A stretch of 64,000 nt of DNA from Chloroflexota bacterium (lineage in GTDB: Bacteria > Chloroflexota > Anaerolineae > Anaerolineales > Anaerolineaceae). Below are positions 1 to 64,000 of this stretch, piece after piece (positions within the stretch are counted from its first letter, which is position 1; the number at the start of each line of letters is the position of its first letter). The translations under genes and the position numbers were made by a program. The DNA lies in the NCBI GenBank assembly GCA_029556265.1, contig JAKQFH010000026.1, positions 1-64,000 of the forward strand, given 5' to 3'. The notes beneath the pieces are model-generated. The model saw nothing but the letters and a program-made list of their open reading frames with translations. It had not been told where the DNA came from and did not search any database.

Positions 1-1
1 T

Positions 2-1117
2 GAAGCCCCAGAAGAACCTTTCGCCTCCGAGACGGTCAGCCTGCCAGAATTCGTGCTGCGCCAACTTGCCGCGGAGCTGGAGGTGGAAGACCGCGCGGTT
101 GCCGCTTTTTTGCTCAGCCACCTGGACGAAGACGGCTTCCTCACCGCCACGCTCCTGGAAGTTGCCCGTTTTCATCACCGCCTGCCGGCTGAGATTACCG
201 CGCTGATTGAGCGGATTAAGCGCTGTGACCCGATTGGAGTGTGTTCCGCCAACCCCAAAGAGGCTCTCCTCGTCCAATTGGACGTCCTGGCAGAGTCCGT
301 GGAAATACCAGCCTTCACCCGGGAAATTGTGCTCGATTATCTGCCCCAACTCAGCCAGCATCACTACGCAGAAATCGCCCGCGCGCTGGGGACGACAGCC
401 GCCAAAGTGCAGAGCGCGGCTGTTTTCATCAGCGAAAACCTCAACCCCTTTCCCGCGCGCGCCCATTGGGGAGACCTGCAATCCCCCACCTCATCCGGAG
501 CGGATGTTTACCACCGTCCGGATATTATGATATATCATCTGAACGAAAATCCCGCCAACCAGTTAGTCGTTGAAATCATCCACCCGATCCGCGGCACGCT
601 GCGCGTGAATCCGCTTTTCAAATCCGCGATTAAGCAGGTCAAAGGCGAAAACCAGGATGAGTGGAAGGAAGATATTGAGAAAGCTTCGCTGCTGGTCAAG
701 TGTATTCAACAGCGCTCCAACGCGCTGCGTTTGCTGCTGGAGAAGCTGGTGGTTTTGCAAAAAGATTATGTCATCTCAGGCGAAAAAGAAATGCAGCCGC
801 TGACCCGCGCAGAAATTGCCGCGGCGCTTAATGTGCACGAGTCCACCATTTCAAGGGCAGTCGCGGGCAAATCCGTTCAGCTTCCGAATAAGCGGATTGT
901 CCCTCTCTCGATATTTTTTGACCGCAGCCTTTCTCAACGCACGCTGATTAAAGAGATGATTGCTTCCGAAAAACGCCCGCTCAGCGATTCCGAGATTCAG
1001 GAAAACCTGAAGGCCCACGGTGTGCACATAGCCCGCCGCACGGTGGCGAAATACCGCTCCATGGAAGGCATTCTCCCCGCCCATCTGCGTCATAATCACC
1101 CCGCCGCTTCAGGTTGA
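2..1117 (+). CDS. rpoN: RNA polymerase sigma-54 factor RpoN (5' end outside window)
   Basis: The reading frame is open from base 2, so the N-terminal activator-interacting region lies outside the window. What remains is the core-binding domain, a helix-turn-helix (around bases 815-880, with EIAAALNVHESTISRAV) and the C-terminal RpoN box, ARRTVAKYR, which contacts the -24 element. Sigma-54 directs RNA polymerase to -24/-12 promoters and needs an ATP-driven activator to open them. The gene is followed after 3 bp by a histidine kinase and then a sigma-54 activator. A perfect -24/-12 promoter stands just behind them, so this rpoN copy probably belongs to a dedicated local circuit. Identity is certain from the RpoN box; whether it is the cell's only rpoN cannot be seen. 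Confidence 0.95.
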   Translation, partial: EAPEEPFASETVSLPEFVLRQLAAELEVEDRAVAAFLLSHLDEDGFLTATLLEVARFHHRLPAEITALIERIKRCDPIGVCSANPKEALLVQLDVLAESVEIPAFTREIVLDYLPQLSQHHYAEIARALGTTAAKVQSAAVFISENLNPFPARAHWGDLQSPTSSGADVYHRPDIMIYHLNENPANQLVVEIIHPIRGTLRVNPLFKSAIKQVKGENQDEWKEDIEKASLLVKCIQQRSNALRLLLEKLVVLQKDYVISGEKEMQPLTRAEIAAALNVHESTISRAVAGKSVQLPNKRIVPLSIFFDRSLSQRTLIKEMIASEKRPLSDSEIQENLKAHGVHIARRTVAKYRSMEGILPAHLRHNHPAASG

Positions 1118-1120
1118 GCC

Positions 1121-3052
1121 TTGGCTAATCTTGTTTCTCCCCGGCTCCCGTTTGACCCTGCTGATAACGAACTCCTCGCGCTCGACTTCGCTTTGATTCT
1201 GGAACTGAGCCCCTGCGCCGCGCTTGCGTACAACCGCAGCAATGACCTGATTGTCTCAGTAAACAAAAAACTTCAGGAGCTGAGCGCCTTTGAGCCTTCG
1301 GCACTGACAGGGAAATCCCTCAGCACTTTGGTATCTCTGCGTCTGGACACCAACCCGACTGGAAAAGAAGCCCGCCCGATCCAACTGAAGACAGCCTCTG
1401 GGAGCAAGCTCCAGGCTAATCTCCAAATCCGCTCCTTAAGCCAAACCAACCAAATCGTGGTTTTGCTGTTCACCCCGCCAACACCCCCGACCGAGCCAGA
1501 CCCACAGGAGTTGAGCTATGCTTTCTTTGACACCTTGCTCGGGGTCCTCACCCAGGATTCGTCTGAAGCTGCGCTCAGCGCGGCTGCCGGGATTCTGCAT
1601 GGCGCGGTCCGGGCGCAAGCAGCGGCAGCCTACCTGGTTAATAAGCCGGAAAACCAGCTTGTTCGGGCCCGGTTGACCACCGACCTGCAAAGCGCGCAGT
1701 TTCCGGAGAAACTGGCCTTGGAGGAGCCTCCGCCCTTACAGCCGGTTATCTGGAATTCCAACCATACCCCCACTTCTGCGCTGGAAGAGCTCGCGTTGGT
1801 GAAAGGTTTTCATTATGTCGTCGTTTTGCCGTTAACGCGCCAAAATGAACTGCTGGGAAATCTTATCGCGGCCGGATTTGGCAGCCCGCCAGATGAAGAC
1901 AGTCTGCGCAAACTTACACTGTTGGCAGCCTGCGCCGCCAGCACCCTCCACCACCTGGCGCGGATTGAAAGCGCGCAGCAAACGGTGCGGCGGGCAAGGC
2001 AGGTCGTGCAGATAGAGCACGCGATCAGCGACAATATGGAAGAGGGGCTGATTATTCTGACGCCTGACCTGCGCGTGGCGGAAATGAACCCGAGCGCGGA
2101 AATGATGTTGGGGTACGCCGGCAGCGAGGTCTTCCTTCAGAAAGCCGAGATGGTGTTGATAGGGAACGAAACGCTTTCCAGCTTGTATAAATCAGCCCAG
2201 CAAGGCATTTCCACCAAAGCGGTAAACAACCTCCGGTTGAATACGCGCACCGGTAAATCTTTTTTGGCTCAAATTTTGTGCATCCCGATCATGACGGAAG
2301 GGAAGCTCAGCAGCATCGTGCTCCTGATGCGGGACCTCAGCCAAAGCGAGCAAATTCGCGCCCATAATCAACAGCTTGAACAGCGCGCGTTTCTCGGGGA
2401 AGTTTCCGCGATTTTTGCCCATGAAGTCAAAAACCCGATATACAGCATCCGGGCTGGTTTGCAGTATATGGGCATGACGACGAAGCCGGGAGATCCGCAC
2501 TACGATTTGGTTTCCCGTTTACAGAACGACTGTTTGCGCCTTTCGCACCTGGTAGATTCCACCCTCAACTTCTCCAAACCGATGGAATACCATCTCCAAC
2601 CGGTTGACCTGGCAGAAATGCTTCCCAATATCCTGGAACGCTGGGCGCCGCGGCTCACCCGGCTGAATATCAAGTATAATTTTGACGCGAACCCGCCGCA
2701 TCCAATGGTGGAGGCAGACCCTCGCGCGCTTGAACAGGTATTTGTCAACCTGGTCAGTAACGCGGCACAAGCCATGGAAAAAACAGGCGGGACATTAAAT
2801 CTGCGCGTAATCAATGGACCCGAACATCTGGTTCCTCCGCAATACGACGTTATTGTGGCGGATTCCGGGCCCGGAATACCGGACGACATCAAAGAACGCA
2901 TCTTTGAGCCGTTTGTGACCACCAATACCACCGGAACCGGTCTTGGATTGGCAATCACGAAACGCATTGTCAGCGCGCACAAAGGAACAATCAATCTTGA
3001 AAGCTATCCGGGCGGAACCATGTTTCATGTGTTCCTCCCCAAAGCGGAATAA
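1121..3052 (+). CDS. Cytosolic PAS/GAF sensor histidine kinase (NtrB-like)
   Basis: 643 aa from a TTG start 3 bp after rpoN. Order: an N-terminal PAS-like region (about 20-115), a GAF-like region (about 130-290), a second PAS (about 300-400), HisKA with the phosphorylated His434 in HEVKNP, then the HATPase with N box (NLVSNAAQAM), G1 (DSGPGIPD) and G2 (GTGLGLAI). No transmembrane segment is visible, so it should sense a cytosolic signal. The HEVKNP H-box and the linked sigma-54 activator place it with NtrB/AtoS-type kinases. It ends 6 bp before the response regulator, its obvious partner. The ligand of the PAS/GAF domains cannot be told from sequence. Confidence 0.92.
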   Translation: MANLVSPRLPFDPADNELLALDFALILELSPCAALAYNRSNDLIVSVNKKLQELSAFEPSALTGKSLSTLVSLRLDTNPTGKEARPIQLKTASGSKLQANLQIRSLSQTNQIVVLLFTPPTPPTEPDPQELSYAFFDTLLGVLTQDSSEAALSAAAGILHGAVRAQAAAAYLVNKPENQLVRARLTTDLQSAQFPEKLALEEPPPLQPVIWNSNHTPTSALEELALVKGFHYVVVLPLTRQNELLGNLIAAGFGSPPDEDSLRKLTLLAACAASTLHHLARIESAQQTVRRARQVVQIEHAISDNMEEGLIILTPDLRVAEMNPSAEMMLGYAGSEVFLQKAEMVLIGNETLSSLYKSAQQGISTKAVNNLRLNTRTGKSFLAQILCIPIMTEGKLSSIVLLMRDLSQSEQIRAHNQQLEQRAFLGEVSAIFAHEVKNPIYSIRAGLQYMGMTTKPGDPHYDLVSRLQNDCLRLSHLVDSTLNFSKPMEYHLQPVDLAEMLPNILERWAPRLTRLNIKYNFDANPPHPMVEADPRALEQVFVNLVSNAAQAMEKTGGTLNLRVINGPEHLVPPQYDVIVADSGPGIPDDIKERIFEPFVTTNTTGTGLGLAITKRIVSAHKGTINLESYPGGTMFHVFLPKAE

Positions 3053-3058
3053 GGTGAG

Positions 3059-4243
3059 ATGACAGCTACAATCCTCGTGGTCGACGATGAGGAAACCGCC
3101 CGGCTGGTGGTTTCCGAGTTTTTGCGTTCCAAAGGTTATGAAGTTCTGGACGCCGGCACCCTCGCCGAAGCCCGTCAGTATATCAACAAAGGGGAAGCCG
3201 ACATCATCATCCTCGATGTTCGCTTACCCGACGGTTACGGTCCAAACCTCCTGACCGAAACCGCGCGTATGGTCAACCGACCTCAAATTATCATCATCAC
3301 CGCCCATGGAGAAATCGGCATGGCGGTGGACGCGATGAAAAATGGGGCGCAGGATTTTATTGAGAAACCGCTTGACCTGTTGGAGCTGGAAAAATCCGTC
3401 CGCCGGGCAGGCGAAGTCGTCGCCATGCGCAGGGAACTGAATCACCTGCGCGAGGCGCAAGCCGGGCAGGAGGAATTTATCGTTGGTGAGACCCCAGCGA
3501 TGAAACAGATAATCGATCACGCCCGCCGCACAGCGGAAAGCGGAATATCAGCCCTGATAACCGGCCCGACCGGTACCGGAAAAGAAGTCCTGGCGCGCTA
3601 CATTTACAAAACCGGCGTCCGTTCCGGTAAGCCCTTTGTGGATATCAACTGCCCGGCGATTCCCGTCACGATGTTCGAATCGGAACTTTTTGGGCACGAA
3701 GCCGGCGCGTTCACCGGCGCCACGCACAAGAAAGTGGGGCTCATGGAGGTCGCGGACAAAGGCATTCTCTTCCTGGATGAAATCGCGTCGATGCCTTTGG
3801 AATTGCAGGCAAAACTGCTGCGCGCCATCGAAGAACGTTCATTCAGGCGTTTGGGTGGAAACACTTTGATAAACGTGGATGTGCAAATCCTGGCAGCCTC
3901 AAACCGCAACCTGAAAGAAATGATTGCCAACGGGACATTCCGCGAAGACCTTTATTACCGCCTGAAAGTCTCCGACCTGGACCTTCCGCCGCTTGCCGCC
4001 CGCAAACAAGATATCCCCAATCTGGTCGGATATATGCTGCGGAAATTCACGATGCGTTCCGGAAGCCAGATAACTGATGTGACCCCGCGGGCCATGCAAT
4101 CCCTGATGGATTATTCCTGGCCTGGCAATATCCGCGAACTGAGCAATGTAATTGAACGCGCCGTCATTTTTTGCGACGACCCCGTCATTGATATCAACCA
4201 CCTGCCTGCCGACCTGTTGAACGCGGCTGAAAGCGGCGCCTGA
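3059..4243 (+). CDS. NtrC-family sigma-54 activator lacking the DNA-binding domain
   Basis: 394 aa, started by ATG behind AGGTGAG. The receiver domain (1-120) has the acidic pair D9/D10 and phosphoacceptor D53 (ILDVRLPDG). The AAA+ domain (about 145-380) carries Walker A GPTGTGKE, the sigma-54 contact loop GAFTGA and the arginine-finger region. The protein stops shortly after the SWPGNIRELSNVIERA helix, about 50-70 residues short of NtrC, so there is no Fis-type helix-turn-helix. This resembles the DNA-binding-free activators FlgR (Helicobacter) and the chlamydial AtoC homologue, which act from solution. The next 25 bases after the stop hold a sigma-54 promoter, its likely target. Truncation by sequencing error is possible, but the promoter follows directly. 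Confidence 0.93.
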   Translation: MTATILVVDDEETARLVVSEFLRSKGYEVLDAGTLAEARQYINKGEADIIILDVRLPDGYGPNLLTETARMVNRPQIIIITAHGEIGMAVDAMKNGAQDFIEKPLDLLELEKSVRRAGEVVAMRRELNHLREAQAGQEEFIVGETPAMKQIIDHARRTAESGISALITGPTGTGKEVLARYIYKTGVRSGKPFVDINCPAIPVTMFESELFGHEAGAFTGATHKKVGLMEVADKGILFLDEIASMPLELQAKLLRAIEERSFRRLGGNTLINVDVQILAASNRNLKEMIANGTFREDLYYRLKVSDLDLPPLAARKQDIPNLVGYMLRKFTMRSGSQITDVTPRAMQSLMDYSWPGNIRELSNVIERAVIFCDDPVIDINHLPADLLNAAESGA

Positions 4244-4252
4244 TTTTCGTTC

Positions 4253-4268
4253 TGGCACACTAATTGCA
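4253..4268 (+). promoter_or_regulatory. Sigma-54 (-24/-12) promoter
   Basis: TGGCAC followed by ACTAA and TTGCA. The invariant GG (4254-4255) and GC (4266-4267) are exactly 10 bases apart, as required for sigma-54. It lies 10 bp after the activator stop and 39 bp before the next start codon, so it should drive the membrane protein, TPR and peptidase genes. There is no room for a classical upstream activator site outside the activator gene, which fits an activator with no DNA-binding domain. Confidence 0.9.
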
Positions 4269-4306
4269 ACGTAGCCTCTCAAGAGTAATCATCTCAGGAG
4301 GCTTTT

Positions 4307-4639
4307 ATGTTCGCAACAACGAATCAGGTCATACAGGTCATTGCCTATATCCTGTTTGGTCTGGGGATTCTATGTCTGATTCTCAGCATCATTATCCTCG
4401 CCAAGCAGACAGTCGGCAAAAACATCCAGACAATTGCCAACCAAACCACGAAACTGGCCGAAAAAGGGATTACTGACGGCGTTTCCGGCTTGGTAGGCAA
4501 CGCGTCCCTTCTGATCAGTTCCTTAAACGACCTCTCCCGCTCCAATTCCGGCATAGGCATCTTTTTTGTGTTCCTAAGTCTGGTCCTCCTGGCAGCCGCC
4601 TATTTCTTCATTAAATCATTTATCGGGGTCATCCCCTGA
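4307..4639 (+). CDS. Small two-TM membrane protein of the sigma-54 operon
   Basis: 110 aa with an excellent ribosome site (AGGAGG, 4296-4301). Two hydrophobic segments are seen, about residues 9-30 (IAYILFGLGILCLILSII) and 85-108 (FFVFLSLVLLAAAYFFI). The 55-residue loop between them is rich in Thr, Ser and Asn. No family is recognised. It is the first gene behind the sigma-54 promoter and is followed after 23 bp by the giant TPR gene. A membrane anchor or sensor for the downstream TPR/peptidase pair is conceivable but not shown by the sequence. Confidence 0.8.
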   Translation: MFATTNQVIQVIAYILFGLGILCLILSIIILAKQTVGKNIQTIANQTTKLAEKGITDGVSGLVGNASLLISSLNDLSRSNSGIGIFFVFLSLVLLAAAYFFIKSFIGVIP

Positions 4640-4662
4640 ACCTGACACCCGGAAAGGACTGA

Positions 4663-7600
4663 ATGATGAGCGTCGCGCGTTTTCTTGAGCTGGTCAAATC
4701 CCGCTTTACTCCGGACGCGGCTAAAGCGAAAGTCAGCGCGTTTCGCGCTGAACCGCTGGCATGGAAAGCGCTGTCTGACGATACGCTGTTCAGCGCGTTT
4801 CAGGACTTTGCCGGACAAGACAGCAGGCTTTGGCAGCCTGGGGTTTTCGCGCTGTTCGCCCTCAGCCCAAAGCTGGCAGCTCAGGATCTGCGCGACCCGG
4901 AAGTAAAAGTCCCCGCAGCAATCAACACGAAAGCGCTCAAGACCCTCGAAACAATCCGCCTGACCGGACTTGAACCCAGCACGTTGGAAGAAGCCGGCTT
5001 GATGGCGCTCACGCTCCGCAGCTTCTACCTCCAAAAGGCAAACTGGAACGACGTTCACGCCTTCCTGAGCGCCCCGCGCGGGAATCTCAAACTTTGGCGT
5101 CCGGCTTTTGCCTGCCTGCCTTCGCTGGCGCCGCAGCTCCCGGAGCTATCTCAGGAACTTGCCAGGACGACTCCACCGGCGCAAGCCGCGCGAATTACCA
5201 GCCTTCTCTTGCACGCCATAAACTGCATACCCGCCTTGGAAAGCGACCGCTTCCAACTCCTGACCGATCTATTTGGTATCTCATCGCTCGATTTTCAACG
5301 CGAATGCCTCCAGCAGTTAAAAAGCGTTGAAACTCCCGAGTTTATTGAACGCCTGGCCGCCAGCTTTCTGGCCTCCAATCCGCCGGAATCTCCTGATTAC
5401 GGGACAAGGGGAGACCCGGCTTCCTTCGAAAGCGTAAATGAGCTTCGAAAAATCGCTTTTCTGTCCCTGGCTGCCGGTCAAAAACAGGAAGCCGCGCAGT
5501 TTATCCAAAGCGCCTTCGCGCAGCTCAACGCCAGTCAGGCCCTGCTGATGCGCGACCTGGCATTTGAGCTGGAAAAAACCGACCCGGAAGAAGCCAGAAA
5601 GGTCTGGGAGCAGGTGCTCACCCTCGCCCCCGACCAACCCGGCTACAAGGAAAATTACGCCGAGTTTCTGCTGGCGCACGGCGAAATCGAGCACGCTTTG
5701 GATCTGCTCAATCAGGTGCCTGCGTCCGCCCAAAAAACGCTGCTGGCCCTGCGCTATCCCGATTTACGTGCCCATCTGAACCTGGATAATGACGACTTGC
5801 GCGGGCTTTCAGGTAAGCAGGAAACCAGTTCCCGTTTTTTGCATGAGAAGGACGCCCTTAAAGCCGCCCGCTACGCTTTTGAGAACAAAAATTTTGCTCT
5901 TGCCGATGAATTGATTGGGAAAGCGCTGAGTTCCAACCCCAACGATTTGGAAATCATAAAACTGGCAGGTCAAATAAAAAAACATACCGCGGACGTGGAC
6001 GCGGCAATCCAATCTTCACAGCTGATCTCGCTCTACGAACCAAACAATCTGGCGAATAAAAAAGAGCTGGCTGCCCTGTTCCTCCAATCCCAGCACCCGG
6101 AAAAAGCCCTGGAAATTTATCAGGAATTCATCTCCACCCATCTTGAACCATCCCGTTCGGATCTGCTGACATACGCGGATATTGCCATCAAAGCCGGCAG
6201 CCCCGACCTCGCGATCCCGATATGCGAAAGCTTCCTGAGCCGGGATAACCTGGATGGTGAGGCGCTGGTCACCTTATGCACCGCGCAAATTAAAAAAGGC
6301 GACGAGGAAAGCGCGGTCCGGTTGCTGGAACAAACCTCCGCAATCGCTCCGGAAAAACCAGCCAGCTGGCTCGCCCTCGCCGAAATCTGGACCTCCCTCG
6401 GCAGAACCGAAAAGGCCATGGAATCTTTGCAAAAGGCGAAAGCCGCTCTGCCAGCCAACCCCAGCATTTTACTGGCGCTCGGCAAGCTCTATTCCGAAAA
6501 CGACAGACCAACGGAAGCGGTTGGGGTCCTCAAACAGGCTTTCCAATTGAACCCGGACGACCTGGAAATCCGCAAATCGCTCACGAGAGCATATCTAACC
6601 CACGGCTATCTTAATGAAGCCTGGGCTGTCATCGGGCCGCTGGAAGCGGAATACACCTCAGACCCAGAGCTTGCGCTGACGCTTGGGCAGGTCTTGGTGG
6701 CCCTGGGTGATTTTCAGGCATCCAAGCCGGTCTTGCGCTTCGCGTGGCATTCCAGCCGCTCAGACGAAGCGCTAAAAGCCTACACGCAGCTCCTCCTGCG
6801 GCAGTCCGACCAGTCTTGGGCCCTATCCGAAACTGACAGCAAAGAACTTCAAAAATTCCTGGAAATTGTCCGCGAAAAGGCTCAGACCGGGCAAGGTTCC
6901 TTCGATTTTAAGGTGCTCGAAGCCGACATTCATTACGCACAGGGCAATCTCAAGGAGGCTTTTCAAACCTACCTCGAGCTTCTGGACCACCCGGAAGGCA
7001 AAACACCACACACCTATTTCCACCTGCAGCATCAAATCGGGCGCAGCGCCCTGAAACTTGGCTCGCCGGATGTCAGTCTCTCAGCGCTGCAGGAAGCCGT
7101 ATCAGTCAACCCCGACAACCTGGATGCGCGCCACACGCTGGCCGAGGCTTTCGCGGCAGCTGGTTTGCGCGAAGAAGGTCTGGCGGCAGCCAGGGCAACC
7201 TTACAGCTGGCGCCAACCGAATTGGATAACGTCTTATGGTACAGCAGTTTTTGCGGCGCGCACGAGAATGAACGGGAGGCGATTCAGGTTCTGAAGGATA
7301 CGCTCCATTTGCTTCCCAACGAGCAATCCTTGTTTCTCGCGCTGGCGCGTGCCTATCTCTCCATGGGCAACATCGAAGAAACAAAAGAAACCCTGAACCG
7401 CATGCTCGCAGGGGATAATATCAGCACCGAAGAGTATGTGAACGTTGCCAATATATACCTGCACCTCAACAACTCGGCCGAGGCGGCGCGTGTTATCCGC
7501 CAGGCAATCGCGAATAATCCGCAACCGGAATTCGCTGAAGCGCGGGACCTTGCTTATACTGTTATGCGGCTCGGAGACGGCGCGGCCGCGCTTCAACTGC

Positions 7601-10005
7601 TCACGGAGCTTGAAAAACCTCTGGGCGCGCACCCTTGCTTCCCTATCCTCAAATCCGACATTCTGACCGGAAACAAACAGCTGATACCCGCGCTCCAAAG
7701 CCTTCTCCCTCTGCTGAAAGAAATCGAATTCTCCACAACCGACCTAACCTTTGAAGTATCTGCCAGCCCGGCATTTGAAGGTAAACTCCCGGCCTATAAC
7801 CGGGAAGGGGTGCTTTATCGTGCGGCCCAGTTGGAGCGCGCGACGGGCGATTTGGCAGCAGCCCAGAAACATGTTGAGCTTGCATCCTCGTTAAATCCTG
7901 ACGATGCGGATTTCGTTTTACTGAAAAGTGAAGTGGACTTCGCTTTAAAAAAGACCGCCAGGCTGGACGCCGCCCTGGAATCACTGGAAAACAGCCTCAA
8001 TTCCGCGGCGCACCAGGAAATGACGCGTCTGCTTACGGCAAACGCTCTGCTCGAACGCGACCCGGTCAAAACGCATTTGTTGGTGGATCACTTCCTCACC
8101 CATCAGAACCCCACCGCAATTCTTCACGCCGCGCGGGCGTTTCTGGCGCTCTCTGATGGGAAGCTTGCCCAGGCCGGGGATGAACTTCGTTCCGCGGAAG
8201 CCCTACTGGAGGAAAGCTACGCGCGGTCTGCTCTTGAGGCATTCAACATTCCCGCCCATTTCGCCTGGGTGTGGCAGGCGCTTGGCTTAGCCGCCGCGGC
8301 TTTTGAAGCTCAGGACTGGAACCTGGCGGATAAATGCTTCGCCTACGCGCAAGCCGAAATCAAAGTCAATCCGGTTATCAACCAGCAGTTAGCGGAATAC
8401 CTGGTCGAGAAAGCCCGGGTTGCCAATAACGCCAGAGCGCTGCGGATTGTGCGGCACAAGCCCCAACCCTTCAGCCCGGAGCAGTCTGATCAGGAAATCC
8501 ATCAGGAGCAAATCGCAATTGCCGGGCGCTACATCAGCGCGGCCGAAATGCTGCCCACCTTAAAAATCGGCCAGGCTGTGTTCACTGGTCTCTGGAATGA
8601 CGGGGAGGACCTTAAACAGCTCGTCAAAAACAGCCGCCAGGCCGCTCAGGCACTGTCCATCCAGATTAATCCTGAGACAATCCGGCAGATTTCAGGCGCG
8701 TTCTCGGATGACTTTGAGGTAGGCTTCCAGGAAGCTGTGCTGCTGCTCTATAAAAATCCGGCAGCCTGCGCCAAAAAGGCTGAAACACTGCTGGGAAAAC
8801 AACCCGGTAACCCCTGTTTGCACACGATGCTCGCTCTCGCCCGACAGGCGGAACCCGAGAAAGCCGCGGCCTCCATCGAAAAAGCGCTGGAAATTTGGCC
8901 GGATGAACCGGACTGGCACGCGATTGCCGGCACATTTTGGGAACAATCCGGCTGCTTTGATAAAGCTGCCAAACACCTCGAAGACGCCCTGCGCATCCTG
9001 CCCGAATCCGCGCAATACTGGCAAATGCTTGGAGATATTAAGGTGCTCGAAAAGGATTTCCACGCCGCGCGCGACTACTTTATTAAAGCGGCCGAGCTCT
9101 TCCCCAATAACCCGGAGGCGCTCTTCTCGCTGGCGCAGACAAACCAGCAGCTGGGTGAGCATCAGACTGCCATTGAATACCTGAAGGAATTGGAGACTCT
9201 GAACCCGGGAAAGAGCGAATACGGCGAAGCCATCGCCGAATCCTATTTCGCGCTGCAGGATTACCTGGCAGCCGAAGGACATGCCAATCGGGTGCTCCAA
9301 TCCAACGCGCGCAGCAGCCGGGCGCTTCTGGTAAAAATCAAATCCCTGATGAATCGGCGTCAACTTGAAGAAGCCAAACGTGTCCTGGACGCAGCCAGGG
9401 AAATGCTTGCCGACCCTGTTCCGTTGGAATTGCTGGCAATTGAACTGGACGCGAGCTTACAGCGCAAATCGGGGTTGGGCGCCGCGCTGGCGCTCGCCGA
9501 AACCTACCCCGACCGCCCGCTGGTACTGAACAGCTTAGCTGGCTATTACCTGGACGCGAATATGCAGACGCAAGCGGAGGAAACCCTGCACCACAGCCTG
9601 AATTTGGACAGACAAAACCCCCAGACGCTGCTGATGCTCGGGCGAATCTCCCGCCGACGCGGCAATCTGGACCAGGCGCTTGCGTATCTGAACAGCGCCC
9701 TGGCCGCAAACCCCAGTTTGATTGAAGCCTACCTTGAATTAGGGCAAACATATCAGGACCGCCGTGATAGTACCCGCGCGCTGGAAACCTACCACCAAGC
9801 CATCGCGATGGTTAAAAATGATCCCAGAGCATACCTTCAGGCTGCCGCCGCGTATAAGGACAGCAAAGATTACCGCAGCGCCGAGAGCATGCTGCGCCAA
9901 GCCGCCCAAATTGCCCCGAACGACCCGGCAATCCGCAGACAGCTCGCGTCCATCGCAGCCCTGAATTTGGTGAATAACTTGCAGGAGGCACCAAAACGAA
10001 GATGA
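4663..10005 (+). CDS. Giant tetratricopeptide-repeat protein
   Basis: 1780 aa, Ala- and Leu-rich, built almost entirely of helical TPR-type repeats. Typical repeat phrases such as LGKLYSENDRPTEAVGVL and LGRISRRRGNLDQALAYL recur from about residue 290 to the end, with paired Asn-Pro turns between them (LNPDDLEI, VNPDNLDA, ANPSLIEA). No signal peptide, membrane segment or catalytic motif is visible, so it should be a cytosolic scaffold or solenoid. GGAAAGGA precedes the start; ATG at 4666 is an alternative. Its stop overlaps the start of the peptidase gene (ATGA), which implies coupled translation and probably a physical partnership. The size is exceptional for a bacterial TPR protein. Function is unknown beyond protein-protein interaction. 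Confidence 0.88.
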   Translation: MMSVARFLELVKSRFTPDAAKAKVSAFRAEPLAWKALSDDTLFSAFQDFAGQDSRLWQPGVFALFALSPKLAAQDLRDPEVKVPAAINTKALKTLETIRLTGLEPSTLEEAGLMALTLRSFYLQKANWNDVHAFLSAPRGNLKLWRPAFACLPSLAPQLPELSQELARTTPPAQAARITSLLLHAINCIPALESDRFQLLTDLFGISSLDFQRECLQQLKSVETPEFIERLAASFLASNPPESPDYGTRGDPASFESVNELRKIAFLSLAAGQKQEAAQFIQSAFAQLNASQALLMRDLAFELEKTDPEEARKVWEQVLTLAPDQPGYKENYAEFLLAHGEIEHALDLLNQVPASAQKTLLALRYPDLRAHLNLDNDDLRGLSGKQETSSRFLHEKDALKAARYAFENKNFALADELIGKALSSNPNDLEIIKLAGQIKKHTADVDAAIQSSQLISLYEPNNLANKKELAALFLQSQHPEKALEIYQEFISTHLEPSRSDLLTYADIAIKAGSPDLAIPICESFLSRDNLDGEALVTLCTAQIKKGDEESAVRLLEQTSAIAPEKPASWLALAEIWTSLGRTEKAMESLQKAKAALPANPSILLALGKLYSENDRPTEAVGVLKQAFQLNPDDLEIRKSLTRAYLTHGYLNEAWAVIGPLEAEYTSDPELALTLGQVLVALGDFQASKPVLRFAWHSSRSDEALKAYTQLLLRQSDQSWALSETDSKELQKFLEIVREKAQTGQGSFDFKVLEADIHYAQGNLKEAFQTYLELLDHPEGKTPHTYFHLQHQIGRSALKLGSPDVSLSALQEAVSVNPDNLDARHTLAEAFAAAGLREEGLAAARATLQLAPTELDNVLWYSSFCGAHENEREAIQVLKDTLHLLPNEQSLFLALARAYLSMGNIEETKETLNRMLAGDNISTEEYVNVANIYLHLNNSAEAARVIRQAIANNPQPEFAEARDLAYTVMRLGDGAAALQLLTELEKPLGAHPCFPILKSDILTGNKQLIPALQSLLPLLKEIEFSTTDLTFEVSASPAFEGKLPAYNREGVLYRAAQLERATGDLAAAQKHVELASSLNPDDADFVLLKSEVDFALKKTARLDAALESLENSLNSAAHQEMTRLLTANALLERDPVKTHLLVDHFLTHQNPTAILHAARAFLALSDGKLAQAGDELRSAEALLEESYARSALEAFNIPAHFAWVWQALGLAAAAFEAQDWNLADKCFAYAQAEIKVNPVINQQLAEYLVEKARVANNARALRIVRHKPQPFSPEQSDQEIHQEQIAIAGRYISAAEMLPTLKIGQAVFTGLWNDGEDLKQLVKNSRQAAQALSIQINPETIRQISGAFSDDFEVGFQEAVLLLYKNPAACAKKAETLLGKQPGNPCLHTMLALARQAEPEKAAASIEKALEIWPDEPDWHAIAGTFWEQSGCFDKAAKHLEDALRILPESAQYWQMLGDIKVLEKDFHAARDYFIKAAELFPNNPEALFSLAQTNQQLGEHQTAIEYLKELETLNPGKSEYGEAIAESYFALQDYLAAEGHANRVLQSNARSSRALLVKIKSLMNRRQLEEAKRVLDAAREMLADPVPLELLAIELDASLQRKSGLGAALALAETYPDRPLVLNSLAGYYLDANMQTQAEETLHHSLNLDRQNPQTLLMLGRISRRRGNLDQALAYLNSALAANPSLIEAYLELGQTYQDRRDSTRALETYHQAIAMVKNDPRAYLQAAAAYKDSKDYRSAESMLRQAAQIAPNDPAIRRQLASIAALNLVNNLQEAPKRR

Positions 10006-12707
10006 TACCCTATCGCCTTCCCAAAAATGACGAAGCAATGATTGTCCGCCGGGGCAAATTCCTGACCCTGGTGCAGACGGCAATGAACAAACGCGAACTG
10101 CAATTTGTCCGTCAGGCTTGCCTGATTTGGCTGGCAAGTTACCCGGGCGACCTCCTGGTGAATTACATCTATGCCGCAATCCTGGCCGAACTTGGGGATA
10201 CTGAAATGGCGGTCGGCGCGCTCCAAAAGATTATCGCTTACGATCCTGAGTTTACGGAAGCGATGAGCTTGCTCAGCCAATTAGTTAATGGGGAAGCGAT
10301 TGACATTGAATACCACTCCTCTCTGGCATACCTGCAGCGCAACCCCGCGCCTGTGCCGCCCATTGCCAAGTGGTTCGCGCCCTTCATGAATGCCCGCCAG
10401 GCATATGAAGCCGGAGACCAAAGCGCGGCCGAAAAAGCTGTCCTTCAGGCCCTGGCTCACAACCCGAGCCTGCCGCTGCCTGCTATCCTGCACATGCGCA
10501 TCATCCACAAAAATGGAAATATGACCCTGCTGGACACCCTGGCTGGAATTTATGGAAGCCGCTGGCAGGACTGTATTCAGATAAAACTGCTTTCCGCCCT
10601 GGCGGACATGCAGCAGGGCGAAGACGCGCGGGGGGTTGAAAAACTGCATTGGAGCGCCGCGCATGATGTCAGCGGGCAAGCAGCCAACCGTTTGCTTGGG
10701 GTTGAGCATGCCTTCAAACCAATCTGGCCGGATGACCTGAAAGTTTACTTTGACCTGCCGATTCCCGCTTCCATTGCTGTGGAACTGGGTTGGAACGCCC
10801 TGGCAACACCCGCTGCGGCGGTAAGCCCAGCCACGCCCCTCGCTGACGCAGGAACCGCCCCCAACCAGTTGGGTAATACCAGCAGCCTGCCGGTTACGCA
10901 AAAGATTTCCGATTTTACAAACACCGACGAAATCGATCACTCCGAAGTCCCTCCCGAAGCGTTCCTGCTCAGCAAGTCTCCGGATTTTGGCGACGAAAAG
11001 CACACCAAAGCAAGGGATGAGACGGTCGCTTCATTAAATGAAATCCAGGCGGAATTTGACAGAATTGCCAAGTCACTGCGCAAATCTGAACTGAGCACGG
11101 CCGACGCGCGTTTTCCAAACTACGTGCTGATGAGTTCCAAAACCGCGCTCACCCAAAAATATGGCGCCAACACCGCCAATGTCATCATCGACGCGATGCA
11201 GGATCTGGCCATAAAAATTACCGCGCTTCCGGGTTGGAACAGCGTCGTTTTGGTGCCGGATGATCCGCGCATCGCCAATGACCTGGGCCTGACGCCCAGC
11301 CAGACTAACGAAGCCTGGAACCTGAAGCTTGCTCTGGCTGAATTGGATAAAAAATTGGCGGAAAAAGGCGAAATGATCGGCACGCTGCTCATCATCGGCG
11401 GGAACGATATCGTGCCATTCCACCAGCTCCCCAACCCGACCGACGACGCGGATACCTATGTACCTTCCGACAATCCCTACGCGACGGTGGATGACAATTA
11501 TTTCATTCCTCAGTGGCCCGTTGGGCGTATCCCGGATGAAGCCGGCAGCGATCCAGTCTATCTGATTGAGCAGCTGCGTTACCTGAACAACGAATACGCG
11601 CTGAAGTTAAAAGCCAAAACAATCATCTCGGGAACCGTGTTTGAAAGTTGGATTTTCAATCTGAGAGAGTCCATCTTTGCGACCTTACAGAGTTTCAGAC
11701 GCTCTGAGCAGCTCGGTTATTGCGCTGAAGTTTGGCGGATCCCCAGCGCTGACGTATTCAGCGTGATAGACCGGGGAGACCGGATTAAATCCTCACCACC
11801 CGAAGACACCTCCAGCGTCCTTGCCAGACAAAAATCCAATCCCAGTTTTGGCTACTTCAACTTGCATGGGCTGAAAGACGCCCCCGAATGGTTTGGGCAA
11901 AGTGACCTGGCCCGCCGTTTGGACAGCCCCGAATACCCGGTCGCGGTTGTCCCCTCACTTTTTTCGGCGGCCACTCCGGCACCGGATATTGTGCTGAGTG
12001 AAGCCTGCTACGGAGCGAATATTCTCGAAAAGACCGCGGGTCAAAGCGTGGCCTTGAATTTGCTCTCCGCTGGCAGCCGCTCTTTCGTTGGTAGCACTTG
12101 CATTGCCTACGGCTCGGTCAACAAGCCTTTGGTCGGCGCAGACCTGTTGGCGCACAGCTTCTGGACGCAAGTGCAGAACAGTATGCCGGTCGGTTACGCC
12201 TTGATGCGCGCCAAGCTGACGCTTGCCAGCAAAATGACCCAGGCTCAGGGCTACCTGGATGGAGAAGACCAGAAAACAATTCTCTCTTTTGTCTTGTATG
12301 GCGACCCGTTGGCGAACAAAGACAGCCTGAGGAACATTCCCAAGCCGCTGCTGCGCCCAGCCAAACATCTTGAAATCAAAACAATCAGCGATTCTCATGA
12401 AGAGATGGTTGTTACCCCCGAAGAAATGCCCAACGAGATTCTTGACAATGTCCGGAAAGTAATCAGCGAATATTTGCCGGGACTGGATAATGCGACTGTG
12501 GCAATTAACCCGCAGCTGACGAACTTCTCATTGGATCCCCTGGGCGCCAAAGACCGTAAGTCCCGAAAGGTCTACCTGGAAGGCAGTGAGCGATATGTCG
12601 TCACCCTCCGAAAGAGCGTGGAAATTAGGCAAATATCTCACGAGCAATACGCCCGCATGACTTTCGACCATAAAGGCGAGATGATTAAATTGAGCCTGTC
12701 CAAGTAA
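10002..12707 (+). CDS. TPR protein with C25/gingipain-like caspase-fold peptidase domain
   Basis: 901 aa. Residues about 15-190 are TPR-like helices (IYAAILAELGDTEMAVGAL), followed by a Pro/Ala/Thr linker. From about 350 to 770 a clan CD peptidase domain can be read. It has VGRIPDEAG, then His622 in YFNLHG and Cys669 in LSEACYGAN as the catalytic dyad, then the C25-like SFVGSTCIAYG and FVLYGDPLANK. About 130 further residues follow. Gingipains have this order but are secreted; this protein has no signal peptide and should act inside the cell. The start overlaps the TPR gene stop, with AGGAGG at 9983-9988. CHAT or caspase family membership is the alternative, but the post-Cys motifs favour C25. 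Substrate unknown. Confidence 0.82.
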   Translation: MIPYRLPKNDEAMIVRRGKFLTLVQTAMNKRELQFVRQACLIWLASYPGDLLVNYIYAAILAELGDTEMAVGALQKIIAYDPEFTEAMSLLSQLVNGEAIDIEYHSSLAYLQRNPAPVPPIAKWFAPFMNARQAYEAGDQSAAEKAVLQALAHNPSLPLPAILHMRIIHKNGNMTLLDTLAGIYGSRWQDCIQIKLLSALADMQQGEDARGVEKLHWSAAHDVSGQAANRLLGVEHAFKPIWPDDLKVYFDLPIPASIAVELGWNALATPAAAVSPATPLADAGTAPNQLGNTSSLPVTQKISDFTNTDEIDHSEVPPEAFLLSKSPDFGDEKHTKARDETVASLNEIQAEFDRIAKSLRKSELSTADARFPNYVLMSSKTALTQKYGANTANVIIDAMQDLAIKITALPGWNSVVLVPDDPRIANDLGLTPSQTNEAWNLKLALAELDKKLAEKGEMIGTLLIIGGNDIVPFHQLPNPTDDADTYVPSDNPYATVDDNYFIPQWPVGRIPDEAGSDPVYLIEQLRYLNNEYALKLKAKTIISGTVFESWIFNLRESIFATLQSFRRSEQLGYCAEVWRIPSADVFSVIDRGDRIKSSPPEDTSSVLARQKSNPSFGYFNLHGLKDAPEWFGQSDLARRLDSPEYPVAVVPSLFSAATPAPDIVLSEACYGANILEKTAGQSVALNLLSAGSRSFVGSTCIAYGSVNKPLVGADLLAHSFWTQVQNSMPVGYALMRAKLTLASKMTQAQGYLDGEDQKTILSFVLYGDPLANKDSLRNIPKPLLRPAKHLEIKTISDSHEEMVVTPEEMPNEILDNVRKVISEYLPGLDNATVAINPQLTNFSLDPLGAKDRKSRKVYLEGSERYVVTLRKSVEIRQISHEQYARMTFDHKGEMIKLSLSK

Positions 12708-12760
12708 GAAACTTAACCGTTGAAAATTCTGGCTTAGCATCCAGTTTTTCCCCTCCGCAA

Positions 12761-12797
12761 TGAAGCCCCCCGCACCCGGGGCTTCATTTCTTTTTAT
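12761..12797 (+). terminator. Rho-independent terminator after the sigma-54 operon
   Basis: A 9-bp stem, TGAAGCCCC (12761-12769) with GGGGCTTCA (12778-12786), an 8-base loop, and a T-rich tail to 12797. It closes the TPR/peptidase operon. Confidence 0.9.
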
Positions 12798-12865
12798 CCT
12801 GAAATTCAATCGAAGAGAGGAAAGTCAGGTAAAATAATCCCAGGTTTTGCGGAGAGACTGTGAAA

Positions 12866-12922
12866 ATTGTTAACAATAATTTTGAGTAAAATACCTACAA
12901 AATATTCAACTTAGTGTATAAT
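12866..12922 (+). promoter_or_regulatory. Putative promoter region of the AOR operon with palindrome
   Basis: The 345-bp gap between the peptidase and aldehyde oxidoreductase genes holds the terminator above, a perfect 12-bp palindrome ATTGTTAACAAT (12866-12877) and a TATAAT (12917-12922) with no convincing -35. A leader of about 125 bases follows. I looked for a molybdenum/tungsten-cofactor riboswitch in it and could not recognise one. The palindrome sits where an operator would be expected. Confidence 0.45.
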
Positions 12923-13052
12923 CTTTGAAAATCGGAACGAGGGAGAACTCTTAAGGTAGTGCCTGAGATTCTTACGGAAAACCATCTTGAAACAAGTTCG
13001 TGCGCTGGTTCGATCACTTTCCCCGGCGTAAAACGAAGTAAAGGGAGCTGAA

Positions 13053-14939
13053 ATGTACGGTTACAGTGGAAAAATCCTGCACATTGATCTGAAAACCAAA
13101 AAGAACTGGGTCGAGACCAAGCCGGAAGAGTGGTATAAACTCTGGATTGGCGGCGTCTCAATGGCTTCCCGCCTGCTCTGGGAAAATATCGTCCCAGGCT
13201 GTGACCCACTGGATGACGGGAACCCAATTTGCATTGCGAATGGTATTTTTACCGGTACGCCAGTCCCTGTTGGAGGCAAATTCGGTTTGGCTTCCAAATC
13301 CCCGCTGACAGGCTTTGTTGGCGACAGCCTCTCAGGCAGTTGGTTCTCGATTGCCCTCAAGCGAGCGGGTTGGGACGGTGTAGTCTTGCACAACAGCTGT
13401 GACAAATGGACGCATCTGTTCATTGACGACGACCGGGTCCAATTCAATGATGCCACCTATTTGCTGAGAAAAGGAACCTTTGAGACCGAAGAGGCAATCC
13501 GCGACAAACTTGGCGATGACCAGATCCGTTCTTGCACCATTGGGATTTGCGGTGAAAACCTGGTACGGTACGCGAACGTCACCAACGACGGCAGGCAGCT
13601 TGGACGCACGGGTCACGGTATGGTTTGGGGAAAGAAGAAACTGAAAGCCCTTTCCGTACGCGGAACAAAAGGCGTCAAGGTGTTCGACCCGGCGGCATTA
13701 AATCAGCTCTCTTTTGATATCTCAAAATCCGCGCAGGGTAAGGATACCGAAAAATACCGGATTTATGGCACGGCGACGGGTATGTTGAGCCAAAACAAGG
13801 CGGGCGTTCTCCCTACGCGCAATTTTACTGAAGGCGTGTTTGAAAATGTGGAAGAGGTCAGCGGGGAATATCTGGACAAACACCATAAAGTGAAGGTGGT
13901 TGCCTGCGCCCAATGCCCGATTGCTTGCGAACAGATGTCCATCGTGAAAACCGGGCCTTTCGCCGGCGCAATGACCGGGATTGAGTATGAGAGTCTGTTC
14001 GCGAACAGCTCCAATCTCGGCGTTTCGGACATGCGCGCCGCCATCAAACTGATTACAATTTCTGACCATGACGGCATGGACTCTATCAGTATGGGTGTAA
14101 CGATTGGTTTCGCGATGGAATGCTTCGAAAAGGGCGTTCTGACCGAAAAAGACTTCGCCTGCCCCTCGCATCCGGAAGGTTTCACGCTGAATTTTGGAGA
14201 CGGAGATTCCGCTGTCAAATTGGCCGAAATGATCCGCGATCGCGAAGGCATCGGTGATCTGTTTGCTGAAGGGGTGCGCATCGCTTCCAAGAGAATCGAT
14301 GAAGAAAGAGGCAGCGAAAGTTGGAAGTGGGCCATGCACATCAAAGGTCTGGAACCAGCTGGCTACGACTCCCGTTCGCTCAAGACCTTCGCGGTGGGTC
14401 TGGCAGTTGGCACCCGCGGCGGCTGTCATAACCGCTCTGCCGCGTATGACCCTGACATCAAAGGCGAGACAAACCGCCTGACTGTGGATGATACGCGCGG
14501 TCGGGTTGCCGCGGAGTCTGAGGAATATGCGGCTGTTTACGACTCCCTGCCCTTGTGCAAGTTTATCCGCCGCAGTTTTACAGGCAAAGCGGACCGCGCC
14601 GGAGCCTGGCCCGCGATCGCGAAACTGATTAACGCCACCACCGGCTGGAATTACGACTACGATGACGTGGATCTGATTGGGATTCGCGCCCACACCATCA
14701 AGAAAGCCTTTAACATCCGCGAAGGTTGGACTGAGAAAGATGACGAACTGCCGTGGCGCTGGAAAAATGAAGCCATGCATTATGGCCCCGGCGCCGGCGT
14801 GTTCGTGACCGACGAAGAACTTGAGTATATGAAAAAACTCTATTACGAAGCCAAGGGTTGGACGCCGGACGGGATGATTCCAAAAGAACTCCTGATTAAA
14901 CTGGGCATGCCCGACGTCGCTGAGCAAATTGGAGTATAA
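13053..14939 (+). CDS. aor: Tungsten-dependent aldehyde:ferredoxin oxidoreductase (AOR family)
   Basis: 628 aa, full family length, with GGGAG before the ATG. The N-terminal domain binds the bis-pyranopterin cofactor. The [4Fe-4S] ligands are Cys285, Cys288, Cys292 (CAQCPIAC) and Cys502 (SLPLCKF), the spacing seen in Pyrococcus AOR (288, 291, 295, 494). The family oxidises aldehydes to acids with ferredoxin, or reduces acids in reverse. The related BamB reduces benzoyl-CoA. The gene opens an operon with HycB-like, HdrA, HdrC, MvhD and Flx-like genes, so electrons probably pass to a bifurcating flavin complex rather than to free ferredoxin alone. The substrate cannot be read from the sequence. 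FdhD, needed by some Mo/W enzymes, is encoded at 47.8 kb. Confidence 0.93.
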   Translation: MYGYSGKILHIDLKTKKNWVETKPEEWYKLWIGGVSMASRLLWENIVPGCDPLDDGNPICIANGIFTGTPVPVGGKFGLASKSPLTGFVGDSLSGSWFSIALKRAGWDGVVLHNSCDKWTHLFIDDDRVQFNDATYLLRKGTFETEEAIRDKLGDDQIRSCTIGICGENLVRYANVTNDGRQLGRTGHGMVWGKKKLKALSVRGTKGVKVFDPAALNQLSFDISKSAQGKDTEKYRIYGTATGMLSQNKAGVLPTRNFTEGVFENVEEVSGEYLDKHHKVKVVACAQCPIACEQMSIVKTGPFAGAMTGIEYESLFANSSNLGVSDMRAAIKLITISDHDGMDSISMGVTIGFAMECFEKGVLTEKDFACPSHPEGFTLNFGDGDSAVKLAEMIRDREGIGDLFAEGVRIASKRIDEERGSESWKWAMHIKGLEPAGYDSRSLKTFAVGLAVGTRGGCHNRSAAYDPDIKGETNRLTVDDTRGRVAAESEEYAAVYDSLPLCKFIRRSFTGKADRAGAWPAIAKLINATTGWNYDYDDVDLIGIRAHTIKKAFNIREGWTEKDDELPWRWKNEAMHYGPGAGVFVTDEELEYMKKLYYEAKGWTPDGMIPKELLIKLGMPDVAEQIGV

Positions 14940-14950
14940 GGAGAGAATCG

Positions 14951-15466
14951 ATGGCACTAACCAGTACCTCAAAATACGCGTATATTGAATGTGATCCCAA
15001 CCTGTGCGTGGGTTGTCAGCTGTGTGAGTATATGTGCTCATTCACCAAAACCGGTGAATACAACAGCTTCCGCAGCCGCATCCGCACTGTTCGTGTGGAC
15101 GAAGTGCTCATCAGCGCTATCGCCTGCCGCACCTGCGAAAACGCGCCTTGCGTTATCGTGTGCCCCCGCGATGCGCTGACCCAAGACCCCGATCTCGGGA
15201 TTATCCGCGTCGATTCAACCAAATGCGACGGGTGTGCCTGGTGCGTTGAAGCCTGCGATTTTGGCGCGATTTCGATTAACCCCGCCACTACCCTGGCTGA
15301 GATTTGCGACTTGTGCGAGACGCATCCGGAAGGTCCTCAATGCGTCAAGTGGTGCCCCAAGGAAGCCCTCACCATGACCACGGCAGACCAACGTGCCCAG
15401 CGAAACCGGAAAAAACTAATCGCGGAAGCGCTGGACATCCCCACAAAAGCATCGGATCCTAAATGA
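14951..15466 (+). CDS. HycB/BamC-like protein with four [4Fe-4S] clusters
   Basis: 171 aa, ATG behind AAGGAG, 11 bp after the AOR gene. Sixteen or so cysteines fall in the four-cluster pattern of formate dehydrogenase and AOR electron-transfer subunits: CVGCQLCEYMC (about 19-29), CRTCENAPCVIVC (about 59-71), CDGCAWCVEAC (about 92-102) and CDLC with CVKWC (about 119-139). It probably wires the AOR cluster to the HdrA module. The stop overlaps the HdrA start (ATGA), which indicates translational coupling. BamC of class II benzoyl-CoA reductase is the closest named parallel by context. No membrane anchor is seen. Confidence 0.9.
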   Translation: MALTSTSKYAYIECDPNLCVGCQLCEYMCSFTKTGEYNSFRSRIRTVRVDEVLISAIACRTCENAPCVIVCPRDALTQDPDLGIIRVDSTKCDGCAWCVEACDFGAISINPATTLAEICDLCETHPEGPQCVKWCPKEALTMTTADQRAQRNRKKLIAEALDIPTKASDPK

Positions 15467-18003
15467 CCGAAGAAGAACACAAACCCAATCCAACAGAAAC
15501 GCCGCCGGAAGAGGAACTCCGCATCGGCGTCTATGTTTGCCACTGCGGCAGCAACATTGCTGGCGTCATTCCGCCCAAGGAAGTCGTCAACTTTGCCGCG
15601 GAACTGCCCGGGGTTGTGCGCGCAACCGATACACTTTACGCTTGCGCGGACAGCGGTCAGCGCCTGATTAAAGAAGACATAAAAAAGTACAACCTCAACC
15701 GCGTGGTAGTTTCCGCCTGTTCAGTCAGGATGCATGAACCCACTTTCCGCGGCGCTGTCTCCGAAGCAGGGATGAATCCTTTCTTGATGGAAATGGCGAA
15801 TATTCGCGAGCAATGTACCTGGGCGCACGGGCACGACCGCGAAGGCGCCCTCGCCAAAGCCAAAGACCTGACCGCCTCCGCGATTTCCAAAGTTTCGTTC
15901 TTGCAACCGCTGGACATGATTAGCGTTCCCGTCTCCAAAAAGGCGATGGTCATCGGCGGCGGCGTGGCTGGCATCAGCGCGGCCCTGGACCTGGCGGAAC
16001 AAAATATTCCTGTAGTACTGGTCGAAAAAGAACCAACGATTGGAGGGGTCATGGCGCAGCTCAACAAGACCTTTCCAACGATGGACTGCAGTATATGAAT
16101 TCTCGCGCCAAAAATGGTTGACGCGGCGCGTCAGCCCCTCGTAGAAGTCAAAACTTTCACTGAAGTTGAAAAAGTCGAAGGTTTCGTCGGAAACTTCAAA
16201 GTAACCCTGCGCGAAAAATCCAAATACGTGCGCGCGGATCGCTGCAACGGCTGCGGCGCCTGCGCCAAGGTTTGCCCGATTGAAGTCCCGAATTATTTTG
16301 AAATGAACCTGGCTCCCCGCAAAGCGGCGTATATTCCGATGAGCCAGTCCGTCCCGCTGATTTATAACATCGATATCGACGCCTGCATCCACTGCTACAA
16401 ATGCGTGGAAGCTTGCGGGCCGCTGGAAGCGATTGATTTCAGCATGCAAGACAAAATCGTGGAAGAAGAGATTGGCGCTATCATCGTGGCAACCGGCTTC
16501 TCGCACTTTGATCCTACCCCGATGGAAGAATACGGCTACAACCGTTATCCCAATGTCATCACCTCCATGGAAATGGAACGCCTTAACAACTCGGCTGGTC
16601 CGACTGCTGGCAGCCTGATCCGCCCCAGCGACGGAAAAAAGCCGCAGCGTCTGGCGTTTATCAACTGCGTCGGTTCGCGCGACAAGCGCTTTGTGGAAAG
16701 CTGCTCCAATTTCTGCTGCATGTATTCCATCAAAAACGCCGTGCTTGCCAAGCAGATGAATCCGGACGCGGATATCACCATCTACTACATGGATATTCGC
16801 ACGCCCTCCAAGGGTTACGAAGAGTTTTATAACCGCGCCCGCTCCATGGGGATCCACTTTATTCAGGGTCGCCCCGCCATGATTACCGAAGACCCCGAAA
16901 GCCATAACCTTTTCATCCATACGGAAGATATTGCTTTGGGTAAGGTCGTGGAACATGAATACGACCTGGTAATGCTCAATCAAGCCGCCGTACCGCAGCC
17001 CGACCAAAACCATATGAGCTCGGTTCTGAACGTTGCGCAATCACCAGGCGGCTGGTATATGGAATACCACCCCAAACTGCGCCCGATGGACAGCCCGACA
17101 GACGGTATTTTCTTTGCCGGCGCCTGCCAGGGACCCAAAGACATTCCCTCAAGCGTCGCCCAGGGTTCGGCAGCTGCCGCGCGGGCATCGCGCGTCTTGC
17201 ATTCAGATTCCTGGCAGATTGAGCCCACCATCGCGAACGTCTGGTCAGACCGCTGCGTCAGCGCCCAAGGCAAAGCCTGCGGGATTTGCGAACGTTCCTG
17301 CCCATACGGCGCGATTGATTACACCCAGGGGCTTGCCGCGGAGGTCATCACCGCGAAATGCCACGGCTGCGGCGCGTGCGTGGGCGAATGCCCGCACGAC
17401 GCGATCACCCAGCTGCATTACACCGACGCGCAAATCCTCGCCCAGATCCGCACCTTGCTGGCAGATCAGCCCGAGAAGAAAATTCTGGCCCTGCGCTGCC
17501 ACTGGTGCTCGTACGGCGGCGCGGACCTGGCGGGTACCAGCCACTTTGAATACACCTCCAACGAACGCGGCATCAAAGTCATGTGTTCCGCCCGTATGGA
17601 CGCTGACTTTATCTACGAAGCCTACCGCCTCGGCGCGGGAGCCGTGCTCTACTCCGGCTGTCACCCGCAAGACTGCCATTACATCACCGGTCAGGTCATC
17701 GGCGCCAAACGCGCCAAACGCCTGGAGACCATCTTTGAGCGCATGAATATGAGCCCCGGACGCTTCCGGGTGGAGTGGATCAGCGCCGCAGAAGGTGATA
17801 AGTACGCCCGGGTCCTCAACGAAATGCAGGCGACCCTGGATGCCATTCCACCCGAAGATTTGCACGCGGAAATTGAGCGCATGCGGCCCGAAATGGCAAA
17901 ACGACTCTCCCGCCTGCCCAACATTCCCGGCGTTCAACGCGCGATGGAACATACTGAGGTGGTCGTAAACACCATTCTCAGCAGAGAGAAGGCGTCCGTA
18001 TGA
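15463..18003 (+). CDS. hdrA: Selenocysteine-containing HdrA-like flavoprotein with C-terminal MvhD domain
   Basis: Read as one 846-aa protein across an in-frame TGA (16096-16098) at residue 212. The frame before it ends in FPTMDCSI and resumes with ILAPKM. HdrA normally reads DCSICILAPKM here, so TGA replaces a conserved cysteine, as known for selenoprotein HdrA. Domains: N-terminal HdrA region with YVCHCGSN, a Rossmann FAD site (VIGGGVAGISAALDLAE), ferredoxin inserts (CNGCGACAKVC, CIHCYKCVEAC), C-terminal ferredoxin sites (CGICERSC, CHGCGACVGEC), and from about 670 a fused MvhD domain (RCHWCSYGG, CHPQDCHY). HdrA is the bifurcating FAD subunit. The start overlaps the upstream stop. A plain nonsense mutation is the alternative, but the flanking sequence is perfectly conserved. 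Confidence 0.88.
16096..16130 (+). promoter_or_regulatory. UGA selenocysteine codon with SECIS-like hairpin
   Basis: TGA at 16096-16098, then after 5 bases a perfect 6-bp stem CGCGCC (16104-16109) with GGCGCG (16125-16130). The loop is 15 bases and contains GGTTGAC. A stem-loop starting within a few bases of UGA with a GU-containing loop is what bacterial SelB recognises. No sel genes lie in this window. Confidence 0.7.
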
Positions 18004-18581
18004 TTGGCTCAGGATTGGCAAACGAAATCAGGGCAATCCCTGGCGGAGAAAACCTTGAGATGTGTTACTCCTGCGGGACTTGCACCAGCAAGTGCATGGT
18101 CCAGCAGAAGCTTGAACCGGAATACAACCCGCGGCGTTTGCTGCGCATGGTGATGATGGAGATGCGGGAAGAAAGCTTCGCGAATCCCACCACCTGGTTA
18201 TGTTCCTCCTGCGACTTATGCTACCCGGCCTGCCCGCAGCAGATTCACATCTCTGGTGTCATCACGGCTGTCAAAAAAGTCGCCGTTCAAAATAACCAAC
18301 ACACGCCCCTGCATACCGCGGTGGTGGATCAGCAAACCTGTGTGGCTTGCGGGCTTTGCGCGGAAGTCTGCCCATACGACGCCATAACGATTGAAGTCCG
18401 CAAACTCCCCTACCGTGGAAGCATCCCGGTCGCGGTGGTGGACCCAGGGCTGTGTATGGCGTGCGGTGCCTGCGGCGCGGCCTGCCGCTCCAATTCCATC
18501 GGCATCCCGGCGGAGTATTCCGACGAGGAAGTGGTAGAAAACATCTGGAACTGGTTGAACCCGGAAGGAGCGCTGAGCTAA
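18000..18581 (+). CDS. hdrC: HdrC-like protein with two added ferredoxin clusters
   Basis: 193 aa. The N-terminal half is HdrC: CYSCGTCTSKC (about 22-32) and CSSCDLCYPAC (about 70-80), each a [4Fe-4S] site. The second half adds two ferredoxin motifs, CVACGLCAEVC and CMACGACGAAC, which plain HdrC lacks. HdrC normally passes electrons from HdrA to HdrB, but no HdrB (CCG-domain) gene is present here. The extra clusters may bridge HdrA to the AOR or polyferredoxin instead. The start overlaps the hdrA stop (ATGA), and the stop shares one base with the next start, so a fixed stoichiometry is likely. Confidence 0.88.
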   Translation: MIGSGLANEIRAIPGGENLEMCYSCGTCTSKCMVQQKLEPEYNPRRLLRMVMMEMREESFANPTTWLCSSCDLCYPACPQQIHISGVITAVKKVAVQNNQHTPLHTAVVDQQTCVACGLCAEVCPYDAITIEVRKLPYRGSIPVAVVDPGLCMACGACGAACRSNSIGIPAEYSDEEVVENIWNWLNPEGALS

Positions 18582-19021
18582 TGGAACAGAAACCGAAAAT
18601 CGCGTTCTTTCAATGTCAATGGTGCCTCTACGCCCCGGAAGACCAGGAATGGGTGGATACACAGTTACCAGTCAATATTCACCTCATTAAAGTGCCCTGC
18701 ACCGGACGAATCGATCCGCTTTTCATCCTGAACGCGGTTCAGGGCGGCGCGGAAGGTGTTGTAATCAGCGGCTGCTTGCCAGAAAAATGTCACTTCAAAG
18801 AAGGCAACCTGGCAGCCCGCCGCCAACTGGCTGAATTTTCCAGCTTTTTGGATTACGTCGGCTACGACCAGGAGCGCGTGCGCTTTGTTTGGTTGGATTT
18901 GCAAGACCGCGGGCGCATTCAGCGCGAACTGGCTGAGTTTGAACGCAAGCTCTCCAAGTTAACTCCTGCCAAAACCCTGGCCACGCGCATATCCTTGAAT
19001 GAAGGAGGCGCCAATGACTGA
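18581..19021 (+). CDS. MvhD/FlxD-like [2Fe-2S] electron-transfer protein
   Basis: 146 aa from the ATG that shares one base with the hdrC stop. The family pattern is complete: CQWC near the N-terminus, VPCTGRIDP in the middle, then SGCLPEKCHF, which together supply the cluster ligands. MvhD connects a hydrogenase or an NADH-oxidising FlxABC unit to HdrA. The same domain is also fused to the C-terminus of the upstream HdrA, so the operon encodes two copies. Given the FlxC-, B- and A-like genes downstream, FlxD is the better functional label. Its stop overlaps the next start region. Confidence 0.88.
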   Translation: MEQKPKIAFFQCQWCLYAPEDQEWVDTQLPVNIHLIKVPCTGRIDPLFILNAVQGGAEGVVISGCLPEKCHFKEGNLAARRQLAEFSSFLDYVGYDQERVRFVWLDLQDRGRIQRELAEFERKLSKLTPAKTLATRISLNEGGAND

Positions 19022-19982
19022 GCTGGAAAATCAAATCCGGACCGAGGCGGAGCGCCTGCTGCGGGAAGGCTTGGTCGACGTCGTGGTTGCCTTCCGTAAA
19101 GAAGACGCCCCTCTGCGCCCCCAACCAGCTTTCTTCACCCGCGTGGAAGACCTGGAAAACCTGGTTTATGACGGTCTGTGCGCCAACAACCTGGCAAATT
19201 ACCTTACCCGCTTCCCGGATGAGACGCGCGTCGGCATGCTCGTGCGCGGCTGCGAAAATCGTTCCGTCAACGCGCTGGTGGTGGAAAAACAGCACAGCCG
19301 CGAGAACCTCACGCTGATTGGCATCCCCTGCACCGGCATCATAGACTGGCGCAAGGTCGTGGAGCACACCGGCGAAGACATTTTCGGGTATGAAGACAGC
19401 CCGGATACGCTGACTGTCCGCGCCAGACACCAAACTTACCAACTCCCGCGCCAGGAACTGCTCCACCCTTCCTGTCAGCGCTGCATACACCCCAACCCAC
19501 TCAGCGCGGACATTCTGCTGGGTGAGCCGCTGCCGGAAGGCGACCCCGCCCTCATCCGTGAGCGCGTGGAATCTTTCGAAGCCCTGACCCGCGCGGAACG
19601 CAGCGCGTATTTCAAACTGGAAGCCGAGCGCTGCATCCGCTGCTACGCCTGCCGGGAAGCTTGCCCAATGTGCTATTGCGAGGAATGTTTTGTAGACCAC
19701 AACAGCCCTCGCTGGACAGAAAGCGGCACAAGCCCAGCCGGCACCCACGCCTGGCACATCATCCGCGCATTTCACCAGACCGGGCGCTGCACCAGCTGCG
19801 GCGCGTGTGAGCGCGCCTGCCCAATGGACATTCAGATGACTTACCTGACCGATAAGCTTGGAAAAGACATGTGGGACACCTACCAGTTCGAGACGGGCCT
19901 GGACCACAAAACCCAGCCGCCTTTCGCCGCGTTCACGTTGGATGATAAGAAACACTTCCAGGCTGGAGGAGCGCAATCATGA
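19014..19982 (+). CDS. FlxC-like iron-sulfur protein
   Basis: 322 aa from ATG 19014, which has GGAGG 5 bp upstream; an upstream ATG at 18999 is less well placed. The N-terminal 200 residues contain RGCENRSV and IPCTGIIDW, a pattern shared with MvhD-like and Fe-S-linked dehydrogenase subunits. The C-terminal part has two [4Fe-4S] motifs, CIRCYACREACPMCYC and CTSCGACERAC. Position between an MvhD-like gene and an AsrA/sulfhydrogenase beta-like gene matches FlxC in flxABCD-hdrABC clusters. It is probably an electron relay within the NADH-linked arm. The subunit name is inferred mainly from order. Confidence 0.72.
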   Translation: MTELENQIRTEAERLLREGLVDVVVAFRKEDAPLRPQPAFFTRVEDLENLVYDGLCANNLANYLTRFPDETRVGMLVRGCENRSVNALVVEKQHSRENLTLIGIPCTGIIDWRKVVEHTGEDIFGYEDSPDTLTVRARHQTYQLPRQELLHPSCQRCIHPNPLSADILLGEPLPEGDPALIRERVESFEALTRAERSAYFKLEAERCIRCYACREACPMCYCEECFVDHNSPRWTESGTSPAGTHAWHIIRAFHQTGRCTSCGACERACPMDIQMTYLTDKLGKDMWDTYQFETGLDHKTQPPFAAFTLDDKKHFQAGGAQS

Positions 19983-21004
19983 AGTATATCCTCCCAAAGC
20001 ACGAACTCAACTCGCTCCTGGAGCGCTGGTCTGTCGGGCATGCTGTCCTGGCTCCCCAAAAAGTGGGCGCGTATACGGAATTTTTGCCCTTTGGCGCCCA
20101 GTCCGAACTCTGCCTGGAAGAACCCCACAACACGCGCTTCCCTCCCAAGGCACTTTTCTTTCCGCAATCAGAAGCCATCCTGAAATACAAACGGAATACA
20201 GGTCAGCTTGAAAATATCGAAGTTGAGCCGGAAAAACGAATAATTTTCGGTATCCGCCCCTGCGACGCGAAAGCGGTTGCTCTGCTCGATACCGTGTTCG
20301 CCGAAGGCGAAAACCAGGACCCCTTCTGGCTGGCACGCCGCGCGGAAACGCTCTTAATTGGCTTGGGTTGCCACGAACCTTGCGCCACCTGCTTCTGCAC
20401 CAGCGCAGATTCCGGCCCCTTCAATACAGAAGGCTTGGACGCGCTTCTGACAGACCTCGGCAGCGAGTATATGGTTGAACTGCTTTCAGAGCGGGCTGCC
20501 GGCTTATTTGACGGTCTGGCGCATGCCAGCCCAGCCCAACAAAAAAGCGCGCAAACAGCCCAGACAGCCGCGGAACACGCGATGCCCAAGGCGTTTGAAC
20601 TGGAAGGTCTCAAAGAAAAGTTAGACCGCGTCTTTGATGAGGAAATTTGGACGCAGCTGGCCCAATCTTGTCTCGGCTGCGGGGTGTGCACCTTCCTTTG
20701 CCCCACCTGCTTCTGCTTTGACCTGGTGGACGAAACCCAGCGCGACACGCGCGTGCGCAACTGGGACACCTGCATGTACCGCGTCTATTCACTGGAAGCG
20801 TCGGCGCATAACCCGCGCCCCACGCGCAAGGAACGCACCCGTCAACGCCTGATGCATAAATACAGCTACTGGTGGGACCATGCCGGCAAACTGGGCTGCA
20901 CCGGATGCGGACGCTGCGTGCGCTACTGCCCGGTTGGCTTGGATATCCGAGCGATGATCCGCAAAGCCGGCGCGTACGAAAGCGAGGTGCTGCATGCCAA
21001 CTAA
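19979..21004 (+). CDS. FlxB/AsrA-like (sulfhydrogenase beta) iron-sulfur subunit
   Basis: 341 aa; the ATG overlaps the previous TGA, with GGAGG upstream. The N-terminal domain has the family signature FGIRPCDAKAV and GLGCHEPCATCFC. The C-terminal domain has two [4Fe-4S] sites, CLGCGVCTFLCPTCFC (about 230) and CTGCGRCVRYC (about 305). This is the family of anaerobic sulfite reductase subunit A and sulfhydrogenase beta. In Flx complexes the homologue takes electrons from the FAD/NAD subunit encoded next. An 11-bp overlap with the following gene supports complex formation. Confidence 0.85.
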   Translation: MKYILPKHELNSLLERWSVGHAVLAPQKVGAYTEFLPFGAQSELCLEEPHNTRFPPKALFFPQSEAILKYKRNTGQLENIEVEPEKRIIFGIRPCDAKAVALLDTVFAEGENQDPFWLARRAETLLIGLGCHEPCATCFCTSADSGPFNTEGLDALLTDLGSEYMVELLSERAAGLFDGLAHASPAQQKSAQTAQTAAEHAMPKAFELEGLKEKLDRVFDEEIWTQLAQSCLGCGVCTFLCPTCFCFDLVDETQRDTRVRNWDTCMYRVYSLEASAHNPRPTRKERTRQRLMHKYSYWWDHAGKLGCTGCGRCVRYCPVGLDIRAMIRKAGAYESEVLHAN

Positions 21005-21857
21005 CCCCTCCCCGCGCAATCCTTACCAGCCCACTCCCATGCGCGTTCTGCGCGCGTATTACGAGTCCACCGATCGCAGTCTGAAAACGCTTGAGCTTTC
21101 CTTTGAAAACCAGGCGGATCGCGTTGCCTTCTTCCAGAAGTTCAATCCGGGTCAGTTTTGCCAGCTTTCCGTGTTTGGCAAGGGCGAATCCCCGTTAGGG
21201 GTCGCTTCCGCGGCTTGGGAAGGCGACTTTGTGCGCTTCACGATCCAACGCATGGGCTCGGTAACCAAAGCGCTGCACAACCTGAAACCCGGCGATACGC
21301 TGGGCATGCGCGGTCCGTTGGGCAACGGCTTCCCCCTCGCGGATTGGAAGGGGAAGAATCTGGTCATCATTGGCGGCGGTTGCGCGTTTTCAACACTGTA
21401 CGCGCTCACCAAGCACGTCCAACATCCAAAAAACCGGCCGGACTTCGCCCAGCTGGTGGTTATTTACGGCGCGCGCAGTTCCGGCTTGTGCATGTACAAG
21501 CACGATATCCAAAGCTGGTATCAGCGCGATGACATGGAAGTCCATCAGGCAATTGATGTCCCGGAGGAAACCTGGGATCATCACGTCGGCTATGTGCCGG
21601 ATGTGGTCAAACAAATTGCTCCCTCGCCGGTAAACGCTGTCGCCATCGTTTGCGGGCCGCCCATCATGACAAAGTTCACCCTGCCCGCGCTGGTTTCGCT
21701 GGGTTTCCCTCCCGAGGCAATCTACACCTCGCTCGAAAAGCGCATGAAATGCGGCATTGGAAAGTGCGGACGCTGCAATATCGGTTCAAAATTCATCTGC
21801 AAAGACGGTCCGGTCTTCAGTCTGGCGGAACTCAACGCGCTGCCCGCGGATATCTAA
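20994..21857 (+). CDS. FlxA/AsrB-like FAD- and NAD(P)-binding oxidoreductase
   Basis: 287 aa, ferredoxin reductase fold. The FAD-binding barrel includes RMGSVTKAL (about 82-90), the NAD site follows GKNLVIIGGGCAFS (about 117-130), and CGPPIM near 225 closes the NAD domain. The C-terminus binds a [2Fe-2S] cluster through CGIGKCGRC and a later Cys. It belongs with AsrB, sulfhydrogenase gamma and FlxA, which exchange electrons with NAD(P)H. In this operon it should be the NAD(P)H entry or exit point of the AOR-Hdr complex. It overlaps flxB by 11 bp. Confidence 0.88.
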   Translation: MPTNPSPRNPYQPTPMRVLRAYYESTDRSLKTLELSFENQADRVAFFQKFNPGQFCQLSVFGKGESPLGVASAAWEGDFVRFTIQRMGSVTKALHNLKPGDTLGMRGPLGNGFPLADWKGKNLVIIGGGCAFSTLYALTKHVQHPKNRPDFAQLVVIYGARSSGLCMYKHDIQSWYQRDDMEVHQAIDVPEETWDHHVGYVPDVVKQIAPSPVNAVAIVCGPPIMTKFTLPALVSLGFPPEAIYTSLEKRMKCGIGKCGRCNIGSKFICKDGPVFSLAELNALPADI

Positions 21858-21867
21858 TGGAGAACAC

Positions 21868-22851
21868 ATGAGCCAACGCGGAATTCCCCAAAAAACACGA
21901 GACGAACACAAGATGACCATCCATCGTGGTATGGTCACGCGCAACTATCTGATGACCTGGGACCTGGACAAATGTGTCGGCTGCCAGATTGGACCGCTCG
22001 TCTGCCCAAAGGAAGCCCTGACACATGTGCCGGTTCAATTGGAAAACGGCCGCATCGCGGTCAAAGCCTCTGTGGACGTGGATGAGAAAAAGTGTGTCAA
22101 CTGCGGTATGTGCGTTGTGTCCTGCCCAACCCATGCCATCAGCCTGACAATCAACGGCAAACCCGAGATCCCGGTGCATGAATACGAAGCTTATCCGGAA
22201 TACATCGCGAAAACGATATTCCACAGGGAACAATTCGATTTCGCGCTTAAGGATTTCGTGATTGACAACTGCTCTGTGGATGTAATCAGTTATGATGAAA
22301 AACGCGACACCATGCGCGTGGATTTTGCGAACTGCATCCACTGCCGCCAGTGTGAGGTCGCCAGCAACGGCGCCTTCGAAGTACGCCAGCCCTGGCAGGG
22401 CTCCGTGGTGCTGCACCGCGAACGCTGCGTGGAAGGCTGCTTTGCCTGCGCTGATATCTGCCCCACCCGCGCGCTACACCTGAACGACGAGGGTGAATTG
22501 GTTTTGGCGGATTATTATTGCATCAAATGCGGGGCGTGCATGCAGGTATGCCCGATAAAACCCGTTTACGAAAGCCAGGAATTCGTGTTTGACTATCAGG
22601 GCATGGAAGTCAAGCGCAGTCATGACGTGCTGATGAACGCCGACGATTTAGCCATCAAAGTGGAGCGCTGGCGCCTCAATCACACGCCGGTTTCCAGCGC
22701 CGCCTGGATCGAAGCCCTGCGTAAGCTCGCCGATGATAAAGCGCAGATGGTGGAAATTGACCGCAAACGCGCACTGCGGCGGGCCGACCTGATGCGCGCG
22801 CTGCGCGGTCACACCCTGACAGATAAATTAGCCCCGCCCAAAAAGCGGTAG
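21868..22851 (+). CDS. Polyferredoxin-type protein ending the AOR-Hdr operon
   Basis: 327 aa from ATG 21868, 11 bp after flxA; the frame is open further upstream but that overlaps flxA. Five cysteine groups occur: CVGCQIGPLVC, CVNCGMCVVSC, CIHCRQCEV (degenerate, lacking a normal fourth Cys), CVEGCFACADIC and CIKCGACMQVC. Most should bind [4Fe-4S] clusters. The last 90 residues are charged and cluster-free. It may act as a ferredoxin-like wire or reservoir for the complex, as MvhB does in methanogens. The exact family is not recognised. Confidence 0.82.
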   Translation: MSQRGIPQKTRDEHKMTIHRGMVTRNYLMTWDLDKCVGCQIGPLVCPKEALTHVPVQLENGRIAVKASVDVDEKKCVNCGMCVVSCPTHAISLTINGKPEIPVHEYEAYPEYIAKTIFHREQFDFALKDFVIDNCSVDVISYDEKRDTMRVDFANCIHCRQCEVASNGAFEVRQPWQGSVVLHRERCVEGCFACADICPTRALHLNDEGELVLADYYCIKCGACMQVCPIKPVYESQEFVFDYQGMEVKRSHDVLMNADDLAIKVERWRLNHTPVSSAAWIEALRKLADDKAQMVEIDRKRALRRADLMRALRGHTLTDKLAPPKKR

Positions 22852-22905
22852 ACTAAATTGGCGCCAATCTTTGAGCGGCTGGCAGCCCTTTACTTACCGC
22901 CATCC

Positions 22906-22942
22906 AAAATACCCGGCGCGAATTGTAACCGGGTATTTTTTA
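22906..22942 (+). terminator. Rho-independent terminator of the AOR-Hdr operon
   Basis: AAAATACCCGG (22906-22916) pairs with CCGGGTATTTT (22929-22939), followed by further T residues. It stands 55 bp after the polyferredoxin stop. Confidence 0.9.
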
Positions 22943-23186
22943 TTCCGAAGTTAAAGCTGATTTAAACCCAACGGTCCGGGGTTGGCGGAGAAAACTCAAC
23001 GAAATCACGCGTCAGAGGGGAGTGGCCGGGTTGAGCAGGTGCTCCAGCGGGAACACAACCCGCGAATATGGTTCTGAATAAGGGTCTTTACCAGCCCGTT
23101 ATGGGCTGGAAAGTCTCTGCGCGCCAGAAGAGCTTCCAACGCACTCTGGCGCTCCTCCAAAGCTGCAGCGTGAGAATTCCAGCTGC
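22943..23186. other. Non-coding gap with a short hairpin
   Basis: No gene is supported here. The only structure noted is a 7-bp hairpin CCAGCCC (23091-23097) with GGGCTGG (23103-23109). It lies downstream of the minus-strand phosphoesterase but has no T-run after it, so terminator activity is doubtful. Confidence 0.4.
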
Positions 23187-24542
23187 CTACACCTCGGAAG
23201 CGAAACCAAAATTTGAGGAGAAGTCAAACGACCAGCCGGTATCGCGGGTGTATTCCGGGTTTCTTTCCTGAGGTCCATAGATGAGCACGCGCGCTTTGGA
23301 ACGCAAACGTCCAAAATTGTTCATATCCGGCGTGGTTGTGATCGCGTTGCGGAAAGTGCCGCTGTTCAGGTAATAGCGCTGCCGTCCGCCAGAGGCATTC
23401 GCGAGTTCCACTTCCGGCACATGGGTGTGTCCGCTCACGAGGCATTCAACCGTGGAATCCTCATCCAGCAGGCATTCTTCCTTACTGACCATGTCCATCA
23501 GTGAGCCAAGTTTATACTTCCCGGATAACGATTCAACAAACTTTTCAAAAACCCAAAAGGGAATCTGCTTTTTCCAGATGCGTTTGTCCAATAAGACCTT
23601 CAGACCAAAAAGAGGGACGCCGATCAGCGCGCCCATGGTCAAAAACTCCTGCTTCAAGTTGGAATCCCGGACAATCTCATCCCGAATTTGCTTAAACACC
23701 GGCTCCAGATAACCCCAGGTTTCTTTTTGGCTTAGCCCGGGGGTGGAGAGCAGGAAACTCATCAAGGCATTGGCGGGGCGGACGTTGTCAAATTCAATGA
23801 TGCGCTGGTAAAGATTGAGCAGCGCCTGCGTTTTCAGGATGACAGCCTCCGAGTAAAACTCCCTGAAAACTTTCGGCAGTCTGGCTCCAAATTCCAGTGT
23901 GGTGATATCACCAAGGGCAGGGCGCTGATACCACTCGACGGGCAGCTGCACCGGCAGTGCGGGCTTCAGTCTCAGATTTTCCCCGAAATTGTTCGGGTCA
24001 TATTCGTGCCCGTGCCGCACCAAGACACCAGGCTGCCCATCGAACGGATGCAGGTATTGGTTTTCAAAGGCAGCCGGGCTGTCCCGCATCCCGAGCAGCT
24101 GCCGCACGGCTGAGCGCACCGCCGGGGTCGCGTTGGTAAGCCGGTCATGGTTGCCGGGGATGAAGTGCACCCGCGTCGGACGCTGAAAAGTTTGCTCTAA
24201 CCCGCGGATAATTTCCAGGGTTTCCTGAACGCGCTCATCCTCTGCGATCGCGCTTAAAACAGTCAGTATCATTTCTTCCTGCGGGCTTCCTTCCGCTATA
24301 TCTTTCAGATGCCAGTAAGGTCTCAGGTCGGTATTCAGCCATAAGGCGGAGCGCGTCAGCTCAAAAATATCCCCGGCCAGCGCGAGATCTATCTTTGGAA
24401 CAAATCCATCGTCCAACGACTCGGCGATTTCCCTGAAGTATTCCCGATACACTGCAGCAGGAAGGTTGTGATTGAACTGAACGCTTCCCAATCCAAGCGA
24501 TTTTGACTCCGCCAAATGCAGGTCAGACATAACAATCAGCAT
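23187..24542 (-). CDS. Calcineurin-like metallophosphoesterase
   Basis: 451 aa, starting at the minus-strand ATG at 24542 with GAGGG just upstream; the frame extends 10 residues further but without support. The metal-binding motifs are in order: SDLHLAES at the N-terminus, LALAGDIFEL (about 60), IPGNHDRLT (about 130), RHGHEYD (about 175) and SGHTHVPEV (about 385). These bind the two metal ions of the superfamily. The long helical insert between about 200 and 370 has no recognised identity. No signal peptide is seen, so it is cytosolic. Substrate cannot be predicted. It stands alone between two intergenic gaps. Confidence 0.88.
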   Translation of the reverse strand: MLIVMSDLHLAESKSLGLGSVQFNHNLPAAVYREYFREIAESLDDGFVPKIDLALAGDIFELTRSALWLNTDLRPYWHLKDIAEGSPQEEMILTVLSAIAEDERVQETLEIIRGLEQTFQRPTRVHFIPGNHDRLTNATPAVRSAVRQLLGMRDSPAAFENQYLHPFDGQPGVLVRHGHEYDPNNFGENLRLKPALPVQLPVEWYQRPALGDITTLEFGARLPKVFREFYSEAVILKTQALLNLYQRIIEFDNVRPANALMSFLLSTPGLSQKETWGYLEPVFKQIRDEIVRDSNLKQEFLTMGALIGVPLFGLKVLLDKRIWKKQIPFWVFEKFVESLSGKYKLGSLMDMVSKEECLLDEDSTVECLVSGHTHVPEVELANASGGRQRYYLNSGTFRNAITTTPDMNNFGRLRSKARVLIYGPQERNPEYTRDTGWSFDFSSNFGFASEV

Positions 24543-24629
24543 TGGTTCCCTCGTTTTTCTGAAACAATCCAAGCCAGGTGTAAAGCCAAAATTACTCTCT
24601 TTGCTTTCATCGAAAATAACCGCTGGCTG

Positions 24630-26744
24630 TTACTGACGGTCCCAGCGGTACGCTCCCGCTTCGCGCGCGCCAAAATAGACGCGCTGGCTGTTCGCCGGGT
24701 CAATCATAACACTTTGATAATTCCAACGGTTCAGTACAGGCGTGGCAATCTGCCAACTCGCGCCGCTGTTACCGCTCCAGAAGGTCGCGCCGGATCCGCC
24801 TGCCGCCATCAGGGCTGAATTTTGGGGATGAAATGTGATGGAAAGAACGTTTGCGCCCGCGGCACCAGCCCTAATCCAGAGCGCGCCGGTATTATCGCGG
24901 ATGTAAATTCCGCTGCTTGTGGCCGCGAAGTAGTCATCCCCTCTGACAAGGACTTGGTTGATATTGACACCCTCCAAACCTTGATTAATGCTCGTGAAAG
25001 CGCCGTTTTTCAGGTAGCGTGCCGTACAGTTCCCGGAGGTATCGCAGGCGGTCAGAAGTACCCGCCCCAGCAGCGTATCGGCCGAAAGACTCCTGACCTG
25101 ATATCCGTTTAAACCTACCTGAGACCAGGAACCATTGGAATACTTCCACAAGCCTGCTCCGGCTGTGCCGCCGTAGAGCGTGCCTCCCAAAGCAGTCAGG
25201 CTGATGAGCGGCGTATTGGTAAGCCCTGCCTCCGGTTGGTTTTCCCACTGCGCAAGAAGCTCCTGCGGCGTGTAGTCCTCCGGCTGGCTTATCCCTTCCA
25301 TGACAGTTTCCACATACCATGCCGGGTCGTAGCCCTCCGATTGCGGGTTGTTCAACGGTGTCCAGCTTGAACCGTTTGAAACATAAACCGCGTTGGGCGT
25401 AAGCGCGTACAGGTTGTCTTCCGCGGATGTCAGCCGTGTCACCAGGCGGCTGCCCAAGCCAGTATTCACTTCCTGCCAGGAAATGCCTCCATCGTTCGAT
25501 CGGACCACGCCGATTCCATACACCCCAGCGTAAATATAACCTGGTTGAGACTCGAGAGACGCGAAACCATTGATAGACAGGCTGCTTAAACCCTTTTGGC
25601 TTGGATTCCAATTGGCGCCCTGATTGGTTGAGCGGTACAGTCCGCGGAAGCTCAGCCCGGCGTACCAATTCTGAGGAGAGCCCGGCGCAATCGCAAAATC
25701 ATACAGGAACTGACCGCTCAATCCGGCGCTGGCCCAGCTTGAACCATTATTCGTCGACCGATACAGCCCGTTTTCATATGTACACGCGAATAAGGGTTTG
25801 GTTCCACCCGCGGATTGGTCCAGGTACACCCGGTATACTTTCACGCCCGCCGGTAAGCCGCTGCTCACAGCCGTCCAATTCGCGCCGCCGTTGGCGCTGC
25901 GAAAGACCCCTTCTCCGTGCCAGACCCCACCGAAAAGCAAAGCGCGGTTGCCGCTGTCTATCGCGGTGCTGCGCGCGCTGAGGTCAGACACCCCATTGTT
26001 AATCGCGCGGAAGCTTGCCCCGCCATCCACGCTCTTATAAAAGCCGTGTTCGTGCGCGGAAAGATACAAAACACTGCTGTTGCCTGGGTCAACGTCAATG
26101 TCATAGAAGTAATCGACGTCTCTGTTGAATTGGTCTCCTCTCAGCAGCAGGTTCCAATCCGCGCCCCCGTTCACACTTTTATAAACCACGCCAATCAGGG
26201 TGTCCTTAATCCTTCCGACAAAATAGACCGTCGTGGGATTTTGCGGGTCCACTTCCAGGTCATAAACCACAATCCCGTCTGTCACGCCGCCATTTGAGGC
26301 AAACCAACTTGCGCCAGCGTTGGTGCTCTTATAGATTCCCTCCGTGTAGGTGCCAGCATAAAGGATATTGCCATTTTGTGGATCCACCGCCAGCGATTGG
26401 ATATAGGTGTTGTTCAGCCCATTGATCCGTTGTGTCCAGCTAACGCCCTGATCCGCGCTGCGAAAGACACCCGCGCCAAACGCGCCGGCATAAACAACGG
26501 ATGGGTTGCCAGGGTCCACCGCCAGGGCGGTCAAGGTGCCGCCGAATGGACCAACGGACATGGATTGCAGCGTCGCGGGGTCGGGTGCCTTAAACAGGAC
26601 AGGCAGATAAATAACCGTGCCGCCTTCCAACTCCTGAGTATTCATGCTTGCGGCAGCCAAAGCCAGCGGTAAAGCCGCAAGTAAAAACACGGTAATAAAT
26701 AGCAAGACTTTGATAATTCGCGGTTTCTTCGTCATAAGGAGCAC
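24630..26744 (-). CDS. Secreted BNR/sialidase-type beta-propeller repeat protein
   Basis: About 704 aa. The best start is GTG at 26744 with AAAGGGG 8 bp upstream; ATG at 26735 is in frame but too far from that site. A signal peptide follows (basic KKPRIIK, then VLLFITVFLLAALPLALA). The mature part has at least ten BNR-like units with SxDxGxxW-type turns (SADQGVSW, SVNGGADW, STNNGSSW, SNDGGISW) and recurring NPS/NPTTVY phrases. Such propellers resemble Vps10/sortilin and photosystem II assembly factor folds. Extracellular binding rather than catalysis is likely, since no sialidase catalytic set was identified. Confidence 0.83.
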   Translation of the reverse strand: MLLMTKKPRIIKVLLFITVFLLAALPLALAAASMNTQELEGGTVIYLPVLFKAPDPATLQSMSVGPFGGTLTALAVDPGNPSVVYAGAFGAGVFRSADQGVSWTQRINGLNNTYIQSLAVDPQNGNILYAGTYTEGIYKSTNAGASWFASNGGVTDGIVVYDLEVDPQNPTTVYFVGRIKDTLIGVVYKSVNGGADWNLLLRGDQFNRDVDYFYDIDVDPGNSSVLYLSAHEHGFYKSVDGGASFRAINNGVSDLSARSTAIDSGNRALLFGGVWHGEGVFRSANGGANWTAVSSGLPAGVKVYRVYLDQSAGGTKPLFACTYENGLYRSTNNGSSWASAGLSGQFLYDFAIAPGSPQNWYAGLSFRGLYRSTNQGANWNPSQKGLSSLSINGFASLESQPGYIYAGVYGIGVVRSNDGGISWQEVNTGLGSRLVTRLTSAEDNLYALTPNAVYVSNGSSWTPLNNPQSEGYDPAWYVETVMEGISQPEDYTPQELLAQWENQPEAGLTNTPLISLTALGGTLYGGTAGAGLWKYSNGSWSQVGLNGYQVRSLSADTLLGRVLLTACDTSGNCTARYLKNGAFTSINQGLEGVNINQVLVRGDDYFAATSSGIYIRDNTGALWIRAGAAGANVLSITFHPQNSALMAAGGSGATFWSGNSGASWQIATPVLNRWNYQSVMIDPANSQRVYFGAREAGAYRWDRQ

Positions 26745-26827
26745 AAATACAACCCCTTTCCACAGTGTATTCAGGCGCCTTCTGATTATGCCACCATCCG
26801 GCCCGCAGCGGGCAAGTTGTATCTGCT

Positions 26828-27871
26828 TCAGGAACGCATCACACGGGCAAATTCCCGCGCGCAAACCCGCACCGCCTCGTCGTCCACGTCGTGATGTGTG
26901 ACTAGGCGGAATGTGCGCTCTCCCGTCGCGCCAACTAATACCCCCCGCTCTGCCAGCTGACGAACAACCTCGACGGCGTTCCTCCCGAAAGCTGGTTCCA
27001 GAGCCAAAAAGACCATATTCGTATGCGGCGAACATTTATCTATGCGCAGCCCGGGCAGCTCAGCCAAAGCCTCAGCCAAAAAACGTGCCCGCTGGTGGTC
27101 TTCTGCCAGGCGTTCAACCATCGTGTCGAGCGCGACCAGCCCAGCCGCTGCCAATATGCCTGCCTGGCGCATTCCTCCGCCCAGCAATTTACGCAGGCGG
27201 CGCGCCTTCGTAATCAGCGCACGGCTGCCGCACAACATGGAGCCAACCGGCGCGCACAAACCCTTACTCAGGCAGAATGTAACCGAGTCCGCGGAACGGA
27301 CCAGGTCCGCCGCCGGCACCCCCAGCTTTACCGCCGCGTTAAAGATGCGCGCGCCGTCAATATGCAGCGCCAAGCCCTGCTCCCGGGCAAACGCGCCGAC
27401 GCTGGCCGTGTACTCCGCGCTCAACGGCATTCCACCGCAGGCGTTTTGGGTATTTTCCAAAACAATCAGGCGTGAGACAGGCTCGTGGTAATCCGCCGGG
27501 TCGCGCAGCGCGCTTTCCAGGTCGTCCAGCGCAAGGCTGCCGTCTGCTTGGTTAGGGATGGTCTGCATCGCCACGCCCCCAAGCACTGAAATTCCACCGG
27601 CTTCATGCAAGAAGGTATGCCCTTGCCGGCCCATAATCACTTCCGAGCCGCGTTCACAGAAAGCCAAAGCCGCCAGCAGGTTCCCCATCGTCCCTGAGCT
27701 CACAAAAAGCGACGCTTCCTTTCCGAGCAAATCCGCCGCGCGCGCTTCCAGCCGATTTACGGTGGGGTCTTCCCCATAGACATCATCGCCGACATCTGCC
27801 CGGGCCATAGCCTCGCGCATCGCGGGCGTCGGTTTGGTTACGGTATCAGAGCGGAAGTCATAAACACGCAT
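26828..27871 (-). CDS. ltaE: Low-specificity L-threonine aldolase
   Basis: 347 aa, PLP fold-type I. It starts with the family hallmark DFRSDTVTKPTPAMREAM and GDDVYGEDPTVNRLE. The Schiff-base lysine is in TFCLSKGLCAPVGS (about 200). HIDGARIFNAAV supplies the PLP-binding Asp and His. The enzyme cleaves threonine or allo-threonine to glycine and acetaldehyde. Acetaldehyde is a possible substrate of the AOR at 13 kb, but no operon link exists. It lies 2 bp after rluD on the minus strand, so it is probably cotranscribed with rluD and lspA. Confidence 0.93.
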   Translation of the reverse strand: MRVYDFRSDTVTKPTPAMREAMARADVGDDVYGEDPTVNRLEARAADLLGKEASLFVSSGTMGNLLAALAFCERGSEVIMGRQGHTFLHEAGGISVLGGVAMQTIPNQADGSLALDDLESALRDPADYHEPVSRLIVLENTQNACGGMPLSAEYTASVGAFAREQGLALHIDGARIFNAAVKLGVPAADLVRSADSVTFCLSKGLCAPVGSMLCGSRALITKARRLRKLLGGGMRQAGILAAAGLVALDTMVERLAEDHQRARFLAEALAELPGLRIDKCSPHTNMVFLALEPAFGRNAVEVVRQLAERGVLVGATGERTFRLVTHHDVDDEAVRVCAREFARVMRS

Positions 27872-27873
27872 TG

Positions 27874-28800
27874 TTACTCCTGACTGGAAAGCTGATTGAC
27901 GATTTCCTTTAAGTCTTCCGGCAGCTGCGCCTGAAATTCCGTCAAGGTTTTTTCTCCCGGCAGGATAATTTTCAGTTTCGCGGCATGCAAAAAGAACCGC
28001 CCCAAGGGCAGTGAAGGTTTTCGCCTGCCGTATACCCGGTCGCCGACAACCGGGCAGCCGAGATATGCCATGTGCACGCGAATCTGGTGTGTGCGCCCGG
28101 TGAGCGGATGCACTTCCAGCAGGTCGTGCTCACGAAAGCTTTGTCGGGTGTGATACTCGGTCACCGCGGCGCGCCCTTTGCCCTCATACACGACCGCCAT
28201 GCGCTGTCTGAAGTTCGGGTCCCTTCCGATGCTGGCTTCTATCCTTCCGCTGGGTGTCGGCGGATGTCCGTCCACCAACGCCAGGTAATGCTTCTCGGTT
28301 TTTCGGGATTTGAACTGACGCACCAGCCAGGTGTACGCGCTTTGGGTGCGGGCAAGCACCAACACGCCGGAGGTTTCTTTATCCAAACGGTGCACCACGC
28401 CGGGGCGTTCAGGCTCACCCACCAGGCGGATTTCCGGCCAGCGATAAAGGGCAGCGTTGACGATGGTGCCGGTTTTGTGCCCCGCGCCCGGATGGACGAT
28501 AACGCCAGCCGGCTTATTAATTACAACCGTATTCTCATCCTGGTAGATTACCTCCAGAGGCAGGTTTTCCGCGAGGATGGCTTCTTCTGGGGCTGTCGGC
28601 AGTTGAACGCGGACGTTTTGGCCGGCAGTCAGCCTCATAGCGGGCTTCAGACAGACCTGACCGTCCACCCACACATTGCCCGCGCCAATGAGTTCCTGCA
28701 GCTGGGAACGGGAATAATCCCGGACAACTTCCGCCAGAAATTTGTCCAGCCGTTCCGGCTCGGTCTTCTCATTCATAAACTCCCGAAGTTCGGTTTTCAT
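27874..28800 (-). CDS. rluD: RluD-type 23S rRNA pseudouridine synthase
   Basis: 308 aa. An S4 RNA-binding domain occupies about 20-80 (ERLDKFLAEV, GAGNVWVDGQV). The catalytic domain has HRLDKETSGVLVLART with the active Asp, followed by HPLTGRTHQIRVH and LGCPVVGDRVYG. It isomerises uridines in 23S rRNA, usually in helix 69. An in-frame ATG at 28776 is an alternative start. The gene sits between lspA and ltaE with very short gaps, an arrangement common for lspA-rluD. Confidence 0.93.
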   Translation of the reverse strand: MKTELREFMNEKTEPERLDKFLAEVVRDYSRSQLQELIGAGNVWVDGQVCLKPAMRLTAGQNVRVQLPTAPEEAILAENLPLEVIYQDENTVVINKPAGVIVHPGAGHKTGTIVNAALYRWPEIRLVGEPERPGVVHRLDKETSGVLVLARTQSAYTWLVRQFKSRKTEKHYLALVDGHPPTPSGRIEASIGRDPNFRQRMAVVYEGKGRAAVTEYHTRQSFREHDLLEVHPLTGRTHQIRVHMAYLGCPVVGDRVYGRRKPSLPLGRFFLHAAKLKIILPGEKTLTEFQAQLPEDLKEIVNQLSSQE

Positions 28801-28812
28801 AAGCGCCCGCTC

Positions 28813-29334
28813 TTAATCCTCCGGCGGATGCTGTTCCAGACCCGCTTCTTTCAAATGCCGCGCGCGCGAATTTTTGTCCTCAAGCAGCAGCGCGAGAATC
28901 AACAAGCCTACCCCAACGGTAACGCACGAATCCGCGAGATTAAACACCGGAAAACGGCCGACACCGATAAAATCCAGCACATAACCCAGGCGGAATCGGT
29001 CAATTAAATTCCCAACCGCGCCGCCGAGCATAATCGCCAGGCAGACCCGCACGAACTTTTGCGCGTAGGGGATAGTTTGGTAATACCCGAGAATGAACAG
29101 GATGATGGCGGAGGTCAGGACTTTCAAAACAGTATTCGCGTTCTGGAAAATCCCAAAAGCAGCGCCGGTATTCTGCCAATTAACGATCCGAAAAAAATCC
29201 GAAGGCGGAAAAGGCAGCCATTCCTGACCAAATGCCAGCTGCCGCTGAATGAACAGTTTGGACGCCTGGTCCGCGGCAATTACCAGCAAGGCAACACCAA
29301 GCAGCAGCAGATTGGCTTTAAGTTTGTTTTTCAA
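28813..29334 (-). CDS. lspA: Lipoprotein signal peptidase (signal peptidase II)
   Basis: 173 aa with four membrane segments. DQASKLFIQ near residue 22, GNLIDRFRLGYVLDFI (about 107-122) and FNLADSCVTVGV (about 131-142) are the family boxes. The aspartates in VLDF and LADS are the catalytic pair. It removes signal peptides from diacylglyceryl-modified prolipoproteins in the membrane. The gene follows ileS by 17 bp on the same strand, the classical ileS-lspA order. The acidic C-terminal tail (EDKNSRARHLK onwards) is cytosolic and unremarkable. Confidence 0.95.
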   Translation of the reverse strand: MKNKLKANLLLLGVALLVIAADQASKLFIQRQLAFGQEWLPFPPSDFFRIVNWQNTGAAFGIFQNANTVLKVLTSAIILFILGYYQTIPYAQKFVRVCLAIMLGGAVGNLIDRFRLGYVLDFIGVGRFPVFNLADSCVTVGVGLLILALLLEDKNSRARHLKEAGLEQHPPED

Positions 29335-29351
29335 TTTCGAATACCTTCTCT

Positions 29352-32300
29352 CTATCTGGCTTTTTGGATGCGCAGCGTGAGCTGTTCGCTGTCAAAACTG
29401 TCGCTGGCGGTCATCCATGGGCCGTCCTCGTCCAGATTCTCTAATTCCAAGGCCAGGGTTTCAGCCTTGATAATATCCGCGCTGGCTTGAACTGCTTCTG
29501 TAAGCAGCGGCGTGGCGCTGTAATGCACCCGAATACGGTCAGCAATGTCCAATCCGCTGTCTTTGCGTAAGGTTTGCACGCGCCGGATAAATTCCCGCGC
29601 CAGACCTTCGTAAATCAGCTCTTGCGTCAGGTCAATATCCAGGGCTGCCAGGTATGGTCCATCCGAAGCCACTTCCAGCCCTTCCCGCGCCGAGGTGTGC
29701 ACCTCCACCTCATCCGGTTGAATCTCATAATACTTCCCGACCACCTGCACCACCAGATTGATGCCGTCCAACAATTTTTGGGCGCTCTCCTGAACAGGCA
29801 GTTCCAGGATTGCCTCACGAATTTGCGGGAAAAGGTGCTTATACTTCTGCCCGAGCTGTTTCGGCAGGGGATTTATGCGGTAGTCGACCGCCTCGCCCGC
29901 CCCGCTGAGCAAACGCACATTCTTGACGTTCAGTTCTTCCAGGAGCACGTCCCTGAAGCGCTCAACCAGCTCGGCGTCTTCCGCCGAACCGACCGCGAAC
30001 GCAACTTCAGAAAGCGGTTGGCGCACTTTGACGTTGGATTTATTGCGCGCGGAATGCCCCAGAGAAGCCAGACGCATCACCAGCGCCATATCGCGGTTTA
30101 GTTTCTCGTTGATGCGCTCCGGGTCTGGCTTGGGCCACTCAATCAGATGGACCGATACCGGGGCGTCTTTATTCACGCTGCGCACCAGGTTCTGATAGAG
30201 CTCTTCTGCCATGAACGGCATGGTGGGCGCCAACAGGCTGGCAAGCGTGGTGAGCGCGGTGTAGAGCACCTCGTACGCGGCGGCCTTATCCCCATCCGAT
30301 TCGCTCTTCCAGAAGCGCCGGCGAGAGCGCCGCAGATACCAGTTGGAAAGCTGATCCACGAAGCCCTCAATCGGTCGGGTCGCGCCGAGGACGTCGTAGG
30401 CTTCGTAGGCGGCTGTCACGTCGCGCACCAGCGCGTTCAGTGAGGAAAGCAGCCAATAATCCATCTGACTGTACTGCGGGATAACATCCATATCCGGCTT
30501 CCATTTGTCCAGGTTGGCATACGTGACAAAAAACGAATAGGTGTTCCACAATGTCAGGCTAAAAGTGCGCAGGACCTCGCCAACCAGGTCGGAGCTGAAG
30601 CGGCGCTCGTTTCCGGGAGGGCTGGAGGTATAGAGGTACCAGCGGACCGCGTCCGCGCCGTGCTGATTAATGACTTCCCAGGGGTCCACGACATTCCCGC
30701 GGGATTTGGACATTTTCAGCCCTTCGCCGTCGAGGATGAGTCCAAGGCAAATCACGTTCTTATAGCAGATACTGTCAAAAACCAGCGCGCTGACAGCCAA
30801 GAGGGAATAGAACCAGCCCCGGGTTTGGTCAACAGCTTCGCAGATGAAATCCGCGGGGAATTGCTGCTTAAATTCTTCAACGTTTTCGAAAGGATAATGC
30901 CACTGCGCCACGGGCATCGCGCCGGAATCAAACCAGACGTCAATCAATTCTTTGACGCGGCGCATGGTGCCCTGCCCGCAGTCCGGGCAGCTGAACTGAA
31001 CGCCGTCAATGAAGGGTCGGTGCAAATCCATTTTTGACAGATCGCGCCCAGATAGCTCACTCAACTCCGCGACTGAGCCCACGCAGCGCTGCTTATGACA
31101 GTGTGAACACTCCCAGACGGGCAAAGGAGTGCCCCAGTACCGGTCGCGTCCTAATGCCCAGTCAATGTTGTTCTCCAGCCAGTTGCCAAAGCGTCCATTT
31201 TTTATGTGCTCCGGAACCCAGCTAATCTCCTGGTTCAGCTGCACCAGGCGTTCTTTGATTCGGCTGGTGCGGATAAACCAGGTCGGGCGCGCGAAATATA
31301 ACAACGGCGTGCTGCAGCGCCAGCAAAATGGATAAGTGTGGGTATAGCGGGAGGCCTTGAACAGCAGCCCGCGTTTATCGAGATCCTCGATAATCTCGGG
31401 GTCTGCCTCTTTCACGAAGACGCCAGCCCAAGGCGAGACTTCCCTTCGGAATTTGCCATCATCATCGATGGTCATCAGCACCGGCAGGTCGTACTCTTTT
31501 GCCACTGCCATATCATCCGCGCCAAACGCCGGTGCCATATGCACCAAACCCGTGCCGTCTGAGGTAGTAACAAATTCAGCGTTAACCACGGTATACGCGG
31601 GTTTATCGGTGGGAAGGAAGGTAAACAGTGGGGCGTAGCGCTTGCCATTCAAGGCGCGCCCCTTGAAAGTTTTATGAATTTTCACGGGCGTATCGCCAAA
31701 CACGGCCCCGATGAGTTCCTTTGCCAAAATCAGGCGTTCGCCGCTCAACCCGTCCGCGCGGGAAACCAACGCGTATTCCACATCCGGGTGCGCTGCCACC
31801 GCCACATTACCAGGGAGCGTCCAGGGTGTTGTTGTCCAGACCAGCAGGTAGGTTTCGGGCTCATCCACCAGCGGAAAGCGCACAAACACAGACGGGTCCT
31901 CGGTATCCCGATAGCCCTGAGCCACCTCATGGTCCGAAAGCGGCGTGCCGCAGCGCGGGCAGTACGGGACGACTTTGAAGCCCTGGTAGAGCAAATCTTT
32001 GTCCCAGATGGTCTTCAGCAGCCACCACACCGATTCGATATATTCATTCCGAAAAGTGACATACGCCCGGTCCAGGTCTACCCAGTAGCCAATCCTTTCC
32101 GTCAGCCGCTCCCAATCCTGAATGCGTTCGAAAGCGGATTCGCGGCAGAGCGCGTTGAATTTTTCAATGCCGTAGGTTTCAATTTGGGATTTGTTGGTAA
32201 AACCGAGCTTCTTTTCCACCTCAATTTCCACAGGCAGCCCATGCGTATCCCAGCCGCCGCGGCGGTCCACGTAATACCCGTTCATGGTTTTATAACGCGG

Positions 32301-32504
32301 GAACATGTCTTTAAAGACTCGCGCCAGCACGTGGTGAATGCCCGGCTTGCCATTGGCGGTCGGCGGACCCTCAAAAAAGACATAAGGCGGGCGGTCTTTG
32401 CGCTCATCAGATGACTTTTCGAACACCGCGTTCATTTTCCAGAAGCGCAGGATGCCATCTTCGAGGACCTTGACATTCAATTTTGGCGAAACGCTGTTAA
32501 ACAT
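29352..32504 (-). CDS. ileS: Isoleucyl-tRNA synthetase
   Basis: 1050 aa from the minus-strand ATG at 32504, which has GGAGGAG directly upstream; the longer frame to 32546 would run through the leader terminator. Class I signatures are present: the HIGH-type motif in GKPGIHHVLA (about 50) and KMSKS in GLKMSKSRGNVVDP (about 600). The editing domain CP1 and tRNA-binding C-terminus follow. The length fits the longer, eukaryote-like IleRS type, which is often less sensitive to mupirocin; that assignment is by length only. Expression is controlled by the T-box leader upstream. Confidence 0.95.
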   Translation of the reverse strand: MFNSVSPKLNVKVLEDGILRFWKMNAVFEKSSDERKDRPPYVFFEGPPTANGKPGIHHVLARVFKDMFPRYKTMNGYYVDRRGGWDTHGLPVEIEVEKKLGFTNKSQIETYGIEKFNALCRESAFERIQDWERLTERIGYWVDLDRAYVTFRNEYIESVWWLLKTIWDKDLLYQGFKVVPYCPRCGTPLSDHEVAQGYRDTEDPSVFVRFPLVDEPETYLLVWTTTPWTLPGNVAVAAHPDVEYALVSRADGLSGERLILAKELIGAVFGDTPVKIHKTFKGRALNGKRYAPLFTFLPTDKPAYTVVNAEFVTTSDGTGLVHMAPAFGADDMAVAKEYDLPVLMTIDDDGKFRREVSPWAGVFVKEADPEIIEDLDKRGLLFKASRYTHTYPFCWRCSTPLLYFARPTWFIRTSRIKERLVQLNQEISWVPEHIKNGRFGNWLENNIDWALGRDRYWGTPLPVWECSHCHKQRCVGSVAELSELSGRDLSKMDLHRPFIDGVQFSCPDCGQGTMRRVKELIDVWFDSGAMPVAQWHYPFENVEEFKQQFPADFICEAVDQTRGWFYSLLAVSALVFDSICYKNVICLGLILDGEGLKMSKSRGNVVDPWEVINQHGADAVRWYLYTSSPPGNERRFSSDLVGEVLRTFSLTLWNTYSFFVTYANLDKWKPDMDVIPQYSQMDYWLLSSLNALVRDVTAAYEAYDVLGATRPIEGFVDQLSNWYLRRSRRRFWKSESDGDKAAAYEVLYTALTTLASLLAPTMPFMAEELYQNLVRSVNKDAPVSVHLIEWPKPDPERINEKLNRDMALVMRLASLGHSARNKSNVKVRQPLSEVAFAVGSAEDAELVERFRDVLLEELNVKNVRLLSGAGEAVDYRINPLPKQLGQKYKHLFPQIREAILELPVQESAQKLLDGINLVVQVVGKYYEIQPDEVEVHTSAREGLEVASDGPYLAALDIDLTQELIYEGLAREFIRRVQTLRKDSGLDIADRIRVHYSATPLLTEAVQASADIIKAETLALELENLDEDGPWMTASDSFDSEQLTLRIQKAR

Positions 32505-32514
32505 ACTCCTCCAA

Positions 32515-32544
32515 CAAAAAGCTCGTCCCTTCTCAGGGACGAGC
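32515..32544 (-). terminator. T-box regulated terminator
   Basis: Perfect 10-bp stem: GCTCGTCCCT with AGGGACGAGC, a TGAG/CTCA loop, then a T-run on the minus strand at 32515-32520. It lies just before the ileS ribosome site. Confidence 0.92.
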
Positions 32545-32782
32545 AAAAACTCGCGGTACCACCCTGGTTCCCGGGGAACCCGGGCAACTCAGCAGTTTTG
32601 CCCATGCGGACAAACCCAACCGCTTCTAACGCTGCAGTGCTGCGGCTCCCCTACTGACCAGGTGGCGTTCAGTTCGCGGCTCCGGAGGGATTTTCTGCCC
32701 GATGTTCCGCCCCGGCTTACACCATCCCGGGTTCGCTGACGGATTAATCCGGCTTACTCGTTTCCATCAATGCCTTTAACAA
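32515..32782 (-). promoter_or_regulatory. T-box riboswitch leader of ileS
   Basis: The minus-strand leader carries the T-box GGTGGTACCGCG (32552-32563) followed by a terminator hairpin. Further upstream is a Stem I-like region with the distal-loop phrase GGTGTAAGCC. Two ATC isoleucine triplets lie where a specifier codon is expected: one in GAAAATCCC (32689-32691) and one in GAACATCGG (32701-32703). Uncharged tRNA-Ile should stabilise the antiterminator and permit ileS transcription. The start at about 32782 is inferred from the promoter. Confidence 0.9.
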
Positions 32783-32788
32783 AATGAA

Positions 32789-32817
32789 ATTATCCCATAA
32801 ACTTTGATTCAGGTCAA
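32789..32817 (-). promoter_or_regulatory. Sigma-70 type promoter of ileS
   Basis: On the minus strand TTGACC (32812-32817), a 17-bp spacer, and GATAAT (32789-32794). It is near consensus and correctly placed before the T-box leader. Confidence 0.8.
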
Positions 32818-33030
32818 CTCTTTGAATGGGTTCAATACATGGGAGACGATTAGTCTCATCCCCAGGTTTCAGGATGTTTTTCTTTGCCAGCTGGTAAAAT
32901 TGTTTTTGCAGGTATATCTGCCGCATTGGGGTTTCTCCTTTTTGGGTTTGATCATCTCCAGGATGACCCCAATGTGCTTTTTTGTAAAGCCTCTTCGTCT
33001 CATATGTATCTGAACTTGCTCACTCTTCCG

Positions 33031-33079
33031 CATTAGTTCACCCAAAATGTTACTGAAATGCCATCGTTAGGTCAAATGA
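33031..33079 (+). repeat. 49-bp direct repeat, copy 1
   Basis: Begins CATTAGTTCAC and ends AGGTCAAATGA. It matches 33265-33313 at 45 of 49 positions by eye. The copies flank a transposase fragment and are 234 bp apart start to start. Confidence 0.85.
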
Positions 33080-33098
33080 AAATGTTACCGAGGCACCG

Positions 33099-33290
33099 AT
33101 GGCAGAAACGGATCCAATGACGGTTAGTGAACAACGGAAGTATATTCACAAAATCCGGGGGCGCTATCGAGACAGCACAAGGCAAGAAAAAAGCTTGCTG
33201 TTGGATGAAGCTGTGAAAGTCACCGGCTTGCATCGCAAATCCATTGTGCGTATTCTGAACGGCACATTAGTTCACGAAAAATCTTACTGA
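33099..33290 (+). pseudogene. Transposase N-terminal fragment (integrase-type IS remnant)
   Basis: 63 aa that read as the start of an integrase-core (IS481/ISNCY-like) transposase: SEQRKYIHKIRGRYRDS then EAVKVTGLHRKSIVRIL, a helix-turn-helix. The frame stops right where the second 49-bp repeat begins, and no catalytic DDE domain follows. It is therefore a truncated remnant rather than an active element. Family assignment is from general resemblance. Confidence 0.7.
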
Positions 33291-33313
33291 AATGCCATCG
33301 TCAGGTCAAATGA
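33265..33313 (+). repeat. 49-bp direct repeat, copy 2
   Basis: Second copy of the repeat at 33031. It overlaps the 3' end of the transposase fragment and supplies its stop codon. Confidence 0.85.
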
Positions 33314-33751
33314 GGACACAGCAGTGCACAATGACCAAAGGCATCTCCCGCTTGGATTCCCAGGAGTTGAGACGAAGCAGCCCGAAAGCTAGCCGACCCG
33401 CGCGAACTCACCACAAGTTTGACCCTCTCGGTTTAGCGGTTAAGCACCGCGCGCCCGGTGAGGGGCAGGCGCTTCTATTCGACAGGTGGTCAGGCATCTA
33501 CCGCGCGTGCAGCTCTGCTGGGGTTGAGAATCCTCAACATTCCGAAAGCTGGATTTCAGAGGCTTTGCCTCCTTTTATCGCGAAGAAGAATTAGGCCGCC
33601 CGGGTTACGCCAAACATCCCATTCAGTCTGAAGGCATATCCCTCGTCTGCCGAGCGTCAACCTGAGGCGCGCTCCCTTCTGGAATAACGCCAATCCTCTC
33701 AGCGGGGGGCGCAGCGCGTGAAATTTTCAGCTTATCGTAAAAAAAAGAATC
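33314..33751. other. Non-coding gap between IS remnant and tRNA-His
   Basis: About 440 bp in which I see no supported gene. A 100-residue frame at 33292-33594 has atypical composition, starts inside the repeat and shows no family pattern, so it is probably noise. This may be decayed insertion-element DNA. Confidence 0.45.
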
Positions 33752-33773
33752 AAAAACACCCCAGACGGGGTGT
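33752..33773 (-). terminator. Terminator of the tRNA-His/hisS unit
   Basis: Minus strand ACACCCC, loop GTCT, GGGGTGT followed by TTTTT. It starts just 3 bases past the tRNA 3' end. Confidence 0.9.
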
Positions 33774-33776
33774 CTG

Positions 33777-33849
33777 GGTGCCTGGACGGTTTCGAACCCT
33801 CAACCTCCTCATCCACAGTGAGGCGCTCTGCCGTTGAGCTACAGGCACC
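33777..33849 (-). tRNA. tRNA-His (GTG)
   Basis: Cloverleaf on the minus strand: acceptor GTGCCTG with CAGGCAC, D stem GCTC/GAGC, anticodon stem CCTCA/TGAGG with loop CTGTGGA (anticodon GTG), T loop TTCGAAA. An encoded extra G at position -1 opposite C73 is the mark of tRNA-His. The T stem (GAGGG/CCGTC) has one G-G mismatch. The genome encodes CCA only in part (C73 is followed by CA). It lies next to hisS on the same strand. Confidence 0.9.
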
Positions 33850-33876
33850 ATATAGGCGCTCATTCTATCACAGCGT

Positions 33877-35151
33877 TTACCGCTCTGCAAGCATTGCCGC
33901 GATTTGTTTTTCCAGCTCAGCCGCCGGCACAACGCGCTGACTGCGGGCAAGCAGGTCTTTCACGACCACTTCACTCCGCGCGATTTCATCAGGTCCAATC
34001 ACCAGCGCGGCGCGCGCGCCAAGGCGGTCGGCGTACTTCAGCTGTTTGGCAAGTTTTTCAGCGCCGGGGTATGCCACAACCCTAAAGCCTGCGGCGCGCA
34101 GGCGCGCCGCGGACTGGCTGGAAGCAGCCTGACAGCTTTCATCAAAGACCGAGATAAAAACAGTTTCAGATGCCGCCCGCATTTCCGGAATCAACCCGAG
34201 CGATTCCAGAAGGAGCAAGACCACCACATCCCCCATCGCGAATCCCACCCCAGGCAGCGGGCTGCCACCCACCTCCGCCACCAGATTGGCGTAATGCCCG
34301 CCTCCCAGGATTGCTCTGAAGTTCCCGGCTGTGTCACGCGCTTCAAATACTGTGCCGGTATAGTAATCCAGGCCGCGAATGATCTTGGGTTCGTAAGCGG
34401 TATACTCCCGCACACCCAGGGCGTCCAGCCCGGCAAAGAGCGCCTTCAGGTCGTCAGATTGCTGCCAAAGCTCACAATCATCCAACAGCGACCTCAGCGC
34501 AACCAGCTGCTGCGGGTTCACGCCCAACGCCCGCGTGTTTGCGTCCCATACATCCGGAGGCTGCTTATCAATCCGGTCAATCATCCTCAGTACAGCCGGC
34601 TTCAAGTCCGCGGGAATGCCAATCCGGGAAAGCTGCGCGTCCATCAGCCGGCGGTCATTGATCAGGATTTTTACCTGGTCCGGACGGACGCCCACGCTCC
34701 GAAAGAACTCAGCCGCGACGGCAATGAGTTCCGCGTCCGCGGCGACCTCGTCCGACCCGATAAGGTCTATGTTCCACTGATAAAACTCCCGGGTGCGCCC
34801 TTTCTGGGGGCGTTCGTAGCGCCAGAAGGGGCCAAAGGACCACCACCGGCAGGGGAATATCAGTTCGTTTTGTTTGGACGCTATCATGCGCGCCAAAGTT
34901 GGGGTAAGTTCGGGCCTCAGGGCGATGTTCTCACCGCTGCGGTCCGGGAAGACAAACGCCTGGTCCTTCACCAGCTCCTCGCCGGATTTGGCAGCGTACA
35001 GGTCAATCGTTTCCAGACAGGGTCCCTCATATTCCTGATAGCCAAACGCGGTTGAAACCTCCTGAATCCGGGTTATCAGCCAGCGGCGGACAGCCATCTC
35101 ATCCGGGTAAAAGTCGCGGGTGCCTTTGACGCTTCTAATAATCTTATCCAT
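33877..35151 (-). CDS. hisS: Histidyl-tRNA synthetase
   Basis: 424 aa, class II synthetase. VKGTRDFYPDE opens the protein, motif 2 is in WSFGPFWRYERPQKGRTREFYQ (about 105-126, read in part), and the histidine-specific GLDYYTGTVFEA is at about 270. Motif 3 lies near GGGHYANLVAEVGG and GVGFAMGD. The C-terminal anticodon-binding domain runs from about 330. It charges tRNA-His, whose gene lies 28 bp downstream on the same strand, so the two may share a transcript. The divergent gene starts 90 bp away; no clear promoter was resolved in that gap. Confidence 0.95.
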   Translation of the reverse strand: MDKIIRSVKGTRDFYPDEMAVRRWLITRIQEVSTAFGYQEYEGPCLETIDLYAAKSGEELVKDQAFVFPDRSGENIALRPELTPTLARMIASKQNELIFPCRWWSFGPFWRYERPQKGRTREFYQWNIDLIGSDEVAADAELIAVAAEFFRSVGVRPDQVKILINDRRLMDAQLSRIGIPADLKPAVLRMIDRIDKQPPDVWDANTRALGVNPQQLVALRSLLDDCELWQQSDDLKALFAGLDALGVREYTAYEPKIIRGLDYYTGTVFEARDTAGNFRAILGGGHYANLVAEVGGSPLPGVGFAMGDVVVLLLLESLGLIPEMRAASETVFISVFDESCQAASSQSAARLRAAGFRVVAYPGAEKLAKQLKYADRLGARAALVIGPDEIARSEVVVKDLLARSQRVVPAAELEKQIAAMLAER

Positions 35152-35241
35152 TTTCGATCCTTTTAAGAATGTGAGTAAAGTATATCACGGGCAAAATAGG
35201 GTAAAATTGAAGGACAAACGGGTCTTAATTAAGGAAAAGCT

Positions 35242-35616
35242 ATGAAAATCAGCCAAATTTTGGAAATCTCCGAAGGAACAATGCTTACCCCAAATGCTGA
35301 TCTGGACACAGATATTCTTGGTGGTTTCGCAGGTGATTTGATGAGCGATGTTCTGGCAAGCATCCAACCGGAATCCGTTCTCATCACCGGGTTGAGCAAT
35401 CCCCAGGTCATTCGCACCGCTCTCATTGCCGATGTGCGCGTGGTCATTTTCGCGCGCGGCAAGCAGCCCGCGCCAGAAACCATCAAGCTGGCTGTCGAAG
35501 AGAGATTACCCGTGATAACGTCTGAGCTCGGTCTCTATGAGATCAGCGGAAGGTTACTGCAAAACGGTTTGCCAAGCTTTGAAAAACGCATGCTGCACGC
35601 CTTTGACCGCGACTGA
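35242..35616 (+). CDS. DRTGG-domain regulatory protein
   Basis: 124 aa. The sequence VLITGLSNPQVIRTALIADVRVVIFARG and PVITSELGLYEISGRL fits the DRTGG family (a ligand-binding fold also found in phosphotransacetylase and next to CBS domains). No catalytic residues are evident. It opens a four-gene set (DRTGG, CBS-HATPase, DRTGG, PHP) that precedes hydrogenase genes, an arrangement known from hydrogenase loci of fermentative anaerobes. Its role is presumably regulatory. A ribosome site, AAGGAAAAG, is present. Confidence 0.75.
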   Translation: MKISQILEISEGTMLTPNADLDTDILGGFAGDLMSDVLASIQPESVLITGLSNPQVIRTALIADVRVVIFARGKQPAPETIKLAVEERLPVITSELGLYEISGRLLQNGLPSFEKRMLHAFDRD

Positions 35617-35627
35617 GCGTACGAACT

Positions 35628-36590
35628 ATGGTTCCCGATAAACAACCGATAACTGATGATGCCGCCGGAAAAATCACGCGCGTGGAAGAGCTCGCATACG
35701 AGCTCAGCGTTGGCGAGGTGATGACAAAAAAGGTGTTTACATTGCGTCCGGATCAGACCATGCGTGAAGCGCTGGACGACATTAAAAAACACAGGATTTC
35801 AGGCGCGCCAGTCGCGGTGGATGGGAACCTGCTCGGCATTCTCTCCATTGAGGATTTAATCCGCTCCCTGCGCGATGGGCGCATCGATTTAACGGTCGCG
35901 GATTATATGACCACCAACGTCATCACTGCCAGAAAAGAAGACCAGGTTGTCGAAGCCCTCAAGCTGTTCGTGAAGTCAAATGTTGGCCGGCTGCCCGTGC
36001 TGGATAGCAGCGGCGTGCTCGTCGGCGTCCTGACCAAGGGCGATATCACTGACGGCCTGCTGAAAGCTCTGCAAACCGATTACGAAGCCGAAGAGTTGAT
36101 ACGCTACCGCGCGTCTCACTTATTTGAGGATATCGTCTCAGACCGCAGCACGCTCACCCTGCGCTATTCTGTGAAAAAAGATGATTTTTCGCGCGGAGGG
36201 GCGGCTTCCAACAACATCAAAAAGGCGCTCTTACGACTCGGCGCCACGCCGCAAATTGCCCGGAGATGCGGCATCGCCGTATACGAAGCTGAGATTAACC
36301 TCATCATCCACACAAATCACGGGGGCATGCTGCGGGTTGAAATTGAAAAGGACCGAATTACCGTGGAAGCTTATGATGATGGACCTGGAATCCCTGATAT
36401 TACCCTCGCGATGCAGCCCGGTTACTCCACCGCCTCCCAGGCAATCCGTGAGAAGGGCTTCGGCGCTGGGATGGGCCTGGTCAACATCAAAAGCTGCGTT
36501 GACGAGATGAACCTCACCTCCTCGCCCGAACGCGGAACCAGTTTGTTCATGGTCATGCACCTCGAGAAAACCAGACATACTTCCATTTAA
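35628..36590 (+). CDS. CBS-pair protein fused to a serine-kinase-like HATPase domain
   Basis: 320 aa. Two CBS motifs (about 27-80 and 90-150: VGEVMTKKVFTL, VADYMTTNVITA) should bind an adenine nucleotide. From about 180 a GHKL ATPase of the RsbW/anti-sigma type follows, with N box (AVYEAEINLIIH), G1 (YDDGPGIPD) and G2 (FGAGMGLVNI). This suggests a kinase or phosphatase switched by nucleotide or redox state. It lies 12 bp after the DRTGG gene. A partner anti-sigma antagonist is not visible. Function is inferred from domain content. Confidence 0.85.
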   Translation: MVPDKQPITDDAAGKITRVEELAYELSVGEVMTKKVFTLRPDQTMREALDDIKKHRISGAPVAVDGNLLGILSIEDLIRSLRDGRIDLTVADYMTTNVITARKEDQVVEALKLFVKSNVGRLPVLDSSGVLVGVLTKGDITDGLLKALQTDYEAEELIRYRASHLFEDIVSDRSTLTLRYSVKKDDFSRGGAASNNIKKALLRLGATPQIARRCGIAVYEAEINLIIHTNHGGMLRVEIEKDRITVEAYDDGPGIPDITLAMQPGYSTASQAIREKGFGAGMGLVNIKSCVDEMNLTSSPERGTSLFMVMHLEKTRHTSI

Positions 36591-36602
36591 GAGTTAACCG
36601 TT

Positions 36603-36947
36603 ATGAACCTCAAAGAAATCCAGGATAAGCTGCAACTTCGTCCTCTCACCGCACCGATTGACCCGGCTTCCATTGAAATACGGGCTGGATACACATCCGA
36701 CATGCTCAGCTGCGTGATGACCGGGGCGCCAAGTGGGAGCATCTGGGTGACTTTGATGGCGCACGGTAATATTATCGCGGTAGCGACCCTGCTGGATATT
36801 CCCGCGATTATTATTACCGAAAACGCCCAGCCGGACGATTCCACCCTTGCAAGGGCAAGCGAAAAAGAAATCCTCCTCTATTCAACTACCAAACCCAGCT
36901 TCGAAATCGTCGGCAGGCTTTGGGAAATGGGTATCCGCTCACAATAG
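36603..36947 (+). CDS. Second DRTGG-domain protein
   Basis: 114 aa, ATG 12 bp after the CBS-HATPase gene. AGYTSDMLSCVMTGAPSGSIWVTLMAHGNIIAV and IPAIIITENAQ resemble the other DRTGG protein upstream and its homologues in hydrogenase loci. No enzyme motif is seen. Two diverged DRTGG proteins flanking the CBS-HATPase protein suggest a multi-protein sensor. Confidence rests on family resemblance and position. Confidence 0.72.
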   Translation: MNLKEIQDKLQLRPLTAPIDPASIEIRAGYTSDMLSCVMTGAPSGSIWVTLMAHGNIIAVATLLDIPAIIITENAQPDDSTLARASEKEILLYSTTKPSFEIVGRLWEMGIRSQ

Positions 36948-36963
36948 AAATACGGGAGCGTCC

Positions 36964-37680
36964 GTGATTGAATTTCGCGCCGAGCTGCACGTCCACACCG
37001 TCCTTTCGCCTTGCGCTGGCAGAGACATGCTGCCAGAGGCAATCGTGGAGGCAGCTTTTTTTAACGAAATCAATCTTATCGCGATAACTGACCATAACGC
37101 GGGATATAACGCCGGGCCAGTCATGAAAGTCGGGCGCAGCCAGGGATTAATGGTTTTACCTGGGATGGAATTGGAAACTGAAGAAGAAATCCATTCCATC
37201 TGCCTGTTCGACACTTTGGCTCAACTCAGGGCGCTGCAAAAAATCGTGGATGAAAAGCTGCCTTATTTCCCAAATAACGAAGAGTTCTTTGGTCCCCAAT
37301 GGGTTGTCGACGAAAAAGGAAAAATAATCCGGACAGAGAAACGTCAGCTGCTATTCCCGGTGCAAATCTCCATCCAGGATGCCTGCCGGATTGTTACCGA
37401 CCTGGGCGGGCTGTTCATCCCGGCCCATGTCAACCGCGAGGCGTATGGGCTTCTAGCCCGTCTGGGCACTGTCCCGCCAGACCTGGACGTTCAAATTCTC
37501 GAAATTGACAGACGCATAACCAAAGAGGCTTTCTTCAAACGTTTTCCTGAATTGGCTGGCTACCGCCTCATCCAAAGCGGAGATGTGCATTATCTGGATG
37601 GTTTTTTAGGCGCAAATTTGTTCAGCGCAAAAAACACATCACTCAAGGCAATCAAGGAAGCCATTCTCAACAACTGCTGA
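36964..37680 (+). CDS. PHP-domain metal-dependent phosphoesterase
   Basis: 238 aa from GTG 36964 with GGGAG upstream; the frame is open further 5' but that overlaps the previous gene. PHP metal motifs are visible: ELHVHTVLSPCAGRDM at the N-terminus, AITDHNAGYNA (about 42), LPGMELETEEEIHS (about 64), IPAHVNREAYG (about 157) and SGDVHYLDG (about 202). The family hydrolyses phosphate esters; it also occurs in hydrogenase regulatory clusters. Substrate unknown. It ends the regulatory gene set, about 50 bp before the hydrogenase promoter. Confidence 0.87.
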   Translation: MIEFRAELHVHTVLSPCAGRDMLPEAIVEAAFFNEINLIAITDHNAGYNAGPVMKVGRSQGLMVLPGMELETEEEIHSICLFDTLAQLRALQKIVDEKLPYFPNNEEFFGPQWVVDEKGKIIRTEKRQLLFPVQISIQDACRIVTDLGGLFIPAHVNREAYGLLARLGTVPPDLDVQILEIDRRITKEAFFKRFPELAGYRLIQSGDVHYLDGFLGANLFSAKNTSLKAIKEAILNNC

Positions 37681-37730
37681 ATTTTCATTTCCCTTTTATA
37701 AAAGGAATCTTAACAATCTACCTAATGTCA

Positions 37731-37759
37731 TTGACCGATTAGGCTAAAACGATTAAACT
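37731..37759 (+). promoter_or_regulatory. Sigma-70 type promoter of the hydrogenase operon
   Basis: TTGACC (37731-37736), 17-bp spacer, TAAACT (37754-37759). It stands 55 bp before the first NuoE-like gene, in the 133-bp gap after the PHP gene. Confidence 0.75.
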
Positions 37760-37761
37760 AT

Positions 37762-37779
37762 TTGTAAGTTTTTTCACAA
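37762..37779 (+). promoter_or_regulatory. Rex-like operator
   Basis: TTGTAAG-TTTT-TTCACAA: the right half matches the Rex consensus TTGTGAA-N4-TTCACAA perfectly and the left half differs at two bases. It covers the expected transcription start, where a repressor would block RNA polymerase. Rex senses the NADH/NAD+ ratio, a fitting signal for an NAD-linked hydrogenase. Confidence 0.65.
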
Positions 37780-37813
37780 ATTACGAATTAGAACTCTGCC
37801 TTGAGGAGTACAC

Positions 37814-38332
37814 ATGACCCTATCCGAAAACACCATTCCTGCCAATCCCCTGGAGAATCCAGAACAAAAAGCGGTGATTGACGCCATTATTGATGAAAAC
37901 CTTCATTTGAACGGCGCCACCATGGTTATTCTCAACCAGATACAAGAAAGAATTGGCTTCATCTCCAAACCGGTCCAGGCGTATATCGCTGAACGCCTGA
38001 GAGTGCCGATTTCCAAGGTACACGGCGTGGTCTCGTTCTACTCCTTTTTTACCACCTCCCCGCGGGGCAAACACACGATTAAATTCTGCCTGGGTACCGC
38101 CTGTTACGTCGGCGGAATAGACCAGATTATTGAAAAAGCGAAGCAGTTGTTGGGAATTGAACCCGGGAATACGACCCCGGATGGGATGATTACCCTGGAA
38201 GTTTGCCGCTGCGTTGGGGCTTGCAGCCAGGCGCCGGTAGTCGTTGTGGATGAAAATATACGCGGCCGTGTGCAACCTAATAAATTCCCCAAAATCATCC
38301 AGGACATTCAAACCCAAGAGGGCGCCCATTGA
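37814..38332 (+). CDS. NuoE/HydC-type [2Fe-2S] diaphorase subunit, copy 1
   Basis: 172 aa, thioredoxin-like fold. The four cluster cysteines are intact: CLGTAC (about 95-100) and CRCVGAC (about 135-141, first or second plus last Cys). KVHGVVSFYSFF is the family signature before them. It is the small partner of the FMN/NADH subunit. It stands first in the hydrogenase operon, right behind the Rex-like site, and the ATPase gene overlaps its stop. GAGGAG lies just upstream of the ATG. Confidence 0.92.
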   Translation: MTLSENTIPANPLENPEQKAVIDAIIDENLHLNGATMVILNQIQERIGFISKPVQAYIAERLRVPISKVHGVVSFYSFFTTSPRGKHTIKFCLGTACYVGGIDQIIEKAKQLLGIEPGNTTPDGMITLEVCRCVGACSQAPVVVVDENIRGRVQPNKFPKIIQDIQTQEGAH

Positions 38333-38874
38333 GAGAGATTGCCCTGCACATCCTTGATATTGCTGCCAACAGCATATCAGCGGGTGCCAAGAATATCTCT
38401 GTCAGGATCGCCGCGAGCAGTAAGGATGACACATTGGACGTTTCAATTTCCGATGACGGCAAGGGAATGACACCTGAAATGATCAGGATGGTTACAGACC
38501 CCTTTACAACCAGCCGGACAGAACGGAACGTGGGGCTGGGAATTCCTTTGTTAAAGGCTGCCACGGAAGCCTGCTGCGGATGGTTCCGCATAGATTCCAA
38601 GCCCGGCAAAGGAACAGAGGTGCGGGCGCGCTTTCAGCTCAGCCATATAGACCGGATGCCGTTGGGCGACCTGCCCGATACCTTCTTAGGGCTGCTGATT
38701 GGAACGCCGGATGTGCATTGGACTTTTCAGGTCAAAAAGGATGAGCTTGTTTTTGACTTTGATGACACAGAACTGAAAAACGAACTTGGCGCGGACTGTC
38801 TGTCTGAGCCTGAAGTTATCCGTTACATTCGGATGTTATTTTCTGAAGGAATTGAACCAATAGCGATAAATTGA
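38329..38874 (+). CDS. GHKL ATPase-domain protein of the hydrogenase operon
   Basis: 181 aa from a TTG start that overlaps the previous stop. It consists of an isolated histidine-kinase-type ATPase domain: HILDIAANSISAGAK (N box), SDDGKGMTPEM (G1) and NVGLGIPLLK (G2). There is no HisKA or sensor part. Such stand-alone ATPases are found in [FeFe] and NiFe hydrogenase operons of clostridia-like anaerobes next to hydC/hydB. The role, perhaps as a serine kinase or assembly factor, is not established. It is cotranslated with the NuoE-like gene. Confidence 0.83.
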   Translation: MREIALHILDIAANSISAGAKNISVRIAASSKDDTLDVSISDDGKGMTPEMIRMVTDPFTTSRTERNVGLGIPLLKAATEACCGWFRIDSKPGKGTEVRARFQLSHIDRMPLGDLPDTFLGLLIGTPDVHWTFQVKKDELVFDFDDTELKNELGADCLSEPEVIRYIRMLFSEGIEPIAIN

Positions 38875-38884
38875 GGAGAGTACC

Positions 38885-39253
38885 ATGCCAACTATTAAAT
38901 CACTTGAAGATTTGAAGAAAATGCGTGAGGAAGCTCTGCGAAAGCAAGAGTTGAAGGCTACCACAGGAAAAACTGAAATTATTGTGGGGATGGGCACCGT
39001 GGGCATCGCCGCCGGCGCCCGTGAAACCCTCAAAGCCATTCTTGAATTCGTTGACAACGAGCATCTGGAGAACATCATCATCCGCCAAACCGGCAACATA
39101 GGGATCGACTCCTTCGAGCCGGTAGTCCAGGTAATCCTTCCTGGGCAGGAAAAGGTAACCTACGGCCGGGTGTCCACTGAAATCGTGAAAACGATTATGG
39201 AAGAACACGTCGTCAAAGGCAAAATTGTCGAGGATTATCAGGTTAAGAGTTAA
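38885..39253 (+). CDS. Thioredoxin-like ferredoxin homologue without cysteines
   Basis: 122 aa. The fold and flanking sequence match the small [2Fe-2S] proteins of hydrogenase operons, which read GTCGIAAGARE and QTGCxGLCxxEP. Here these are GTVGIAAGARE and QTGNIGIDSFEP. The whole protein contains no cysteine, so it cannot bind the cluster in the usual way. The rest, including VTYGRVSTEIVKTIMEEHVV, is well preserved, which argues against simple decay. It may have become a structural subunit. GAGGAG precedes the ATG. Confidence 0.8.
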   Translation: MPTIKSLEDLKKMREEALRKQELKATTGKTEIIVGMGTVGIAAGARETLKAILEFVDNEHLENIIIRQTGNIGIDSFEPVVQVILPGQEKVTYGRVSTEIVKTIMEEHVVKGKIVEDYQVKS

Positions 39254-39304
39254 GCCCCATGCGGCCCATCGATACCTTGAAAAACACTTACTGGAAGGAA
39301 TACT

Positions 39305-41089
39305 ATGGCGTTCTATAGATCTACTGTGCTTGTTTCTGTCGACCCGGCTTGCGTGGAAAAAGGCGCTTATGAGTTGATTGACGCGTTAAATGATGAGTTA
39401 ATCAAACAAGGGCTCATCGATGAGGTTCGTATCCTGGAAACCCCACGCCTGGGCGATCCTCAGAAATTCGGACCGGACATAATCGTCTACCCTGAAGGCA
39501 CGCATTATACCAACCTGACCTATTACGACGTCCCGCGTCTGGTCGAAGAGCACTTTATCAAAGGACGCATCCTCAAACAATACGCGGCCGTCATGCAAGA
39601 CGCGATTGATGAAGAAATCAGCGCGCCAAAAGCCAAGGAAATCCGCATCGTGCTCCGCAATGTCGGTGTGATTGACCCGCGGAACATCGAAGATTATATT
39701 GCCAATGACGGATACCAAGCCCTCGGGAAAGTTTTGACCGAAATGAGCCCGGAAGATGTCATCCAGGAAATTCTGGACGCGAAACTCCGCGGTCGTGGCG
39801 GCGCGGGCTTCCCGACCGGTCTCAAATGGCGCTTTGCCCGTCAGGCTGAGGGCGACATTAAATACATCGTCTGCAACGCGGATGAAGGCGACCCCGGCGC
39901 TTTCATGAACAGGCGCGTTTTGGAAGGCGACCCACACTCCGTCGTCGAAGGCATGATTATCGCTGCCTACGCTATTGGGGCGCGTCAGGGCTACATTTAC
40001 TGCCGTGCGGAATATCCAATCGCCGTGAGCACCGTGAACCTTGCCATGAAGCAAGCCCGTGCGCTGGGTTTGCTCGGCAAGAATATTATGGGTACGGATT
40101 TCAGCTTTGACCTGGAAATGCGCATGGGCGCCGGCGCCTTTGTGTGCGGTGAGGAAACCGCGCTGATGGCTTCTATCGAAGGCGGGCGCGGTGAACCGCG
40201 CGTCCGACCGCCCTTCCCCGCGCAAAAGGGTCTGTGGGGCAAACCGACCAATATCAACAATGTGGAAACCTACGCCAATGTCCCCCAAATCATCCTCAAC
40301 GGCGCGGAATGGTACGCCAGTATGGGCACCGAAAAAAGCAAAGGCACAAAGACCTTTGCCTTAGCCGGCGATGTAAAAAACACCGGATTAATTGAGGTTC
40401 CCTTTGGAATTACCTTGCGGGAGATTATTTACGACGTTGGCAACGGCATCAAGGGCGACAAGAAGTTCAAGGCTGTACAAACCGGCGGCCCAATGGGCGG
40501 ATGTATTCCTGTTTCGATGATAGACCTGCCGGTGGATTACGAGACACTCGGTCAGGCAGGCTCCATTATGGGTTCCGGCGGCATGATTGTCATGGATGAG
40601 GACACCTGCATGGTGGATATCGCGCGTTTCTTCATCGAATTCATCCAGGAAGAATCCTGCGGAAAATGCGTCCCCTGTCGGGTTGGTACCCGCAGACTTC
40701 TCGAAATCCTGGAAGGGATTTGTGAAGGGCGCGGAAAAGAAGGCGATATTGAAACCCTGCGCTCACTCTGCGCTGAAATTAAAGAAAACAGCTTATGCGG
40801 GTTGGGTCAGGGCGCGCCGGCTCCGGTTGTTTCAACCTTGAACCATTTCCTGGATGAATACGAAGCCCACATCAAAGAAAAACGCTGCCCAGCGAAGGTC
40901 TGCCGGGCGCTCATCAAGTATCAAATTGTGGAAGGGGCATGCACCGGCTGTACTGTGTGCGCGCGCAACTGCCCGGTTGCCGCGATCACTGGTGAACGCA
41001 AGCAGCTCCATGTCATTGATCAGGACCTCTGCATCAAATGTGGCATCTGCCATCAGGTATGCGCTTTTGACGCAATTAATGTGATTTAG
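39305..41089 (+). CDS. NuoF/HydB-type FMN-NADH subunit with C-terminal ferredoxin, copy 1
   Basis: 594 aa. The N-terminal thioredoxin-like domain (1-95) has lost three of the four usual cluster cysteines; only Cys16 remains. The core is intact: GRGGAGFPTG (NADH), CNADEGDPGAF (FMN), and the [4Fe-4S] ligands in ESCGKCVPC with a later NSLCGLGQ. The C-terminus adds two [4Fe-4S] sites, CTGCTVCARNC and CIKCGICHQVC. This layout is that of HydB of electron-bifurcating hydrogenases. It should exchange electrons between NAD(H), ferredoxin and the hydrogenase. Confidence 0.92.
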   Translation: MAFYRSTVLVSVDPACVEKGAYELIDALNDELIKQGLIDEVRILETPRLGDPQKFGPDIIVYPEGTHYTNLTYYDVPRLVEEHFIKGRILKQYAAVMQDAIDEEISAPKAKEIRIVLRNVGVIDPRNIEDYIANDGYQALGKVLTEMSPEDVIQEILDAKLRGRGGAGFPTGLKWRFARQAEGDIKYIVCNADEGDPGAFMNRRVLEGDPHSVVEGMIIAAYAIGARQGYIYCRAEYPIAVSTVNLAMKQARALGLLGKNIMGTDFSFDLEMRMGAGAFVCGEETALMASIEGGRGEPRVRPPFPAQKGLWGKPTNINNVETYANVPQIILNGAEWYASMGTEKSKGTKTFALAGDVKNTGLIEVPFGITLREIIYDVGNGIKGDKKFKAVQTGGPMGGCIPVSMIDLPVDYETLGQAGSIMGSGGMIVMDEDTCMVDIARFFIEFIQEESCGKCVPCRVGTRRLLEILEGICEGRGKEGDIETLRSLCAEIKENSLCGLGQGAPAPVVSTLNHFLDEYEAHIKEKRCPAKVCRALIKYQIVEGACTGCTVCARNCPVAAITGERKQLHVIDQDLCIKCGICHQVCAFDAINVI

Positions 41090-41122
41090 TGCACCGTTCG
41101 TTAGTCAGGAAGGAGTTATCCG

Positions 41123-41602
41123 ATGACAGATCAGGCAAGCGCGGATGAGAAAACGATTTCAGTCGTCAATGAAGCCGTCCAACAGCACGGCGTTTCCCGC
41201 TCCGAATTAATCCCAATCCTCAAAACCATCATGATGAGGTTGGGCTATATTTCGCCCGCGGTAATCCTTCAGCTTTCACATAAGTTGAACCTGCCCAGCA
41301 CTGAAATTACCTCTGTCGCGACATTCTATCGCATGCTCTCCACTTCCCCGCGTGGAAAGCACGTTATCCAGTTTTGTGAAAGCGCTCCCTGCCATGTCGT
41401 TGGCGGCAACCTCGTTTGGCAGGCAATCACCAACACTTTGGGTCTTCAGCCGGGCGAAACTTCCGCAGACAACCGCTGGACTCTGATTACGACGAGCTGC
41501 CTCGGTGTGTGTGGGATTGGACCGGTGATGATGGTAGATACTGACCTTTATGGCAATGTCAAGCCGGAAGAAGTGCCGCTTATCCTCAGCCGATACGATT
41601 AG
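41123..41602 (+). CDS. NuoE/HydC-type [2Fe-2S] subunit, copy 2
   Basis: 159 aa with AAGGAG before the ATG. All four cluster cysteines are present in CESAPC (about 94-99) and SCLGVC (about 131-136). The helical N-terminal domain and EITSVATFYRML match NuoE. It differs clearly from the first NuoE-like protein, so this is not a recent duplication. It pairs with the NuoF-like gene 9 bp downstream. Confidence 0.92.
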   Translation: MTDQASADEKTISVVNEAVQQHGVSRSELIPILKTIMMRLGYISPAVILQLSHKLNLPSTEITSVATFYRMLSTSPRGKHVIQFCESAPCHVVGGNLVWQAITNTLGLQPGETSADNRWTLITTSCLGVCGIGPVMMVDTDLYGNVKPEEVPLILSRYD

Positions 41603-41611
41603 GAGACCTCC

Positions 41612-43228
41612 ATGAAAACATATCGTTCGATGGTATTGATATCGCATGACCCGGCGAGCATTCAGCTCGGAGCGGACGCCGTCCAGGCTGCCTTTCTGCG
41701 GGAACTTGCCCGGTTCGACCTTCAGGATGAGGTTTCCGTCTCGTTGATAGAAGATATCGGCAAGAGCTTCGCCTCTCCGCTGGTGATTGTTTACCCCGAA
41801 GCGGTGATTTACGGTCGTGTTACGGTGGAGGATGTGCCGCACCTGGTGGAGGAACACCTTTACAAGGGTCGTATCGTGGAGGAGAAAGTCGCTCCGTCGC
41901 ATGAGCTTTCGGGTCGGGTTGCCTGGGTCTCCGCGCGAAAAGGAACCCTGCCTGCCGAAACGCGGATTGTTCTCAAAAACGTCGGGGTCATAGACCCGAA
42001 CAGCGTCGAAGATTACATCGCCAATGACGGCTACCTTGGGCTTGGAAACGCCCTGGGCATGACCCCGGAGCAGGTAATCGCGCTTATTACTGCATCCGGC
42101 TTGCAAGGCCGGGGCGGCGCGGGTTTTCCTGCCGGATTAAAATGGGGCTTTGTGCGCCAGGCTCGGGCCGATCAAAAATACGTCATCTGCAACGCGGATG
42201 AAAGCGAACCAGGTACCTTCAAAGACCGCGTCCTCATCGAAGGCGACCCGCACCAAATCATTGAAGCGATGCTGATTGCCGCTTATGCGGTTGGCGCGAC
42301 GGAAGGCTATGTTTATTTGCGCGGGGAATACCAGCTGGCAATTCAGCGCATGGAAACCGCCATCGCGCACGCGCGCAGCGTTGGTCTCTTGGGCGATAAT
42401 ATCCTCGGCTCCGCGCTCTCGTTTAATTTGCACTTGCACACCGGCGCCGGCGCGTACATCTGCGGCGAGGAAACCGCCTTGATTGAATCCATCGAAGGCA
42501 AGCGCGGGGAACCGCGCTCCAGGCCGCCCTACCCAACCACGGAAGGGCTGTGGGGCAAACCAACCCTGGTGAACAACGTGGAAACCCTGGCGAACATCCC
42601 CCCCATCCTGCGGCATGGAGCGGATTGGTACCGCACTTATGGAACCCCCTCCAGCCCAGGCACAAAAGTTTGCACGCTGCTGGGCAATCTGAATGTCACC
42701 GGTCTGATTGAGGTGCCAATGGGCATCACCTTACGGGAAATGATCAGTATTTATGGTAAGGGCATCAAGGACGGACATTTCAAAATGGCGCAAACCGGCG
42801 GCTCGGGCGGCTCAATCATCCCTGCCAGCCTGCAAGACACACCTATGGATTTCGCTTCTTTTGCACGGGCTGGCGTGGTGCTCGGCTCGGGGGCGCTGCT
42901 CATCTGTAATGACAGCGTTTGCGTGGTAGATCTGGCGCGGGTGCTGCTGAATTTCTTCCGCAAAGAATCCTGCGGCAAATGCTCCCCCTGCCGGATTTGT
43001 ACTCAAAAGGCTTACGAAATCCTGACCGATATTTCAAAGGGGCGCGGAAGCATGGGAGATTTGGACGCTTTGCGCGAAATCAGCATTCAGCTCAATGAAC
43101 TTTCCAACTGCGGGCTCGGTCAAACCGCTGCCGTTCCGCTGCGGGATACGCTCACCCACTTCAGGGACGAAGTGGAAGCGCATATTCGTCTTAAGGTCTG
43201 TCCGGCGGGTGTCTGCTCAATGAGCTGA
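41612..43228 (+). CDS. NuoF/HydB-type FMN-NADH subunit, copy 2
   Basis: 538 aa. GRGGAGFPAG, CNADESEPGTF and the cluster ligands ESCGKCSPC with SNCGLGQ are intact, so NADH, FMN and one [4Fe-4S] site are expected. The N-terminal thioredoxin-like domain contains no cysteine at all. The C-terminal ferredoxin domain of copy 1 is missing; the protein ends with KVCPAGVCSMS. It resembles HoxF/NuoF more than HydB. A second NADH site in the same operon is unusual and may allow a distinct electron route. Confidence 0.92.
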   Translation: MKTYRSMVLISHDPASIQLGADAVQAAFLRELARFDLQDEVSVSLIEDIGKSFASPLVIVYPEAVIYGRVTVEDVPHLVEEHLYKGRIVEEKVAPSHELSGRVAWVSARKGTLPAETRIVLKNVGVIDPNSVEDYIANDGYLGLGNALGMTPEQVIALITASGLQGRGGAGFPAGLKWGFVRQARADQKYVICNADESEPGTFKDRVLIEGDPHQIIEAMLIAAYAVGATEGYVYLRGEYQLAIQRMETAIAHARSVGLLGDNILGSALSFNLHLHTGAGAYICGEETALIESIEGKRGEPRSRPPYPTTEGLWGKPTLVNNVETLANIPPILRHGADWYRTYGTPSSPGTKVCTLLGNLNVTGLIEVPMGITLREMISIYGKGIKDGHFKMAQTGGSGGSIIPASLQDTPMDFASFARAGVVLGSGALLICNDSVCVVDLARVLLNFFRKESCGKCSPCRICTQKAYEILTDISKGRGSMGDLDALREISIQLNELSNCGLGQTAAVPLRDTLTHFRDEVEAHIRLKVCPAGVCSMS

Positions 43229-43271
43229 CCTGTCCAGGAATAAATCATTGCAAGAGATGGAGTTCAAATTT

Positions 43272-45227
43272 ATGGTAACACTCACGATAGACGGCAATCA
43301 GGTAGAAGTTCCAGAAGGGACGACAGTCCTTGAAGCAGCAGAGAAGCTGGGCATAAAAGTGCCCCGGCTTTGCCACCATCCCAGTCTGAAACCATACGGC
43401 GGCTGCCGGTTGTGTATGGTCGAGGTGGAAGGCGCCCGGATTTTGCAGCCCAGCTGCACACTGCCGGTCAGCAAAAACATGATTGTGCGCACAGACACGC
43501 CAAAAGTACGCGAAGCGCGCAAATTCGTGCTCTCCATGCTCTTCAGCGAACGCAATCATTTTTGCATGTACTGTCAGGCAACTGATGGGGATTGCGAGCT
43601 TCAATGCGCTGCGTATGAACAAGGTCTCACGCATTGGCCTCTGACGCCAAATTATTCCCCCTATGCTTTGGACGCCTCGCACAAGCAGATATTCATCGAT
43701 AATAACCGCTGTATTCTCTGCCGCCGTTGCGTTCGCGTATGTGGGGATATGGTCGGGAACTTTACGCTCGGCTTTGAAGAGCGCGGCGCGAACAGCTTCC
43801 TGGTTGCCGACTATGGGCTGCCTCTGGGTGAAAGCTCTTGTATCTCCTGCGGGGCATGCGTCCAGATTTGTCCTACCGGCGCGCTCATGGACCGCGGAAG
43901 CGCTTATCAGGGCAGAGAAACAGACCTCAATTCCTCCGCTTCAGTCTGTACGGAATGCAGCATTGGCTGTCAGCGCTACGTTCGCACCCGCGATAATCGC
44001 CTGGTCCGCATCGATGGGGTCTGGGAATCTGAACCCGGTGAAGGGCTGCTGTGCGAAAAAGGCCGATACACCCCGCTGGAACCCAAACCCGAAAGAATTT
44101 CTGCTCCTGAAATCCTGCAAAATGGTAATCACGCCCAGGCAACCTGGGATGAAGCCCTCGCCGAAGCAGCGAAGCACCTGAAGAACGCCGCGGACGGCGC
44201 GGTATTGTTTGCTTCAGCAAAGCTGCCCATCGAAACGTTGGCAGGACTGAAAGCCTCGTTCAGCGGCGGACTGCGCGCGGAACACTTATACCTGACGGAT
44301 GATGACGAAACCGCGCTCGCCAGCGTGAGGTTGGCTGAGGAACTGCACGGCCCCTTTGAAGCGAAATTGAACGCCCTGAAAAATGTGGACGTCGCCCTGC
44401 TGCTCGGATGCGATCTGGAGCACGACCAACAGGTAGCGGGCTTCTTCCTGAAGCGCCAGGTTCTGGATAACAGCCGGATTATTACCATCTCTAGGCAGGA
44501 TAAACCCCTGATTAAACGTGCAGCGCTCAAAATCCAGCAGAAAAAAGGCAGCTCTTTCGACCTGGTCACTGGTTTGGTCTCCGGATGGCATGCCATCCTG
44601 CATGAAGGGGATAAATTGGCAGAAGAAAACCTCGCGCATCTGGAAGAAAAGACCGGCATCAAACCCGCCAAAATCCGTGAGGCAGCGGCCATGCTCAAGG
44701 AAGCTCAAAACCCGGTTGTGGTTATCGGGAATGAATTTGTGTCGCTGGAGCATTACGACGCGCTGGTTCGTCTGGTCTTGTTCTGTAAACAGAACGAATT
44801 CCCCGTGATGATAATCAAACGCCACGCGAACAGCCTGGCCGCCGCGCAGCTGGGTTACAAACCCGCCGCGGGGAGCCAACCGGCAAAGGCAGCCTTCATC
44901 GCCCTGGGTGATGAAGAGCCGAGCGCCGCGCTTTTGGAGCAGTGCGCGCAGATTCCATTCCTTGTGGTATCCGCGTCCCACCGCTCCGCCCTGACGGATA
45001 AAGCCAATGTGCTTTTGGCTTCCGCCGCGTGGTCAGAAGAAGGGGGGAATTTCCTCAGCACTGAAGGGCGTTTGCAAACCAGGGTTGCCGCTTTGGACGC
45101 GCCGGAAGGCGTCCGGTCTACCAAGGCTGTGGCCGACGCGCTCGCCGCCGCGCTGGGTGTCTCGGGAAAACTGGATTGGATGAGCCTGCTCAAGCAGCAG
45201 CCCAGCCCGGTTGAATTGGAAGATTAG
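43272..45227 (+). CDS. NuoG-like iron-sulfur subunit linking diaphorase and hydrogenase
   Basis: 651 aa from ATG 43272 (GGAG 9 bp upstream); TTG 43248 is an alternative. Order: N-terminal [2Fe-2S] (CHHPSLKPYGGCRLC), His-Cys [4Fe-4S] (HFCMYCQATDGDCELQC), two [4Fe-4S] sites (CILCRRCVRVC, CISCGACVQIC), another site (CTECSIGC with LLCEKGR), then a molybdopterin-oxidoreductase-like domain from about 285 that lacks catalytic features. HoxU would end at about 240, so this is the longer NuoG form seen with bifurcating hydrogenases. It should carry electrons from the NuoEF units to HoxYH. Confidence 0.9.
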   Translation: MVTLTIDGNQVEVPEGTTVLEAAEKLGIKVPRLCHHPSLKPYGGCRLCMVEVEGARILQPSCTLPVSKNMIVRTDTPKVREARKFVLSMLFSERNHFCMYCQATDGDCELQCAAYEQGLTHWPLTPNYSPYALDASHKQIFIDNNRCILCRRCVRVCGDMVGNFTLGFEERGANSFLVADYGLPLGESSCISCGACVQICPTGALMDRGSAYQGRETDLNSSASVCTECSIGCQRYVRTRDNRLVRIDGVWESEPGEGLLCEKGRYTPLEPKPERISAPEILQNGNHAQATWDEALAEAAKHLKNAADGAVLFASAKLPIETLAGLKASFSGGLRAEHLYLTDDDETALASVRLAEELHGPFEAKLNALKNVDVALLLGCDLEHDQQVAGFFLKRQVLDNSRIITISRQDKPLIKRAALKIQQKKGSSFDLVTGLVSGWHAILHEGDKLAEENLAHLEEKTGIKPAKIREAAAMLKEAQNPVVVIGNEFVSLEHYDALVRLVLFCKQNEFPVMIIKRHANSLAAAQLGYKPAAGSQPAKAAFIALGDEEPSAALLEQCAQIPFLVVSASHRSALTDKANVLLASAAWSEEGGNFLSTEGRLQTRVAALDAPEGVRSTKAVADALAAALGVSGKLDWMSLLKQQPSPVELED

Positions 45228-45263
45228 TTTAGTGTACATTGAGATGATTGAGAGGTATTGAAA

Positions 45264-45806
45264 ATGGCAAAACCCAAAGTAGCATCAGACTGGCTGGCTG
45301 GATGTGCCGGTTGCCATATGTCTTTTCTTGACATTGACGAACGCATCGTGGCGCTTACCGAATTGGTTGACCTTCGCGCGACACCCATCACGGACTTAAA
45401 GGAACCGGATGAATCCGGCGTTGATGTGGGTATCCTGGAAGGCGGCATCAGCAACACCTACAACGAAGAGGTCGCGCGAAAAATGCGTGCCCGCTGCAAA
45501 ATCCTGGTTGCCCTTGGCGACTGCGCGGTGTTTGGCGGCGTGCCCGCGATGCGCAATTTTGAGGGTGCGGAAGCCGCCCTCAAACGCGCTTATATCGAAA
45601 CGGAAAGCACGGATGAAAGCGGGAAAATCCCGGATGATCCGGAGCTTTCCACCCCGGTGCACGTTCGTCCGGTCAGCGATGTCGTCAAGGTCGATGTCTT
45701 CCTTCCTGGCTGCGCCCCCAGCGCTGATGCGATTTTCCATATACTCTCAGAGCTCGCCCAGGGTAGAATCCCCGAAGTTACCGGCGAGTATAACGACTGG
45801 CATTAG
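45264..45806 (+). CDS. hoxY: [NiFe] hydrogenase small subunit, HoxY type
   Basis: 180 aa from ATG 45264 behind GAGAGG. The proximal [4Fe-4S] ligands are in WLAGCAGCHMSF (about 13-24), ALGDCAVFGG (about 92) and FLPGCAPSAD (about 150). It lacks the second half with medial and distal clusters, as in soluble group 3 enzymes. No Tat signal is present, so the enzyme is cytosolic. It passes electrons between the NiFe site and the NuoG-like subunit. HoxH follows after 8 bp. Confidence 0.95.
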   Translation: MAKPKVASDWLAGCAGCHMSFLDIDERIVALTELVDLRATPITDLKEPDESGVDVGILEGGISNTYNEEVARKMRARCKILVALGDCAVFGGVPAMRNFEGAEAALKRAYIETESTDESGKIPDDPELSTPVHVRPVSDVVKVDVFLPGCAPSADAIFHILSELAQGRIPEVTGEYNDWH

Positions 45807-45814
45807 GAGGCCGA

Positions 45815-47239
45815 ATGGTTGCCCAAAAAATCACGATTGAACCTGTAACCCGCATCGAAGGTCACGCCAAAGTCACCATTCATATGAAGGATGACGGCAC
45901 GGTGGAACATGCGTATTTCCACGTGAACGAATTTCGCGGTTTCGAGAAGTTCTGTGAAGGCCGCCTGGTTCAGGAAATGCAGCAGATTACCCCGCGTATT
46001 TGCGGTATTTGCCCGGTAAGCCACCACCTGGCTGCCGCCAAAGCCGGCGATGTGGTGCTTGGCTGCCCGCCTCCTCGTCCAGCTACCCTGCTGAGAGAAC
46101 TCATGCACATGGGCCAGGTCATCCAAAGCCACGGCATGCACTTCTTTGAACTGGCAGGTCCGGACCTGATCCTGGGTTTTGACCACGACCCAGCCACGCG
46201 CAACGTTGTCGGCCTGATTCAAGCCGACCCGCAGCTCACGCTCAAGGCAGTCCGCCTCCGCAAATTTGGTCAGGCGATTATCTCCGAGCTTGGCGAGCGC
46301 AGCATCCACCCGAATTTCGCTATTCCCGGCGGCGTAAACCGTCAATTCGCCCAGGCCGGCCGCGAGCGCCTTTTGGCTCAGGTGGATGAACAAATCGAAA
46401 CCATCAAAGTCGGCATCCAGATTATGCGCGGTTGGATTGACGCTCATCAGACCGAGATTAATGAATTCGCGGTCTTCCCAACCGGTTACCTGGGTCTCGT
46501 CACCCCACAAAACAGCCTGGAACTGTACGACGGGGATATCCGCCTGACCAGCCAGGAAGGCATTGAGTTGGAAAAGTTTGACCCGCAGGATTACCTGGAT
46601 TACATCGCCGAGCACGTGGAAGCCTGGTCTTACCTCAAATTCCCCTACTACAAAAAGCTGGGCTATCCTGGCGGCGTCTACCGCGTCGGTCCGCTTGGGC
46701 GGCTGAATAACTCCGACCAGATTGACACACCCCTGGCGAATGAGGAATTTAAACGCTTCAAAGCCCTGAACGGCGGGAAGCCGGTTGAGAACACCCTGCA
46801 CTACCATTATGCCCGCCTGATTGAAACGATGTTCGCCGCGGAGCGCGCGCGCATCCTGCTTGAAGACCCGGATATTCTCAGCTCAGATATCCTCAATACC
46901 CGTCAGCAGCCGCGGGAGCAGGGCGTTGGCATTATCGAAGCCCCGCGCGGCACCTTGTTCCACCACTACTGGATTAACGAGCATGGACAGCTGACCAAAG
47001 TCAACCTGATTGTCGCCACTGGCAACAACAACTATGCCATGAGCCGGGCGGTGGACGAAGTTGCCAAACGCTATGTCCACGGTCCGGAAATAACCGAAGG
47101 CATGCTTAACCGGGTTGAGCACGCCATCCGGGCGCATGACCCCTGCCTTTCCTGCTCCACGCACGCGGTCGGCAGTATGCCGATGGAAGTGAGCGTGGTC
47201 AACATGCGGGGTGAGCTCGTGCAAGTCATCCGGCGCTAA
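45815..47239 (+). CDS. hoxH: [NiFe] hydrogenase large subunit, HoxH type
   Basis: 474 aa. EPVTRIEGHAK (L0), RICGICPVSHH (L1, about 63) and DPCLSCSTHAVG (L2, about 440) supply the four Ni/Fe cysteines; all are cysteine, none selenocysteine. After the L2 histidine a 24-residue tail remains, which the maturation protease should cut. The motifs fit group 3d (NAD-linked, bidirectional) hydrogenases. With two NuoEF pairs and a ferredoxin-bearing HydB, an electron-bifurcating enzyme is likely. A terminator hairpin follows 18 bp later. Confidence 0.95.
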   Translation: MVAQKITIEPVTRIEGHAKVTIHMKDDGTVEHAYFHVNEFRGFEKFCEGRLVQEMQQITPRICGICPVSHHLAAAKAGDVVLGCPPPRPATLLRELMHMGQVIQSHGMHFFELAGPDLILGFDHDPATRNVVGLIQADPQLTLKAVRLRKFGQAIISELGERSIHPNFAIPGGVNRQFAQAGRERLLAQVDEQIETIKVGIQIMRGWIDAHQTEINEFAVFPTGYLGLVTPQNSLELYDGDIRLTSQEGIELEKFDPQDYLDYIAEHVEAWSYLKFPYYKKLGYPGGVYRVGPLGRLNNSDQIDTPLANEEFKRFKALNGGKPVENTLHYHYARLIETMFAAERARILLEDPDILSSDILNTRQQPREQGVGIIEAPRGTLFHHYWINEHGQLTKVNLIVATGNNNYAMSRAVDEVAKRYVHGPEITEGMLNRVEHAIRAHDPCLSCSTHAVGSMPMEVSVVNMRGELVQVIRR

Positions 47240-47257
47240 ACACGGATCCGAAAAACT

Positions 47258-47295
47258 ACCTCCCCTTCTTTGGTATCATAGAAGGGGAGGTTTTT
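47258..47295 (+). terminator. Terminator or attenuator between hoxH and the maturation genes
   Basis: ACCTCCCCTTCT (47258-47269) pairs with AGAAGGGGAGGT (47280-47291), then TTTTT. The 3' arm contains the GGGGAGG that would serve as ribosome site of the next gene (ATG 47302), so the hairpin may both end most transcripts and mask that site. Confidence 0.85.
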
Positions 47296-47301
47296 CTGCC
47301 G

Positions 47302-47841
47302 ATGAATACAACTCAGAAGACCTTGATAATCGCTTATGGAAACCGCGACAGACAGGATGACGGCGCGGGCTGGCACATCCTGGCGGATTGCGCCGCCAGC
47401 TTCAATCTCACCGCCCCGGAATTCCCCGGGGATTGGGTGGAAGTTCCGGACGCTTCGCTCCGCCTGTGGTATCTCTATCAGCTCATGCCGGAGCTCTCCG
47501 AAGACCTGATCGCGTATCAGCGCGTGATTTTTATCGACGCGCACAACTCTCCCGAACTGCCCGGGTTGGTCTTTGAAAAGACAGAAGCCGCCTGGGTACA
47601 CTCAGCTTTCACGCACCACATGTCCATCGGGGAGCTGCTCTCCATCACCAGGTCGCTCTTTGGGGTTTGCCCGGAGGCCTGGCTGCTTTCGGTGCGGGGT
47701 TACGCGTTTGAGTTTTCCCGGAAGCTCTCCGCGCAAACCGAAGAACTTACCAAAAACGCCGCGCGCCTGCTGCAAGCTTTTTTGCGCGGCGAATACCCAG
47801 CCTGCGCTGATTCTCAGGAAGGAGCCGCGCATAATGACTGA
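47302..47841 (+). CDS. hoxW: Hydrogenase maturation protease, HoxW/HyaD family
   Basis: 179 aa. Family motifs: AYGNRDRQDDGAG at the N-terminus with the metal-binding Asp, FIDAHN (about 76) and THHMSIGELL (about 101) with the metal-binding His. VRGYAFEF follows. It removes the C-terminal peptide of HoxH after Ni insertion. The asparagine-for-glutamate in the first motif (GNR rather than GNE/GND) is common in HoxW-like members. The start is preceded by the GGGGAGG inside the terminator arm. The end overlaps fdhD by 8 bp. Confidence 0.9.
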   Translation: MNTTQKTLIIAYGNRDRQDDGAGWHILADCAASFNLTAPEFPGDWVEVPDASLRLWYLYQLMPELSEDLIAYQRVIFIDAHNSPELPGLVFEKTEAAWVHSAFTHHMSIGELLSITRSLFGVCPEAWLLSVRGYAFEFSRKLSAQTEELTKNAARLLQAFLRGEYPACADSQEGAAHND

Positions 47842-48595
47842 ACCTTATCAGGAAAAGAAAATCTGGCAGTACGCGCTCGCGACCGGAAAAATTGAAGCCG
47901 CGAGCAAACCCATCGTAAGCGAACATGCCGCGGCGCTTTCCGTCAACGGGCAGCACTGGCTCACTTTTATTTGCTCCCCCACCGACCTCAAAGCGCTGGC
48001 GCTCGGCTTTCTTTACGGTGAAAATGTTATCAAAAACCTGGAGGAAGTCAGTTCCATCCATCTGGAAGACGGCGGAAAACAAATGATGGTCAGCCTGACC
48101 CATCCAGCCGAAAAGCCCACCCACTTTCACCGCACGTCCACCGGCTACAGTCTGGATTCCGGGGGCAGCCTGCCGCGTATTTCATCCGACTTCCGCGTCT
48201 GCGCGGGCGATATGTTGGGGCTCTACCGTCAGTTTATGGACCAACAGCAGCTGCATGACAAGGTCGGAGGCTTTCACAGCGCTGGTCTGAGCGACGGCGT
48301 TCGCGTTCCTATCATGGTGGAAGACCTGGGCAGGCATAACTGCGTGGATAAACTCACCGGCCTGTTCCTGCTGCAAAACCGTCCGTTCACGCCGAATCTG
48401 CTGCTGCTCAGCGGCAGGATTAGCTCGGAAATGGTGTTTAAGACGTTTGCGCTGGGCATACCGATGATTGCCTCTCGCACGTCTCCCACCGCGCTGGCAG
48501 TTGATGCCGCCTGGGAAGCTGGCATCACCCTGGTTGGCTACCTGCGCGGCTCGCAATTTGACATCTATTCACACCCCGAGCGCCTGCTGCCCTGA
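47834..48595 (+). CDS. fdhD: FdhD-like sulfurtransferase for Mo/W cofactor, lacking CxxC
   Basis: 253 aa from ATG 47834 with AGGAAGGAG upstream. LKALALGFLYGE, GGFHSAGL, VEDLGRHNCVDKL and GRISSEMVFKTFALGIP are FdhD hallmarks. FdhD hands sulfur to the pyranopterin cofactor of formate dehydrogenase and related enzymes. The catalytic CxxC loop, normally like SSCGVCG, reads STGYSLDSG here, so both cysteines are absent. The AOR at 13 kb, or a formate dehydrogenase elsewhere, could be the client. A role without sulfur transfer is possible. Confidence 0.88.
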   Translation: MTEPYQEKKIWQYALATGKIEAASKPIVSEHAAALSVNGQHWLTFICSPTDLKALALGFLYGENVIKNLEEVSSIHLEDGGKQMMVSLTHPAEKPTHFHRTSTGYSLDSGGSLPRISSDFRVCAGDMLGLYRQFMDQQQLHDKVGGFHSAGLSDGVRVPIMVEDLGRHNCVDKLTGLFLLQNRPFTPNLLLLSGRISSEMVFKTFALGIPMIASRTSPTALAVDAAWEAGITLVGYLRGSQFDIYSHPERLLP

Positions 48596-48654
48596 AGACG
48601 GAAAGCCTGAACGGCGGAACCCGCGGGCGTAAGGCCTGGGTTATAATGGCGGAT

Positions 48655-49008
48655 ATGCACGAGCTCGCTGTGACGGAAAGCATCCTCGAAATTGCCAATC
48701 AAGCCGCCGCAGAGAACGGCGCCAGTCGGGTGACGGATATCTACCTGACAATTGGGCAGCTTTCTTCAGTTGTGGATGATTCCGTCCAGTTTTACTGGGA
48801 CCATATCAGTCAGGGAACCCCGAGCGAAGGCGCCATCCTGCATTTCCAGCGCGTGCCAGCCAGGCTGCGCTGCAAAGCCTGCGGGAATGAATATGAACTC
48901 AACGAAGAACTGATGCCCTGCCCTGCCTGCGGAAGCATCGCGCTCGAAATAATGAGCGGTGAAGAACTGCTTGTTAACCACATTGATATTCTGAAAGAGG
49001 AAGAATGA
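48655..49008 (+). CDS. hypA: Hydrogenase nickel-insertion protein HypA
   Basis: 117 aa from the ATG that gives MHELAVTESI; the family needs Met1-His2 for nickel binding, so the longer in-frame start at 48646 is rejected. Two CxxC pairs (RCKACG about 73, PCPACG about 91) form the structural zinc site. It delivers Ni to HoxH with HypB, whose start overlaps its stop (ATGA). No clear promoter was resolved in the 59-bp gap to fdhD. Confidence 0.95.
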   Translation: MHELAVTESILEIANQAAAENGASRVTDIYLTIGQLSSVVDDSVQFYWDHISQGTPSEGAILHFQRVPARLRCKACGNEYELNEELMPCPACGSIALEIMSGEELLVNHIDILKEEE

Positions 49009-49667
49009 CCGACCGTATTGAAATTGTCCGCAGAATTATGGATTCCAACCAGCGCGTCGCGGCGGCGAACCGCGCGCTGCTCGATGAAAACGGCGTCTAT
49101 GGGATTAATGTCATGGCATCCCCCGGCGCGGGGAAAACCAGCGTCATTATGGAAACCCTCCGCCGCCTGCCCTCAAACGTCCAAACCGGCGTGATAGAGG
49201 GCGACACGGCGCCAGTCACGATTGACGCGGATAAGATTGCTGCGCTCGGCTTTCCGGCTGTGCAAATCAACACTGGCGGCGACTGCCATTTGGACGCTGT
49301 TATGGTGGAGATGGCGCTCAAGAAGCTCGCGCTGGACGAACTGAATCTCATCATCGTCGAAAATGTCGGCAACCTGATTTGCCCTGCCAGCTTTGAGCTT
49401 GGAACCCATGCCAATATTGTGATTGCCTCCATTCCAGAAGGAGACGACAAACCATACAAGTATCCCAATATTTACCGCGGATTGGACGTCCTGATTCTCA
49501 ACAAGACCGACTTGCTGCCCTACATTGACTTCCGCATGGATTACTTCAAGCAAGGAATCGAGATGCTCAATCCGGGTCTCAAGATATTCCTGGTTTCGTG
49601 TAAGACCGGTGAAGGCTTTGACGCCTGGATTGACTGGCTTACCGCGACCCTTCCCAAAAAGGCCTGA
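49005..49667 (+). CDS. hypB: Hydrogenase nickel-insertion GTPase HypB
   Basis: 220 aa. SPGAGKTS (about 39) is the P-loop, GDTAPVTIDADKI (about 66) and NTGGDCHLDA (about 85) hold the G-domain metal site, ENVGNLICPA follows, and LNKTDLLPY (about 165) gives the NKxD base specificity. There is no N-terminal His-rich or CxxCGC nickel store. GTP hydrolysis drives Ni release to HypA/HoxH. It is translationally coupled to hypA. Confidence 0.95.
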   Translation: MTDRIEIVRRIMDSNQRVAAANRALLDENGVYGINVMASPGAGKTSVIMETLRRLPSNVQTGVIEGDTAPVTIDADKIAALGFPAVQINTGGDCHLDAVMVEMALKKLALDELNLIIVENVGNLICPASFELGTHANIVIASIPEGDDKPYKYPNIYRGLDVLILNKTDLLPYIDFRMDYFKQGIEMLNPGLKIFLVSCKTGEGFDAWIDWLTATLPKKA

Positions 49668-49677
49668 CCAAAGACTT

Positions 49678-51969
49678 GTGAAGCTCCAAAACTGGCGTTT
49701 TCATATCACCGGCATTGTGCAGGGTGTTGGCTTTCGCCCCACTGTGTATCTCCTGGCACGAGAGCACCATCTTGGCGGCTGGGTTAACAATACCGCGCAA
49801 GGCGTGGAAATTGAAATCCACGGCGCGGAGAAAGACTGCGCGGCATTCACCCACAGCCTGAAAAACAACCCGCCTGCCCTCGCGAAAGTGGACAGTTTTG
49901 AAGTTTTTCCGGCGCCGCTGCGCGTTTACACGGAGTTCACTATCCGGGACAGTGAAAATCGCGCTGAAGACTTCTTGCCCGTCTCGCCGGATATGGCCAT
50001 TTGCCCGGATTGTCAGAGAGAGCTTTTTAACCCCGCAGACCGCCGCTACCGCTACCCGTTCATCAACTGCACCCACTGCGGACCGCGCTTCAGCATCCTG
50101 CGGGACATCCCCTACGACCGCCCCAATACCAGCATGGCCGGCTTTCCGCTCTGCCCCGACTGCGCGGCGGAATATCACGATCCGGGCAACCGCCGCTTTC
50201 ACGCCCAGCCCGTCGCCTGCCCGGTTTGCGGCCCCCAGGTTTGGTATGAAGAAAACGAACTGCGCCTTTATGAGGGCGCCCAGGCGCTGCAGGCAGCGCG
50301 GTCAGCGCTCCGGGAAGGAAAAATCCTCGCCGTGAAAGGGCTGGGCGGCTTTCACCTGGCGTGCGACGCTCACAACGCGCTGGCTGTTCAAACCCTACGC
50401 GAAAGGAAACACCGCACCGGCAAACCTTTCGCCCTGATGGCATTCTCGCCGGAAATTGTCAGACGCTACGCGCGGCTTTCCCCTGAGGAGCTGAGGCTGC
50501 TCAGTTCTCCGCAGGCGCCAATCGTTTTAGCCGAAACCACGCATGCTGGTAAGAAACTGGCAAAAATCACAGCGCCAGACCAGACCCGGCTGGGTTTTAT
50601 GCTGGCATACACGCCCCTGCATTTGCTGCTGCTGGAGCCCGAAGCGGGTTTCCCGGAAGCGCTCGTTATGACCAGCGGAAATCTTAGCGAAGAACCGCTG
50701 GCTTACCGGGACGATGAAGCCCGCCAAAGGCTTTCGTCCCTGGCTGACGCTTTTTTGATGCACAACCGCCCGATTTATATGCGCGTGGATGATTCCGTGG
50801 TAACCGTTCTTCGGGAACAGCCCTACCTGATCCGCCGCGCGCGCGGCTACGCGCCGGGTCAGCTGCGTATTCCGAAAACCGCGCTGCCCATATTGGGCAC
50901 AGGCACCCAACTGAAAAACACCTTCTGCCTGGCAAGAGACCGCTACGCTTTCGTCAGCCACTTTATTGGCGACCTTGAAAACCAGGAAACGCTCGATTCG
51001 TTTGAACAAGCCGTCGCGCACTACGAAAAGTTGTTCCGAATTCATCCGCGCGCGCTTGCCTGCGACATGCACCCGGATTACCTGGCCACCCGTTACGCGC
51101 GGGCGCGCAGCCAAAGGGAAAGCCTGCCGCTCATCGCCGTCCAACATCATCACGCGCACCTGGCAGCCTGCCTGGCGGAAAACGCCTGGGAAAGCAGCGC
51201 GCCAGCTATCGGTCTCATCTTCGACGGCACCGGCTACGGCACGGACGGCAGTATTTGGGGCGGTGAGGTTCTGGTCGGCGGATATCAGGGCTTCGAACGG
51301 CGCTTTCACCTGCTGCCTGTGCCTTTGCCTGGCGGGGATTTGGCAGTGCGCAAGCCCGCCCGCACTGCGCTCAGCTGGCTGGCCGCGGCAGATATTCCCG
51401 CGGAGGAACACCAGCTCCCGCCATTTCAGGCGCTCAGCAAACAGGAGCGCGATGCCGTCACGGCGCAGCTCCAGAGCCGCATCAACGCGCCCGAAACAAG
51501 CAGCATGGGCAGGCTTTTCGACGCGGTCGCCTCGATATTGGGGCTTTGCCACGAAATCAGCTATGAAGCCCAGGCCGCGATTGCCCTGGAAAGCGCCGCC
51601 GACCCGGACGAAAAAGGCGCCTATGCCATCCTCTTGCGGGACAACATCCTGGACCCCAGGGACATGCTGCGTGAGTTGACCGCCGACTTGCGCCGTGGGG
51701 TAAGCGTTCCGCGGGTTGCCGCCCGTTTCCACAACAGCATCATCCAGCTTTCCGTTCAAGTTTGCCGGTCCATTCGCGAGGAAAGCGGGCTGCGCCACGT
51801 GGCAATTTCTGGCGGAGTGTGGCAGAATATGAGATTAATGCGCGCGATATTGCCCGCGTTGGAAGCGGAAAATTTCATCCCGCTGTATCACCGTGCTTTG
51901 CCGACCAACGACGCCTGTGTTTCGCTCGGGCAGGTCATGGTTGCCTTGCAGGCGCTGCCTGAAAATTAG
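49678..51969 (+). CDS. hypF: Carbamoyltransferase HypF
   Basis: 763 aa, taken from GTG 49678, 10 bp after hypB; the ribosome site is weak. Order: acylphosphatase domain (ITGIVQGVGFRPTVY, about 9-23), two zinc fingers (CPDCQREL, CTHCGPRFS, CPDCAAEYH, CPVCGP, about 105-180), YrdC-like domain (about 195-375), and Kae1-like carbamoyltransferase domain with HHHAHLAACLAE (about 485) and LIFDGTGYGTDG. It makes the cyanide precursor from carbamoyl phosphate and loads it onto HypE. Full family length and no missing motif. Confidence 0.95.
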   Translation: MKLQNWRFHITGIVQGVGFRPTVYLLAREHHLGGWVNNTAQGVEIEIHGAEKDCAAFTHSLKNNPPALAKVDSFEVFPAPLRVYTEFTIRDSENRAEDFLPVSPDMAICPDCQRELFNPADRRYRYPFINCTHCGPRFSILRDIPYDRPNTSMAGFPLCPDCAAEYHDPGNRRFHAQPVACPVCGPQVWYEENELRLYEGAQALQAARSALREGKILAVKGLGGFHLACDAHNALAVQTLRERKHRTGKPFALMAFSPEIVRRYARLSPEELRLLSSPQAPIVLAETTHAGKKLAKITAPDQTRLGFMLAYTPLHLLLLEPEAGFPEALVMTSGNLSEEPLAYRDDEARQRLSSLADAFLMHNRPIYMRVDDSVVTVLREQPYLIRRARGYAPGQLRIPKTALPILGTGTQLKNTFCLARDRYAFVSHFIGDLENQETLDSFEQAVAHYEKLFRIHPRALACDMHPDYLATRYARARSQRESLPLIAVQHHHAHLAACLAENAWESSAPAIGLIFDGTGYGTDGSIWGGEVLVGGYQGFERRFHLLPVPLPGGDLAVRKPARTALSWLAAADIPAEEHQLPPFQALSKQERDAVTAQLQSRINAPETSSMGRLFDAVASILGLCHEISYEAQAAIALESAADPDEKGAYAILLRDNILDPRDMLRELTADLRRGVSVPRVAARFHNSIIQLSVQVCRSIREESGLRHVAISGGVWQNMRLMRAILPALEAENFIPLYHRALPTNDACVSLGQVMVALQALPEN

Positions 51970-51984
51970 CTGAGGAATACGTTT

Positions 51985-52245
51985 ATGTGCTTGGGAATAC
52001 CAGGAAAAATTATTCGTTTATATGATTTGGACGGAACCGCGATGGCGAACGTCGATTTTGGCGGCGTCCAACAGGAGGTTTGCGTGGCAGCTGTGCCCGG
52101 GGTGCAATTGGGGCAGTATGTTATCGTGCATGCCGGTTTCGCGCTGAACATGCTTTCAGAAGAAGAAGCTCAGGAAACAATGCGCCTGCTTAAGGAAATC
52201 GCCGAATTCAATCAGGCTGAAGAAAAAGGTGAAAGCGCGATATGA
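51985..52245 (+). CDS. hypC: Hydrogenase maturation chaperone HypC
   Basis: 86 aa, begins MCLGIPGK with the essential Cys2 that binds the iron carrier. [29 protein letters not shown] matches the OB-like body in shorter pieces ([17 protein letters not shown]). With HypD it assembles Fe(CN)2CO and passes it to HoxH. The stop overlaps hypD (ATGA). Confidence 0.95.
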
Positions 52246-53339
52246 GCCTTTCGAGCTCCGAATTATTTCGCAGCGCGGAGCTGACCCGGCTGCTGGCCGG
52301 GGAAATCCGCCAGGCAGTCACCCGCCCATGGAACATCATGGAAATCTGCGGCGGGCAGACCCACGCGATTTTGCAGTACGGACTGGACCAACTTTTGCCG
52401 CCAGAAATCACTTTGATTCACGGGCCAGGCTGCCCGGTTTGCGTCACCTCACTGGAAGCGATTGAAAACGCGCTCCAGATTGCTCATCTGCCTGAGGTCA
52501 TTTTCACCTCGTTTGGAGATATGCTGCGCGTTCCCGGCGCAAAAGCCAACCTCTTCAGCGCCCGGGCCGAAGGCGCGGATGTGCGCGTGGTTTATTCCCC
52601 GTTGGACGCGGTGAAGCTGGCGAGGGAAAACCCGCAAAAACAAGTGGTTTTTTTCGCGATTGGCTTTGAGACCACTGTGCCGTCCATCGCGGCGAGTGTG
52701 CTGCACGCTGAACGCAACCAAATCACCAATTTCAGCATCCTGCCCGCAAACGTGCTCGTCCCGCCAGCCATGCACGCCATCCTGCAGAGCCCGGACAATC
52801 GGGTGAACGCTTTCCTGGCGGCAGGGCACGTCTGCGCGGTGATGGGGTATTGGGAATACGAAGCGATTGCGGCGCGTTACCGCGCGCCCATCGTTGTGAC
52901 GGGCTTCGAACCGGTGGACTTGCTGCGCGGCATCCTGATGACCGTGCGGCAGTTGGAAAGCGGACGCTTTGTGGTGGAAAACGCCTATAGTCGGGCAGTT
53001 ACCCGCGAAGGCAACCTTGCCGCGCAGGAAATGATAAAACAGGTTTTCGAGCCGGTCGACCGGCAGTGGCGCGGCATCGGCATCATTCCTCTTTCTGGTT
53101 TGGGGTTGCGCCCCCGCTATGCCGATTTCAACGCGCTCCAGCGGTTTCCGCTAACCCGACAATCCCCGATGGAATCGCCGTTGTGCATTGCCGGGCAGGT
53201 TTTACGCGGAAACGCGACCCCACACGATTGCCCTGCCTTCGGGCGCGAATGCACGCCTGCCTCACCGCTGGGCGCGCCGATGGTCTCTTCGGAAGGCGCT
53301 TGCTCGGCATACTACCGCTACCAGCGGGTGAAAGCATGA
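52242..53339 (+). CDS. hypD: Hydrogenase maturation protein HypD
   Basis: 365 aa. Family motifs: [11 protein letters not shown] (about 33), [10 protein letters not shown] (about 58), GFETTVP (about 142) and C-terminal [4Fe-4S] ligands in [10 protein letters not shown] and [10 protein letters not shown]. It holds the Fe(CN)2CO unit with HypC and provides the redox-active cysteines. It overlaps hypC at the start and hypE at the end, both by 4 bp. Confidence 0.95.
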
Positions 53340-54415
53340 CAGAGCACACCTACCCGAACCTGCAAGGACCGGTTTGCCCGCTCCCACTCCAACCCGGCCC
53401 CCAGATTGTCATCGGGCACGGCAGCGGCGGCGGGATGACGCACGACCTGATTGTGAATGTCTTTCAGAAGTATCTGGGCAACGCGATTCTTAACGCCGGC
53501 AACGACAGCGCGCGCCTGAACGGCGGGCTGGCCGCTCCGCCTGGTTTTCAACTGGTCATCTCGACAGACGCGCATGTGGTCTTTCCGCTGTTCTTTCCGG
53601 GCGGTGATATTGGCAGGCTTTCCGTCTGCGGCACCGTGAACGACGTCGCCATGCTCGGCGCTGAACCCAGGTACCTGACCGCCAGCTTCATCCTGGAGGA
53701 AGGCTTTTCAATCGGGGAACTGGAGAGCGTTCTGGCTTCCATGCGCGAGGCTTGCGCCGAGGCGGGCGTGAGTATCATCGCCGCGGACACCAAGGTAACC
53801 GAGAAGGGCAAGTCGGATAAGCTGTTCATCAGCACCACCGGCATCGGTTGGGCGCCAAACGACCGCGCGGTCAGCGGCAACCAGGCTCAACCGGGCGACG
53901 CTGTGCTCATCTCCGGGCCTCTGGGCAATCACGGTATCGCGGTACTGCAGGCGCGCGGCAACCTTGGCTTTCAGTCGGACGTCCGGTCGGATACTGCCCC
54001 GCTTAACCACCTGACGCAGGGGCTTTGCGCGGCTTTTCCGGACGTGCACGTGCTGCGCGACCCAACCCGCGGTGGGTTGGCAACCACCCTGGTCGAAATT
54101 GCCGCGCAGTCAGGCGTGACCATCCAGCTGGATGAAAAAGAGATTCCCATCGACACGCCGGTGCGTTCAGCTTGCGATTTGCTCGGGCTGGACCCGCTCT
54201 ACCTGGCAAACGAGGGAAAAGTCATCGTTATTTTGCCGGAAGAAACAGCGGAAGCCGCGCTCCAATATATGCGCGGGCAAAAATACGGCGAGGTAGCGCG
54301 GCGCATCGGCACAGTCGTTTCCCGTTCCAGCGGGCAGCTGCTGCTGCGCACGGCGCTTGGCACAACCCGCGTATTGGATATGCTCGCCGGCGAAATGCTG
54401 CCGAGAATTTGCTGA
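53336..54415 (+). CDS. hypE: Carbamoyl dehydratase HypE
   Basis: 359 aa from ATG 53336, overlapping the hypD stop; the frame extends upstream inside hypD without meaning. [13 protein letters not shown] (about 27), [25 protein letters not shown] and AAQSGV fit the AIR-synthase fold. The C-terminus ends in the invariant PRIC, whose Cys carries the thiocarbamate made by HypF and is dehydrated to thiocyanate. It closes the hypABFCDE set. Confidence 0.96.
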
Positions 54416-54607
54416 GATACCGTTGGCAGTTATTTTGATTTATTCTGAGCATTTGCCGCGTATATTGAAACGCGCGGCGCGAAAAACCAGCCCGAATACT
54501 CGGCTTACTCTCAAAGCGGCTGTTTGCCAGGGCGTAAGCTCATTTCTTGACAAACAGACTGCGATTTGTATACTTGACTCGTTAACCTCATACCAAAGGC
54601 GGATGAA

Positions 54608-55408
54608 ATGAAAATTGATTTTCAGGAAACTACCAACGATTTGCTCAAGCGCATAGATATCCACAGCCAATTTGGCGCGCGGGATATTGACAGCTGGATG
54701 CTGAACGTTTTACAACTCCAAAAAGACATAAAAATCCTGGACGTCGGCTGCGGCGCGGGCAAACAGTGCTTCTCCTTCTACCAACACCTGGATGGGCAGG
54801 TGGAAATTACCGGCACGGACGTTTCAGAATCACTCCTCGCGCAAGCCGCGCAAGAAAACGAAAAACGCGGCGCGGATGTGAAGTTCCAGCTGCTGGATTT
54901 CAACCAGCCTTTTGCCCTTCCCAGCGACACCTTTGACCTGATTTCCGCGTGTTTCGCGATTTACTACGCGCAAGATATCCCTTTCACCCTTGCCGAAATG
55001 CACCGGGTTCTTAAACCCGGCGGCCGTCTCTTCACAACCGGCCCAATGCCGACCAACAAAGCGGTCTTTTACGATATCATCAAAGAAGCCACCGGAAAGC
55101 CCATCCCTCCCATGCCCGGCAGCTCACGCTACGCCTCCGAAATTTACGGCACGATGGAAAAGCTCTTCTCCAAAGTGGAACAGCACATCTTTGAAAACCC
55201 GCTGACCTTTACGGACGCGGAGCCCTTCATGGTTTACACCCGGGCGTCTATGTCGGAAGACCGCCGGCTTTGGAATTCGCTCTTCATCACCCACGATGAC
55301 TTTGAAATCGTCATGGACCAGATTGAAAAAGTCGCCAAAGCGCGCATCGCGAAGGACGGCAGCCTGGTGATGACCAAAGTCGTCGGCGGATTCATTGCCA
55401 CGAAATGA
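54608..55408 (+). CDS. SAM-dependent methyltransferase (class I)
   Basis: 266 aa, ATG 192 bp after hypE; the gap between holds no gene. Motif I, LDVGCGAGKQC (about 40-50), then ITGTDVSESLL and the methyltransferase-11 phrase MHRVLKPGGRLFTTGPMP (about 134) place it in the UbiE/COQ5-like group. The C-terminal 90 residues are not assigned. Substrate unknown. It lies 7 bp before a PIG-L deacetylase gene, so the two may act on the same sugar- or thiol-containing molecule. Confidence 0.86.
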   Translation: MKIDFQETTNDLLKRIDIHSQFGARDIDSWMLNVLQLQKDIKILDVGCGAGKQCFSFYQHLDGQVEITGTDVSESLLAQAAQENEKRGADVKFQLLDFNQPFALPSDTFDLISACFAIYYAQDIPFTLAEMHRVLKPGGRLFTTGPMPTNKAVFYDIIKEATGKPIPPMPGSSRYASEIYGTMEKLFSKVEQHIFENPLTFTDAEPFMVYTRASMSEDRRLWNSLFITHDDFEIVMDQIEKVAKARIAKDGSLVMTKVVGGFIATK

Positions 55409-55415
55409 GCGCCCG

Positions 55416-56063
55416 ATGAGCAACATGACCTTTTTTGGTAAATCCGTCCTGTTTATGGGCGCTCACCCTGATGACATTGAGTTGGGCTGCGGCGCGCTCC
55501 TGGCGGATATCGTCGGACGAACTGAGCTCTATTGCATGACTTTTTCGGATAACAAGAAAAACCCGGACCTGCAGCATCTGCTGGACGAGCACTACGTCAG
55601 CATGCGCACGCTCGGGCTGCGCGACGACCAAATTGAGGTAGGCAGCTTTGAAACCCGCCGCTTTCCGGACTTCCGGCAGGAAATCCTGGAAAAGATGCTT
55701 CAACTTAAGCGCAAACTAAAACCCCAGATTGTCTTCGTGCACACCGCTCAGGATATCCATCAGGACCATGTCACCCTGACGCAAGAAGCCCTGCGCGCGT
55801 TCAGGGGCACCACGGTCCTCGGGTACGACGTCTTGCGCAGCAGTTATGGTTTCTTCCCGCATTTTCTGGTGGAAGTTTCAGAAGCGGGCGTCAATAAGAA
55901 AATAGAGGCGCTCTCCAAATACACCACTTATGCGGAACGCTATTACTTCTCCGAAGACGTGCTGCGCTCCACTGCCATCCGGCACGGCGCGCTGGCGGAG
56001 CGCCCTTACGCGGAAGGTTTTGATATTATCCGGATTGTCGGGGAGTTCGAAGCCCCGGCGTAG
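55416..56063 (+). CDS. PIG-L family N-acetylglucosamine-type deacetylase
   Basis: 215 aa from ATG 55416 (an upstream in-frame ATG at 55395 overlaps the methyltransferase). GAHPDDIELGCGALL near residue 15 holds the zinc-binding His and Asp pair, and HTAQDIHQDHV (about 110) the second zinc site. The family deacetylates GlcNAc conjugates such as mycothiol, bacillithiol or lipid precursors. SSYGFFPHFLVEVSE follows. The substrate cannot be determined; the neighbouring methyltransferase suggests a small tailoring pathway. Confidence 0.87.
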   Translation: MSNMTFFGKSVLFMGAHPDDIELGCGALLADIVGRTELYCMTFSDNKKNPDLQHLLDEHYVSMRTLGLRDDQIEVGSFETRRFPDFRQEILEKMLQLKRKLKPQIVFVHTAQDIHQDHVTLTQEALRAFRGTTVLGYDVLRSSYGFFPHFLVEVSEAGVNKKIEALSKYTTYAERYYFSEDVLRSTAIRHGALAERPYAEGFDIIRIVGEFEAPA

Positions 56064-56072
56064 TTTGTAGGA

Positions 56073-56372
56073 TTAAAGCAGATTAATATCTGGTATCCCG
56101 GAGGTTCTGGATTTCGGTTGAATCGGACGAACATTAGCTGAATCAAACGGGAACCAAAGAATCTGGTCCGGCACCATCCAGCCGTCGGTCAGATATATAT
56201 TCGTGCGGAACTGGACAGCCACGTTTTTATCATCCACCTGCACAACAGTTCCCCGAAGCCAGCCTCTAACGCGCTGGCCATTTTTTTCGTGGTCGCAATT
56301 GACTTCAACTTTATCGCCTACTTCATAGGTAATTTCAGGTTCTGGAGAACGCATAAACTTACCGGTCGTCAT
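56073..56372 (-). CDS. Small protein with SH3/Tudor-like barrel, unknown function
   Basis: 99 aa from the minus-strand ATG at 56372 with GGAGGA upstream. VGDKVEVNCDHEKNG, RVRGWLRGTVVQVDDKNVAV and YLTDGWMVPDQILWF alternate strands and turns like an SH3 or Tudor-type beta barrel. There is no signal or membrane segment. It lies 22 bp after sufD on the same strand and is probably cotranscribed. No named family recognised; a link to Fe-S assembly is only positional. Confidence 0.7.
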   Translation of the reverse strand: MTTGKFMRSPEPEITYEVGDKVEVNCDHEKNGQRVRGWLRGTVVQVDDKNVAVQFRTNIYLTDGWMVPDQILWFPFDSANVRPIQPKSRTSGIPDINLL

Positions 56373-56394
56373 AGTTCCTCCAATTTTCATCTTT

Positions 56395-57735
56395 TCACGG
56401 CGTAACTGCCAATGTGAACCTGGCATTTAACACTTTTTTCAACTCCGCCCGCAGGCTCTCAACTGGCACCTGTTCAATGACCTCTCCAAAGAAGCCTTCT
56501 ATGACCAGCTGTTCCGCCTCAGCGCGGGGAATCCCGCGGGTTTGCAGATAAAACAGTTCATCCTCATCCAGCCTGCCAATGGTCGCGCCGTGCGAACAGC
56601 GCACATCGTCCGCCAGGATTTCCAGGCCCGGGAGAGCGTTCATTTCAGCAGCTTCGCTTAGCATCAGGTTGCGGTTGGTTTGATAGCCATCGGTCTGCAT
56701 TGCCTCAGGCGCCACATAAATCATCCCTTCCCAAATGGTTCGCGCGCTGCCAGCTGCCGCGCCTTTGTAGAGCAGGTCGCTGGTGGTATGCGCCGCCAGA
56801 TGGTCTTGCTGGGTATCCAAATCAAAAACCTGCTGCCCGCTGGCAAAGAACAGCCCGTGCATTTTTGTTTCCGCACCGGCGCCCCTCAAAGAAGCCTCGA
56901 TAAAATTCTTGCTCAGGTTGGCGCCCAAGGCTCCATACACCCAGTGCAAGCGCGCGTTGCCCTCCAACGCCGCGCGTTCGTGGGTGATGTTCCACACGTC
57001 GGGGGTAAATTGCTGCAGTTCTACCAGGGTAAGCTCAGCGCCGGCTTCCAGCTTCACCTCAAGCACGCCCAGGTGCAGCCGGTTCTTTGCGGAGCCCTTT
57101 GCCGATGATGACCTGTAATCCAAAACCAGCACAGCTGAAGCGCCGGCTTCGAGGTGGATTAAGCTGTGCGAAAATGCGGCGCTGCCGGACGTTCCCGCGT
57201 CCAGGCGCGCGTAAAGCGGCTGTTCCGCGCGCAAAGACCGCGGCACCCGCAGCACGAGCCCATATTCTGCCAGCCCAAGAGCAGCCGCCGCGAATTTGCC
57301 GTCTGTGGGCGGAACAATTTTTCCGGAGTATTGGGCAATGAAATCAGGGTTTTTTTTCTCCGCTTCGTTGTAATCGCAAAGCACCAGGCCAGATTGTGCC
57401 AACTTTGGGTCCAGCGCCAGATGACTGCCAGACGGGCTGCTGTATAAGCAGCCGGCATAAACGGCGGCCTTTTTGGCTGGGATTCTGTCGCTATCCGCAT
57501 CCGTTCGCCGCTCCGCCGTAAACAGGTTCAGCGGTGTTTGAAGAAGCGCGTCCAGGCTAATCCGCCGCCAGGCTTCGTCTTTTTTATCCGGGAAAGGCAG
57601 GTTCTGGGCCTGCTGCCAGGCATTTGTCCGAAATTCATGCGCTTTCGGGGAAGACTGCAAGGCAAGCCTTTCGATAAGTTCGGAAGGCAGTTCCGGAGTG
57701 TTGTGGTTGAGTAAAGCGCGCAAATTGTTTCGCAT
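56395..57735 (-). CDS. sufD: Fe-S assembly protein SufD
   Basis: 446 aa. The C-terminal beta-helix core has DVRCSHGATIGRLDEDELFYLQ (about 365-385, read in part) with the functional His, and SRGI/TRGIPRAEAEQLV typical of SufB/D. QTDGYQTNRNLMLSE precedes it. SufD forms the SufBC2D scaffold with SufB and is needed for iron entry. It follows sufB by 7 bp. The N-terminal region is divergent, as usual for SufD. Confidence 0.93.
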   Translation of the reverse strand: MRNNLRALLNHNTPELPSELIERLALQSSPKAHEFRTNAWQQAQNLPFPDKKDEAWRRISLDALLQTPLNLFTAERRTDADSDRIPAKKAAVYAGCLYSSPSGSHLALDPKLAQSGLVLCDYNEAEKKNPDFIAQYSGKIVPPTDGKFAAAALGLAEYGLVLRVPRSLRAEQPLYARLDAGTSGSAAFSHSLIHLEAGASAVLVLDYRSSSAKGSAKNRLHLGVLEVKLEAGAELTLVELQQFTPDVWNITHERAALEGNARLHWVYGALGANLSKNFIEASLRGAGAETKMHGLFFASGQQVFDLDTQQDHLAAHTTSDLLYKGAAAGSARTIWEGMIYVAPEAMQTDGYQTNRNLMLSEAAEMNALPGLEILADDVRCSHGATIGRLDEDELFYLQTRGIPRAEAEQLVIEGFFGEVIEQVPVESLRAELKKVLNARFTLAVTP

Positions 57736-57742
57736 CTTCCGC

Positions 57743-59155
57743 CTACCCCACCGAGCCAGTCATCTGCAGTTGAATCAGTTTGTTCATTTCCACCGCGTAT
57801 TCCATTGGCAGTTCTTTCACCAGCGGCTCGATAAAGCCCGAAACAACCATGGTGGTCGCCTCCTCATCCGAGAGCCCGCGGCTGTTCAGATAAAAAAGCT
57901 GCTCTTCGCCAATTTTGCTAACGGTGGCTTCATGCCCAATTTGCACATCCCTGGCTTTAATATCCATCGTCGGGTAGGTGTCGGAGCGCGAGTTATGGTC
58001 CAGCAGTAACGCGTCGCAGACCACATTCGAACGCGATTTTTCTGCCGCGGAAGCGACCCGTACCAAACCGCGGTAAGACGAGCGCCCATTCCCTCTGGAA
58101 ATAGATTTGGAGGTGATTTTGCTGCTGGTGTTGGGCGCGAAGTGTATCATTTTCGCCCCGGCATCCTGATGCTGACCCGGGCCGGCAAAAGCTACCGAAA
58201 GAACCTCTCCATGCGCGCCGGGACCTTTCAGGAAACAAGCCGGGTATTTCATGGTCACCTTGGAGCCCAAATTCGCGTCAACCCATTCCATCGTGCCGTC
58301 CGCTTCCACCGACGCGCGCTGCGTCACCAGATTGTAGACGTTTGTGGACCAGTTTTGAATGGTGGTATAGCGCACGCGCGCGCCTTTTTTTACGATGATT
58401 TCAATCACGCCGCTGTGAAAAGATTCGGTCAGATAAAGCGGCGCGGTGCAGCCTTCCACGTAATGCACCTGCGCGCCCTCATCGGCGATGATGAGCGAGC
58501 GTTCAAACTGCCCGATATTCGCCATGTTCAAACGGAAGTATGCCTGCAATGGCAAATCAACGCGCACCCCTTTGGGCACATACACAAAAGACCCCCCAGA
58601 CCAGACGGCGCTATTCAGTGCGGCGAAAGTATTGTCGGCGTAAGGCACCACACTGGCAAAATGTTCCCTGAAAAGGTCAGGATATTGTTTGAGCCCGTTT
58701 TCAATGCTCAGGAAAATAACACCTTGCTTTTCCAGATTTTCCTGGATGTTGTGATAGACCATTTCCGAATCGTACTGCGCGCCGACGCCTGCCAGATACT
58801 TTTGTTCCGCTTCGGGCAGACCGAGGCGGTCAAAAGTCTTCTTAATATTTTCAGGCACGTCATCCCAGGATTTCTGGTCAATTTGTTTCGGGCGGGCGTA
58901 GTAAATGATTTCATTCAGGTTCAGCCCGCTCAAATCCGCGCCCCAGGTGGGAATTGGGCGTTTGCGGTAGTGCTGATAAGCCTTCAAGCGAAAATCCAGC
59001 ATCCATTCGGGTTCTTCTTTATAGGCGGAAATCTGCCGCACGACGTTCTCATCCAGACCCTTTTGGCTGGAAAACTCAGAATCGTCTGGATAACTGAATC
59101 CATATTTATCAGCGCTGCCAATGGAATTGAGAAAATCCTGATGATTATCTGCCAT
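57743..59155 (-). CDS. sufB: Fe-S assembly scaffold SufB
   Basis: 470 aa from the minus-strand ATG at 59155; the open frame runs 21 residues into sufC and is rejected. [25 protein letters not shown] and [17 protein letters not shown] are conserved SufB text. [19 protein letters not shown] (about 380) has the Cys on which the nascent cluster is built. SufB receives sulfur from SufS/SufU or SufE, none of which is encoded in this window. It lies between sufC and sufD. Confidence 0.95.
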
Positions 59156-59169
59156 ACCGAATTCCGCGC

Positions 59170-59955
59170 TTATTCCTGGGCGCTGTCTGAAAGAACGCCG
59201 TACTTTTCCCGGATCCAATCATAGCCCTGTTCTTCAAGGCGCAGCGCCAGCCCAGCCTTACCGGATTCGACAATCCGCCCTCCGTACATAATATGGACAA
59301 AGTCCGGATTGATATAATTCAGCATGCGCTGATAATGCGTGATGACCAACACCCCAATATGCCCCTGCGCCAGGGTGTTCACACCCTCAGAAACAATGCG
59401 CAGCGCGTCAATATCCAAACCAGAGTCGGTTTCGTCCAGAATCGCGAAGCGGGGTTCCAACATAGCCATCTGCAAAATTTCGGCGCGTTTTTTCTCGCCC
59501 CCGGAAAAGCCTTCGTTCAGGTAGCGCCCCGCGAATTGGTAATCCATTTTGAGCAAGTCCATCTTGGATTTGAGCAGCTGACGAAACTTAACCACTGAGA
59601 TACCCTTGTCTTCAGGGTTCAGCGCCTTGTTTCGGGCGTTCACCGCTACGCGCAAAAAATTCGCGAGAGACACGCCAGGAATGGAAACCGGATATTGGAA
59701 GGCGAGGAAGATCCCCTTATGTGCCCGCTCGTCAGACGAAAGCCCGAGGATGCTTTCTCCGTTAACCAACACATCCCCGCCAGAAATCTCATAGCGCGGG
59801 TGCCCCATAATCGCGTAAGCCAGCGTGGATTTACCTGTTCCATTTGGGCCCATCAAAGCATGAATTTCGCCCTGTCGGATAGTCAGACTGAAATCCCGGA
59901 TGATTTCCTTATCGTTTACGCGAACATACAGGTTTTTGATTTCCAGCTCTGCCAT
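59170..59955 (-). CDS. sufC: SufC ATPase of the SufBCD complex
   Basis: 261 aa from the minus-strand ATG at 59955, preceded by GGAAGG. Walker [10 protein letters not shown] (about 33-41), signature [11 protein letters not shown] (about 148), Walker [14 protein letters not shown] (about 165) and the switch His in VITHYQR. SufC is a cytosolic ABC ATPase that drives rearrangement of SufB/SufD. It is the first gene of the sufCBD operon, behind a near-consensus promoter. Confidence 0.96.
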
Positions 59956-59994
59956 TATACCTTCCATATTAAACAAACTTGCAATTTCTGGGCG

Positions 59995-60023
59995 ATTATA
60001 TCACCTCTAACCTGAAAAGTCAA
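59995..60023 (-). promoter_or_regulatory. Sigma-70 type promoter of the sufCBD operon
   Basis: On the minus strand TTGACT (60018-60023), a 17-bp spacer and TATAAT (59995-60000), 40 bp before the sufC start. No SufR or IscR site was recognised. The opposite strand has a TATAAT at 60089-60094 that may serve the divergent LysM gene, with no clear -35. Confidence 0.83.
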
Positions 60024-60186
60024 TTTATATATAATTACTTAAGTTTATTAACATTATTCAGTGCTCTTCCGTTTTAGGTTATTTTATGTATAATATGCAA
60101 GTTCATGGGGTTTTCCTGTGATTTTGATGACCGCGGCCACAGCCGATTTGGCTTGCGCGGAATAACAGCCAGATGAGGAGAATATT

Positions 60187-60666
60187 ATGGCAGAAGAAAA
60201 GAAGAACATTTTCAAGAAAATTGGTGATGCTTTGAGCAACCGCGACGAAAAAGAAGCCGCTGCCAAAGCCGCCGCCGAAGCAGCCGCCAAAGCTGCCGAA
60301 GCCGCTGCTGAAGCAAAAGCCAAAATGGAAGAGATAGCCAAAGCCAAAGCCGAAGCCGAAGCCAAGAAGCAAGACCTGCTCGAAGCACAGGCACGCTACG
60401 CCCGCGAAGCTGAAGCTCGCAAAGCCGAACTAGAAGCACGCAAAGCCGCTGAAGAAGAAGCCAAGAAAAAAGCGATCATCGCGACCCACGTTGTCAAATC
60501 CGGCGAAACCCTCAGCCACATCGCCCTGCAGTATTACAAACATGCCACACCCCCTTATTACAAACTGATTTACGAATTCAATAAGGATGTCATCGGCGAC
60601 AATATCAACATCATCATCCCCGGGCAGGAACTGCGCATCCCCGTTCTTCCTGAAGAACTTAAGTAG
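60187..60666 (+). CDS. LysM-domain protein with alanine-rich coiled coil
   Basis: 159 aa. Residues about 18-100 are a highly charged Ala/Glu/Lys coiled coil (EAAAKAAAEAAAKAAEAAA). Residues about 103-157 form a LysM domain: HVVKSGETLSHIALQYY, INIIIPGQELRIP. No signal peptide is evident, which is odd for a peptidoglycan-binding module; homologous soluble LysM proteins of the YgaU/BON type act in the cytosol or periplasm. GAGGAG precedes the ATG. The repeat protein downstream starts 13 bp later and is likely cotranscribed. Confidence 0.87.
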   Translation: MAEEKKNIFKKIGDALSNRDEKEAAAKAAAEAAAKAAEAAAEAKAKMEEIAKAKAEAEAKKQDLLEAQARYAREAEARKAELEARKAAEEEAKKKAIIATHVVKSGETLSHIALQYYKHATPPYYKLIYEFNKDVIGDNINIIIPGQELRIPVLPEELK

Positions 60667-60679
60667 GAAGCACGCGAAT

Positions 60680-61498
60680 ATGGCACAGGCGCTAACACTC
60701 CCCTCAATTTTGAAGGCGGTCAGTAAAACGCTCAGCGAAAATGAGGCAGCCCTCAACGAAGCAGACACCTACAATCACAACCACGGCACGAACATTGCGG
60801 CAGCCTTTACGTCAGCCTCCAAAGCGGTTGCCAGGAAGAAAGACCTTCCGGTTGCGGAACAACTTGCCTTTGCCAGCGAGGTGATGCAGGGCTCCAGCAG
60901 CGGTTCTGCGAAAATTTACGCGCAAGGGCTCGCCACCGCCGCCCAGCAATTTCAGGGCAAGCAGCTGAATGAAAACACAATTGGTTTGCTGATTAACTCT
61001 ATGATGGGGATGCAAGAGCCCGCTCAGGCAAGCAGCGGCGCCGCGAACGCGAATTTACTCGGCAGCCTGCTCGGCGGCCTCACCGGCGCGCAAAGCCAAC
61101 CATCCCAACCCTCGGGCGGGGATTTACTCGGCAGCCTGCTCGGCAGCCTCTCCGGCGCGCAAAGCCAACCCTCCCAGCCCTCGGGCGGGGATTTACTCGG
61201 CAGCCTGCTTGGCAGCCTCACCGCCGCGCAAAGCCAACCCTCCCAACCTTCGGGCGGGGATTTACTCGGCAGCCTGCTTGGCGGTCAATCCAGCTCTGGC
61301 AGCGGCCTTGATGTCACAGACCTGCTCTCTGCCGGTTTGGCTTATTATGCCGCGACGCAGCAAGGCTCGTCCCCATTGGAAGCGATAATGCAAGCGCTCA
61401 GCTCTTCCAGCCCGTTGGGGAAACGCGAGGACCAAAAGCAATCCGGCGCGATGGTGATTAACACCATCCTGAACATGCTGAAGAAAAGCAAGAAGTAA
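60680..61498 (+). CDS. Repeat-containing protein of unknown function
   Basis: 272 aa from ATG 60680. The N-terminal 105 residues are helical with a dihydroxyacetone-kinase L-subunit-like flavour (ILKAVSKTLSENEAALNEAD, NIAAAFTSASKAVA), but catalytic residues cannot be confirmed. Then come three and a half 23-residue repeats of the form LLGSLLGG..GAQSQPSQPSGGD, a low-complexity Gly/Ser/Leu region, and a helical C-terminus ending KKSKK. No signal peptide. The repeat region is expected to vary in copy number. It shares a transcript with the LysM gene and ends before a strong terminator. Confidence 0.78.
   Translation: MAQALTLPSILKAVSKTLSENEAALNEADTYNHNHGTNIAAAFTSASKAVARKKDLPVAEQLAFASEVMQGSSSGSAKIYAQGLATAAQQFQGKQLNENTIGLLINSMMGMQEPAQASSGAANANLLGSLLGGLTGAQSQPSQPSGGDLLGSLLGSLSGAQSQPSQPSGGDLLGSLLGSLTAAQSQPSQPSGGDLLGSLLGGQSSSGSGLDVTDLLSAGLAYYAATQQGSSPLEAIMQALSSSSPLGKREDQKQSGAMVINTILNMLKKSKK
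61054..61287 (+). repeat. 69-bp tandem repeat inside the coding region
   Basis: Three consecutive 69-bp units with few differences, followed by a partial fourth of about 27 bp. Each encodes 23 residues. The length is a multiple of three, so copy-number change keeps the frame. Confidence 0.9.
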
Positions 61499-61521
61499 GC
61501 CGGACTTTGCCCAAACTGATT

Positions 61522-61549
61522 AAAAAACCGCCCGAACGGGCGGTTTTTT
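61522..61549. terminator. Bidirectional rho-independent terminator
   Basis: AAAAAACCGCCCG (61522-61534 approx.) with CGGGCGGTTTTTT: runs of A and T flank the stem on both sides, so it can serve both the plus-strand repeat gene and the minus-strand HhH gene that converge here. Confidence 0.93.
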
Positions 61550-61599
61550 GAATTTGCTTGGCTTCCAACTCTCTGAAGAGAGGGTTATGCCGGGGATAT

Positions 61600-62004
61600 T
61601 TAGTAGTGGATAGCCCGCGGCAGGTCCTTAGCCTGTTCAATCCAATCCTTAATTGCATTTAATGTTGGAACCCGGCGAACCAATTTCTTTTCCGCGTTCA
61701 CTTCAAGGATTTTTGCCAGCAAATTTTCGGGGTTGCGCTGGGCAAGTTCTACCACCGTATCCACACCCGATGCTTCCAACAGGTCGGAATATTCCTCTGC
61801 CACACCCTTGATGCGGAACAAATCGGCTCGGTTGACCCATTCGAGAATCAGCCTCTTGTCAATGCCAGCTTTTTCGGCGATGCTCTCACGACCGGCAGGG
61901 GTCGCACCGAGTTTAAGCAGGCTTTCCACACTCTTGACGCCAGCATTCTTCAGCTTTTCCGAATAGACTGGTCCGATACCTTCAATATCCAGTAACTTAG
62001 CCAT
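61600..62004 (-). CDS. Helix-hairpin-helix (DUF4332-type) protein
   Basis: 134 aa with AAAGGAG before the ATG. Two HhH-like units are seen: LLDIEGIGPVYSEKLKNAGV (about 4-23, read in part) and LFRIKGVAEEYSDLLEASGV. This is the DUF4332 pattern, often described as nucleic-acid or protein-binding. No catalytic motif. It stands alone with its own promoter. The function is unknown. Confidence 0.82.
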   Translation of the reverse strand: MAKLLDIEGIGPVYSEKLKNAGVKSVESLLKLGATPAGRESIAEKAGIDKRLILEWVNRADLFRIKGVAEEYSDLLEASGVDTVVELAQRNPENLLAKILEVNAEKKLVRRVPTLNAIKDWIEQAKDLPRAIHY

Positions 62005-62040
62005 GAATCATCTCCTTTAATTAAGTTATCAGTTTTGCAA

Positions 62041-62049
62041 ATTATAACA
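62041..62049 (-). promoter_or_regulatory. Extended -10 promoter of the HhH gene
   Basis: Minus strand TGTTATAAT, an extended -10 (TGnTATAAT), 37 bp before the start codon. No good -35 is seen, as is usual with extended -10 promoters. Confidence 0.6.
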
Positions 62050-62160
62050 CAGTTGAATTAAAGTATAGTAGAATCTTGATAAATTAGTATAAAGAATATT
62101 AAGTATTTAATGCGAATTTGGGATTAATTGCTGCCAATAATAAAGGAGTGGGACGCATCG

Positions 62161-62772
62161 ATGAGAAGCACACGTGATAAGATACTCGCTATCCTGCAAA
62201 CAAAACGGAAAGCAACGATAAACGATCTCGCGAAAGAAGTCGGGATTAACGGCATATCTGTACGCCATCATATGATTAACCTCCAGGAAGAAGGCTTGAT
62301 TTATGCCGAAGAAGAACGCCATGGGGTTGGGCGGCCGCGCTTCGTGTATAGGCTCACCGAGCAGGGTTTGGAAAAGTTTCCAAGCAATTACCAAAAATTC
62401 ACCAGACACTTACTGGAAGAGCTCAAGAAAACTTTGACCAGCGAACAGTTGAGCACCTTGTTTGTCAATGTTGGGAAAAGTCAGGCTCAGCAATCCCTGC
62501 AGATAGAACACAACCTCCCGATTGAAGATAAATTGGAGCAGATAGCGGATCAGCTCTCCGCTGACGGGTATCGCATCACCTGGAAGAGGGACGGCGATAC
62601 GATTCTCCTCTATTCAGAAAACTGTCCCTATCATAACCTGGGCATGGTACACCCTGAAATTTGCAAAGTGGATGAAACCATGTTTAGCAATGCCCTAAAG
62701 TGTGATGTAATCCACGCGCAGTGCATCTCGTTGGGAGACCCGCGCTGTGTCTACAAATTGGATTTGAAATGA
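62161..62772 (+). CDS. SufR-like winged-helix regulator with C-terminal cysteine cluster
   Basis: 203 aa from ATG 62161 (AAAGGAG 12 bp upstream; TTG 62128 in frame is less likely). The N-terminus is a winged helix: ILAILQTKRKATINDLAKEVG, then VGRPRFVYRLTEQG typical of the SufR/ArsR group. The C-terminus has cysteines spaced C-x12-C-x12-C-x6-C-x7-C, starting at NCPYHN and including HPEIC and GDPRC, which suggest a bound [Fe-S] cluster. SufR represses suf genes in cyanobacteria. Here it is coupled to a SufT-like gene and lies 2 kb from sufCBD, so Fe-S homeostasis is a fair guess. Confidence 0.8.
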   Translation: MRSTRDKILAILQTKRKATINDLAKEVGINGISVRHHMINLQEEGLIYAEEERHGVGRPRFVYRLTEQGLEKFPSNYQKFTRHLLEELKKTLTSEQLSTLFVNVGKSQAQQSLQIEHNLPIEDKLEQIADQLSADGYRITWKRDGDTILLYSENCPYHNLGMVHPEICKVDETMFSNALKCDVIHAQCISLGDPRCVYKLDLK

Positions 62773-63122
62773 CCGACGATAGCTCAAACAACACCCCGCA
62801 ATGGGATATTGACCGGACGCATCCCCAATTCCACAAAGCTCTCATTGCCAACCTGGCGTCCATTACAGACCCGGAACTGGGTTATACCATCCTGGAGCTT
62901 GGGCTTATTCGCAATATCAGCATAGAAAATGACACCGCCCGCGTCGTCATGATTCTCACAACCCCCTTTTGCCCATATGGACCAAGCATGCTCGAGTCTG
63001 CCCGGGCACAGGTAGAACAGGTTTTAGGAATGCCCACTGAGATTGAATATGGCCAGGAAGCCTGGGTGCCCGCGATGATGGATAAAGACCTGCTGGATGA
63101 GGATTGGGGTTTGCTGCCATAA
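62769..63122 (+). CDS. MIP18/SufT-type (DUF59) Fe-S maturation protein
   Basis: 117 aa; the ATG overlaps the regulator stop (ATGA). ASITDPELGYTILELGLIRNI, TTPFCPYGPSML with the conserved Cys, and the acidic C-terminus fit the DUF59/PaaD/SufT family. The family helps deliver Fe-S clusters. Coupling to the SufR-like gene supports a role there. sufT is the nearest label, but PaaD-like paralogues cannot be excluded. Confidence 0.85.
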   Translation: MTDDSSNNTPQWDIDRTHPQFHKALIANLASITDPELGYTILELGLIRNISIENDTARVVMILTTPFCPYGPSMLESARAQVEQVLGMPTEIEYGQEAWVPAMMDKDLLDEDWGLLP

Positions 63123-63259
63123 ACATCCGAAGGCAGCCGCCTGAGACGTAAATTGAACTTTCAAATCACAAAGATACTGTATAATTCATTCAACCGCAGG
63201 CTGGGACTGCCAGTGAGAATATCTGGACCCGTGCCAAGAAAAAACAATTAAGGAGAAAC

Positions 63260-63421
63260 ATGGATAAATACGAATGCATCGCTTGTGGGTACATCTATGA
63301 CCCCGAAATTGGCGATCCCGAACATGGTATCGCCCCCGGAACCGCCTTTGAGGACCTGCCGGATGATTGGGTCTGCCCGGATTGCGGCGTCAGCAAAGAC
63401 CAATTCGAAAAACTTGGATAA
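63260..63421 (+). CDS. Rubredoxin
   Basis: 53 aa, complete: [15 protein letters not shown] near the start and [15 protein letters not shown] near the end supply the two CxxCG iron-binding loops. AAGGAG precedes the ATG by 4 bases. Rubredoxin carries single electrons in the cytosol, often in oxygen and superoxide detoxification of anaerobes. It is flanked by a TATAAT upstream (63181-63186) and a terminator, so it is probably monocistronic. Confidence 0.96.
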
Positions 63422-63438
63422 CTAAATCCACTTCACTT

Positions 63439-63474
63439 AAAAAAGCCTTATTTTATAAGAATAAGGCTTTTTTG
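63439..63474 (+). terminator. Rubredoxin terminator
   Basis: AAAAAAGCCTTATT pairs with AATAAGGCTTTTTT around a short loop. It ends 18 bp after the rubredoxin stop at its 5' side. Confidence 0.9.
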
Positions 63475-63542
63475 TTTTGCCGAGATTGACAGATTTGGGG
63501 GTATAATCAAACCACTATATTCGTTAGAAATGGAGGAAAACT

Positions 63543-64000
63543 ATGGCAAGTGTAACGTACGATCATGTCTGGAAAAAATATGGCGATGTTGTAGCTGTGC
63601 AAGATCTCAATCTTGCAATCGAGGATAAAGAATTCCTCGTTCTTGTTGGTCCATCCGGCTGTGGAAAGACAACCGCATTGCGCTGTCTGGCTGGCTTGGA
63701 AGAAATCACTCAGGGTCAAGTAAAAATCGGGGATCAGGTCGTCAATGACGTCGCCCCGAAAGACCGTGATATTGCCATGGTTTTCCAAAGCTATGCGCTC
63801 TATCCGCACATGTCAGTGTACGATAATATGGCATTCGGTCTCAAGCTGCGTAAGATGCCCAAAGACGAAATTGATCGACGGGTGAAGGAATCCGCCAAAA
63901 TCCTCGGCATTGAAGGTTTTCTCAAGCGCAAACCGAAGGAGCTTTCCGGCGGTCAGCGTCAGCGCGTGGCTGTCGGCCGCGCTATTGTGCGCGAACCAAA
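63543..64000 (+). CDS. ABC transporter ATPase, MalK/UgpC family (3' end outside window)
   Basis: 152 residues visible from ATG 63543, preceded by [24 protein letters not shown], Walker [10 protein letters not shown] (about 37-45), Q-loop [16 protein letters not shown] and signature [16 protein letters not shown] are the text of MalK/MsmK/UgpC-type ATPases for sugar or polyol importers. The Walker B region is beyond the window, as is the regulatory C-terminal domain. Substrate cannot be told without the binding protein and permease genes. Confidence 0.93.

Follow-up and report, generated by a model that had tools for sequence, protein, structure and literature searches.

C25 peptidases are known mainly as secreted virulence factors; the gingipains, RgpB and Kgp, are exported zymogens with a prodomain and adhesin/CTD domains. 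Clan CD proteases are also found joined to helical repeats. The eukaryotic enzyme separase (C50) combines a helical-repeat superhelix with a clan CD protease in a single chain and has a role in cell division, and TPR-CHAT (Csx29) of the type III-E CRISPR system Craspase is one cytosolic protein composed of TPR and a clan CD protease (PMC9729208, PMC10028731). The closest named relatives that we found for the protein described here are leaderless proteins annotated as "C25 family cysteine peptidase" and encoded on rhizobial plasmids (e.g., WP_166217254.1 and WP_027688958.1). These contradict the statement in the initial annotation of this DNA that known C25 enzymes are secreted; leaderless C25 proteins are already known elsewhere, and the one described here is not the first of its kind. 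On a Bradyrhizobium plasmid (L201, positions 4617 to 7522), the leaderless C25 gene lies after a trypsin-like protease gene and before a small hypothetical gene that overlaps its end, and these genes may form an undescribed two-protease unit.

The window, which is the whole 64,000-nucleotide stretch of DNA analyzed, comes from a Chloroflexota bacterium of the family Anaerolineaceae. The gene under study and its parts are as follows.

10002 to 12707, + strand: TPR-like and C25-family peptidase ORF, 901 aa, ATG start
10002 to 10796, + strand: N-terminal alpha-helical TPR-like region, residues 1 to 265 (weak HMM match in the window copy, clear in relatives)
11124 to 12311, + strand: C25 domain, residues 375 to 770 approximately (PF01364 in relatives, BLASTP alignment)
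11865 to 11867, + strand: codon of His622, the predicted catalytic His (NLHG, within YFNLHG; conservation and C25 alignment)
12006 to 12008, + strand: codon of Cys669, the predicted nucleophile (SEACYG, within LSEACYGA; conservation and C25 alignment)
12402 to 12704, + strand: C-terminal tail, residues 801 to 901 (YLPGL ... ARxTxDxxGxxxKLxxS), conserved across homologues

Like the window protein, the rhizobial proteins have no signal peptide, and they are collinear with its residues 375 to 768 at 26% identity, with the HG and E-C-CYGA motifs. In contrast, they are only 507 to 522 aa long, have no N-terminal TPR region, occur patchily on plasmids, and have no giant TPR gene or small two-TM gene among their annotated neighbors. 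With the gingipains and other secreted C25 peptidases, the window protein shares the PF01364 family, the order of the His-Gly and Cys motifs, and the final GDP motif, but it is probably cytosolic, is TPR fused and operon controlled, and lacks the export signal of the secreted subgroup. TPR-CHAT has a CHAT domain and is guided by crRNA, whereas the window peptidase has a C25 domain in place of CHAT, no gRAMP or CRISPR linkage, and rpoN, histidine kinase, and NtrC genes as neighbors. The likeness to separase, which belongs to a different family, extends to a role in cell division only insofar as that role is predicted for the window peptidase. As far as we have seen, the TPR arm and the operon are specific to this group among C25 proteins, and no description of the module was found in the literature searched, which consisted mostly of papers outside subscription. 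The locus suggests an intracellular, scaffolded role for peptidases of this family.

Residues 375 to 768 of the window protein align with a RefSeq-annotated C25 peptidase with an E value of 6e-26 (pairwise BLASTP), His falling on His and Cys on Cys, and this partner is itself above the Pfam PF01364 cut-off of 23 bits. The Pfam search gave no PF01364 match for the window copy itself, and six of its relatives score 33.6 to 48.5 bits, some of them over nearly the full length of the model. Based on these relatives, the BLASTP pair, and the presence of the C25 His-Gly and Cys motifs, we conclude that the protein has a C25-family domain with a probable His/Cys dyad, as the initial annotation had proposed. 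The assignment does not depend on the profile comparison (HMM/hhalign) with the two ordinary, secreted-type C25 proteins of about 1000 to 1200 aa that are encoded in the same genome (L188 and L189), in which the motifs are collinear and the E value of 0.36 is not significant alone. Searches of PDB sequences returned TPR proteins only, and searches of NCBIfam returned only TPR-type or weak matches. For the caspase-like alpha/beta fold expected of C25 peptidases, AlphaFold models built from only four sequences had a mean pLDDT of 37 for the full length and 39 for residues 362 to 786. His622 and Cys669 are invariant in 27 of 27 diverse family members, which is the conservation that the initial annotation had called for. 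In a wider set of 44 sequences, drawn also from other families of the phylum, 43 have the His and 41 the Cys, and catalytic activity of this pair is predicted on that basis. The exceptions are three proteins of one distant family (f50), at loci where neither the small gene nor the giant TPR gene was detected. In these proteins (L096, L101, and L107), each of which is encoded beside a GH-like gene (see below), the Cys is replaced by Gly or Ser, and in one the His is also replaced. These are apparent pseudo-proteases, and loss of the Cys in this family indicates that some relatives can dispense with proteolysis.

The remaining structural features that had been read from the window alone also held when homologues were compared. 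No signal peptide or TM segment was found in the peptidase, and none of 27 homologues has a hydrophobic N terminus (the maximal 19-residue Kyte-Doolittle mean is 1.1 to 1.8 in 27 of 27). TPR helices are matched weakly in the N terminus of the window copy (E 0.003) and clearly in relatives (TPR_19, E 2.8e-16 in L092). The start codon of the peptidase gene overlaps the stop codon of the preceding giant TPR gene (ATGA), and a 4-nucleotide overlap is present at most homologous loci, in line with the coupling of the two genes in translation that the initial annotation had read from the overlap.

The peptidase gene is the last gene of a cassette that begins at the left end of the contig:

53 to 1117, + strand: rpoN (sigma-54), truncated 5' at the start of the contig (PF04552/PF04963)
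1121 to 3052, + strand: GAF/PAS histidine kinase (Pfam HATPase_c, HisKA, PAS; synteny conserved)
3059 to 4243, + strand: NtrC-type response regulator (Pfam Sigma54_activat, Response_reg)
4253 to 4268, + strand: predicted -24/-12 sigma-54 promoter, TGGCACACTAATTGCA, an exact motif with a predicted +1 near 4279
4272 to 4302 (window 4268 to 4309), + strand: inverted repeat with its left arm at about 4272 to 4279 and its right arm over the Shine-Dalgarno GGAGG (4297 to 4301)
4307 to 4639, + strand: 110-aa protein with two predicted TM segments and the conserved linker TxKLAEKGITDxxSGLVGNASxLI (hydropathy, alignment)
4663 to 10005, + strand: giant TPR protein, 1780 aa, probably cytosolic (Pfam TPR_19, E 3e-57)

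The giant TPR homologues have no signal peptide, their hydropathy maxima are mostly below 1.9, and similarity of the giant TPR protein to PF20308 (TPR-S) is marginal. The gene order rpoN, histidine kinase, NtrC, -24/-12 promoter, two-TM protein, giant TPR, and TPR/C25 is fixed wherever the locus extends far enough upstream. The C25 gene is present in 129 of 147 genomes of its own family, including 62 of the 64 high-quality genomes, normally in a single copy, and the nearest named records of the peptidase are Anaerolineaceae and Chloroflexi MAGs. Its distribution is patchier in the wider phylum (31 of 400 genomes), where the trio of small gene, giant TPR gene, and C25 gene occurs together at nine of the loci read from other families, in some cases in genomes without rpoN. 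Within its family, the C25 gene is a core gene and not a mobile defense gene.

Sigma-54 is present in only some Chloroflexi and has a general link to the bacterial exterior (Francke et al. 2011, PMC3162934). A single rpoN gene was found in 128 of 147 family genomes, and the rpoN gene of the cassette is the only one detected in the genome of the window. In 14 of 15 rpoN-bearing genomes checked, there is one sigma-54 activator (a single PF00158 match), which is the NtrC of the cassette or its counterpart, and the cassette NtrC is likewise the only sigma-54 activator detected in the genome of the window. The checked genomes of a family of the same order (f2) have no rpoN, activator, C25, or GH-like gene. 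The exact sigma-54 motif has 10 matches in the window's own genome versus 0 for the reversed control; however, one match per 64 kb is unremarkable alone, since it was obtained in 24 of 100 shuffles. Our claim of an operon promoter is therefore based on its conserved position and not on the single match: an equivalent -24/-12 site lies between NtrC and the small gene at nearly all family loci. The position of +1 is predicted from motif spacing. With a promoter motif at a conserved position and an activator encoded beside it, the operon has the features of a sigma-54-dependent operon, and promoter activity is presumed from them. Five genomes have a further sigma-54 match ~4.6 kb ahead of the operon promoter, which points to sigma-54 control of the rpoN operon as well. 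A sigma-54 regulon under one two-component activator, CtcB-CtcC, has been described in Chlamydia trachomatis, where it is tied to membrane reorganization (PMC7482065). Both are single-activator sigma-54 systems, and their targets differ. To our knowledge, the activator and sigma genes of C. trachomatis are not linked to a protease operon.

The inverted repeat downstream of the promoter pairs the ribosome-binding site of the small gene with promoter positions of about -11 to -1, so that the left arm lies almost wholly upstream of the predicted +1. In the window, the leader folds with -14.1 kcal/mol (z -3.9) when the left arm is included versus -2.9 kcal/mol from +1, and the family leaders fold with about -11 to -27 kcal/mol with the left arm versus about 0 to -9 kcal/mol from the predicted +1. 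The helix has a covariation score of 0.381, compared with 0.204 +/- 0.022 for shuffled alignments, which leave the relatedness of the sequences in place, and with at most 0.22 for slid controls. Among sigma-54 leaders of GH-like genes, which served as a control, such a hairpin was found in 4 of 22 and was weak. A transcript begun at the predicted start would lack nearly all of the left arm, so that only sigma-54-initiated mRNA would be freely translated. In the simplest interpretation, translation is blocked on read-through mRNA and permitted on mRNA that begins at the sigma-54 start. The same principle, start-site-dependent masking of a ribosome-binding site, is known from the T4 lysozyme gene. 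An alternative is that a DNA operator, instead of an RNA switch, occupies this position. A general role of the hairpin as an intrinsic terminator was rejected, since many loci have only a short T-run or none. If the RNA switch operates as predicted, the operon is a testable case of translation permitted only from a regulated start site.

The same sigma-54 system appears to control a second locus, which in the window's genome lies on another contig:

G000:C60:105035-106327 (L060): GH-like homologue with its own exact sigma-54 motif
G000:C60:103807-105072 (L190:5808-7073): second FtsZ (FtsZ2), immediately downstream of the GH-like gene

The GH-like gene, of ~450 aa, is present in 128 of 147 family genomes; in families of the phylum outside this one, it adjoins the C25 gene. 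An exact sigma-54 motif precedes the GH-like gene at every complete locus of the window's genus (25 of 25) and also in numerous further genera. Among the 400 genomes of the wider phylum, a full-length GH-like gene was found in 19 of 31 C25-positive genomes and in 1 of 369 others (Fisher p 2e-23, a value that is inflated by phylogeny). The GH-like protein has no Pfam match. A putative acid/base Glu (NEPN) is present in outgroups (e.g., L092:13380-14732 and L094:4111-5466) and is replaced in the window's family, which suggests that the protein of this family is a degenerate glycosidase. In FtsZ2, the T7 loop reads NVDFSHI or a close variant, with Asp replaced by His in 27 of 27 sequences, versus NLDFADV in five canonical FtsZ proteins. 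Loss of the T7-loop Asp predicts impaired GTP hydrolysis, and based on this replacement FtsZ2 is probably GTP-hydrolysis impaired. Of 15 genomes tested, all 11 from the family and G373 encode two FtsZ proteins, and G257, G311, and G295 encode one; two are found only where the module is under sigma-54. In G311 and G295, the trio is present without FtsZ2, and in G373 (L091) a single cluster contains the trio together with the GH-like and FtsZ2 genes. Further predicted sigma-54 targets include LysM, M23, amidase_3, and Ser/Thr kinase proteins; beyond the protease and GH-like/FtsZ2 operons, the predicted regulon consists of single motif matches, some of which will be due to chance. Sigma-54 matches inside coding sequence of the same genome (L055, L058, and L059) were set aside as chance.

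Taken together, one sigma factor and one activator appear to be devoted to the protease operon, the second FtsZ, and genes of the envelope. This amounts to a sequence-based prediction of the purpose of sigma-54 in a bacterial family that is large and little understood. The explanation that we favor, with confidence slightly better than even, is that the protein is a regulated cytosolic C25 protease, mounted on a TPR scaffold that is tethered to the membrane, and serves a sigma-54-controlled envelope/division program. The peptidase would be a cytosolic C25 cysteine endopeptidase with its own TPR-like docking arm, cotranslated with the giant TPR scaffold and the two-TM protein, a possible membrane anchor for the complex. 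The operon would stay off until the neighboring histidine kinase activates the NtrC encoded beside it and the -24/-12 promoter opens. In read-through transcripts from the upstream rpoN operon, the hairpin would mask the ribosome-binding site, and a sigma-54 start would remove one hairpin arm and free translation, so that promoter and hairpin together would block leakage twice. The same switch is predicted to induce the GH-like protein, FtsZ2, and peptidoglycan-active proteins. The TPR proteins would recruit a specific substrate, which the protease would most likely cleave during envelope or division remodeling. For the division/envelope role itself, to which coregulation and linkage point, we see about an even chance or a little better. 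We regard as possible, though rather doubtful, a bolder reading in which one sigma factor, activator, and kinase govern the hydrolysis-impaired FtsZ2, a degenerate GH-like partner, the TPR scaffold, the anchor, and the C25 protease, with start-site-gated translation, as a new septation or filament-fragmentation machine with separase-like proteolysis.

The initial annotation noted a resemblance to protease effectors of bacterial immune systems. In an immune or abortive-infection reading, TPR proteins would sense infection and release the C25 protease, with cell death or dormancy as the outcome. The combination of TPR and a caspase-fold protease does recall TPR-CHAT of Craspase, and layered repression would suit a toxic enzyme, but such an effector is very improbable: the gene belongs to the nearly universal core of its family, keeps a fixed order with rpoN, the histidine kinase, and NtrC, and shares its predicted control with FtsZ2 and peptidoglycan genes. 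In addition, no phage homologue of the peptidase was found, none of 92 pattern matches on viral contigs encodes a relative, and PADLOC gave no match for the C25, small, or GH-like proteins and only weak TPR-type matches for the giant TPR protein. The C25 domain could instead be mainly a scaffold or binding module in which catalysis is dispensable, as the f50 relatives without the Cys might indicate; given the invariance of both residues in the diverse family members, we consider this highly unlikely.

Two further readings, both unlikely in our judgment and about equally so, would keep the enzyme active and assign it other work. PorU of the T9SS is a C25 sortase, and a role in maturing surface structures such as pili, the S-layer, and lipoproteins, as a processing protease or a sortase-like enzyme held at the inner membrane face by the two-TM protein, would agree with predicted sigma-54 targets that include LysM proteins, lipoproteins, and, in two genomes, an RcpC/CpaB-like protein (below the Pfam cut-off); the peptidase has no export signal, however, and the cassette no conserved pilus gene. 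General intracellular proteolysis or stress quality control under nitrogen or carbon limitation, with sigma-54 as the starvation switch, would fit the classical tie of sigma-54 to nitrogen, and giant TPR proteins could gather many substrates, but the motif matches read in the window's own genome are envelope/division related or of unknown function, not nitrogen genes, and clan CD enzymes are site specific and not bulk degraders (PMC12445089).

Variant arrangements of the cassette were seen at two loci. In genus g10 (L046:3057-10240), rpoN, histidine kinase, NtrC, small, and C25 genes are present; a giant TPR gene is not recognizable, and the small gene lacks a preceding sigma-54 motif. In a class relative from another family (G273; L104:2284), a sigma-54 motif and an NtrC-type gene lie upstream of the small gene, TPR, and C25 genes, and rpoN is on a different contig. 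In the window, genes similar to those for an aldehyde ferredoxin oxidoreductase, a 4Fe-4S protein, and an FAD oxidoreductase (13053 to 16098) lie just downstream of the cassette; because they adjoin it in close relatives only, these redox genes are probably unrelated to it.
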